DNA of 37,599 nt from Bacilli bacterium. Lineage in GTDB: Bacteria > Bacillota_I > Bacilli_A > RF39 > UBA660. Positions 1-37,599 of the stretch are shown piece after piece. Within the stretch, counting starts at the first letter, position 1, and each line of letters begins with the position of its first letter. A model generated the notes under the pieces. It made no database searches and was not told the origin of the DNA. It saw nothing but the letters and a program-made list of their open reading frames with translations. Where the stretch lies: NCBI GenBank assembly GCA_017542465.1, contig JAFXXB010000043.1, positions 1 through 37,599 of the forward strand. The letters are read 5' to 3'. The position numbers were made by a program, and so were the translations under genes.

Positions 1-3000
1 CAATGGGAGATGTAACTGCTCCTGTAAGTAAAATCACACCTTATATTGAAGGTGGAATTACATCAATTTATAAGACTAGTGGTTCATTATCATTTAATAA
101 TGGTAAGTTAAAAGGTGCTGTTGATGCATTCCAAGGAGCCGTTGATAGCGTAAGAGAAGGATATGAAATCTATTACGATAATGAAGATCATTCAGTTAAT
201 GCATTAAAGATTAGAACATACAGTGTATCTGATGTTTCTAGTACACCTGTTTCTAAGATGCCTAAAGATGGAAATGGTTATGCTAGAATTTCATATAAAC
301 CTAGTGTTACTGAATCATTATCTAATGTAACAATAGTAGGTGAAATTACTGGTGAAGGAACAGGTTCACAAGGAACAAACGGTATTTCTAATACTGAAAT
401 ATCTGGTAAAGATTTTGAATATACAGGAGACGAAGAAAGATATGTTGTACCTGAATCAGGTATATATAGATTAGAAACTTGGGGAGCATCTGGTGGACAC
501 AGCTTATGTAATGGTAATGAATGTGGACAACCTGGATATGGTTCTTATTCATCTGGTTATATTTATTTAACAGCTGGTCAAATACTATATATTAATGTAG
601 GTGGTCAAGGTGGAATTGGTATTCTACATGGTACTGCTACAGGTGGATATAATGGTGGAGGAACAGGTTCTTGGGATGGATCTGATGATGAAGCCTCAGG
701 TGGTGGTGGAGGAGCAACTCACATCGCTACGAAATCAGGTTTATTATCATCATTAGAAAGTAATAAAGATAAAGTATTAATTGTTTCTGGAGCTGGTGGA
801 GGAAGTTCTTATTCCTATAGAGCTGGTTCTGGAGGTGGAAAAACTGGTGGAACTGGTGCATCAAGCACTTTATCTGGTAATCAAACAACAGGATATGCAT
901 TTGGACAAGGTCAAAATGGTTCTGGTGCAGCAGACTCTGATGGTGTTGCCGGAGGAGGAGCTGGATGGTATGGTGGTTATATGAATAACCAAAGTTATCA
1001 ATCATGTGGTTCTGGTGGATCAGGTTATATCGGTAATACTAGATTATATAATAAACACATGTATGGTTATAATATTCAAACATCAGATGATGAATCAGAT
1101 AAGACTTTATCTAATGGTACTTCATCATGTACTTCTGCTGATCCAACTGAAGATTGTGCAAAAGAAGGAAATGGATATGCACGTATTACATTTATTCAAG
1201 GTTCAGGAGATTTCAATTATACTAATGGTGAACAAGAATATACTGTAAGTAAATCAGGATTATATAAGATAGAAACTTGGGGAGCCCAAGGTGGAAATAA
1301 CGGTGGTTATGGTGGATATTCAGTTGGATATACATATTTAACTACTGGAGATAAACTATATATTAATGTTGGTGGAGCTGGTACTGGAGATGGTACACAT
1401 CAATATAGATATGGTGGATACAATGGTGGTGGCGATGCCATAGGAGATGGTGATGGTAATACTAGACAAGCATCTGGTGGCGGAGCAACACATATTGCTA
1501 TATCATCAGGATTATTATCTACATTTGAAAATAAACAAGATGACTTATTAATTGTTTCAGGTGGTGGCGGAGGCCATGGATTTAACGTAGTTCAAGATCG
1601 AAATATTATCGGACATGCTGGTGGTTATGTTGGTGTCGGTGGAACAGATAATAATGTTGTAACTGGTGGCTCTCAAACTGAAGGTGGTAGTTGCGGTGGA
1701 ACTCAAAGTAATTATTGTCAAGATGGTTCATTTGGACAAGGAGGATCTGCTGCTTATGCCGGAGGTGGCGGAGGCTACTACGGTGGAGCTGATTATTGCC
1801 AAGCAAACTCAGGTGGCTCTGGTTATATAGGTAATACTAAATTATTTGATAAACAAATGTATTGTTATAACTGTCAAACAAGTAATGATTATGCAACTAA
1901 GACTGTTTCTAATGGAACAGATTCATGTCATTCATCTGGACCTGTAAGTAATTGTGCAAAAGAAGGAAACGGATATGCTCGTATATCATTTATCAATTCT
2001 TCTACAGGATTTGATTATACAAATGATGAACAAGTATATACTGTTACATCATCAGGATTATATAAGATAGAGACTTGGGGAGCTCAAGGTGGAGCAGCCT
2101 TAGATTCTGTCGGTGGATATGGTGGATATTCTATTGGTTATGCATATTTAACAATGGGAGAAAAACTATATATTAATGTTGGTGGTGCTGGAATTACGCA
2201 CGATAACACCGTTGAATTCTTAAATGGAGGATACAATGGTGGTGGTAAAGCAATTCACAACAATAATGGTGATGGATATGATGCTTATAGAGGATCAGGT
2301 GGAGGAGCAACACATATTGCTACTTCTACAGGATTACTATCTACTTTTGAAAATAAACAAACAGATTTATTAATTGTTGCCGGAGGCGGTGGTGGTGCAT
2401 CTACATTTAGAACGCATCATAGTACTGCTGGTTCTGGTGGTGGTATAAATGGTGTTTCTGCAGTTATGATTTCTGGTGATGGTACTGCTGGTACTGGAGG
2501 AACTCAAACTGCTGCTGGTACACCTGCTGGTTCATTTGGTTTAGGTGGAGATGCAATTCAATCACCTGGATGGGGTGAATCTGGTGGAGCCGGAGGAGGC
2601 GGAGGTTACTATGGTGGTGGCCGTGGTGATAATAACTCTGGCGGTTCTGGTGGATCAGGTTATATTGGAAACTCTTCCTTACTTGATAAGCACATGTATT
2701 GTTATAATTGTCAAACAAGCAGTGATTATGCAACTAAGACATTATCTGACGGAACTGATTCATGTCATTCACAATCTCCTTCTGTTGATTGTGCAAAAGA
2801 AGGAAATGGATATGCACGTATTACTCAAATCAGTAGTGCAGTTAAATTTGATTATACTAATGGTGAACAAACATATACAGTTCCAAGTACTGGTACATAC
2901 AAATTAGAAACTTGGGGAGCCCAAGGTGGTAATGTTCCAGATTATATCGGTGGATATGGTGGATATTCAGTTGGATATTCATTACTAGAAAATGGACAAA

Positions 3001-6000
3001 AACTTTATATTAATGTAGGTGGTAAAGGTACAGATAACTTATTAACTGTTGGATCTGGTGGATACAATGGTGGAGGAACTGGTACTGGTGGATATTGTGT
3101 AGGACAAAATAGATACTCTGGTTCAGGTGGAGGAGCAACACATATTGCTACTCAATCTGGATTATTATCAACGTTTGAAGAAAATAGAAGTAAAGTATTA
3201 ATTGCATCCGGCGGTGGTGGAGGAGCCAATAACATGGAAAGTGCTAGTGGTTCTGGTGCTGCTGCTGGTGGATACCTAGGTAATACTGCTACATGGACTA
3301 ATCATGGGCATTCATATTATGTTCAACCTGCTGGTGGTTCTCAAACTGCTGGTGGATTAAATGGATATAGTTATACTCCAATTGATAGAGAAGAAGCTGG
3401 ATTTGGCCAAGGTGGTAATCACGAAGGCAGCGACTGTTCTGAAGGTTCCGGTGGAGGAGCTGGATGGTACGGCGGAGGCTGGGGTCACTTTGCTCCAGGT
3501 GCAGGTGGCTCTGGTTATATTGGAAATGCTGACTTATTTGATAAATATATGACATGTTATAATTGTTCAACTAGTGATACTGAAAGTACTAAAACAACAT
3601 CAAATGAATGTCATAGTGAATCACCATTAGCTGAATGTTCCAAAGAAGGTAATGGTTCTGCTGTTATAACTGTTATATCTTCTGATGAAATAGGTACTTA
3701 CACTATTACATATTCTTCTGAAATAGGTACTTTAAGTTTTGTATCTAGAAGTTATGTTGGTACATCAGTAATTGGTGAATTCCCAGTTATAACTGACTTT
3801 GGTGATTACTACTTTGATGGTTGGTATTTAGATACTGATTATACTAAGAGAGTAACTATTGATACTATAGTTGAAGCAAGTACTACATTATATGCTAAAT
3901 GGATAGATAATGCTACATATTGTAGTAGAGAATCAGTATTTGATTTTGATTATAATGGAACAGAACAAGTATTTATCCCTGATTGTGATGGTAAATACAC
4001 ATTAGAAGTATGGGGTGCATCTGGTGGTGGTTTATCTACTACTGCTCAAGTAGCAAATAGAAAAGGTGCTGGTGGATACTCAACTGGTGAGATTAATTTA
4101 ACTAAAGGTGAAACACTTTATATTAATGTAGGAGGACAAGGTACTTTAGGTAACTATCCTGCTGGTGGATATAATGGTGGAGGAGCTGGAGGTAACAGTG
4201 AATCTGGATCAGGTGGAGGAGCAACACACATTGCTACAGCTTCTGGTGTATTATCTTCATTATCTAATAATAAGAATTCTGTATTAATCGTTGCTGGTGG
4301 AGGCGGTGGTACCGACGATACTGGTAATGGTGATTTCGGTGGATATGATGATGGATCTGGTGGATCTGCAGGAGGTTATGAAGGTAATGCTGCTATAGAA
4401 AGTGGTTCTACAAATAATTCTTACCCTGGTGGTAAACAAGACTCAGGTTATGCATTTGGTCAAGGTCAATCTGTATCATCATGTGACTCTGGTGGAGCCG
4501 GAGGTGGATGGTACGGTGGTTATGTATCTAACAGCTGTGGCGGTGGAGGAGCAGGTGGCTCTGGATATATAGCAAATCCTAGATTAATAAATGGAGCAAT
4601 GTATGGATATAAGGTTAAATCTAAATATGCATCAGATAAAGCTAATATAGCTTATCTAGTTCCATTAACAGATAAGATATCTAACGGAAATGTTACATAT
4701 TCAAATGTTCAAACAGCATTCACTGAAGCACAAAATGGAGATACATTGAAACTTATAACTAATGCAGATATATCTTATGATGTAGTTATTCCTAATAAAA
4801 CTGTTACATTTGATTTAAATGGATTTAACTTATCGACAAGTAAGACTATAACTAATGAAGGTACAATGAGTATAGTTAATACAAATACTGGATCAGGAAC
4901 TTCATCAATTATATCTACAAATAGTAATACATTATTAACTAACAATAATAATTTAACTATTAATAATATAAATATTAATGGTTATAATACTATTGATAAT
5001 GCTGGTACATTAGATGCTCAAAGTGTTCATATTAATGCAACTAATCAAGGTATTAAGAATACTAATGAGATGAATGTTGAAAACTCAATTATAAGTGGTA
5101 CAAATTATGGTATTTATAATAATAGTGTTGAAGATGTAACTTTAAGTAATAACTCAATTACTGGTGGATCAGCATTATACAATAATACAACTGGTAAGAT
5201 TACAAGTTATCTAAATAGTATATATGGAGATATTACTAATAATCATTCAAGTGGTATATTAAATATTGATAAAGGTGCTGTTGCTGGTACTTACACAAAT
5301 AAAGGTACATCTGAAGTTACTAATGTTGCTTTATCAAACTCTACAAGTACTAGTGGTCATGTTAGAAATATTAATAACTTTGGTAATATGACAGTTACTA
5401 ATTCAACATTCACTCAAACAAGTACTTATGCTTGCAACGGATGCACGGATAATTCTGTAGGTATTAGAAATAATTCTACTGGTAACTTAATTAGTTCTTA
5501 TAACACATTTAATATTACTAATGACTATGGTTCTAGAAATAGATGGTTAATAGGATTCGAGAATATTGGTATATTAAGATCAAGTAACGATACAGTTAAC
5601 TTGAATAATGGTTATAGAACAGCGATTATATATAATAGTACAAGTAATCAAGCAACTGTTGGTAATATTACATCTACTATTACAAATGGTCGAGAGAACA
5701 TAGCGTTTAATAACCAAGCAGGTATTTTAAATATCACAAGTGGAAACGTAGAGATTAAGAATAGTTATGATGCTTATGGTGTAGGACAATATGCAGGTAC
5801 CACAACAAGTAATGCTATTAATTACAACATGCATGATAATACTTATTCTAGAGCGTTCTACATAGCCGGTGGTACATTAAATACTGAAGGTGGAGATAGT
5901 AGAATTTATGCTACATCAAATTCATATATGGTTGAACATAGTTCAGGTACAGTTAATTTAACTAGTGGTGCTTATGAAATTAAAGCTCCTACAACATACT

Positions 6001-6416
6001 TCACTAGTATGTCTCAAGGAACATTAAATATCGCTGGAGGAACATATACATCTATTGCTACAGGAACAGCTAATGGTATTAACATGAGTGGAGGAACATT
6101 AACTATTACAGGTGGTAATATCTCAATGACTGGTACTACAGCAACTGGCATTAATGCTTCTAATGGATTAATTACAATTGGTACATTAGGTGGAGGAGTA
6201 TCTACTACAAATCCATACATTGAAGCTATTGGATCAACAAGTGGAACTGGTATAACTACTGGTGAAGCAGACTTATACTTCTATGATGGTAAAGTAGTTG
6301 CTACAACTACTCCAAGATCTGGATTCTTAAATGGTACTGAAGATGGATATGATCTTAAAGAATTTACTGATCCTAATACTGGATATAAGTATTGCATCTT
6401 AGATGTAACTTATTAG
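1..6416 (+). CDS. Giant glycine-rich repeat surface protein, 5'-truncated by the window
   Basis: The reading frame is open from the window edge, so the ATG at position 3 is probably internal; about 2137 residues are visible. Residues 70-100 look like the end of an earlier module. Five long modules follow, starting near residues 137, 403, 669, 948 and 1313. Each opens with a beta-strand and ETWGAQGG/EVWGASGG, continues with GGYGGYS, LYINVGG, GGYNGGG, GGGATHIA and LLIVSGGGGG, and (the first four) ends with a Cys-containing stretch and GNGYARI. This matches the bacterial glycine-rich domain also found in ALK/LTK receptors. Residues about 1230-1300 resemble an InlB/Flg_new repeat (FDGWYLD, LYAKW). 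Residues about 1550-2137 are Asn/Thr/Ser/Gly-rich short repeats typical of a right-handed beta-helix. There is no LPXTG motif or C-terminal membrane helix, so anchoring must lie in the missing N-terminus or be non-covalent. Role as adhesin or surface-layer protein is inference. Confidence 0.8.
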   Translation, partial: MGDVTAPVSKITPYIEGGITSIYKTSGSLSFNNGKLKGAVDAFQGAVDSVREGYEIYYDNEDHSVNALKIRTYSVSDVSSTPVSKMPKDGNGYARISYKPSVTESLSNVTIVGEITGEGTGSQGTNGISNTEISGKDFEYTGDEERYVVPESGIYRLETWGASGGHSLCNGNECGQPGYGSYSSGYIYLTAGQILYINVGGQGGIGILHGTATGGYNGGGTGSWDGSDDEASGGGGGATHIATKSGLLSSLESNKDKVLIVSGAGGGSSYSYRAGSGGGKTGGTGASSTLSGNQTTGYAFGQGQNGSGAADSDGVAGGGAGWYGGYMNNQSYQSCGSGGSGYIGNTRLYNKHMYGYNIQTSDDESDKTLSNGTSSCTSADPTEDCAKEGNGYARITFIQGSGDFNYTNGEQEYTVSKSGLYKIETWGAQGGNNGGYGGYSVGYTYLTTGDKLYINVGGAGTGDGTHQYRYGGYNGGGDAIGDGDGNTRQASGGGATHIAISSGLLSTFENKQDDLLIVSGGGGGHGFNVVQDRNIIGHAGGYVGVGGTDNNVVTGGSQTEGGSCGGTQSNYCQDGSFGQGGSAAYAGGGGGYYGGADYCQANSGGSGYIGNTKLFDKQMYCYNCQTSNDYATKTVSNGTDSCHSSGPVSNCAKEGNGYARISFINSSTGFDYTNDEQVYTVTSSGLYKIETWGAQGGAALDSVGGYGGYSIGYAYLTMGEKLYINVGGAGITHDNTVEFLNGGYNGGGKAIHNNNGDGYDAYRGSGGGATHIATSTGLLSTFENKQTDLLIVAGGGGGASTFRTHHSTAGSGGGINGVSAVMISGDGTAGTGGTQTAAGTPAGSFGLGGDAIQSPGWGESGGAGGGGGYYGGGRGDNNSGGSGGSGYIGNSSLLDKHMYCYNCQTSSDYATKTLSDGTDSCHSQSPSVDCAKEGNGYARITQISSAVKFDYTNGEQTYTVPSTGTYKLETWGAQGGNVPDYIGGYGGYSVGYSLLENGQKLYINVGGKGTDNLLTVGSGGYNGGGTGTGGYCVGQNRYSGSGGGATHIATQSGLLSTFEENRSKVLIASGGGGGANNMESASGSGAAAGGYLGNTATWTNHGHSYYVQPAGGSQTAGGLNGYSYTPIDREEAGFGQGGNHEGSDCSEGSGGGAGWYGGGWGHFAPGAGGSGYIGNADLFDKYMTCYNCSTSDTESTKTTSNECHSESPLAECSKEGNGSAVITVISSDEIGTYTITYSSEIGTLSFVSRSYVGTSVIGEFPVITDFGDYYFDGWYLDTDYTKRVTIDTIVEASTTLYAKWIDNATYCSRESVFDFDYNGTEQVFIPDCDGKYTLEVWGASGGGLSTTAQVANRKGAGGYSTGEINLTKGETLYINVGGQGTLGNYPAGGYNGGGAGGNSESGSGGGATHIATASGVLSSLSNNKNSVLIVAGGGGGTDDTGNGDFGGYDDGSGGSAGGYEGNAAIESGSTNNSYPGGKQDSGYAFGQGQSVSSCDSGGAGGGWYGGYVSNSCGGGGAGGSGYIANPRLINGAMYGYKVKSKYASDKANIAYLVPLTDKISNGNVTYSNVQTAFTEAQNGDTLKLITNADISYDVVIPNKTVTFDLNGFNLSTSKTITNEGTMSIVNTNTGSGTSSIISTNSNTLLTNNNNLTINNININGYNTIDNAGTLDAQSVHINATNQGIKNTNEMNVENSIISGTNYGIYNNSVEDVTLSNNSITGGSALYNNTTGKITSYLNSIYGDITNNHSSGILNIDKGAVAGTYTNKGTSEVTNVALSNSTSTSGHVRNINNFGNMTVTNSTFTQTSTYACNGCTDNSVGIRNNSTGNLISSYNTFNITNDYGSRNRWLIGFENIGILRSSNDTVNLNNGYRTAIIYNSTSNQATVGNITSTITNGRENIAFNNQAGILNITSGNVEIKNSYDAYGVGQYAGTTTSNAINYNMHDNTYSRAFYIAGGTLNTEGGDSRIYATSNSYMVEHSSGTVNLTSGAYEIKAPTTYFTSMSQGTLNIAGGTYTSIATGTANGINMSGGTLTITGGNISMTGTTATGINASNGLITIGTLGGGVSTTNPYIEAIGSTSGTGITTGEADLYFYDGKVVATTTPRSGFLNGTEDGYDLKEFTDPNTGYKYCILDVTY
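411..4610 (+). repeat. Tandem glycine-rich protein modules within the giant gene
   Basis: Five in-frame modules of roughly 265-280 codons begin near nt 411, 1210, 2008, 2845 and 3940. Spacing is regular for the first four. The fifth comes after an inserted InlB/Flg_new-like stretch at about nt 3690-3905. Modules 2, 3 and 4 are the closest to one another (shared ETWGAQGG and GGYGGYS blocks). The DNA of the copies has diverged at synonymous sites, so this is an old expansion and not a recent nucleotide-level duplication. Confidence 0.8.
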
Positions 6417-6422
6417 AAAGAT

Positions 6423-6449
6423 AAAACACTTCTATATAGAAGTGTTTTT
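6423..6449 (+). terminator. Terminator after the surface-protein gene
   Basis: A perfect 26-bp palindrome (AAAACACTTC-TATATA-GAAGTGTTTT) lies 6 nt after the stop codon. T and A runs at its ends mean it can work in both directions. Confidence 0.85.
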
Positions 6450-6459
6450 CTTATATAAA

Positions 6460-6483
6460 AAATAGAGTATTTCTACTCTATTT
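6460..6483 (-). terminator. Terminator of the minus-strand FemABX gene
   Basis: Ten-bp arms AAATAGAGTA/TACTCTATTT enclose a 4-nt loop. On the minus strand they are followed by a T-rich tract. The hairpin overlaps the femABX stop codon. Confidence 0.8.
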
Positions 6484-7716
6484 ATAATCAGGATGTTGAT
6501 TAAATTCATCTTCAATAAATGATGTTTTAATTAATCTGCTGAATAATCCTTCATTAACGATATAATCAAATTCACCAATAAATTCAAACACAATTGGATT
6601 CCATTTCATTTTAAATTCATCTAATCCTTTATACATTGTACTGCTATCAAATTTACCAGTCATTCCACCCATATCTAAATAACTAAAGTATGGTTTATAT
6701 CTTTCAATAATTGCACAATATAAGAAATAATTTGGATTATATTTTTTGTATTCTTCAGAATAACCAGATGTTATAACTGATATTCTATTATAATGTTTAA
6801 CTATAATAGCTCCACCTACAATAGCTGTTTTGTTTTTCTTTAAACTTTCAGTAGCTAATAGTATGTTATTTTTTATATTCTCTAATAATCTATCAGATGC
6901 CATCTTTCTAGTTAAGTTGTTAGGAGATGGGTCAGATTGAATAATACTATTAAGTGATTCATTTTTTAATTGTTCTTGTTCATATAATTTCTTAATACTT
7001 TCAAGTCTTGATTCAAAATCCATTTGTACTAAAACTAAATCAATAGATTTATCTTTATCAAATACATTATAGAATGTTTTATAATAATTAGCTGTTCTTT
7101 TAGTTTTAAGCATTGGATATAACTTATCTATATCTTTAACATCACCAGTTATAAGTGACATACCTTGTTTAATTGTTTTTCTAACCTTTTTACGACATTC
7201 TCTATCTATCTTCTTTATATCAAATGTTTTTAAATCTATATATGCATTATATCTTGGTTGCATTAAATCAAATTCTTTTAATTCTTTTCTTCTTTTAACT
7301 CCAAAGTTAGTTAACTCATCAATAATTTTAACATTACCATTGTAAGTCATTACGAATTTATGAGCTTTATCAGTTGTTCCTATAATAATCTCTGGATTAA
7401 ACTTAATAAATACATATTCTTGAGGTTCATAATATTCTTTTAAAGCATTTAAGAATTCTTTTACTAATGCTTCATTATAATAATCTATTAATATACCTTT
7501 AGGAGCATATCCATATCTAGATTTACCAGTTATAGTTTTAGACAATATTAAAGCGGCAGCAACTAGTGTGTTCCCGTCTCCATAACCTATATACTCATAG
7601 TCATATCCATTATCAGCCATAACAAGCGCATACTTTTGAGTTTGCATGTAACTGTTTAAAGGATGTGATGAAGCAAATTCTAAAAATTGTTCAGGTGAAA
7701 TAGTATATATTCTCAC
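6478..7716 (-). CDS. FemABX-family aminoacyltransferase (peptidoglycan interpeptide bridge)
   Basis: About 412 residues. FemABX enzymes move an amino acid from aminoacyl-tRNA to the stem peptide of lipid II or peptidoglycan in the cytoplasm. The opening (SHPLNSYMQTQKYA), the conserved GYAPKG block, a charged helical arm near residues 235-260 (the tRNA-synthetase-like coiled coil of FemA/FemX), and the C-terminal Y-x-LDMGGMTG...GLDEFKMKWNP block are family hallmarks. Two in-frame GTG starts exist. The AGGGAG ribosome-binding site (7725-7730) overlaps the GTG at 7725 but sits 8 nt before the GTG at 7716, so 7716 is chosen. It stands alone, convergent with the surface-protein gene. Which residue it adds cannot be read from sequence. 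Confidence 0.9.
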   Translation of the reverse strand: MRIYTISPEQFLEFASSHPLNSYMQTQKYALVMADNGYDYEYIGYGDGNTLVAAALILSKTITGKSRYGYAPKGILIDYYNEALVKEFLNALKEYYEPQEYVFIKFNPEIIIGTTDKAHKFVMTYNGNVKIIDELTNFGVKRRKELKEFDLMQPRYNAYIDLKTFDIKKIDRECRKKVRKTIKQGMSLITGDVKDIDKLYPMLKTKRTANYYKTFYNVFDKDKSIDLVLVQMDFESRLESIKKLYEQEQLKNESLNSIIQSDPSPNNLTRKMASDRLLENIKNNILLATESLKKNKTAIVGGAIIVKHYNRISVITSGYSEEYKKYNPNYFLYCAIIERYKPYFSYLDMGGMTGKFDSSTMYKGLDEFKMKWNPIVFEFIGEFDYIVNEGLFSRLIKTSFIEDEFNQHPDYK

Positions 7717-7742
7717 ACTTAACACTCCCTCATACTAATAGT

Positions 7743-7751
7743 ATTATAACA
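7743..7751 (-). promoter_or_regulatory. Extended -10 promoter for femABX
   Basis: On the minus strand TGTTATAAT occurs about 27 nt upstream of the chosen start, giving a leader of about 20 nt. Confidence 0.6.
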
Positions 7752-7818
7752 TATTTATTAATAAAATGAATTAATTATTGATAATAATTTAGGAATAGTC
7801 TATAATACTTATTAATTG

Positions 7819-7847
7819 TTGAAAAAAAGCCATAAATATGGTAAATT
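7819..7847 (+). promoter_or_regulatory. Promoter for secG
   Basis: TTGAAA (7819-7824), a 17-nt spacer and TAAATT (7842-7847) with an upstream TG. The predicted start point is about 17 nt before the secG ATG. A second TATAAT lies at 7801-7806. Confidence 0.55.
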
Positions 7848-7870
7848 ATTTAAGGAAAACAGGTGATTTT

Positions 7871-8086
7871 ATGGAAACAGCATTAATAGTAATTTCTATT
7901 ATATTAATAGTATTAGTATTATTACAAAGTAGTAAAGCACAAGATGGTGGACAAATCATTTCAGGTGGAAATGCAGAATTATTCATGAATGTTAAGGAAA
8001 GAGGATCAGAATTATTCCTATCTAGATTAACATTAGTTCTTGGTTTAGCATTCTTTATAATATCATTAATATTATATTTACAATAG
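7871..8086 (+). CDS. secG: Preprotein translocase subunit SecG
   Basis: A 71-residue membrane protein, normal SecG size, of the SecYEG channel. Two hydrophobic helices (residues about 3-20 and 48-70) flank a polar loop containing SSKAQDGG and the SGGNAELF stretch typical of SecG. The start is the ATG at 7871, preceded by AGGTGATTTT. A longer in-frame ATG at 7838 would add 11 polar residues and overlaps the promoter -10, so it is rejected. The gene precedes rnr and smpB, as in Bacillus, although a terminator separates secG from rnr. Confidence 0.93.
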   Translation: METALIVISIILIVLVLLQSSKAQDGGQIISGGNAELFMNVKERGSELFLSRLTLVLGLAFFIISLILYLQ

Positions 8087-8106
8087 GAAAGCAATTTCCT
8101 ATTTTT
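8082..8106 (+). terminator. Terminator after secG
   Basis: Nine-bp stem AATAGGAAA/TTTCCTATT with a GCAA loop and a T run, overlapping the secG stop. It is followed at once by a second hairpin (8110-8128, TTATAAGCA/TGCTTATAA), so readthrough into rnr may be partial. Confidence 0.75.
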
Positions 8107-8122
8107 CGTTATAAGCATTGCT

Positions 8123-8138
8123 TATAATATGATAAAAT
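8123..8138 (+). promoter_or_regulatory. Promoter region for rnr-smpB
   Basis: TATAAT at 8123-8128 and an overlapping extended -10 (TGATAAAAT, 8130-8138) give a leader of about 15-25 nt before the rnr ATG. No good -35 is seen. Confidence 0.45.
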
Positions 8139-8157
8139 TAAGGTGTAGGTGATACAA

Positions 8158-10305
8158 ATGAAAGAAAAAGTATTAGATTTATTAACAACTCAATATGATG
8201 CTTTATCTTTAGAATCTTTAGTAGAAAAATTAGATCTTAAAACTACAGAAGAAATAGGTATGTTACAAGATGTATTAAATGATTTAGTGGCTTCTTATGA
8301 TCTATATTTAACTAAGAAGAATAAATATATATTATTAGAGAAAATGTCTAATTTTAAAATAGGAATTGTAGATGTTAAAGAAAAAGGGTTTGGTTTTTTA
8401 CTTAATGAAGAAGGTAAAGATATACACATAGAAAAAGAACAATTAAATGGTGCTTTAGATGGTGATAAAGTTCTTGTTGAAGTAATTGGTACAAATCCTT
8501 CTAAACCAGAAGGTAAAGTATTAAAAGTTCTTGAAAGAGATAAAAGAAATATTGTTGGAGAAGTTAAAGTTATTAAATCTAAAAAAGTATTTGTAACTGA
8601 AGATAAGAAGTTTAAGAATACTCCAATTAATATTGCTCAAGAAGATTTAAATAAATGTGTAGAAGGCGAAATAATAGCTGTAACAATAGATGATGAATTA
8701 AGCAGACCAAATAGTATTGTTGGATCTATTAAGGCTAAAATAGGCCACAAAGATGATCCAGGAATGGATATTATTGAATTAGCAGCTAAATATGATGTAT
8801 TTGAAGAATTCCCTGCAGATGCAATGGAACAAGCTAATTCATTACCAACTGAAGTAACTGAAAAAGATTGGTATGGAAGAAAAGATTTAAGAGATAAGAT
8901 TATTTATACTATAGATGGTAAAGATACAAAGGATATAGATGATGCTGTAGGTGTTGAAAAACTACCTAATGGTAATTATAAATTATATGTTTGTATCGCT
9001 GATGTTTCTTATTATATTCAAGAGGGTTCGCCTTTAGATAAAGAAGCATTAAATAGAGCAACATCTAATTATCCTGCTGATAAGGTAATACCTATGTTAC
9101 CTCATATAATATCTAATGGTATTTGTTCATTAAATGAAGATGTAGATAGATGCTGTATTGCATGTGAGATGGAAATTAATGGACAAGGTAGAGTAATTGA
9201 TGCTGATGTATATCCAGCAATAATTCATTCTAAAAAGAAGATGAATTATACTGATTGTAATAAAATACTTGAGGATGAAATACCTGAAGGATATGAAGAA
9301 TTTAAAGATGCTTTATTATTAGCTAATGAATTACATAAATTAATTAGAAAAGAAAGACAAGGAAGAGGAGCAACAGACTTTGATACTGTTGAACCTAAAT
9401 TTGTATTTGATGAAAAACATCATGCTATAGATGTAGTAGCAAGAGAACGTGGAGAATTTGAGAAATTAATTGAAGACTTCATGATTGCTGCTAATGAATC
9501 GGTAGCAAGAAAGTTTCAATATTATGATGGATATAATAATGGACTTCCATCTATTTATCGTGTACATGATGTTCCAAGTCCTGAAAAAGTACAACAATTT
9601 ATTCAATTCTGTAATGCATCAGGTTATCCAATTGTAGGTAAGTTTAAAACTATTGAGAATGCTAAAGTATTCCAAAAACTATTAGAACAAATTGATGCTG
9701 AAGGTGAAGAAAGAGAAATAATAATGAAGATGGCTGTTAGATCTATGGCCAAAGCTATTTATTCTAAAAATAATATAGGACACTTTGGTTTAGGATCAAC
9801 ATGTTATACACATTTCACTTCACCAATAAGACGTTATCCTGACTTACAAGTTCATAGATTATTAAGAACATACTTCTTTGAAGGATTAACTGATCAAAGA
9901 ACTGTAAATTATTGGGATGCTCATTTAGATGATATAGCTAAACAATCATCTGATAGAGAAAGAAATGCAGATGAACTTGAAAGAGCTGCTGATGACATGT
10001 TCATGGCTGATTATATGACAGACCATATAGGTGAAGAGTATGATGCTATTGTATCTGGTATAACTGCATTTGGTTTATTTGTTCAATTACCTAATAGAGT
10101 TGAAGGTTTATTAAAATATGAAAATATGCCATCAGATATGTATATATATGATGAAGAACAAAACTATGCTATAGGTAAGAACTCTAAAAAGATTATTAGA
10201 GTTGGATCATATATTCATGTTAAATGTATATCTGCATCTAAATCATTGATGCAAATAGACTTTGAACAAGTTGGACAAGTAGACGATAAGAAGAAGGCTA
10301 GATAA
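8158..10305 (+). CDS. rnr: Ribonuclease R
   Basis: A 715-residue 3'-to-5' exoribonuclease that degrades structured RNA and works with tmRNA/SmpB in non-stop mRNA decay. Order: N-terminal winged-helix region (about 1-65), two cold-shock domains (about 65-215), the RNB catalytic domain (about 230-570), and a C-terminal S1 domain ([19 protein letters not shown]). The metal-binding aspartates D253, D259, D261 and D262 have the 6-2-1 spacing of the family active site. The start is ATG 8158, 7 nt after AGGTG. A GTG at 8149 lies inside that ribosome-binding site and is rejected. smpB begins 1 nt after the stop, so the two are co-transcribed. Confidence 0.96.
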
Positions 10306-10306
10306 T

Positions 10307-10732
10307 ATGGTAGAGATAAATAATAGAAAAGCCTACTTTGACTACTTTGTTAATAGAGAAATAGAATGTGGTATAGCATTAACTGGTACTGAGATTAAAT
10401 CAATCAGAAAAGGATCAGCTAATTTAAAAGATACATATGCTAGAATTAAAAATAATGAAGTATATTTAGTAAATATGTATATAGCTAAATATGATGAAGG
10501 TCATCAATTCAATCATGATGAAAGAAGACAAAGAAAGCTATTATTACATAAAAAAGAAATTATTAAGTTATCTCAAGAAATAAAAGAACAAGGATTAACT
10601 TTAGTTCCTTTAAAATTATATTTTAAAAATAATCATGCCAAGATCCTTTTAGGAGTATGTAAAGGTAAAAAACTATATGATAAGAGAGAGTCTATTAAAA
10701 AGCGTGATATAGAAAGAGATAATAGATATTAA
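10307..10732 (+). CDS. smpB: SsrA-binding protein SmpB
   Basis: A 141-residue partner of tmRNA in rescue of stalled ribosomes. Recognisable blocks are NRKAYFDYF, a [12 protein letters not shown] core, the [17 protein letters not shown] block and the basic C-terminal tail [17 protein letters not shown], which mimics the codon-anticodon helix. It sits directly behind rnr with a 1-nt gap. The usual neighbour ssrA (tmRNA) is not found in the window. Confidence 0.96.
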
Positions 10733-10759
10733 AAGTGAATAATTATATTCACTTTTTTT
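10731..10759 (+). terminator. Terminator after smpB
   Basis: Arms AAAAGTGAATA/TATTCACTTTT with an ATTA loop and a T run, overlapping the smpB stop codon. Confidence 0.88.
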
Positions 10760-10765
10760 ATTTAA

Positions 10766-10774
10766 TGTTATAAT
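10766..10774 (+). promoter_or_regulatory. Extended -10 promoter for hpf
   Basis: TGTTATAAT starts 7 nt after the terminator T run. The predicted leader is about 15 nt and consists mostly of the ribosome-binding site AGGAAGGTG. Confidence 0.65.
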
Positions 10775-10795
10775 AAAAGTAGGAAGGTGATAATC

Positions 10796-11326
10796 ATGAA
10801 TATTAATATTCGTGGAGACAAGATGGCTGTAACAGACGCTATCAAAACTTACATAAAGGAGAAGATTGCTAAACTTGATAAGTACTTTGATGATCCTAGT
10901 ACAATTGATGCACATGTATTAATTAGATCTAAGAATAACAAAGATACAATTGAAGTAACAATTCCTGCTAAAGGATTTACTTTAAGAGCTGAAGAATCAA
11001 ATGATGATTTATATGCAGCAATTGACAATGTTCAAGAAGTACTTGAAAGACAAATAAGAAAGAATAAAACTAGATTAAACTCTCGTAAGAATGAAGTACC
11101 TGATATATCATTTACTTATATTGATGTAGATATTGAAGAGGAAGAAGATAGTCAAATAGTTAAGAGAAAAACTATTGAAACTAAACCAATGAGTGAAGAA
11201 GAAGCTATACTTCAAATGGAATTATTAGGTCATGATTTCTTTGTCTATAAGGATGCTGATGAAGAGTGTGTTGCAGTCCTATATAAGAGAAAAGATGGTA
11301 ATTACGGTATAATTTATTCAAAATAA
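10796..11326 (+). CDS. hpf: Ribosome hibernation promoting factor, long form
   Basis: 176 residues. The N-terminal domain (about 1-100; NINIRGDKMAVTDAIKTYIKEKI, LRAEESNDDLYAAIDNV) binds the 30S decoding centre. After a charged linker, the C-terminal domain (about 120-176; KRKTIETKPMSEEEAILQMELLGHDFFVY) makes the dimer contact that joins 70S ribosomes into 100S particles. This two-domain length is typical of Firmicutes. The start is ATG 10796 behind AGGAAGGTG; a GTG at 10787 lies within that site and is not used. It sits directly upstream of secA, as in Bacillus. Confidence 0.94.
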   Translation: MNINIRGDKMAVTDAIKTYIKEKIAKLDKYFDDPSTIDAHVLIRSKNNKDTIEVTIPAKGFTLRAEESNDDLYAAIDNVQEVLERQIRKNKTRLNSRKNEVPDISFTYIDVDIEEEEDSQIVKRKTIETKPMSEEEAILQMELLGHDFFVYKDADEECVAVLYKRKDGNYGIIYSK

Positions 11327-11344
11327 TTGATTTTTAACGATTTT

Positions 11345-11370
11345 AAGCATGGTTTTCCCATGCTTTTTTT
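11345..11370 (+). terminator. Terminator after hpf
   Basis: Stem AAGCATGG/CCATGCTT with a TTTTC loop and seven T residues. Confidence 0.88.
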
Positions 11371-11398
11371 ATTATTTATATATTATTTTAACGATATA

Positions 11399-11407
11399 TG
11401 GTATAAT
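11399..11407 (+). promoter_or_regulatory. Upstream promoter (P1) of secA
   Basis: Extended -10 TGGTATAAT. A transcript from here would cross a hairpin with a T run (11423-11464) before reaching secA. Confidence 0.5.
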
Positions 11408-11422
11408 TTTAAGTGTATGAAT

Positions 11423-11464
11423 GGTTAAAAATAGTTAATTTATAGAAACATATTTAACCTTTTT
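11423..11464 (+). promoter_or_regulatory. Candidate attenuator hairpin in the secA leader
   Basis: GGTTAAA (11423-11429) pairs with TTTAACC (11453-11459), followed by five T residues. The loop is long (23 nt), so terminator strength is uncertain. Confidence 0.35.
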
Positions 11465-11465
11465 A

Positions 11466-11474
11466 TGATACAAT
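11466..11474 (+). promoter_or_regulatory. Proximal promoter (P2) of secA
   Basis: Extended -10 TGATACAAT just after the hairpin T run; the leader would be about 15 nt and contain TGGAGG. Confidence 0.55.
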
Positions 11475-11496
11475 AGAACTTACTGGAGGAAAATTT

Positions 11497-13998
11497 ATGG
11501 GACTACTTAGAGGGTTAATCGATACTGAATATCGTGAATTAAAAAAGTTTAAAAAAATAGCTGATAAAATTGAAGCTTTAAGTGATAAATACTCAGAAAT
11601 GAGTGATGATGAATTAAAGCATACAACTAAAGACTTACAAGAAAAATTAGCAAATGGTAAAACGGTTAATGATGAAGAAATAATTGTACCTGCATTTGCT
11701 GCTGTAAGAGAAGCTGCATGGAGAATTGTTGGTGAAAAACCATATTATGTTCAATTGCTTGGTGGACTTGCATTACATTTTGGTAATATCGCTGAGATGA
11801 AGACTGGTGAAGGTAAAACATTAACTACTATCTTACCTGCATACTTAAATGCACTTGAAGGTAAAGGTGTTCATGTTGTTACAGTTAATGAATACTTAAC
11901 TGAACGTAATGCTGAATGGATGGGACCTATATATGAGTATTTAGGATTAACTGTTGGTGTTAACTTAAATGCTATGTCTATGAATCCTGAAGCTAAGAGA
12001 GAAGCCTATGCATGTGATATTACATATACAACAAACTCTGAAGCAGGTTTTGATTACTTAAGAGATAATATGGTTGTAAGACCAGAAGATAGAGTACAAA
12101 GAGGATTAAACTATGTAATCCTAGACGAAATCGACTCAATGTTAATTGATGAAGCTCGTACTCCATTAATTATATCTGGTGGTAAAGTTAATTCAGCTAA
12201 TTTATATAAAGAAGCAGATAAAGCTGTTAAACAATTAACAGAAGATGAAGATTATACTGTAGATTTAAAGACTAAATCAGTTATGTTAACTGAAGCAGGT
12301 TCTAAGATGATTGAAAAGTTCTTCTCATTAGAGAACTTATATGATTCAAATAATACAGCATTAGTACATCATATTAACCAAGCTTTAAAAGCTAACTATG
12401 GTATGGCTGTTGATGTTGATTATATGGTTAATGGAGAAGGAAAAGTATTAATCATTGATCAATTTACTGGTCGTGTAATGGAAGGTAGACAATTTAGTGA
12501 TGGCTTACATCAAGCACTAGAAGCTAAAGAAGGAGTTCAAATTAATGAAGAAACTCAAACAATGGCTACTATTACATACCAAAATTTCTTCAGAATGTAT
12601 GCTAAGATTTCGGGTATGACTGGTACAGCTAAGACTGAAGAAGAAGAATTTAGAGAAATTTATAACATGTATGTTATTGAAATACCTACTAATAAACCAT
12701 GTATAAGAAAAGATATGGCTGATATTATGTATGCTACTGAATCAGCTAAATATAAAGCTATAGTAGAGTTTATTAGACAAGTACATGAAACAGGGCAACC
12801 TATTCTAGTTGGTACTATTTCAGTAGAAAACAATGAAAGATTATCTAGAATGTTAGATAAGATTGGAATTAAGCATGAAGTATTAAATGCTAAGAATCAT
12901 GCAAGAGAAGCTGAAATAATCGCTAAGGCTGGTGAAAAAGGTGCAGTTACAATTGCAACTAACATGGCTGGTCGTGGTACCGATATTAAATTAGGTAAAG
13001 GTGTAGTTGAACTTGGTGGTTTATGTGTAATTGGTACTGAAAGACATGAATCTCGTCGTATTGATAACCAATTAAGAGGACGTTCAGGACGTCAAGGAGA
13101 TCCAGGTTACTCACAATTCTTTATCTCATTTGAAGATGAATTATTAAAGAGATTTGTACCTGATTCAATTAAGACTGCTGTTCAAAACTTAGGTTTAGAT
13201 GATATGGAACAAATTAGATCTAAGATGTTCACTAAATCTGTTGAATCAGCACAAAAGAAAGTTGAAGGAAACAACTATGATATGCGTAAGAATTTACTTG
13301 ATTACGATAATGTAGTATCTCAACAAAGACAAGTAATCTACAAGAGACGTAATGAAGTATTAGATTCAGAAGATATTCATAGTGTAGTATTAGATTTTAT
13401 TAGAGATTATTTAGATGATATGATTCATTCACATTTAGCTCCAGAAGGATATTTAACTGATGCTGATATAGATGGTATATTAGATGCTGTTAATCCTTCA
13501 ATAAGACATGGTAAATTCCAAGTAGAAGATTTATCTGGTAAGAGTGAAGATGAAGTATATGATTTAATATCTGAAAAGATTATTGAAGAATATGAAAAGA
13601 AGATATCTATAGTTCCTGAAGAAATAGTTAGAGATTTTGAAAGACATATTTCTTTAAGAGTTATTGATGAAGCATGGATTAAACATATAACTGATATGGA
13701 TAACTTAAGAGAAGGTATTGGATTACGTGGCTATGGTCAAAGAAATCCATTACAAGCTTATGCATCTGAAGGTTATGAAATGTTTGAAAGAATGCAAGAT
13801 AGTATTGAACAATCTATAGCTGACTTCTTATTAAGAATGGAAATTAAACAAAACTTCAATGCTAGACCTGTAGAAGGTGTTGCAAATGATGGTAAGAAGA
13901 AAGTTAAAAAGACTGCTACAGCTGAGAAGAAAGTTGGAAGAAATGATCCATGCTGGTGTGGTTCAGGTAAAAAGTTTAAAAACTGTCATGGTAAATAA
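11497..13998 (+). CDS. secA: Preprotein translocase ATPase SecA
   Basis: An 833-residue motor that drives secreted proteins through SecYEG. Visible are the Walker A motif MKTGEGKT (residues 101-108), the DEIDSMLIDEART Walker B/DEAD region, the TGMTGTA block, the second helicase domain (TNMAGRGTDIKLG, RQLRGRSGRQGDPG-type motif), the helical scaffold and wing, and the C-terminal zinc motif CWCGSGKKFKNCH after a short charged linker. The ATG follows TGGAGG at the expected spacing. Bacillus order would put prfB next; here an XRE/DUF4097 pair lies between. secG, secE and lgt are elsewhere in the same window. Confidence 0.97.
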   Translation: MGLLRGLIDTEYRELKKFKKIADKIEALSDKYSEMSDDELKHTTKDLQEKLANGKTVNDEEIIVPAFAAVREAAWRIVGEKPYYVQLLGGLALHFGNIAEMKTGEGKTLTTILPAYLNALEGKGVHVVTVNEYLTERNAEWMGPIYEYLGLTVGVNLNAMSMNPEAKREAYACDITYTTNSEAGFDYLRDNMVVRPEDRVQRGLNYVILDEIDSMLIDEARTPLIISGGKVNSANLYKEADKAVKQLTEDEDYTVDLKTKSVMLTEAGSKMIEKFFSLENLYDSNNTALVHHINQALKANYGMAVDVDYMVNGEGKVLIIDQFTGRVMEGRQFSDGLHQALEAKEGVQINEETQTMATITYQNFFRMYAKISGMTGTAKTEEEEFREIYNMYVIEIPTNKPCIRKDMADIMYATESAKYKAIVEFIRQVHETGQPILVGTISVENNERLSRMLDKIGIKHEVLNAKNHAREAEIIAKAGEKGAVTIATNMAGRGTDIKLGKGVVELGGLCVIGTERHESRRIDNQLRGRSGRQGDPGYSQFFISFEDELLKRFVPDSIKTAVQNLGLDDMEQIRSKMFTKSVESAQKKVEGNNYDMRKNLLDYDNVVSQQRQVIYKRRNEVLDSEDIHSVVLDFIRDYLDDMIHSHLAPEGYLTDADIDGILDAVNPSIRHGKFQVEDLSGKSEDEVYDLISEKIIEEYEKKISIVPEEIVRDFERHISLRVIDEAWIKHITDMDNLREGIGLRGYGQRNPLQAYASEGYEMFERMQDSIEQSIADFLLRMEIKQNFNARPVEGVANDGKKKVKKTATAEKKVGRNDPCWCGSGKKFKNCHGK

Positions 13999-14022
13999 AA
14001 GATTCTTATAGAATCTTTTTTT
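13998..14022 (+). terminator. Terminator after secA
   Basis: Arms AAAGATTC/GAATCTTT with a TTATA loop and a T run, starting at the last base of the stop codon. Confidence 0.85.
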
Positions 14023-14029
14023 ATTGTAG

Positions 14030-14038
14030 TGATATAAT
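14030..14038 (+). promoter_or_regulatory. Upstream extended -10 promoter of the XRE gene
   Basis: TGATATAAT just after the secA terminator. It would give a leader of about 168 nt that passes the proximal promoter and its candidate operators. Confidence 0.45.
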
Positions 14039-14133
14039 ATAATTGTAATGTTAATCATTAGTGCACTTAACATACATAAAAATGTTAATAATTTGATTAA
14101 AGTATATGAAAAATACATCAAATGTTAACACTA

Positions 14134-14170
14134 GTTGCTAAATTTCCAACGCAACTGTATAGAACGCAAC
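14134..14170 (+). promoter_or_regulatory. Proximal promoter and candidate operator of the XRE gene
   Basis: TTGCTA (14135-14140), a 17-nt spacer and TATAGA (14158-14163). Three GTTGC/GCAAC pentamers cover it: 14134-14138 on the -35 (inverted), 14151-14155 in the spacer, and 14166-14170 at the start point. The last two sit in an identical AACGCAAC octamer. This layout suits autorepression by the XRE protein encoded downstream (inference). Confidence 0.5.
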
Positions 14171-14212
14171 CGATTGAATTAGTAAAATGATAGTCAGAAA
14201 GAGGTGATTAGT

Positions 14213-14845
14213 ATGACAATCGGAGAAAGATTGTTAAAACTAAGAAGAGATAAAAATATCTCGCAAGAAGAACTTGCAAACGAGCTAGACGTATCTAGAC
14301 AAACTATATCAAAGTGGGAAACTGATCAATCACTTCCTGACTCTGATAAAATCGTTCCATTATGTAATTATTTTGGAATAACATCTGATGAGTTACTTAC
14401 AGGTAACAAAAATATTGTTGAAAAGAATTTTGAAGACAATAAAAAGAAATTTGCTAGAAATATAGCTATAGCAGTAATGTTATATATTATGTCTTTAGTA
14501 TCTATTATTGTATGTTCTGGATTAATTAACAATGATATTGTTGGAATAGCTTCATTCTTCACATTAATAGCATTAGGTACTGGATTAATTATCTATAGTG
14601 CAATTGCATATGGTGAAAAGAAAGAAAAAGTAGAAACAAAACAAGATAAACACAACAAAAGACTATCTAAACAAATAGAAGGTGTTGTAGGTATTCTTGG
14701 TGTAACTGTTTATTTAATAGTTTCATTCATGACTGGTGCATGGCACATTACATGGATTATTTTCTTAATTGTAGGAATCATTAATCAAATTATTAAATTA
14801 TTATTCACTATATTCACTAAAGAAGAAGGTGAAATAGATGAGTAA
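14213..14845 (+). CDS. XRE-family regulator with C-terminal membrane helices
   Basis: 210 residues. The N-terminal HTH_3/XRE domain (about 4-60) contains NISQEELANELDVSRQTISKWE. The C-terminal half has about four hydrophobic helices (residues about 80-97, 102-124, 159-177, 180-203), so the DNA-binding head is held at the membrane. The start is ATG 14213 behind GAGGTG; the GTG at 14204 lies in that site. The last 8 nt overlap the DUF4097 gene, indicating tight co-expression. Such pairs are often linked to cell-envelope sensing, but the signal and targets are unknown. Confidence 0.88.
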   Translation: MTIGERLLKLRRDKNISQEELANELDVSRQTISKWETDQSLPDSDKIVPLCNYFGITSDELLTGNKNIVEKNFEDNKKKFARNIAIAVMLYIMSLVSIIVCSGLINNDIVGIASFFTLIALGTGLIIYSAIAYGEKKEKVETKQDKHNKRLSKQIEGVVGILGVTVYLIVSFMTGAWHITWIIFLIVGIINQIIKLLFTIFTKEEGEIDE

Positions 14846-15719
14846 GACTTGGTCTATTGTATTATTAATTGTATTAGTTATATTATTAATACTTGTATGT
14901 ACATTCTTTGGTTTCTTAATGGTAAATGGAGGAAAGTTCCCATTTAACTTACAAATAGGTGGATATTCTGAAAAAATAGTTGAAAGTAAAACTGTTGAAT
15001 CTGCAAATATTATTAATGTAGATGTTAATTCTTCAGATGTATTTGTAGAACATTCAACTGATAATAAAATATCTGTTGAATTATATTCTGATTTTGATGT
15101 TGAACATGAGATTACATATAATAACAATGAATTGTTCGTAAAGATGGAACAAAAACCACATATTGTGATTGGTATTCATAAGAGTAATAAAGTAGTTATT
15201 AAAGTGCCTGAATCATATGATAAAGATTTTGTTATCAAGACAACAACAGGAGATATAAATATGGAAACATATGAAAATGCTAATGTTGAAATTGAAGTTA
15301 GAAGTGGTGATGTTAAGGTTCAAAACTTAAATGAATTAAAAGTGACTGATAAAACAGGAGATATTGAAGTTAATTATGTTAAGAAAGCAGATCTAAAGAC
15401 AACAACAGGAGATGTTGAAATAATTAATGTTGATACACTCACTGTTAAAGTAACAACAGGAGATATTAAGGTTGATACTATTAATAATAATTTCACTATT
15501 GAAGGTGATACAGGTAGTGTTAGAATAAGTACTGCTAATGTATTAGATGATTCATCTGTCAATGTTAAAACAGGAGATGTTAAGATTAATTCATTAACTG
15601 GTGCGTTTATTGAAGCTGAAACTAGTACAGGAGATATCAAAATAAATAATAATGATAGAAAATTAGAAAAGACTTGTACAATTAAAACAACAACAGGAGA
15701 TATTAGAGTAAATCAATAA
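14838..15719 (+). CDS. DUF4097-family beta-helix envelope protein
   Basis: 293 residues. One N-terminal membrane helix (about 5-30) is followed by an extracellular domain. From about residue 134 onward, roughly nine TGD(I/V)-type repeats (TTTGDINME, TTTGDVEI, KTGDVKI, TTTGDIRV) recur about every 20 residues, the pattern of a repetitive beta-solenoid. DUF4097 proteins (YvlB/LiaG relatives) are commonly found with envelope-stress regulators. The start is ATG 14838 behind GAAGGTG, overlapping the XRE gene. A role in sensing or buffering membrane stress is inference. Confidence 0.85.
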   Translation: MSKTWSIVLLIVLVILLILVCTFFGFLMVNGGKFPFNLQIGGYSEKIVESKTVESANIINVDVNSSDVFVEHSTDNKISVELYSDFDVEHEITYNNNELFVKMEQKPHIVIGIHKSNKVVIKVPESYDKDFVIKTTTGDINMETYENANVEIEVRSGDVKVQNLNELKVTDKTGDIEVNYVKKADLKTTTGDVEIINVDTLTVKVTTGDIKVDTINNNFTIEGDTGSVRISTANVLDDSSVNVKTGDVKINSLTGAFIEAETSTGDIKINNNDRKLEKTCTIKTTTGDIRVNQ

Positions 15720-15724
15720 TATTA

Positions 15725-15754
15725 AATAAAACAGATGATTTCATCTGTTTTATT
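15725..15754 (+). terminator. Terminator after the DUF4097 gene
   Basis: Perfect 14-bp arms AATAAAACAGATGA/TCATCTGTTTTATT around a TT centre. Confidence 0.88.
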
Positions 15755-15755
15755 A

Positions 15756-15764
15756 TGTTATAAT
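15756..15764 (+). promoter_or_regulatory. Extended -10 promoter for prfB
   Basis: TGTTATAAT starts 2 nt after the terminator arm. Predicted leader of about 18 nt with GAAGTG before the ATG. Confidence 0.6.
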
Positions 15765-15787
15765 GTTAATAGTAAAGAAGTGATAAT

Positions 15788-16889
15788 ATGAATATTAATG
15801 AATTAATTAATAATTATACTGAACTTAAGAATAGATTAGAGTCTATTGGGAGGTCACTTTGACGTCTCTGGTAAAGAGAGCAGATTAGATGAATTAAATA
15901 AAAAACTAAGTGATCCATCAATATATAATAATATTGAAGAATTAACTAATATCAATATGGAAGTATCGTCTATCAATAATATTTTAGATGAATATAAGAA
16001 ATTAGATAGAGATATAAATGGTAATCTAGAAATATTAGAATTATATAAAGAGGATATAGAAGAAGAACTATTAGATGATATAAATAATTCATATAGTTCT
16101 ATAGAATCAAATTTATCATCACTTGAAGTATCAACATTACTTGATGGTGAATTTGATAAAGATAATTGTTATTTAGAAATACATCCTGGTGCAGGTGGAA
16201 CGGAAGCAATGGATTGGGCTTCAATGTTACTTAGAATGTATCAAATGTATTTAGATAAGAACGGATATAAATATGAAATAGTTGACAAACAAGCTGGTGA
16301 TGAAGCTGGTATTAAATCAGTTATGATTCATATAATTCATACATATGCATATGGTTATCTAAAATCTGAAACAGGAGTACATAGATTGGTTAGAATTTCA
16401 CCTTTTAATGCAGCTGGTAAAAGACAAACATCATTTGCCGCTGTAAGTGTTACACCTGAGATTGAAGATGTACCTAAGGATATAGAAGTTAAAGATGAAG
16501 ATATAAGAATAGATATAACTAGAGCATCAGGTAATGGAGGACAGGGAGTTAATACAACAGATTCTGCTGTAAGATTATCTCATATACCAACAGGAATAGT
16601 TATTTATGCTCAACAAGAAAGATCTCAAATAAGAAATAAAGAAATAGCTATGAAGATCTTAAAGTCTAAGTTATATCAGTTAGAAGTAGAAAAGAGACAT
16701 AATGAAATAAATTCATTAAAAGGATCAGATGATATTAACTTTGGTTCTCAAATAAGAAATTATGTATTAGAACCTTATAAGTTAGTTAAAGATGTAAGAA
16801 CAGGATATGAAACAAGTCAGGCTGATAAAGTACTTGATGGTGATATACAAGGTTTCATTGAAAGTTATATAAGAATGAAGAGGGATTAA
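15788..16889 (+). CDS. prfB: Peptide chain release factor RF2, with programmed +1 frameshift
   Basis: RF2 recognises UGA and UAA. The ATG at 15788 opens 24 codons that end in CTT followed by in-frame TGA (15860-15862). Skipping T15860 joins this to the long frame ending at 16889, giving about 366 residues, the usual RF2 length. The class-specific SPF tripeptide (RISPFNAAGKRQTS) and the catalytic GGQ (SGNGGQGVNTTDSAVRLSH) are present, as is the HPGAGGTEAMDWA block. Reading only from 15846 would lose the real N-terminus. The gene lies in the usual secA/prfB region and is followed 1 nt later by a YitT-family gene, as near Bacillus yvjA. Confidence 0.96.
15848..15863 (+). promoter_or_regulatory. 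RF2 programmed +1 frameshift site
   Basis: A Shine-Dalgarno-like GGGAGG (15848-15853), a 3-nt spacer, then CTT-TGA-C (15857-15863). Stimulator, spacer and slippery codon/stop match the classic prfB recoding site, which couples RF2 synthesis to RF2 shortage at UGA. Confidence 0.95.
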
Positions 16890-16890
16890 A

Positions 16891-17703
16891 ATGAAATATG
16901 TTAAATTGATATTAGGATCATTGCTTATTGCACTAACATTTAATTTTTTACTATTACCTTATAATTTTATATCATTTGGTGATGTAGGATTAGGAGTAAT
17001 ATTTGGTAATATTATTAATATACCTGTTCCATTTATAATTCTATTTATAAATATAATAGTTATATTAGTTTCATTATTAATCAATCCAACTAATAGTTAT
17101 AAATATTTATTACCATCATTATTAATTCCAGTATTTATGTATGCTTTGTCATTCTTAAATGTTACCGTTGAATTACCAGAAAAAGTATTAGTAATGGTTA
17201 TATCTGCTATATTTATAGGATTTGGTTATTCTCTTATTTATCAATCAGGTTATAAGGGTAATACAATATTTTTACTTGAAGAGGATTTTGGTGATTATAC
17301 AAAAATACATACTCAAGTATATTCAAGTGTAGTTGATATTTTAGTTGTTATTACATTTATATTTCAACAAAACTTTGAATTAGCGGTATATTCATTATTC
17401 ATTATGGCAATAGCTAGATTTATTGTTAATAAAGCAAGATATAATATAAATGATTCGAAAATGTTCTATGTAATTACTGATAAAGAAAAAGAAATAAAAG
17501 AATATATTATTAGAACATTAGGATATGAATTAACTGAATTAGATGTAAAAGGTGGTTACACAAAGAAAAAGAGATCTATATTGTTATCGGTTATATCAGC
17601 TAAAGATTATTTTAGATTAAAATCTGGAATAATGAATATTGATGAACATGCCTTTGTTGCTATAACTGATACATATGATGTCATTAATAGGAAGGCGTTC
17701 TAA
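16891..17703 (+). CDS. YitT-family membrane protein (DUF161 + DUF2179)
   Basis: 270 residues. Six hydrophobic segments fill residues 1-180 (YitT/DUF161), with the family-like PYNFISFGDVGLGVIFG and QSGYKGNTIF stretches. The C-terminal soluble domain (about 190-270; MFYVITDKEKEIKEYIIRTL... AFVAITDTYDVINRKAF) is DUF2179. Molecular function is unestablished for the family; transport is plausible. It begins 1 nt after prfB with AGAGGG upstream, and its stop overlaps the next start (TAATG), so all three are one operon. Confidence 0.85.
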   Translation: MKYVKLILGSLLIALTFNFLLLPYNFISFGDVGLGVIFGNIINIPVPFIILFINIIVILVSLLINPTNSYKYLLPSLLIPVFMYALSFLNVTVELPEKVLVMVISAIFIGFGYSLIYQSGYKGNTIFLLEEDFGDYTKIHTQVYSSVVDILVVITFIFQQNFELAVYSLFIMAIARFIVNKARYNINDSKMFYVITDKEKEIKEYIIRTLGYELTELDVKGGYTKKKRSILLSVISAKDYFRLKSGIMNIDEHAFVAITDTYDVINRKAF

Positions 17704-18194
17704 TGAAAAAGTTGAAGTTATTATTAATTGTTATTTTAGGAGTATTAGTTTTTACTGGATGTAATTCAAAAAAGACTTCTATAACTGGTACTGATTTTTC
17801 TAAACAAGTTGGTGGAATAGTAAGTTTAAATAATTATTCTTCTCATTATGGATTAGCTAAACAAGCATATCAAACTGATAACACAGAATATAAAGTTTTA
17901 TTTGTTGAAGGTAATACTATATCTGATATTAAAGGTATGTATATAGATGAAGTTAAGAATGTTTATGCTAAAGCAGGTATAGTAGAAGAAACAAGCCAAG
18001 ATGAAGGAACTAATGCTGTAGATAAGAAATATACTAAAAGAACTGCAGCTGGTAAGAATTGGTCATCTATTGAAATAACAACTGATATTTCATATTACTA
18101 TCTTATATATGTAGATAATACATTACTATACTTAGAAGGTAATAATGATAAGAAAGATATATTAGTAAAAGTAAAAGATACTATTAATTATTAG
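17703..18194 (+). CDS. Putative lipoprotein of unknown function
   Basis: 163 residues. A Lys-rich start, a hydrophobic run and VFTGC (Cys20) form a plausible lipobox, to be processed by Lgt (encoded in this window) and a signal peptidase II. The rest is a small soluble domain with no family I recognise, ending in a basic/acidic C-terminus. The start overlaps the YitT stop by 1 nt, giving translational coupling. Confidence 0.75.
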   Translation: MKKLKLLLIVILGVLVFTGCNSKKTSITGTDFSKQVGGIVSLNNYSSHYGLAKQAYQTDNTEYKVLFVEGNTISDIKGMYIDEVKNVYAKAGIVEETSQDEGTNAVDKKYTKRTAAGKNWSSIEITTDISYYYLIYVDNTLLYLEGNNDKKDILVKVKDTINY

Positions 18195-18204
18195 TATCTT
18201 TTTT
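18173..18204 (+). terminator. Terminator of the prfB operon
   Basis: Eleven-bp arms AAAAGATACTA/TAGTATCTTTT with an 8-nt loop; the stop codon lies in the right arm. Confidence 0.85.
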
Positions 18205-18219
18205 ATGTAAAACTATATT

Positions 18220-18268
18220 GTAAACTATATATTTAGTTTACTTTATAATATACATTCTAGTGTATAAT
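18220..18268 (+). promoter_or_regulatory. Promoter with palindromic candidate operator
   Basis: GTAAACTA (18220-18227) and TAGTTTAC (18234-18241) form an 8-bp inverted repeat with a 6-nt centre; a near copy of the left arm (GTAAAACTA) starts just upstream at 18207. Downstream are TATAAT at 18244-18249 and TGTATAAT at 18261-18268. The palindrome sits where a repressor would block the -35 region. The regulator is unknown. Confidence 0.4.
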
Positions 18269-18288
18269 TATACTAGGAAGTGGTAGAT

Positions 18289-18774
18289 ATGGATATTGCT
18301 ACAATTAATCAAGAAATAGCTAATTTAAATGTTAAATTTGCTACTGTTAAAAATTTAGATATGTCAGATGAAAATTATACTGTAGGTGTATCTGTAATAG
18401 ATTCTTTATCAGATTTAATTGATAAAATATCTGAAACTAATTATGAAGTGCAAGATATACCACAACTATTAGGAATATTAAGAGGACCAGTTAGATCATT
18501 AGTAAATGATTTGAAGGTATATGAAGAGAGAAGAAATAATATGCTAATTGGTGAATATGAAATTAATAAGCAATTGGAATTAGAAGCTCAAAAGGCTTTT
18601 GATGATCTTCAAAACAACCAAGGTCAATCATTTAATGATTTCTTAAATCAACCACAAGAACCTAATGTTGAACAAGTTGAACAACAAGTAAATCAAGTTG
18701 AACAAAACCTTGAAAGACAACAAGTGATGGTTAAGAAATTAACTCCAACACTACCTAATAATAATGTAGCTTAA
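18289..18774 (+). CDS. Hypothetical Gln-rich protein
   Basis: 161 residues, unrecognised. The N-terminal two-thirds are helical and acidic, with heptad-like spacing suggesting a coiled coil (about 1-100). The C-terminus is rich in Gln/Asn/Glu (EQVEQQVNQVEQNLERQQ) and ends in a short Pro/Asn tail. No signal peptide or membrane segment. The ATG at 18289 follows AGGAAGTGG; an alternative GTG at 18280 would add three residues. It has its own promoter and terminator. Confidence 0.75.
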   Translation: MDIATINQEIANLNVKFATVKNLDMSDENYTVGVSVIDSLSDLIDKISETNYEVQDIPQLLGILRGPVRSLVNDLKVYEERRNNMLIGEYEINKQLELEAQKAFDDLQNNQGQSFNDFLNQPQEPNVEQVEQQVNQVEQNLERQQVMVKKLTPTLPNNNVA

Positions 18775-18775
18775 T

Positions 18776-18808
18776 AAATTGTATATGTTATATACAATTT
18801 TTTTTTGC
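18776..18808 (+). terminator. Terminator after the Gln-rich gene
   Basis: Perfect 10-bp arms AAATTGTATA/TATACAATTT, TGTTA loop, then a T run. Confidence 0.88.
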
Positions 18809-18815
18809 TTTGTAG

Positions 18816-18828
18816 TATAATTTATAAT
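18816..18828 (+). promoter_or_regulatory. Promoter of the abi-htrA unit
   Basis: TATAAT at 18816-18821 and again at 18823-18828, right before AGGTG. If the first is used, transcription starts at about the ribosome-binding site, giving a nearly leaderless mRNA. Confidence 0.5.
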
Positions 18829-18839
18829 AGGTGAACGGT

Positions 18840-19772
18840 ATGGGAACAAAAGTTTTCAAGACCCTTGATGAACAAATAGAGATTTTAAAGAATAAAGGGC
18901 TAACAATTGAAGATATTAATTATGCTAAAGATGTAATACTACGTGAGAACTATTTTTTCTTAATGGGATATAGACATTTATTTCTAGATCCAAAGGATAA
19001 GAAACATTTTATTGAGGGAACTACATTTAATGAAATGTATTCTTTATTCACTTTTGATAGACAATTAAGAAATATAATATTTAAAAATATTTTAATAATT
19101 GAAAATAACTGTAAGTCTATTTTCTCATATGTTTTATCATCAAGACATGGTTATGTGGAAGCAGATTATTTAAAGCCAGATAACTATAATAATTCGCCTG
19201 ATAAAGCAAAACAAGTAAATGATTTATTAAGAAAAATGAAAAGGCAAATAAGGGTAAATGGATCCCAACATGATGCAACTAAACACTTTATATCTAATTA
19301 TGGATTTATTCCTTTATGGGTTGTTGTTAAAGTATTATCTTTTGGTATTACAAGTGAATTATTCACAATTATGAAAAGAGAAGATCAACAAGCTATATCT
19401 GATGAGTTTCATGTATCTGTAGATAATATGAATGTATTCTTACCAGTATTATCTAATTATCGTAATTTATGTGCTCATGAGGATATATTATTTGAACATA
19501 AAACACAAAAGGTTATACCTGATAATAAATATCATAAAGAATTAGATATACCATTTATAGATCATGAATATATATATGGTAAAGGTGATGTTTTTGTAGT
19601 TATTCTAATATTTAAATTTTTATTATCAAAAGATGACTTTAGAATGTTTATGAATGAAATAATGTATGAATTATCATCTCTTGAAGGAAAACTTCATAGT
19701 ATTCCTTTAGATAAGGTATTAGATAGAATGGGATTCCCTAAGAATTATGCTAAACTATTAGAATTAGAGTAG
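18840..19772 (+). CDS. Abi_2 (AbiD/AbiF-like) abortive-infection family protein
   Basis: 310 residues with the Abi_2 pattern: N-terminal LDEQIEILKNKGL, RENYFFLMGYRHLFL, FDRQLRNIIFKNILIIENNCKS, PLWVVVKVLSFGITSELF, and SNYRNLCAHEDIL. The last contains R208-x4-H213, the catalytic signature of HEPN RNases. Family members give abortive infection against phages, and relatives cleave RNA on activation. The start is ATG 18840, 6 nt after AGGTG. The next gene, an HtrA protease, begins 9 nt later with no terminator between, so they share a transcript. Phage defence is inferred from family membership. Confidence 0.88.
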   Translation: MGTKVFKTLDEQIEILKNKGLTIEDINYAKDVILRENYFFLMGYRHLFLDPKDKKHFIEGTTFNEMYSLFTFDRQLRNIIFKNILIIENNCKSIFSYVLSSRHGYVEADYLKPDNYNNSPDKAKQVNDLLRKMKRQIRVNGSQHDATKHFISNYGFIPLWVVVKVLSFGITSELFTIMKREDQQAISDEFHVSVDNMNVFLPVLSNYRNLCAHEDILFEHKTQKVIPDNKYHKELDIPFIDHEYIYGKGDVFVVILIFKFLLSKDDFRMFMNEIMYELSSLEGKLHSIPLDKVLDRMGFPKNYAKLLELE

Positions 19773-19781
19773 GTGATTAAT

Positions 19782-20885
19782 ATGGAAGAAACTAAAAAAA
19801 CAAATAATAATAATGGATTAAGATGGATTATATTCTTTGGTATGTTAAGTATTGTATTAGTACTAGTTGGTATTGATGTGATAGTTAATATAAATAGAAA
19901 AGTAATTCAAACAACAAATATAACTAAAACAGAAAAAGAAGTAACAATAACAGACCAAGGAATTGCTGAGGCTGTTGATAAATTATATGATGCAACAGTA
20001 ATTGTAGAATTAATGCAAGGTGATTCAGTATTAGGCTGGGGTTCAGGTTTTGTATATAAATCTGAAGGAAATGATGCATATATAGTTACTAATTATCATG
20101 TAACAGATGGTTATAAAGAAGTAAGAATAGAATATACAGATGGTACTTATACAAATGGTACTGTTGTAGGTGGAGATGAATATACAGATGTATCTATTAT
20201 TAAAGTAGATGCTAAAACTATTAAGAAAGTAGCTGAAACTGGTGATTCATCTAAAACTCAAGTAGGTGATACAGTATTTGCTGTAGGTACACCTATAAGT
20301 ATGAAATTTAAATTCTCTGTAACTAGAGGAATATTATCTGGAAAGAATAGATTAATAAGCATGGCTAATAAGAATAAAACTGAATCATGGTATATTAATT
20401 TATTACAAATGGATGCTACAATAAATTCTGGTAACTCTGGTGGACCTTTAGCTAATGCTAATGGAGAAGTAATAGGTATTAATAACTCAAAACTTGCATC
20501 AGATACAATTGAAAATATTGGATTTGCTGTTCCTATTGAGGATGTTAAGAATGTAGCTGAACAAGTATTATCTAAAGGAACTGTTGAAAGACCATACTTA
20601 GGAGTTGGCTTAACTACATTAGAGGCTGCTAAGTATCAAGGAATAATTGATCAAAATGTTAATACTCAAGGAGCTGTTATAGGTAGTATAGAAAATAATT
20701 CAGCTTTAGGTAAAGCAGGAATTAAAGTTGGAGATATAATTACAAAGTTTGGTGATTATGAAATCCAAGATTATAAATATTTAAGATATTATTTATTTAG
20801 ATATAAAGTAGGAGATAAAGTAAGCTTCACATATGTAAGAGATGGAAAAGAACATAATGCTGAAGTAACATTACAAAAGAAATAA
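19782..20885 (+). CDS. HtrA/DegP-like membrane-anchored serine protease
   Basis: 367 residues. One N-terminal membrane helix (about 15-37) tethers an extracytoplasmic S1C protease with triad H106 (TNYHV), D136 (YTDVS) and S219 (NSGNSGGP). A C-terminal PDZ domain (about 270-365; PYLGVGL, ALGKAGIKVGDIITKFGD) follows. This is the usual layout of Firmicutes HtrA, which degrades misfolded secreted proteins. The start is ATG 19782 behind AGGTG; the GTG at 19773 lies in that site. Expression appears to depend on the promoter upstream of the Abi_2 gene. Confidence 0.94.
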   Translation: MEETKKTNNNNGLRWIIFFGMLSIVLVLVGIDVIVNINRKVIQTTNITKTEKEVTITDQGIAEAVDKLYDATVIVELMQGDSVLGWGSGFVYKSEGNDAYIVTNYHVTDGYKEVRIEYTDGTYTNGTVVGGDEYTDVSIIKVDAKTIKKVAETGDSSKTQVGDTVFAVGTPISMKFKFSVTRGILSGKNRLISMANKNKTESWYINLLQMDATINSGNSGGPLANANGEVIGINNSKLASDTIENIGFAVPIEDVKNVAEQVLSKGTVERPYLGVGLTTLEAAKYQGIIDQNVNTQGAVIGSIENNSALGKAGIKVGDIITKFGDYEIQDYKYLRYYLFRYKVGDKVSFTYVRDGKEHNAEVTLQKK

Positions 20886-20910
20886 AAAGTTAACATATGT
20901 TAACTTTTTT
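20884..20910 (+). terminator. Terminator after htrA
   Basis: Perfect 26-bp palindrome (AAAAAGTTAACAT/ATGTTAACTTTTT) followed by T; overlaps the stop codon. Confidence 0.88.
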
Positions 20911-20911
20911 A

Positions 20912-20920
20912 TGTTATTAT
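20912..20920 (+). promoter_or_regulatory. Extended -10 promoter for ychF
   Basis: TGTTATTAT starts 2 nt after the terminator T run; leader of about 16 nt with GAAAGAAGTGAG. Confidence 0.55.
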
Positions 20921-20942
20921 ATATACTGAAAGAAGTGAGATT

Positions 20943-22049
20943 ATGAGTTTAAAAGCAGGTATTGTAGGATTACCAAATGTAGGTAAATCAACTTTATTTA
21001 ATGCTATTACAAAACAAAGTATACTAGCAGCTAATTATCCATTTGCAACAATTGAACCTAATGTAGGTGTTGTAACTGTTCCAGACGAAAGATTAGATTG
21101 TTTAAATAATATGTATAAACCTAAATCATTAGTACCAACCGCATATGAATTTATTGATATTGCAGGTTTAGTTAAAGGTGCTGCAAGTGGTGAAGGATTA
21201 GGTAATAAATTCTTATCACATATAAGAGAAGTAGATGCTGTATGTGAAGTAGTTAGATGTTTTGATAATAAGGATGTAATACATGTAGAAGGTATTGTAG
21301 ATCCTATAAGAGACATTGAAATAATAAATGTTGAATTAGTTTTGGCTGATTTAGAGTTAGTTGAAAATAGAATAGCTAAGATCGGTAAGAAAGCTCAAAT
21401 GTCTAAAGATAAAAATGAACAAATGGAAATGGCTGTCTTAACTAAATGTAAGGAAGCATTACTTGCAAATATTCCTTTAAGAAGAGTTGATTTTAATAAA
21501 GAAGAATTACCATTCATTAAGAGTTTCCAATTCATAACTCAAAAGCCTATTATATATGTAGCTAATGTATCTGAAGATGATGTAGCTGTAGGTTATAATG
21601 AATATTCAAATATAGTAGCTGAATATGCTGAAAAAGAAGGCGCTGGAGTTATAGTTATGTCTTGTAAGATAGAAGAAGACTTAGCTGGTTTATCTGATGA
21701 TGAAAGAAAAGAATTCATGACAGACTTAGGTATAACTAATTCAGGATTAGATAAGTTAATATTTGCTACATATGATTTATTAGGACTTGCAACATTCTTT
21801 ACTGCAGGTGAAGATGAATGTAGAGCATGGACTTTCAAGAAAGGTATGAAGGCTCCTGAATGTGCTGGTATTATTCATACAGATTTTGAAAAAGGGTTTA
21901 TTAAAGCTGAAGTAATGTCTTTTGAAGATTTAGAAAAATATGGAACTGAATTAAAAGTTAAAGAAGCAGGAAAGGTAAGACTTGAAGGTAAGGATTATCT
22001 GATGCAAGATGGAGATATTGCATATTTCAGATTTAATGTAACTAAATAG
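20943..22049 (+). CDS. ychF: Redox-regulated ATPase/GTPase YchF (OLA1 family)
   Basis: A 368-residue Obg-like P-loop protein that binds ribosomes and prefers ATP. Visible are G1 GLPNVGKST (residues 9-17), the YPFATIEPNVG switch block, DIAGLVKGAASGEGLGNKFLSHIREVDA (G3 region), the coiled-coil insertion, and the C-terminal TGS domain (FFTAGEDECRAWTFKKGMKAPECAGIIHTDFEKGFIKAEV). Length is exactly normal for the family. It has its own promoter and terminator. Confidence 0.97.
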   Translation: MSLKAGIVGLPNVGKSTLFNAITKQSILAANYPFATIEPNVGVVTVPDERLDCLNNMYKPKSLVPTAYEFIDIAGLVKGAASGEGLGNKFLSHIREVDAVCEVVRCFDNKDVIHVEGIVDPIRDIEIINVELVLADLELVENRIAKIGKKAQMSKDKNEQMEMAVLTKCKEALLANIPLRRVDFNKEELPFIKSFQFITQKPIIYVANVSEDDVAVGYNEYSNIVAEYAEKEGAGVIVMSCKIEEDLAGLSDDERKEFMTDLGITNSGLDKLIFATYDLLGLATFFTAGEDECRAWTFKKGMKAPECAGIIHTDFEKGFIKAEVMSFEDLEKYGTELKVKEAGKVRLEGKDYLMQDGDIAYFRFNVTK

Positions 22050-22069
22050 ACTATATAGTCTATTTTTTT
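22044..22069 (+). terminator. Terminator after ychF
   Basis: Perfect 22-bp palindrome (AAATAGACTAT/ATAGTCTATTT) followed by a T run; overlaps the stop codon. Confidence 0.88.
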
Positions 22070-22075
22070 ATTTAA

Positions 22076-22084
22076 TGTTATAAT
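22076..22084 (+). promoter_or_regulatory. Extended -10 promoter for the tagO-like gene
   Basis: TGTTATAAT starts 6 nt after the T run. The predicted leader is only about 10 nt and is essentially the ribosome-binding site. Confidence 0.65.
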
Positions 22085-22100
22085 GTATTTAGGTGATTGT

Positions 22101-23156
22101 ATGAACTTATTTATAAATGGTTATAATATATTTATTATTGTAATAGTAAGTTTTCTTTTAACATTCCTTTTAACTCCTGTAGTTAGATGGATTTCAATGA
22201 AGATTGGTGCTATGGATAAACCTAATAAAAGAAAGGTTCAAGATGTACCAATTGCATCCATGGGTGGACTTGGAATATTCTTAACTTTTTTAATAAGTTA
22301 TATGATATTTGCTCCAGTTACTACTCAAATGGTATCAATAATAATAGGTGCATTTATTATCATATTAACTGGTATTATAGATGATATATCACCTTTAAGA
22401 GCAAGAGAAAAATTAATTGGACAAATAGCAGCTGCATTAATTGTTACAGTATACGGTGGTATCGCTATTGAACATATTCAATTATTTGGACATATAATAT
22501 CATTTGGATTCTTATCATATCCAATTACTATATTATTTATTGTAGCTATCATGAATGCTATTGATTTAGCTGATGGATTAGATGGATTAGCTGCAGGAAC
22601 AACAACAATATACTTTATAACTACTGCTATAATTGGTTATTTAATGGCTGATATATCAGGTATAAGTATTATCTTCTGTTTAATATTAGCAGGTTCATGC
22701 TTTGGATTCTTAATGTATAACTTTGCACCTGCAAGTATATATATGGGTGATACAGGATCATTGTTCTTGGGATATATGATATCTATTATAGCTTTAGTAG
22801 GTTTTAAATCTACTACTATTACTTCACTTATAGTTCCAATTATTATGTTATTTGTACCTATCTTAGATACATTACTAGCGATGGAAAGAAGATTATTAAA
22901 AGGTCAATCAATTGGTGAAGCTGACAGAGAACACTTACATCATCAATTATTAAAGATGACTAAATCAGTTCCTAAAACAGTATTAATAATGTATATAATG
23001 AATGGTTTATTCTCTGTAGTTACTATTCTTTATATATTAGGACATAAAACATTAAGTATGATTTTATATGGAGTATTATTAATAGTATTCTTAATCTTAA
23101 TATTTACTACAGATGTATTATTCACACATAAGAAGAAGGAAAAAAATGAAAATTAA
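22101..23156 (+). CDS. tagO: WecA/TagO-like undecaprenyl-phosphate HexNAc-1-phosphate transferase
   Basis: 351 residues with about ten membrane helices. The enzyme transfers GlcNAc-1-P to undecaprenyl phosphate at the inner membrane face, starting wall teichoic acid or polysaccharide synthesis. The family motifs are present: DKPNKRKVQDVPIASMGGL, GIIDD, NAIDLADGLDGLAAG, MGDTGSLFLG and the HLHHQL histidine motif before the last helices; the His motif separates it from MraY. The start is ATG 22101 behind AGGTG; the ATG at 22083 overlaps the promoter -10 and is rejected. The downstream HAD gene overlaps by 11 nt. Confidence 0.93.
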   Translation: MNLFINGYNIFIIVIVSFLLTFLLTPVVRWISMKIGAMDKPNKRKVQDVPIASMGGLGIFLTFLISYMIFAPVTTQMVSIIIGAFIIILTGIIDDISPLRAREKLIGQIAAALIVTVYGGIAIEHIQLFGHIISFGFLSYPITILFIVAIMNAIDLADGLDGLAAGTTTIYFITTAIIGYLMADISGISIIFCLILAGSCFGFLMYNFAPASIYMGDTGSLFLGYMISIIALVGFKSTTITSLIVPIIMLFVPILDTLLAMERRLLKGQSIGEADREHLHHQLLKMTKSVPKTVLIMYIMNGLFSVVTILYILGHKTLSMILYGVLLIVFLILIFTTDVLFTHKKKEKNEN

Positions 23157-23715
23157 TTTATACGACTTTGATGGAACAATATATGATGGAGATTCAACAT
23201 TTGATTTCTTTAAATATGAATTAAAAAGACATCCTATAATACTAATAACATTATTTGAGGATTTATTATTTGCTATATTATATGTGTTACATATAGTTAA
23301 TAAAACTAAGATGAAAGAACACTTCTATAAATTCTTAAGATATATTAAGAATATAGATGCTGAAGTTATTTCTTTCTGGAGAGTACATGATAAAAATATT
23401 AAAGAATTCTTTTTAAAGAAAGATCATGATAAAGATATAATTATATCTGCATCTCCTGAGTTTTTACTAAGACCTATAGCTAATAAGTTAAAGGTAAAGG
23501 ATTTAATTGCATCTAGAGTAGATAAAGAAACAGGTATTACTTCAGGACTTAATTGTCATGATGTAGAAAAGATTAGAAGATTAGATGAAAAGTATGAAGA
23601 TTATGTAGTCATGGAAGCTTATTCAGACTCAGTTAAATCAGATAAACCTATCTTAGATTTAGCTAAGAAATCTTATATAGTTAAGAAGAATATTTTAGAA
23701 AGTTATAAGAAATAA
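23146..23715 (+). CDS. HAD-superfamily hydrolase (HAD-IB-like phosphatase)
   Basis: 189 residues. Motif I is DFDGTIYDGD (nucleophile D7, general acid D9); motif II lies near IISASPEFLL; the C-terminal acidic motif near MEAYSDSVKSDKPILDLA supplies Mg2+ ligands. This layout is close to HAD-IB (SerB-like) phosphatases. It overlaps the tagO-like gene by 11 nt and probably acts on a lipid or sugar phosphate in the same pathway, which is inference. The ATG at 23146 follows AGAAGGA. Confidence 0.86.
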   Translation: MKINLYDFDGTIYDGDSTFDFFKYELKRHPIILITLFEDLLFAILYVLHIVNKTKMKEHFYKFLRYIKNIDAEVISFWRVHDKNIKEFFLKKDHDKDIIISASPEFLLRPIANKLKVKDLIASRVDKETGITSGLNCHDVEKIRRLDEKYEDYVVMEAYSDSVKSDKPILDLAKKSYIVKKNILESYKK

Positions 23716-23736
23716 CATAAAATATTCTTTTTTTTT
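23686..23736 (+). terminator. Terminator after the HAD gene
   Basis: Twelve-bp arms AAGAATATTTTA/TAAAATATTCTT with a 20-nt loop and a long T run; the stop codon is in the loop. Confidence 0.75.
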
Positions 23737-23744
23737 CGAGAAAT

Positions 23745-23780
23745 TACCCTTCAACCGTTAATAAGAATAGTAGGAGGGTA
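23745..23780 (+). promoter_or_regulatory. Possible ribosome-binding-site-masking hairpin before the ABC gene
   Basis: TACCCT (23745-23750) can pair with AGGGTA (23775-23780), which contains most of the GGAGGG ribosome-binding site of the transporter gene. It could instead be an operator. The pairing is short. Confidence 0.3.
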
Positions 23781-23784
23781 TATT

Positions 23785-25668
23785 ATGATTAGATTAAAAC
23801 ATATATATAAAAGTTATAATAATACTACTGTTTTAAATGATATTAATCTATGTTTACCTAGTAAAGGATTAATCTCTATTGTGGGAACATCAGGATCAGG
23901 TAAATCTACACTACTTAATCTATTAGGTGGTATAGATAAACCGTCTAAAGGTAAGATATTTATAAATAATAATGAATTAACTGCTTTTAATAATAAAGAT
24001 TTAGAATGGTATTATGATAAATTCATAGCTTTTATATTTCAAAGTTATAACTTAATTGATTATTTAACTGTAGAAGATAATCTAAAACTTGTATCTAATA
24101 AGTATAATCATGTATTAAAGAAATTGAATATATATCATTTAAAGGATAAGAAAGTATCTTTATTATCTGGTGGAGAAAAACAAAGAGTAGCAATTGCTAG
24201 AGGATTAATTAAAAACTCTAAAATGTTATTATGTGATGAACCTACAGGTGCACTTGATAATAATACATCTATAGTTATTATGAACATATTAAAAGAAGTC
24301 TCTAAAGAAAGGTTAGTTATCATGGTAACTCATAATATGGAGTTGGCTAATAAGTATTCAGATTATATATTACATATTAAAGATGGTCATATAGAGAGTG
24401 TTCCTAAAATAAATGATGATACATTTAATATGAAAATTACTAGGAATAAGTTTAGGAATGTATATAAGATAATACTTAATCATTTACTTAATAAGAAGAA
24501 AAGAAATATCTTAATTAGTTTATCATTTGCTATAGGTTTAATAGCTTTATCATTTGTATTATCCATATCAAATGGATTCAAGAAATCAATTGATATAGAA
24601 GAGAAAAATAGGTTATCTTTATACCCAATTGTAATATCTAAGAACTCATATAATATAGAAGATGAATTAACTAAAGAAGATAAAAATAATCTAGATAAGA
24701 TATATATTAAAGATATTAATCATGTGAATAACATAACTAAAGAGTATGTTGATAATTTAAATGTTATTAACAATAATTTTAAGTATAAGATATATAAATA
24801 TAATATAAATGATTATATTATTACAACTATATCACTTATTAACATTGAATCATTCTATAATGAATTAGATTTATTGTATGGATCAAGAATAATAAGTAAT
24901 AATGAAGTAATATTAATACTTGATAATAATAATCAGTTAAATAAATATGATATGAGTATGATAGGTATAAACAATCCTGAATATAAGTATGAGAGTCTTA
25001 TTAATTATTCATATGTTATAAATGATATTACTTATACTATAAAAGGTATTTATAGGGTTAAAGACGATTCTATTCTATCTGATATAACAGGTGTTATTTA
25101 TAATTCAGAAGTATATAAGGATTCAATTCCTGATACTATTTATTTATATCCTTCATCATATGATAATAAACAGGTAGTTATTAACAAATTAAATGAATAT
25201 CAAGATATAAAATATCAAGACATATCAACATCAATTAAAAGTATATCTAATAGTTTAATAGATGGTATAAGTGTAGTTTTATTGGTGTTTTCCATTATTA
25301 CTTTAATAGTATCTAGTATATTAATAAGTATATTAACTTATATAAATATCATGGAGTATAAACATGAAATAGGAATATATAAATCTATTGGACTATCTAA
25401 CTTTAATATTCAGGTTATTTTTTATCTTGAGAATATAATAATTACATGTGTATCTATATTAATAAGTACTATAACTGTATTAATTATAAGTATTCCTTTG
25501 AATAATTATATATATAATCTAACAGGATTAATTAATGTTATATCTTTGAACTTTGGTAACTTCTTATTAATATCTTTCTTGAGTATTACTTTAAGTGTAT
25601 TATCATCATCTATTCCTATTCATAATATATCTAAACTAGCTATAGTGGAGATATTAAGGAATGAGTAG
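23785..25668 (+). CDS. ABC transporter, ATPase fused to FtsX-like permease (MacB type)
   Basis: 627 residues. The ATPase (about 1-215) has Walker A GTSGSGKST (34-42), Q-loop FQSYN, signature LSGGEKQR, Walker B MLLCDEPTGALD and H-loop THN. A first membrane helix lies near 240-262; a long Asn/Ile-rich extracytoplasmic region (about 265-490) and three C-terminal helices form an FtsX/MacB permease. Such proteins export peptides or lipoproteins, or sense antimicrobial peptides, and act as dimers. The single-chain ATPase-permease order is MacB-like. The last 8 nt overlap the nuclease-like gene downstream, implying coupled translation. The substrate is unknown. Confidence 0.9.
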   Translation: MIRLKHIYKSYNNTTVLNDINLCLPSKGLISIVGTSGSGKSTLLNLLGGIDKPSKGKIFINNNELTAFNNKDLEWYYDKFIAFIFQSYNLIDYLTVEDNLKLVSNKYNHVLKKLNIYHLKDKKVSLLSGGEKQRVAIARGLIKNSKMLLCDEPTGALDNNTSIVIMNILKEVSKERLVIMVTHNMELANKYSDYILHIKDGHIESVPKINDDTFNMKITRNKFRNVYKIILNHLLNKKKRNILISLSFAIGLIALSFVLSISNGFKKSIDIEEKNRLSLYPIVISKNSYNIEDELTKEDKNNLDKIYIKDINHVNNITKEYVDNLNVINNNFKYKIYKYNINDYIITTISLINIESFYNELDLLYGSRIISNNEVILILDNNNQLNKYDMSMIGINNPEYKYESLINYSYVINDITYTIKGIYRVKDDSILSDITGVIYNSEVYKDSIPDTIYLYPSSYDNKQVVINKLNEYQDIKYQDISTSIKSISNSLIDGISVVLLVFSIITLIVSSILISILTYINIMEYKHEIGIYKSIGLSNFNIQVIFYLENIIITCVSILISTITVLIISIPLNNYIYNLTGLINVISLNFGNFLLISFLSITLSVLSSSIPIHNISKLAIVEILRNE

Positions 25669-26095
25669 AAGGATTAAGTGGTTGGATCATTATAAATCAT
25701 ATTATGATGTATATTTTCAACCAAAGAGATTGTTAAAGAATGAGATAAAGTATGCTAAATGGTTAAGTAAATATTTTAATAGTGATGTTTATATGGTGCC
25801 TCAAGTAAAAACAAACGGAGTAAGAACACCTGATTATTGGGTTGAAAGAACAAATCAATATTGGGATTTAAAGATGTTGAATGGAAATTCAAAAAGTATT
25901 ATTGATAATGTTATGAATCATAGTAAGAATCAGACTAATAGAATAGTTTTTGTTATAGGAAAAACAAATTTTTCAATTAATAATATAGAAAAACAACTAT
26001 ATAAATGTATGTTTGGATATCAACGAAGATATATTAAAGAAATCATATTGAAGAATAAGAAAGGAAAAATGATAATTCACATTAAAAGAAAATAA
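25661..26095 (+). CDS. Small PD-(D/E)XK nuclease, CdiA C-terminal tRNase-like
   Basis: 144 residues, cytosolic, basic. E28 in NEIKYAKWL, D58 in RTPDYW, and D69-x-K71 in YWDLK form a PD-(D/E)XK site. The order (helix with E and A, VYMVPQ, TPDYWV, WDLK, SKSIIDNVMNHSKNQ with Q91, IVFVI, and a basic C-terminus) follows the tRNA-cleaving domains at the C-terminus of CdiA and related polymorphic toxins. Here it is free-standing, without a signal peptide or delivery domain, and no immunity gene is evident next to it. It overlaps the ABC transporter gene by 8 nt. Toxin activity is inference. Confidence 0.72.
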   Translation: MSRRIKWLDHYKSYYDVYFQPKRLLKNEIKYAKWLSKYFNSDVYMVPQVKTNGVRTPDYWVERTNQYWDLKMLNGNSKSIIDNVMNHSKNQTNRIVFVIGKTNFSINNIEKQLYKCMFGYQRRYIKEIILKNKKGKMIIHIKRK

Positions 26096-26141
26096 AAAAG
26101 GAACAGACTCCTGTCGTAATAGACAGGTCCTGCTCCTTTGT
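26089..26141 (-). ncRNA. Candidate small RNA B (hairpin RNA, tandem copy)
   Basis: On the minus strand a promoter (TTGACA, 17 nt, TATTAT with TG) is followed about 7 nt later by AAAGGAGCAG-GAC-CTGTC-loop-GACAG-GAGT-CTGTTCCTTT (26097-26139) and TTTTTTATTTT. The outer stem has 10 bp with one G-U pair and the inner stem 5-6 bp; the T run makes it a self-terminating RNA of about 50 nt. The plus-strand reading lacks a good T tract. The tail touches the stop codon of the convergent nuclease gene. Confidence 0.55.
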
Positions 26142-26147
26142 ATATCC

Positions 26148-26176
26148 ATAATAACATCTGTTATTTTAATTGTCAA
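26148..26176 (-). promoter_or_regulatory. Promoter of candidate small RNA B
   Basis: Minus strand: perfect TTGACA (26176-26171), 17-nt spacer, extended -10 TGTTATTAT with hexamer at 26153-26148. Confidence 0.6.
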
Positions 26177-26234
26177 AATAAATAATAAAGAGACCAACTC
26201 GCTGCCCTAAAGGACTGCGTCCGATCTCTTTATG
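26177..26234 (-). ncRNA. Candidate small RNA A (hairpin RNA, tandem copy)
   Basis: Second unit with the same plan as RNA B, 90 bp away: AAAGAGATCG-GAC-inner stem-GAGT-TGGTCTCTTT (26187-26231). The outer stem is 10 bp with two G-U pairs; the inner stem is 7 bp with one mismatch around a TTTA loop. The GAC/GAGT internal loop is kept although both stems differ. The tail CTTTATTATTTATTTT is T-rich but weaker than that of RNA B. Confidence 0.55.
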
Positions 26235-26239
26235 TATTA

Positions 26240-26267
26240 ATCATAGCATATATATGATATTTGTCAA
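26240..26267 (-). promoter_or_regulatory. Promoter of candidate small RNA A
   Basis: Minus strand: perfect TTGACA (26267-26262), 16-nt spacer, extended -10 TGCTATGAT with hexamer at 26245-26240. Confidence 0.6.
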
Positions 26268-26288
26268 ATATAAATTAAATGATATAAT
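26261..26288 (+). promoter_or_regulatory. Promoter for the dus gene
   Basis: TTGTCA (26261-26266), 16-nt spacer, TGATATAAT (hexamer 26283-26288). Its -35 overlaps, in divergent orientation, the -35 of small RNA A. Confidence 0.7.
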
Positions 26289-26311
26289 TATTCTTGTTAA
26301 GGAGGACTAGT

Positions 26312-27286
26312 ATGAGTTGGTATATTGGTAATGTTGAAATTAAAAATAAAATAGTACTTGCACCTATGGCTGGTATATCAAATACTAGTTATAGAAAGAT
26401 TATAAAAGAGATGGGTGCTGGTTTAATCTATGCTGAAATGGTATCAGATAAAGCCATAACATTTGGTAATGCTAAGACTATGGATTTACTTAAGATGGAT
26501 GAATCTGAAAGACCTATAGCTCAACAAATATTTGGAGCTGATGTTGATTCGTTTGTTACAGCAGCAAAAAAGATTGTAGAAGAACAACATCCTGATATTT
26601 TAGATATAAATATGGGTTGTCCTGTACCTAAAGTGGCTATATCTTCTCAAGCAGGATCAGCTTTGTTGAAAGATCCTGATAAGATTTATGAAATTGTTAA
26701 AGCTGTAGTAGATGCTGTAGATATACCTGTTACAGTTAAGATGAGATTAGGATGGGATAATGATCATATCAATTGTATAGAAGTAGGTAAGCTTGTTGAA
26801 AAGGCTGGTGCTAAAGCAATAGCTTTGCATGCAAGAACAAGAAGTCAAGGATATTCAGGTAAAGCTGATTGGTCTTATATAAAGAAATTAAAAGAAGCTG
26901 TTAGTATTCCTGTTATTGGAAATGGTGATGTACTTACTTGTTATGATGCTAAAAGAATGTTAGATGAAACAGGATGCGATGCAGTCATGATAGGTAGAGG
27001 TGTACTTGGTAATCCTTGGTTAATAAGAGATTGTGTTAACTATTTAGAAAATGGTGAAGAACCAATAGAAGTAACACCTAAAGAAAAGATTGAAATGTTA
27101 AAAAGACATTTTGATATGCTTGTACAAGATAAAAATGAAAAAAGTGCAGTATTAGAAATTAGATCTCATGCTTTATGGTATATAAAAGGCTTACCTGGAA
27201 GTGCATCTATTAAAAATCAAATATGCTCAACTAAAAATAAAGATGAAATGTTTGATATATTAGATAATTATATTAATAACTTATAA
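26312..27286 (+). CDS. dusB: tRNA-dihydrouridine synthase, DusB-like
   Basis: A 324-residue FMN enzyme that reduces uridines in tRNA D-loops. Seen are the N-terminal [13 protein letters not shown] (FMN phosphate region), the family motif NMGCPVPKV with catalytic Cys about residue 99, [25 protein letters not shown] and [13 protein letters not shown], then a helical RNA-binding C-terminus with [11 protein letters not shown]. The start is ATG 26312 behind AAGGAGG; an in-frame upstream start at 26294 lies before that site. Monocistronic, ending at a bidirectional terminator. Confidence 0.94.
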
Positions 27287-27289
27287 AAA

Positions 27290-27316
27290 AAGACTTATCC
27301 AAAACGGGTAAGTCTT
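27290..27316. terminator. Bidirectional terminator between dus and the metallopeptidase gene
   Basis: Arms AAGACTTATCC/GGGTAAGTCTT (one G-T pair) with an AAAAC loop, A-rich on the left and T-rich on the right. It contains the stop codon of the minus-strand gene. Confidence 0.8.
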
Positions 27317-28371
27317 AATTCTTTTTGTTGTTTATCTATAAAATCTTTTGAATGTTCATTTATTATTAAATTGTTATGTTGTAAGAATTCATAATAATCT
27401 TTTATGTTATTTGCTTTAATTAATTCTTTTAATACATACATAGCTTCTTGCGGATCATTATTAAATAAAGTATAGAATTCAATCATAGTCAAATATGGAA
27501 TTGTATAAGATAGTTTTTCTTCTAAAGATACATCCATCATTCTTTCTATTTTAGTTTTAGTGTCTCCTGTGAAGGATGACATATTACTTATAAATGCTTT
27601 TCTACTATCATTTATATTGTTATGCGATAAATAATTACTTTCTATTGATATTTCGTCGGCATATCTTAATATTGTTCTTGTAGTTAAAGCATTACTTATA
27701 GCTATATCTTCTTCCATATCATCAAAGTCTTCTAATAATATTTCTGATGCTAGTTTTTCCATGAACATTGGTAATAGTTCTATAAATGGATATCTTCCAT
27801 ATTGAGGTCTGAAATACATATAATCTGCTATAGCATGAGCATACTCATGAACTAAGTTTAAGAAATCATCAACTGTATCAGTTAAATGTATATTAATATA
27901 TGGATAATTAAGTGTCTTAATGTAGGATATATAATTTCTATTAAAACCTTCATGTTCTTTTTTAGTTAATCTTAAATTATCTTTTCTATCTTTAAATAGT
28001 TTATTAAATATATGAGCAAAGTCTTTATCAATGGAGTTATAAAAGTCATGTACAAATGAAATTAGATATTTTTGAGGAATAACTCTTTCTATTACACCAT
28101 CTATATTCTTAAATTGATTATCATCTATGTTATTATTAAAAATATCTATATCATTAATAAATGGCTTATTTCTATTTATTAATTCTTTGTCATATTTGAT
28201 TTGCTCTTGAAAATTTGAATCTGGTTGAAACATCTTTGTTTTATTATTAGCTATAGCACATAGAGTATCTAAGTCTCTTTGATACCTAATAATTCCTGGT
28301 TTTTCTGATGTTAAAACGGATATTTTATTAATTTGATCATTTATAACATTTTTATTCCATTTCTTGTACAT
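27295..28371 (-). CDS. M3-like zinc metallopeptidase, short form
   Basis: 358 residues. HEYAH (H175, E176, H179) is the gluzincin zinc site; the third ligand is probably E198 or E205 in PFIELLPMFMEKLASE, which resembles the conserved segment of M3 oligopeptidases (PepF). Full M3 enzymes have about 600 residues, so this is a reduced relative lacking much of the N-terminal lid. No signal peptide, so it should be cytoplasmic. The ATG at 28371 follows AAGGGG by 7 nt. It is divergent from uvrA. Substrate is unknown; peptide turnover is a guess. Confidence 0.75.
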   Translation of the reverse strand: MYKKWNKNVINDQINKISVLTSEKPGIIRYQRDLDTLCAIANNKTKMFQPDSNFQEQIKYDKELINRNKPFINDIDIFNNNIDDNQFKNIDGVIERVIPQKYLISFVHDFYNSIDKDFAHIFNKLFKDRKDNLRLTKKEHEGFNRNYISYIKTLNYPYINIHLTDTVDDFLNLVHEYAHAIADYMYFRPQYGRYPFIELLPMFMEKLASEILLEDFDDMEEDIAISNALTTRTILRYADEISIESNYLSHNNINDSRKAFISNMSSFTGDTKTKIERMMDVSLEEKLSYTIPYLTMIEFYTLFNNDPQEAMYVLKELIKANNIKDYYEFLQHNNLIINEHSKDFIDKQQKELRLTRFG

Positions 28372-28392
28372 ACATATTCCCCTTGGTTGATT

Positions 28393-28422
28393 ATTATATC
28401 AATTAAAATATTGAATAATCAA
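28393..28422 (-). promoter_or_regulatory. Promoter of the metallopeptidase gene
   Basis: Minus strand: TTGATT (28422-28417), 18-nt spacer, TGATATAAT (hexamer 28398-28393). It abuts the divergent uvrA promoter. Confidence 0.55.
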
Positions 28423-28439
28423 GGTAATATTTGTATAAT
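28411..28439 (+). promoter_or_regulatory. Promoter of uvrA-lgt
   Basis: TTGAAT (28411-28416), 17-nt spacer, TATAAT (28434-28439) with TG just before. No LexA/DinR-type box is evident in the short leader. Confidence 0.65.
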
Positions 28440-28461
28440 ACCTATGAAGTTGGTGATGTAT

Positions 28462-31323
28462 ATGAACGATAAAATCATAATTAAAGGTGCAAGAGAAAAT
28501 AATCTTAAAAATATTGATGTTGAAATACCAAAGAATAAGCTAGTTGTTATGACTGGTGTTTCAGGTTCAGGTAAATCATCGCTTGCCTTTGATACAATTT
28601 ATGCTGAAGGTGAAAGAAGATATATTGAATCATTATCAGCATATGCAAGACAATTCTTAGGTGGTGGAGAAAGAGCTAATGTTGATTCTATTGAAGGATT
28701 ATCTCCATCTATATCAATAGATCAAAAAACAACTAATAATAATCCAAGATCTACTGTTGGTACAGTAACTGAAATATATGATTATTTAAGATTATTATTT
28801 GCCCGTATTGGTGTTCCTTATTGTCCTAATCATAAGAAACCAATATCATCTCAATCAGTTGAAGAGATGACTAATAAAATACTTGAATATGAAGATGGAA
28901 CTAAACTAGAAGTATATGCTCCTATAGTTCATGGTGAAAAAGGAACTCATAAAGACTTATTTGATAGATTAAGAAAAGATGGTTATTCTAGAGTTAGAGT
29001 TGATGGTGATATAAATGAATTATCTGATGAAATAGAACTAGAAAAAACTAAGAAACATAATATAGAAGTATTAATAGATAGAATAGTAATTAAAGAAGAT
29101 ATAAGATCTAGATTATTTGAAGCTATTGAAACAGCTACAAAACTAGCTAATGGTAAGGTCGTTATTAATGTATTAGGTGATAAAGAAATAGTTATGTCTG
29201 AACATTTTGCATGTCCTGACTGTGATTTCTCATTACCTGAACTAGAACCAAGAATATTTTCATTTAATGCCCCATATGGAGCATGTCCAGATTGTAAGGG
29301 ATTAGGTAAAACTAAACACATAGATTTAGGATTATTAATACCTGATTGGAATTTATCTATACCAGAAGGCGGAATATTATCATTTAAATATGGTAAATCT
29401 AAATCATTTGGTAGAGTAGAAAATGAAAATGATTCTATAGATACTATTAAGTTAAATACATTATGTGAATATCATAATATAGATATAAATAAGAAACTAA
29501 AAGATTTTACTAAAGAAGAATTAGATATGATTTTATATGGATCAGATCAAATATATGAATATAAATTTGGTAATAGAGGTGGAGGATCTAGAATCCAATT
29601 AGGAGTATATGAAGGTATAGTATCTAACTTAGAAAGAAGATATATGGAAACATCATCTTCATGGATAAGAGAATGGATAGAAAACTTCATGGCAGAAGAT
29701 ATTTGCCCAACTTGTAAGGGTGCTAGACTTCAAAAGGATATATTAAATATATTAGTTAATAAGAAGAGTATCTGGGATGTAGTTAATATGTCTATTAAAG
29801 ATTTAATTGTTTTCTTTGATAATTTAAAATTAACTAAACAAGAAGCTGAAATATCTGAACTTATTGTTAAAGAAATAAAAAATAGATTAGAGTTTTTAGA
29901 TCACGTTGGATTAAATTATTTAACATTATCAAGAGAAGCTGGAACACTATCAGGTGGTGAAGCTCAACGTATTAGACTTGCTACTCAAATAGGCTCAAGG
30001 TTATCTGGTGTATTATATGTTTTAGATGAACCATCTATAGGATTACATCAAAAAGATAATGATAAATTAATTCAATCATTAAAAGATATGAGAGATTTAG
30101 GTAATACTTTAATTGTTGTAGAACATGATGAAGATACAATGAGAGCAGCTGACCATATAATTGATATTGGGCCATCTGCTGGTAATGAAGGTGGTTATCT
30201 AGTTGCTCAAGGAACTGTTAAAGATATTGAAGACAGTAAAGACTCAATAACAGGTGCATATCTATCAGGAAGAATGAAGATTGAAGTACCTAAGACTAGA
30301 AGAAAAGGTAATAAGAAGTTTATTACTATTAAAGGTGCTAAAGAGAATAATTTAAAGAATATTAATGTTAAATTCCCATTAGGTACATTCACTTGTGTAA
30401 CTGGTGTATCTGGTTCTGGTAAATCATCATTAGTTAATGAAATATTATGTCATGCATTACAACAAAGTGTTTATAAGTCTAAAGTACATATAGGTGATCA
30501 TAAATCAATTGAAGGATTAGAAAATATTGATAAAGTAATTCAAATAACTCAAGATCCAATAGGTAGAACACCTAGATCTAATCCAGCTACATATACAGGT
30601 GTATTTGATGATATTAGAGATATATTTGCTGAAACTAAAGAAGCTAAAATAAGAGGATATGATAAAGGTAGATTCTCATTTAATGTTAAAGGTGGAAGAT
30701 GTGAAGCATGCTGGGGTGATGGTGTTAAGAAGATTGAAATGCACTTCTTACCAGATGTATATGTTCCATGTGATGTATGTCATGGTACAAGATTTAACTC
30801 TGAAACATTAGATATTAAATTTAAAGGTAAAAATATAAATGATGTATTAAATATGAGAGTAGAAGAAGCTTATGTTTTCTTTGAAAATCATCCTAAAGTT
30901 AAGAATAAATTACAAGTATTAATGGATGTAGGTTTAAGTTATATTAAACTTGGTCAATCAGCTCCAACATTATCTGGTGGTGAGGCTGGACGTATTAAAC
31001 TAGCTAAAGAATTACAAAAGAGAGCTACAGGTAAATCGGTATTTATACTTGATGAACCTACTACTGGATTACATACACATGATATCTCTAAATTAATAAA
31101 TATCTTACAAAGAATTGTTGATAATGGAGATACTGTAATCGTTATTGAACATAACTTAGATGTTATTAAAGTAGCAGATTATATAATTGATTTAGGACCT
31201 GATGGAGGAGATGGCGGTGGCGAAATAGTTGCAACTGGTACTCCTGAAGAAGTAGCTAAAGATAAACATTCTTATACAGGTTCGTATTTAAATAGAATAT
31301 TAAATAAAGGAGGTAATAATTAA
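28462..31323 (+). CDS. uvrA: Excinuclease ABC subunit UvrA
   Basis: A 953-residue damage-recognition ATPase of nucleotide excision repair. Two ABC modules are present: Walker [10 protein letters not shown] near residues 32-40 and again in the C-terminal half, signatures [12 protein letters not shown] and [12 protein letters not shown], and Walker B blocks [10 protein letters not shown] and [10 protein letters not shown]. Zinc motifs CPDC...[14 protein letters not shown] and CEACWGDG...CDVCHGTR are intact. The start is ATG 28462, 6 nt after GGTG. The open frame runs upstream into the divergent gene, but no start there has a better site. No uvrB or uvrC in view; lgt follows with stop/start overlap. 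Confidence 0.97.
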
Positions 31324-32135
31324 TGAATCCTATTGCATTTACTGTTGGACCATTTGAAGTAAGATGGTATTCAATATGTATCTTAAGTGCAGCTTTATTT
31401 GGTTTATTATTAATGGAAAAGGAAGCTAAGAGATTACATATTAGTGCAGATACAATATTTAATATGATGTTCTGGGCATTTATATTTGGTATATTAGGAG
31501 CAAGAATATATTATGTATTATTCAATCTAGATGTATATTCTCAAAATCCTAAAGAGATATTTATGATATGGAATGGTGGACTTGCAATACATGGAGGTAT
31601 TATAGCTGGCTTATTAGTATTCATAGTATATTGTTGGAAGAATAAATTAAGATTAGCTCGTATGACTGATATAGTTGCACCTGTATTGTTATTATGCCAA
31701 ACAATAGGAAGATGGGGAAACTTCTTTAACCAAGAAGCACATGGAGCAGCTACTACTGTTGAAGCATTACAAAAGTTATTGGTTCCAGGATTTATTATTA
31801 ATGGAATGACTATAGATGGTGTAACATATTTCCCTTCATTCTATTTTGAAGCAATAGCATGTTTAATAGCATTCTTAATAATCATTATTGTTAGAAGGTT
31901 TAAATATGTTAAAGTTGGTCAACCAACTGCTATGTATTTAATGGCTTATGGTGCTATTAGATTCTTTATAGAAATGGGTAGAACTGATGCTTTATTGATA
32001 GGTGGATTTAAGATGGCACAAATAGTATCTATAATATTCTTCTTAACAGGATTGGGAATACTTATATATACTCTTACAAAGAGTAAGTTTGATGATTTAT
32101 ATAATGATCTATCAAATGTAGATATCAAAAAATAG
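31323..32135 (+). CDS. lgt: Prolipoprotein diacylglyceryl transferase
   Basis: A 270-residue membrane enzyme with about seven helices that transfers diacylglycerol to the lipobox cysteine of prolipoproteins. Conserved blocks: IWNGGLAIHGGIIAG (essential His region), GRWGNFFNQEAHG (Lgt signature) and MAYGAIRFFIEMGRTD. Its A overlaps the uvrA stop (TAATG), and AGGAGG lies 9 nt upstream, so it depends on the uvrA promoter. The putative lipoprotein at 17703-18194 is a likely client. Confidence 0.96.
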   Translation: MNPIAFTVGPFEVRWYSICILSAALFGLLLMEKEAKRLHISADTIFNMMFWAFIFGILGARIYYVLFNLDVYSQNPKEIFMIWNGGLAIHGGIIAGLLVFIVYCWKNKLRLARMTDIVAPVLLLCQTIGRWGNFFNQEAHGAATTVEALQKLLVPGFIINGMTIDGVTYFPSFYFEAIACLIAFLIIIIVRRFKYVKVGQPTAMYLMAYGAIRFFIEMGRTDALLIGGFKMAQIVSIIFFLTGLGILIYTLTKSKFDDLYNDLSNVDIKK

Positions 32136-32158
32136 ATGAACATATTTGTTCATCTTTT
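32134..32158 (+). terminator. Terminator after lgt
   Basis: Arms AGATGAACA/TGTTCATCT with a TATT loop and a T run. Confidence 0.82.
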
Positions 32159-32184
32159 ACTTTTTATAATAAAAGTGTTATATT
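32156..32184 (+). promoter_or_regulatory. Promoter of the mrnC-rlmB-sigma operon
   Basis: TTTACT (32156-32161, at the end of the lgt terminator T run), 17-nt spacer, TGTTATATT (hexamer 32179-32184). Confidence 0.5.
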
Positions 32185-32201
32185 AATGGCGGTGGTTATA
32201 A

Positions 32202-32555
32202 GTGAATAACTTAGTGATGGCTTATTTAGGTGATGCTGTATATGAATTATTTATAAGAGAATATCTTATAAATAAAGGATTATGTAAGGTAAAAGACTTA
32301 CAAGAAGAAAGTTTAAAATATGTATCAGCAGTATCTCAAAGAAGAATATTAGAAGAATTAATTAATTATAATGTATTAACTGATGAAGAAATAGAAATAG
32401 TTAATCGAGGTCGTAACGCATCTTCTCATCCTAGTAAAACAACTGACATAGTTACATATAAAAAGGCTACAGGTCTAGAATGTTTAATTGGTAACTTATA
32501 TAATGATAATAAAGAAAGATGTTATGAAATATTAAATAGAATAGTGAGTGAATAG
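32202..32555 (+). CDS. mrnC: Mini-ribonuclease III
   Basis: 117 residues, an RNase III catalytic domain without the dsRNA-binding domain, which matures 23S rRNA ends. The motif AYLGDAVYELFIREYL carries the catalytic D11 and E15; GRNASSHPSKTTDIVTYKKATGLECLIGNLY is the second family block. The start is GTG 32202 behind GGTGG. In Bacillus this gene lies between cysS and rlmB; here lgt precedes it and cysS is absent, while rlmB follows with a 1-nt gap. Confidence 0.94.
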   Translation: MNNLVMAYLGDAVYELFIREYLINKGLCKVKDLQEESLKYVSAVSQRRILEELINYNVLTDEEIEIVNRGRNASSHPSKTTDIVTYKKATGLECLIGNLYNDNKERCYEILNRIVSE

Positions 32556-32556
32556 T

Positions 32557-33231
32557 ATGAGAGTATGTGGAAAGAATGTATTTAAGGAATTAGATCCTAA
32601 AGATATAAGAAAGGTATATTTATCTAATAGATTTAATGATAAAGAAGTAGTTAAATATATCCAAGAAAATAAAATATCTTATACTCCAACAGATCAAAGA
32701 GAGATGGATAGGATGATGCCACATAATCAAGGTATCATAGCTGAAATAAATGATTATGAATATAAAGATTTATCAGTTATAACTGATGAAGATGATTTTG
32801 TGTTAATTCTTGATCATTTAGAAGATCCTCATAACTTTGGAGCAATAATTAGAACATGTGAAACAAGAGGTATTAAAAATATAATAATACCTAAAGATAG
32901 ATCAGTAGTTGTTAATGATACAGTTATGAAGACATCTACTGGTGCATTAAATCATGTTAATATTATTATGGTAACTAATCTAGTAACTGCTATGAATAAA
33001 CTAAAAGATATGGGTTATTTCATATATGCTGCAGAAGCTGATGGAGTAGACTATAGAACAGTTGATTATGCAGATAAGAAAGTACTTGTAATAGGTTCAG
33101 AAGGATTTGGTTTATCAAGATTAGTTAGAGATAATTCAGATGAAATAATATCATTACCAATGAAGGGAACAATTAATTCATTAAATGCATCTGTTGCTGC
33201 TGGTATTTTAATCTATGGAATAGGAGAATAA
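32557..33231 (+). CDS. rlmB: 23S rRNA 2'-O-ribose methyltransferase RlmB (SpoU/TrmH family)
   Basis: 224 residues. The N-terminal substrate-binding domain (about 1-70) is followed by a SPOUT knot: LDHLEDPHNFGAIIRTCE (motif 1, catalytic Arg), VIGSEGFGLSRL (motif 2) and LPMKGTINSLNASVAAGIL (motif 3). ATG 32557, 6 nt after GAGTG, is preferred to the GTG at 32548, which lies in the mrnC end. The position between mrnC and a sigH-like gene is the Bacillus order, except that yacP is missing. Confidence 0.93.
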   Translation: MRVCGKNVFKELDPKDIRKVYLSNRFNDKEVVKYIQENKISYTPTDQREMDRMMPHNQGIIAEINDYEYKDLSVITDEDDFVLILDHLEDPHNFGAIIRTCETRGIKNIIIPKDRSVVVNDTVMKTSTGALNHVNIIMVTNLVTAMNKLKDMGYFIYAAEADGVDYRTVDYADKKVLVIGSEGFGLSRLVRDNSDEIISLPMKGTINSLNASVAAGILIYGIGE

Positions 33232-33232
33232 A

Positions 33233-33820
33233 ATGGAATATCAAGATAATGAATTATTAGATAGAATGTCTGAGAATTCTGAAGAAGCAAGAGATTTATT
33301 ATATGATAAATATAAATATATAGTTGAAATAATAATTAATAAATATAAAAAGAGTGCATATTCTTTATCTATAGATATGCAAGAGTTAACTCAAGAGGCA
33401 TGGTTAGGTTTTTCTGATGCTTTATACTCTTATAATGATTCAAAAGAAGCTGGTCTTGCTACATTTATATCTATTTGTGTGGAAAGAAAAGTTGAAAACT
33501 ATGTAAGAGATCATTCGACAAAGAAGATGCAATTTATAAGAGAAGCTATATCATTAGATAACCAAGTGAATCAAAACATGACATATGCTGATATTATCAT
33601 GGATGAGTCTTCACCAGATAAAATAATTGAGGATGAAGAGAGCAAAAAAGAGTTATTAATTAAGATTAAAGATACTCTTAGCCCTAGAGAATTAGAAGTA
33701 TATAAACTATTAATGTATGATTTCTCATATGAAGATATATCATCAATATTAAATATAGATATGAAGAAGATATATGACTATGTTTATCATATTAGAAAGA
33801 AACTAAAAGATTTAGGTTGA
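33233..33820 (+). CDS. Sigma-70-family sigma factor, SigH position
   Basis: 195 residues. Region 2 (about 20-95) includes LLYDKYKYIVEIIINKYKKSAY, DMQELTQEAWLGFSDALYSYN and FISICVERKVENYVRD. Region 4 (about 140-195) includes LSPRELEVYKLLMYDFSYEDISSILN, an HTH. Length and order match SigH/Spo0H-type factors, and it lies exactly where sigH does in Bacillus (rlmB-sigH-secE). No other sporulation gene is seen here, so the regulon may differ. The ATG follows AGGAG and lies 1 nt after the rlmB stop. It ends in TGA, the one TGA stop among the genes called here. Confidence 0.88.
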   Translation: MEYQDNELLDRMSENSEEARDLLYDKYKYIVEIIINKYKKSAYSLSIDMQELTQEAWLGFSDALYSYNDSKEAGLATFISICVERKVENYVRDHSTKKMQFIREAISLDNQVNQNMTYADIIMDESSPDKIIEDEESKKELLIKIKDTLSPRELEVYKLLMYDFSYEDISSILNIDMKKIYDYVYHIRKKLKDLG

Positions 33821-33824
33821 TTTT

Positions 33825-33872
33825 AAAATACTTACGTGTTATATTATGTGTGTACACGGAAGTGTTTTTTTT
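33825..33872 (+). terminator. Terminator after the sigma-factor gene
   Basis: Arms ATACTTACGTGT/ACACGGAAGTGT (one mismatch, one G-T pair) extended by AAA/TTT, 14-nt loop, then eight T residues. Confidence 0.75.
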
Positions 33873-33879
33873 ATACAAT
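33851..33879 (+). promoter_or_regulatory. Promoter of secE-nusG
   Basis: TGTACA (33851-33856), 17-nt spacer, TACAAT (33874-33879). The -35 lies inside the preceding terminator hairpin. Confidence 0.45.
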
Positions 33880-33902
33880 TAAATAATTTAAGGGTGGTAA
33901 AA

Positions 33903-34337
33903 ATGGCAAAAAAAGAAAAAGAAGTTCAAGTAAATAAGAAAGAGAAAAAGGAAAAAGTTTTAACTCCTGCTCAAAATAGAAGACTTGAAGAAAAGAAAGA
34001 AAGAGAAAAATACGAAGAAATCATTGATAAATTATATGATGAAATTGATGAATTAAAGAAGAAAAAGACTAAAGAAAACAAAAAAGAAATTAATGAAGAA
34101 ATAAAAGGAATAAAAGCTAAAATAAGAGAAAATAAAGAAGCTAGAAGTAATGTTGGAGCTAACAACACATTCATTGGTCAAGTATTTACTGAAATGAAGT
34201 TAGTTAGATGGCCATCATTTAAAGAAGTTGTTAAATATACAATTGCAGTATTAGTATTTGTATTATTCTTCGCTGGATTCTTCTATTTAATCAATATTTT
34301 ATTCGGATTATTTGTAACATTGATAAGGGGTGCTTAA
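33903..34337 (+). CDS. secE: Preprotein translocase subunit SecE with long charged N-terminal extension
   Basis: 144 residues. The SecE core is the last 60 or so: IGQVFTEMKLVRWPSFKEVVKYT followed by one membrane helix (about 116-140). This is normal for single-helix SecE of about 60 residues. The first 85 residues are an unusual Lys/Glu-rich extension with coiled-coil character (about 25-75). The ATG at 33903 is backed by AGGGTGG at good spacing, so the extension is real and not a mis-chosen start. nusG starts 1 nt after the stop. Confidence 0.92.
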   Translation: MAKKEKEVQVNKKEKKEKVLTPAQNRRLEEKKEREKYEEIIDKLYDEIDELKKKKTKENKKEINEEIKGIKAKIRENKEARSNVGANNTFIGQVFTEMKLVRWPSFKEVVKYTIAVLVFVLFFAGFFYLINILFGLFVTLIRGA

Positions 34338-34338
34338 T

Positions 34339-34878
34339 ATGGAAAAATTATGGTATGTAGTTAATACTTATTCAGGACATGAAGCTAAAGTAAAAGAAAA
34401 ACTTGAAATGAGAGCTGCTTCTATGGGATTTGATGACTATATCTTTAGAGTAGTAATTCCTGAAGAAACAGTTATTGAAAAAAATGCTAAGGGTGAAGAA
34501 AAAGAAAAGAAGAAAAAGATGTTCCCTGGTTATATCTTAGTTGAAATGATTATGACTGATGAAGCTTGGTATATTGTTCGTAATACTCCAGGTGTTACAG
34601 GATTTATCGGATCTTCTGGTAAGGGTGCAAAACCAACTCCATTAAAACCACAAGAAATAGATAAGATATTAGTTGGTATGGGTATGTCTAGAGTTGATGT
34701 TGATGTTGAACTTAAGGCAGGTACAAAAGTTGATATTATTGATGGACCATTCAAAGGTATGTCTGGTACAATCGATAATGTTGATACAGCTAATAACAAG
34801 TTAAATGTATTAATAGATTTATTTGGACAAGAAACTCCTGTTGAAGTTGAATTATTCCAAGTAAACGTACAAAAGTAA
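34339..34878 (+). CDS. nusG: Transcription termination/antitermination factor NusG
   Basis: 179 residues. The NGN domain (about 1-115) has WYVVNTYSGHEAKVKEKLEMRA, MFPGYILVEM and NTPGVTGFIGSSGKGAKPTPL. The C-terminal KOW domain has KAGTKVDIIDGPFKGMSGTIDNVD. It binds RNA polymerase and modulates pausing and termination. A Lys/Glu-rich stretch near residues 50-63 sits in the usual variable loop. The start is ATG 34339 behind AAGGGGTG, co-transcribed with secE. Confidence 0.96.
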   Translation: MEKLWYVVNTYSGHEAKVKEKLEMRAASMGFDDYIFRVVIPEETVIEKNAKGEEKEKKKKMFPGYILVEMIMTDEAWYIVRNTPGVTGFIGSSGKGAKPTPLKPQEIDKILVGMGMSRVDVDVELKAGTKVDIIDGPFKGMSGTIDNVDTANNKLNVLIDLFGQETPVEVELFQVNVQK

Positions 34879-34882
34879 TTTT

Positions 34883-34907
34883 GAAGGATTTGATATCCTT
34901 CTTTTTT
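34883..34907 (+). terminator. Terminator after nusG
   Basis: Seven-bp arms GAAGGAT/ATCCTTC with a TTGAT loop and six T residues. Confidence 0.85.
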
Positions 34908-34918
34908 ATTTATATAAT
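34890..34918 (+). promoter_or_regulatory. Promoter of the HNH-like gene
   Basis: TTGATA (34890-34895, the loop of the nusG terminator plus one base), 17-nt spacer, TATAAT (34913-34918). The leader is about 15 nt. Confidence 0.6.
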
Positions 34919-34939
34919 ATGCAATCAAGAAGTGATTTT

Positions 34940-35338
34940 ATGAATAAAGCAAAGGAAAGACAATTGGTTTTAAAAGCTATGAAAGAAATCTATTATAAAG
35001 ATTTATCGAAAAGACTTGATTGGATGGGTTATGTTATAACTGAATATAATAAACCTACATATCATCATATAGTTAAAAGAGAAGAATTATTAAAAGATAA
35101 TAAAGACATTGGTGCAACGTTAGAAAACGGAGCATATCTAGGTAAAAGAAGTCATGAAATGTTACATCAAATAGAATTAATTGATCATGATTTATATGAA
35201 TGTTGGAATGATTTATTCTTAATGATTAATAGAATGGGAATATATCCTGTTGAAGATGTATGGAAAGTAATATTTCACTTAAGAAAGTTATCAGAAGAGG
35301 CAATTCAACAACAAAATATTAAAAATAAGCGCAAATAA
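34940..35338 (+). CDS. Small HNH-like protein between nusG and rplK
   Basis: 132 residues, soluble, basic ends. The central stretch PTYHHIVKREELL...LENGAYLGKRSHEMLHQIE places H42-H43, N63, H72 and H76 as in HNH nucleases (HHI...N..L...H..lH), without the usual zinc cysteines. The flanks are helical. I do not know a named family with this exact form, and nuclease activity is a guess. ATG 34940 follows AAGAAGTG; an upstream in-frame ATG at 34919 falls within the promoter -10 edge. It has its own promoter and terminator inside the otherwise conserved nusG-rplK interval. Confidence 0.7.
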   Translation: MNKAKERQLVLKAMKEIYYKDLSKRLDWMGYVITEYNKPTYHHIVKREELLKDNKDIGATLENGAYLGKRSHEMLHQIELIDHDLYECWNDLFLMINRMGIYPVEDVWKVIFHLRKLSEEAIQQQNIKNKRK

Positions 35339-35367
35339 TCAGTAAAAACTTGATATTTGCCTTTTTT
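35331..35367 (+). terminator. Terminator after the HNH-like gene
   Basis: Arms GCAAATA/TATTTGC, extended inward by TCA and GT pairs with bulges, then six T residues; overlaps the stop codon. Confidence 0.7.
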
Positions 35368-35378
35368 AATGGTATTAT
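35350..35378 (+). promoter_or_regulatory. Promoter of rplK-rplA
   Basis: TTGATA (35350-35355), 17-nt spacer, TGGTATTAT (hexamer 35373-35378). The -35 is embedded in the right arm of the preceding terminator. The leader is about 90 nt. Confidence 0.6.
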
Positions 35379-35409
35379 CTTAATTGCTAAATTATTTATT
35401 TAGTATTAC

Positions 35410-35446
35410 TTGTGGGAGGGAAATGCGGATTTGCCCTATACCACAA
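35410..35446 (+). ncRNA. rplK leader: L1-binding hairpin mimicking 23S rRNA
   Basis: Outer stem TTGTGG/CCACAA (35410-35415 with 35441-35446), asymmetric internal loop GA/TATA, inner stem GGG-AAAT/ATTT-G-CCC, loop GCGG. The strands GTGGGAGG and ATACCAC reproduce the L1-stalk sequence of bacterial 23S rRNA (GGTGGGAGG and AATACCACC in E. coli). L1 is known to repress the L11-L1 mRNA by binding such a mimic; the ribosome-binding site AAGGAAG lies 14 nt downstream. Confidence 0.75.
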
Positions 35447-35475
35447 CGCGAAAAAACTGAAAGGAAGTGTTTTAC

Positions 35476-36069
35476 GTGGCAAAAGAAGTCTTTAAGAAAA
35501 TTAAATTACAAATCGAAGCTGGTAAAGCTACTCCAGCACCACCAGTTGGTACTGCTGTAGGTCCATTAGGAATCAACATTCAAGATTTCTGTCAAAAGTA
35601 TAATGATGCTACTCGTGATAAAATGGGTAACGTTATTCCAGTTGAATTAACAGTTTATGCTGATAAATCATTCGATTTCGTATTAAAAACTCCACCAGCT
35701 GCTAAATTAATTAAGCAATATGCTAAGATTAATAAAGCAAGTTCTAAGGGAGCAAATGAAATAGTTGCAACATTAACTAAGGATGATGTTAAAGCTATAG
35801 CAGAAATTAAGATGCCAGACTTAAATGCATACGATACTGAAGCTGCTATGAAGATTATTGAAGGTACAGCTAGAAATATGGGTGTTGCAGTTAAGGGTGT
35901 TAATGATCAAGAATTAGCTGAACAAGCTGCAGAAGCTCAAGCTGAAGCAATTGAACAAGCTAAGAGAGATGCAGAACTTGAAGCAATGGAAGAATCTGCT
36001 GCTGATCAAAGCATGGATGTAGAAGTAACTACAGAAAAGAAAGACGAAGAAGAGTCTAACGAAGAATAA
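35476..36069 (+). CDS. rplK: 50S ribosomal protein L11 with acidic C-terminal tail
   Basis: 197 residues; typical L11 has about 140. The core (1-141) has the N-terminal [29 protein letters not shown] (thiostrepton-loop domain) and the rRNA-binding domain with [10 protein letters not shown]...INKASSKG and [13 protein letters not shown]. The extra 55 residues are helical and acidic (about 20 Glu/Asp), ending in DEEESNEE. The start is GTG 35476, 8 nt after AAGGAAG; a GTG at 35467 lies in that site. rplA follows in the same operon. Confidence 0.95.
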
Positions 36070-36126
36070 TATTAATTAAATAATTATATAAAAATCCGCT
36101 AATAAACCACGATTGGAGGTAAAATG

Positions 36127-36825
36127 ATGAGAAAGTCAGGAAAGAAATATGTGGAAGCTTCAAAATTAGTTGAAGCAAATAAAGCTTATTCTTTAGATGA
36201 AGCAGTTGAATTAGTTAAGAAAACTTCTGTAACTAAATTTGATTCTTCTGTAGAATTAGCTATTAAACTTAACATTGATACTAAAAAGGCTGATCAACAA
36301 TTAAGAGGTTCATTAGTATTACCTAATGGTAATGGTAAGAACAAGAGAATCTTAGTTTTAGCTAAGGGTTCTGCTGCTGAAGCTGCTAAGAAGGCTGGAG
36401 CAGACTTTGTTGGTGAACAAGATATGATCGATAAGATTGCAAAAGAAAACTGGTTTGATTATGATGTAATCATTGCAACACCAGACATGATGCCTTTATT
36501 AGGTAAGATTGGTAAGGTTTTAGGACCTAGAGGTTTAATGCCAAACCCTAAAACTGGAACAGTTACTGCAGATCCTTCAAAGGCTGTAGAAGATGTTAAG
36601 AAAGGTATGATCGAATATAGAGCTGACCAATATGGTAACGTTCATGTTATGGTTGGTAAAGTTTCATTTGATGACAAGAAGTTAGCTGAAAACTTATCTT
36701 ATGTTATTACACAAATAGTTAAAGCTAAACCAACTGGAGTTAAAGGTAAATATATTCAAAACATATCTATAAGTTCTACAATGGGTCCTGGTATCCATGT
36801 TGACTTAAATTCAATTGACATGTAA
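36127..36825 (+). CDS. rplA: 50S ribosomal protein L1
   Basis: 232 residues. It forms the mobile L1 stalk and represses its own operon through the rplK leader. Blocks seen: [66 protein letters not shown] (L1 signature) and [12 protein letters not shown]. Two adjacent ATGs (36124, 36127) exist; GGAGG at 36115-36119 is 7 nt from 36127 and only 4 nt from 36124, so 36127 is preferred. The rplJ promoter starts inside its 3' end. Confidence 0.96.
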
Positions 36826-36843
36826 TTAATTATGTGTTAAATT
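36815..36843 (+). promoter_or_regulatory. Promoter of rplJ-rplL
   Basis: Consensus TTGACA (36815-36820), 17-nt spacer, TGTTAAATT (hexamer 36838-36843). It overlaps the rplA stop codon and gives a structured leader of about 140 nt. Confidence 0.75.
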
Positions 36844-36860
36844 ATTAATTGTTAAAAAAA

Positions 36861-36948
36861 CGAGTACCGAAGACAGTAGGGAACACATTGAGTGTTTTAA
36901 TCATCCTACCGAGGGAGAGTTAAATAGTCTTTAGATTATAAACTTTCC
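36861..36948 (+). ncRNA. Ribosomal protein L10 leader
   Basis: The conserved CCGAAGACAGTAGG...TTAATCAT-CCTACCGAGGGAGA framework of the Firmicutes L10 leader is present. GTAGG pairs with CCTAC, and inside AACAC pairs with GTGTT. GGAGAGTT (36914-36921) can pair with AACTTTCC (36941-36948), forming an antiterminator that competes with the terminator at 36940-36965. L10(L12)4 binding is known to favour the terminator in Bacillus, giving feedback on rplJL. Confidence 0.88.
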
Positions 36949-36965
36949 GCGTGGAAAGTTTTTTT
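36940..36965 (+). terminator. Attenuator terminator before rplJ
   Basis: Nine-bp arms AAACTTTCC/GGAAAGTTT, GCGT loop, T run. The left arm is shared with the antiterminator. Confidence 0.88.
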
Positions 36966-36991
36966 ATAGAAAAATTGTAAGGAGGACATAT

Positions 36992-37492
36992 ATGGCAAGC
37001 GAAAAAGCTCTTAACGCAAAGCAAGCTACAATTGATGAAATAGCTGGTAAAGTTAAAGATTCTGAATCTGTAATTTTATTTAGATATGCTCAATCAACTG
37101 TTGCTGATATGCAATCATTAAGAAAAGAACTAAAAAATGTTGACAGTGAAGTAAAAGTTTACAAGAATACTCTTGTAAAAAGAGCTTTAGATGATATGAA
37201 CATCAACCTTGATGAATATCTAGATGGACCTAACGCTATCGTTTTCGGTAAAGAAATGTTAGAACCAATCAAGATTATTTCTAAATTCGCTAAAGATCAT
37301 GAAAATATCGAAATCGTTTCTGGTATTATCAATGGTGAAGTAGCAGACTTAGATACTATTAAAGGTTATGCAAGTATTCCATCAAGAGAAGGTTTACTTA
37401 CTATGTTAGCCGGTGGTTTGATAGAACACGTAAGAAATCTATCTATTGCACTTAATTTATATGCCGAACAATTAGGTGAGGAAAATAAGTAA
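36992..37492 (+). CDS. rplJ: 50S ribosomal protein L10
   Basis: 166 residues, normal length. The N-terminal rRNA-binding domain has KALNAKQATIDEIAGKVKDSESVILFRYAQSTVADMQSLRKELK and VKVYKNTLVKRAL. The C-terminal helix (AGGLIEHVRNLSIALNLYAEQL) binds L7/L12 dimers. The ATG follows AAGGAGG. It is controlled by the upstream leader and precedes rplL by 21 nt. Confidence 0.96.
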   Translation: MASEKALNAKQATIDEIAGKVKDSESVILFRYAQSTVADMQSLRKELKNVDSEVKVYKNTLVKRALDDMNINLDEYLDGPNAIVFGKEMLEPIKIISKFAKDHENIEIVSGIINGEVADLDTIKGYASIPSREGLLTMLAGGLIEHVRNLSIALNLYAEQLGEENK

Positions 37493-37513
37493 TTAAGAAA
37501 GGAAGAATGAAAA

Positions 37514-37599
37514 ATGGCAAAATTTACAAAAGATGAATTTATTTCTGGATTAAAAGAAATGACATTATTAGAAATTAAAGAATTAGTTGACGCTATGAA
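37514..37599 (+). CDS. rplL: 50S ribosomal protein L7/L12, 3'-truncated by the window
   Basis: The first 28 codons read MAKFTKDEFISGLKEM followed by TLLEIKELVDAM, the conserved N-terminal dimerisation and L10-binding region of L7/L12. The ATG is preceded by AAAGGAAGA, 21 nt after rplJ, the invariant neighbour. The window ends inside the gene. Confidence 0.92.
   Translation, partial: MAKFTKDEFISGLKEMTLLEIKELVDAM

What the first reader, a model, noticed from the sequence alone, without database searches (positions are those of the whole stretch)
26089..26267. Two tandem tiny RNA genes with a conserved internal loop, about 90 bp apart
Read on the minus strand, the region between the nuclease gene and dus holds two units with the same order and spacing. 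Each has a perfect TTGACA, a 16-17 nt spacer, an extended -10 (TGCTATGAT or TGTTATTAT), about 10 nt, then one hairpin and a T-rich tail. The hairpins are 45 and 43 nt. Both have a 10-bp outer stem, a GAC/GAGT internal loop and a short inner hairpin. The stems differ in sequence but still pair, while the internal loop is identical, which is the pattern of a structured RNA under selection. Each would give a free RNA of about 50 nt. I cannot match it to a named family. Function (protein-binding decoy, antisense, regulator) is open.
Basis: partly seen in the sequence, partly recalled or inferred. Interest (0 to 1): 0.78.

Follow-up and report, generated by a model that had tools for sequence, protein, structure and literature searches.

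The report
Hairpin RNA antidotes beside tRNase toxins
Two tiny RNA genes sit tail-to-tail with a gene for a tRNA-cutting toxin, and the same toxin-plus-hairpin-RNA pairing recurs across gut bacteria and streptococcal phages, with phage satellites carrying the RNA alone, so the RNA is probably an antidote to the toxin, which would make it an unusual case of RNA giving immunity to this class of bacterial weapon.

Summary
The minus strand holds two promoter-hairpin-U-tract units (26267-26187 and 26176-26090). They belong to the neighbouring 'nuclease' gene (25661-26095), a stand-alone CdiA_C/PF18451 tRNase toxin of PD-(D/E)XK fold. Toxin and units form a ~0.6-kb cassette that is absent from the same site in the two nearest relatives.

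Nearly every PF18451 gene I could find in Bacillota and their phages carries such a unit, convergent with its 3' end: 41 of 43 clusters at 90% identity (30 by an automatic rule, 11 by eye). By the automatic rule, 53 of 67 toxin genes pass, against 1 of 76 control gene ends; 0 of 7 MuF genes lacking the toxin domain have one. At least 25 Streptococcus satellite phages carry these RNAs without the toxin, some as sets of two or three types.

Best reading: a trans-acting RNA antitoxin/immunity RNA for a tRNase toxin. It works like type III toxin-antitoxin or AbiF-RCd22 but fails the type III architecture and toxin tests. I found no Rfam family and no paper describing it. RNA-toxin binding, toxicity and transcription are inferred, not shown.

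The parts
25661..26095 (+). Stand-alone CdiA_C (PF18451) tRNase-type toxin gene, 144 aa; ATG overlaps the end of the ABC/FtsX gene
   Evidence: Pfam E 1.1e-12; AF2 model pLDDT 87 best match CdiA-CT Bp1026b 4g6v, Foldseek E 2e-5, Z 10.5; conserved E/D/DxK/Q residues
26240..26267 (-). Promoter of RNA unit 1: TTGACA-16-TATGAT, extended TG
26187..26231 (-). RNA unit 1 hairpin (45 nt), GAC/GAGU core
26168..26186 (-). T-rich tail after unit 1 (runs into the next promoter)
26148..26176 (-). Promoter of RNA unit 2: TTGACA-17-TATTAT, extended TG
26097..26139 (-). RNA unit 2 hairpin (43 nt), GAC/GAGU core; ends next to the toxin stop codon
26082..26096 (-). U-tract/terminator tail of unit 2, overlapping the last codons (KRK-stop) of the toxin gene
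25665..26290 (.). Approximate extent of the inserted toxin+RNA cassette (edges uncertain by about 15-25 bp)
   Evidence: empty site in G010 and G005, where the ABC/FtsX gene lies next to dus

Best explanation
The two hairpins are tiny free RNAs (about 45-55 nt) that act as antitoxin/immunity RNAs for the adjacent CdiA_C-type tRNA nuclease. Each is made from its own strong promoter, is essentially all hairpin, and ends in its own U-tract at or near the toxin's stop codon. The outer stem is interchangeable sequence kept paired (it doubles as the terminator). The inner part, built around a tandem-wobble element (GUC/GGU; GAC/GAGU here), is the presumed toxin-binding determinant and may occupy the nuclease's RNA site as a substrate-like decoy. 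In this genome the toxin plus two RNAs is a self-contained cassette. In temperate phages the same domain is fused to the MuF minor head protein, thought to be delivered on infection; the lysogen's RNA would protect it, and phage satellites that travel in helper capsids carry the RNA alone as orphan immunity. Shown: sequence anatomy, toxin family and fold, co-occurrence, covariation, orphan copies. Inferred: transcription, toxicity, direct RNA-protein binding, delivery.
For: Toxin: PF18451, fold of the CdiA-CT Bp1026b tRNase (activity from PMC9990079). Co-occurrence: 53/67 toxin genes vs 1/76 control gene ends by one automatic rule; 41/43 clusters after inspection; 0/7 MuF genes without the domain. 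Promoter spacing is almost always 17. Fold stronger on the RNA strand in 55/56. Covariation with the tandem G.U nearly invariant. Orphan RNAs without a toxin: prophages with toxin-less MuF, chromosomal copies and 25 satellite phages, some carrying 2-3 different RNA types, none with a toxin hit. No protein-coding antitoxin candidate between the window toxin and dus. Empty site in the two nearest relatives.
Against: No expression, toxicity or binding data. The window's own hairpins score poorly with the family model (6.5 bits, E 0.11 on 251 bases), so their membership rests on architecture, position and the cognate toxin. Two closely related toxins (L155/L157) lack a convincing unit and one hit (L165) is frame-broken. 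Being convergent, the RNA is complementary to any read-through toxin mRNA, so antisense action is not formally excluded. RNA type does not strictly follow toxin similarity: L115 and L121 toxin domains are 61% identical but their RNAs are of different types.
Confidence: 0.75

Rival explanations
1. Type I-like antisense control: the convergent RNA base-pairs with the 3' end of the toxin mRNA (as RatA, SR4 or SR6 do in Bacillus) and lowers toxin synthesis, without binding the toxin protein.
For: The RNA is convergent and ends at the toxin stop codon, so a read-through toxin mRNA contains its full complement. Convergent 3'-overlapping antitoxins are known in Firmicutes (e.g. SR6, PMC5848175, abstract listed).
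Against: Outer stems diverge between loci and satellites by compensatory changes that keep self-pairing rather than complementarity to another locus. The G.U-rich fold is specific to the RNA strand. Second units lie well beyond the stop codon. Orphan sets in satellites mix different types. For a MuF toxin delivered as protein, mRNA control could not protect the recipient.
Confidence: 0.13
2. The hairpins are only convergent promoters plus terminators that insulate genes or interfere with toxin transcription; the RNA itself has no function.
For: Each hairpin with its U-tract looks like an intrinsic terminator, and in L174/L175 the same hairpin sits where the tsf-operon terminator should be.
Against: No minus-strand gene lies upstream in the window. 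Inner sequence is conserved across phages and satellites. Toxin-free satellites keep the unit.
Confidence: 0.06
3. The RNA is a cofactor, guide or normal substrate that activates or directs the nuclease rather than inhibiting it.
For: Nuclease-RNA pairs with structured small RNAs exist (general knowledge), and the hairpin has an irregular site that could be a cleavage site.
Against: Many satellites and some chromosomes carry the RNA without the nuclease, odd for a cofactor but natural for immunity. There is no variable guide segment.
Confidence: 0.05

Closest known systems
Type III toxin-antitoxin systems (ToxIN, CptIN, TenpIN)
   Same: Protein RNase toxin with a small structured RNA as proposed antidote; frequent in Firmicutes and phages.
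   Different: Toxin is PD-(D/E)XK CdiA_C, not the ToxN family; the RNA is convergent and downstream with its own promoter, one hairpin per transcript, not tandem repeats upstream in the toxin transcript.
AbiF-RCd22 of Clostridioides difficile (PMC12373285)
   Same: Phage-borne toxin with a structured non-coding RNA reported to neutralise it in cis and in trans by direct binding.
   Different: Toxin is Abi_2; the RNA and its abiF motifs are unrelated (no Rfam match here).
CdiA-CT/CdiI of Burkholderia pseudomallei 1026b (PF18451, cd13442; PDB 4g6v)
   Same: Same toxin domain family and fold.
   Different: Immunity there is the protein CdiI; no protein immunity candidate lies at the window cassette, an RNA does.
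MuF polymorphic toxins of temperate phages (Jamet et al. 2017, PMC5576092)
   Same: Many relatives here are minor-head (MuF-type) proteins ending in PF18451 in Streptococcus phages; cd13442 is discussed in that paper.
   Different: That paper proposes small downstream proteins as immunity; here a convergent RNA is the candidate for this toxin class. The window copy is not fused to MuF.
Type I toxin-antitoxins with convergent antisense RNA (txpA/RatA, yonT/SR6)
   Same: Convergent small RNA at the toxin's 3' end.
   Different: Toxins there are small hydrophobic peptides; here the RNA is a compact self-folded hairpin that keeps intramolecular pairing.

Membership tests
CdiA_C (PF18451) tRNase toxin domain | Match above the Pfam cut-off and PD-(D/E)XK fold with conserved acidic/DxK residues | tested here: met
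   48.4 bits vs 26.6 cut-off; 4g6v Z 10.5; E, D, DxK, Q conserved
CDI toxin-immunity pair (CdiA-CT/CdiI) | Cognate immunity protein encoded immediately downstream | tested here: not met
   No plus-strand ORF of 60 aa or more between the toxin stop 26095 and the ORF listed for dus at 26294; hairpin RNA units lie there instead
Type III toxin-antitoxin | ToxN/AbiQ-family toxin | tested here: not met
   Pfam and fold give CdiA_C PD-(D/E)XK
Type III toxin-antitoxin | Antitoxin RNA as tandem repeats upstream of the toxin in the same transcript | tested here: not met
   Units are convergent, downstream, each with its own promoter
Type III toxin-antitoxin | RNA binds and inhibits the toxin protein | not testable with these tools
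   Needs binding and rescue assays; orphan RNAs are indirect support
AbiF RNA / RCd22 | abiF RNA motif beside an Abi_2 toxin | tested here: not met
   No Rfam match; toxin is not Abi_2
   cmscan with permissive filters over 25900-26400 lists no drum match up to E 10
Type I toxin-antitoxin | Small hydrophobic toxin peptide | tested here: not met
   144-aa nuclease domain
MuF polymorphic toxin | MuF head-morphogenesis domain fused N-terminally to the toxin | tested here: not met
   Window protein is the toxin domain alone; phage relatives are annotated minor head/minor capsid proteins downstream of the portal gene
Hairpin RNA family described here (model R1) | Covariance-model score of the window hairpins | tested here: inconclusive
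   Unit 1 aligns with GAC/GAGU at the tandem-wobble position but scores only 6.5 bits; unit 2 no match

The most novel reading that the evidence does not exclude
A widespread class of RNA immunity: small hairpin RNAs, not proteins, protect cells against a phage-delivered tRNase toxin of the polymorphic-toxin world, and phage satellites collect these RNAs as sets of orphan immunity genes against the MuF toxins of their helper phages.
Probability: 0.55. Interest if true: 0.95.

Novelty: new variant of a known kind. Interest (0 to 1): 0.88.

Why it matters
If true, immunity to a polymorphic toxin need not be a protein, which would explain why no immunity protein is evident for this MuF/CdiA_C toxin class in Bacillota and give a clear rule for finding such RNAs. 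It would add a toxin superfamily and an architecture (convergent single-hairpin RNAs, tandem or orphan) to RNA antitoxins, and link phage satellites to helper-phage toxins through RNA. The toxin domain is small, the RNA is about 50 nt, and a simple two-plasmid rescue assay could test it directly.

Tried and rejected
Direct DNA search with the 211-bp region in 60 relatives gave only A+T-rich chance matches. A first promoter pattern was mis-specified and returned nothing; the corrected one found four sites in the genome. Rfam gave nothing for the window hairpins or for those of 16 relatives; mir-46, ncr1015 and similar low-score rows are chance. Plasmid search: no match. Paper searches for an RNA immunity to MuF/CdiA-type toxins found none; preprints and most subscription papers are not held. 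PMC3535622 (Bp1026b structure paper) is not held, so the exact tRNA cleavage site was not checked; substrate mimicry stays a guess. A covariance model of only the two window units was not built because MAFFT misaligned them.

Full report
WHAT IS IN THE WINDOW. On the minus strand between the 'nuclease' gene (25661-26095, +) and dus (start near 26306, +) lie two units of the same plan. Unit 1: TTGACA 26267-26262, TGCTATGAT ending 26240, hairpin 26231-26187, T-rich tail. Unit 2: TTGACA 26176-26171, TGTTATTAT ending 26148, hairpin 26139-26097, T-rich tail. The -10 to hairpin distance is 8 nt in both, so the transcript should begin at about the first base of the hairpin; each RNA would be little more than a hairpin and a U tail. 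They fold at -22.4 and -23.6 kcal/mol (z -5.3, -6.5) and worse on the other strand, -13.7 and -19.9. Both promoters score 11/12 with the extended TG. Only four places in the 1.09-Mb genome fit the composite promoter pattern, two of them these. Rfam has no match.

THE CASSETTE. In the two closest relatives found (G010 and G005, dus 92-93% identical) the ABC/FtsX gene lies directly beside dus. The alignment of the window with the G010 site stops near 25664 and resumes by 26299, so about 0.6 kb carrying the nuclease gene and both units is present here and absent there. Other relatives also lack such units upstream of dus (by eye).

THE NEIGHBOUR IS A TOXIN. The 144-aa protein matches PF18451 CdiA_C (E 1.1e-12). 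An AlphaFold2 model (pLDDT 87) matches the CdiA-CT toxin of B. pseudomallei 1026b, 4g6v, as best hit (Foldseek E 2e-5, TM 0.60; Z 10.5, rmsd 3.5 over 121 residues). That toxin is listed as a PD-(D/E)XK tRNase (PMC9990079). Catalytic-type residues E, D, DxK and Q are conserved across relatives. In CDI systems immunity is a protein, CdiI; here no protein gene lies between the toxin and dus.

THE RNA TRAVELS WITH THE TOXIN. PF18451 occurs in 13 of 291 genomes of the same family. Inspection of those loci showed, at the 3' end of essentially every toxin gene and on the opposite strand, a sigma-70-like promoter followed by a G.U-rich hairpin and a U-tract. Streptococcus phages whose minor head (MuF-type) protein ends in this domain show the same, and a gut phage contig has two tandem units (L124). 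I then fetched 42 further loci from viral and genome collections, which include Bacilli, Tenericutes, Ruminococcus and Clostridia MAGs. With one fixed rule (hairpin at -14 or better, promoter at least 9/12, spacer 16-18), 53 of 67 toxin genes pass against 1 of 76 other gene ends in the same loci. Reading the failures showed most to be misses of the rule: frame-shifted or extended ORFs, a weaker hairpin, or double units. After clustering toxins at 90% identity, 41 of 43 clusters have a unit: 30 by the rule and 11 by my inspection, which is less objective. Exceptions are L155/L157 and the broken L165. Seven MuF genes without the toxin domain have none. A hit in another family of the same class, L202, has one too.

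THE RNA IS UNDER SELECTION AS AN RNA. The hairpins fold on average 7.4 kcal/mol better on the RNA strand than on the complement, in 55 of 56 cases, against 1.9 for control hairpins; the hairpins were themselves picked by energy on that strand, so the comparison with controls is what counts. In 13 hairpins of one type, 11 of 17 pairs have changes on both sides and the covariation score exceeds all 500 shuffles and all slid registers, while two adjacent wobble pairs, G.U (12/13) and U.G (13/13), stay fixed. In 12 phage and satellite RNAs of another type, 12 of 23 pairs change on both sides, 98.5% of cells stay paired, and the same tandem wobble recurs, G.U in 9/12 and U.G in 11/12. The window's GAC/GAGU falls at that position when unit 1 is aligned to the model, but the score is low (6.5 bits), so I treat the window RNAs as divergent members by architecture rather than by score.

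ORPHAN RNAs. A model search of 283 family genomes found the RNA in five genomes that show no PF18451 match's listing: behind MuF genes without the toxin domain (L169, identical hairpin to toxin-linked L103; L172), in a chromosomal site (L173), and as the hairpin after tsf in two genomes (L174, L175). The two searches drew slightly different genome sets, so absence of the toxin is certain only for the loci themselves. More strikingly, RNAs of four phage types occur in at least 25 distinct Streptococcus satellite phages. None of these appears in the toxin search of the same collection. Javan620 keeps only a 26-residue toxin remnant. Several carry mixed sets: Javan259 (two types head to tail), Javan634 (two types on opposite strands), Javan737 and Javan756 (two types), Javan267 (three types).

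HOW IT MOST LIKELY WORKS. The pattern is that of an antidote: beside a toxin, with a constitutive-looking promoter, sometimes duplicated, and carried alone by elements exposed to the toxin. MuF toxins are proposed to be injected with phage DNA (Jamet et al. 2017, PMC5576092), and satellites package in helper capsids (general knowledge), so an immunity RNA would protect the cell that a satellite enters or occupies. I propose direct binding of the hairpin to the nuclease, possibly as a substrate-like decoy; this step is inferred. An RNA acting in cis and in trans by direct binding is reported for AbiF-RCd22 (PMC12373285), which is precedent for the kind of action but not for this family. Antisense control of the toxin mRNA is the main rival.

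PLACE AMONG KNOWN SYSTEMS. It works like a type III antitoxin, but two defining features of type III (ToxN-family toxin; repeat RNA upstream in the toxin transcript) were tested and not met, so I do not file it there. The toxin is a true PF18451 member. I found no paper describing an RNA partner for this toxin class in the library held, which lacks preprints and most subscription journals.

LIMITS. No expression, toxicity or binding data were available. Many streptococcal phage loci are near-identical, hence the clustering. Several loci are from MAGs. Promoter and hairpin calls are computational, and 11 of 41 positive clusters rest on reading by eye.

Noticed in passing
window 18840-19769 (+): Abi_2 (PF07751, E 1.3e-41) abortive-infection-type protein, a family whose C. 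difficile AbiF member has an RNA antitoxin (PMC12373285); no abiF RNA was matched in the window by Rfam.
   Followed up: partly
L174 1501-1537 and L175 1501-1537: The hairpin RNA sits directly after tsf (EF-Ts) as its apparent terminator in two genomes of one genus, with no toxin nearby: possible recruitment as a 3'UTR-derived antidote.
   Followed up: partly
L094, L102, L103, L104, L145, L169 between the -10 and the hairpin: A recurrent near-palindrome around GTAATTGTAATTAC / TGTAATTAC follows the -10 in several RNA genes and could be an operator for a shared repressor.
   Followed up: no
L110, L146, L148 3' ends of toxin ORFs: Some toxin ORFs lack the usual stop and read into the RNA gene, adding a short tail encoded by the antisense strand of the hairpin.
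   Followed up: no
L124 2782-2843 (+): Near-threshold match to GP20-b RNA (RF03003, 33.9 vs 36.2 bits) in the same phage head module.
   Followed up: no
window 36849-36973 (+): Ribosomal protein L10 leader (RF00557), ordinary.
   Followed up: no
window 3-6416 (+): Very large glycine-rich repetitive protein (2137 aa), likely a surface protein.
   Followed up: no
window 27295-28371 (-): 358-aa protein with an HExxH-like motif (HEYAH) and no Pfam match; similar proteins lie downstream of dus in some relatives.
   Followed up: no
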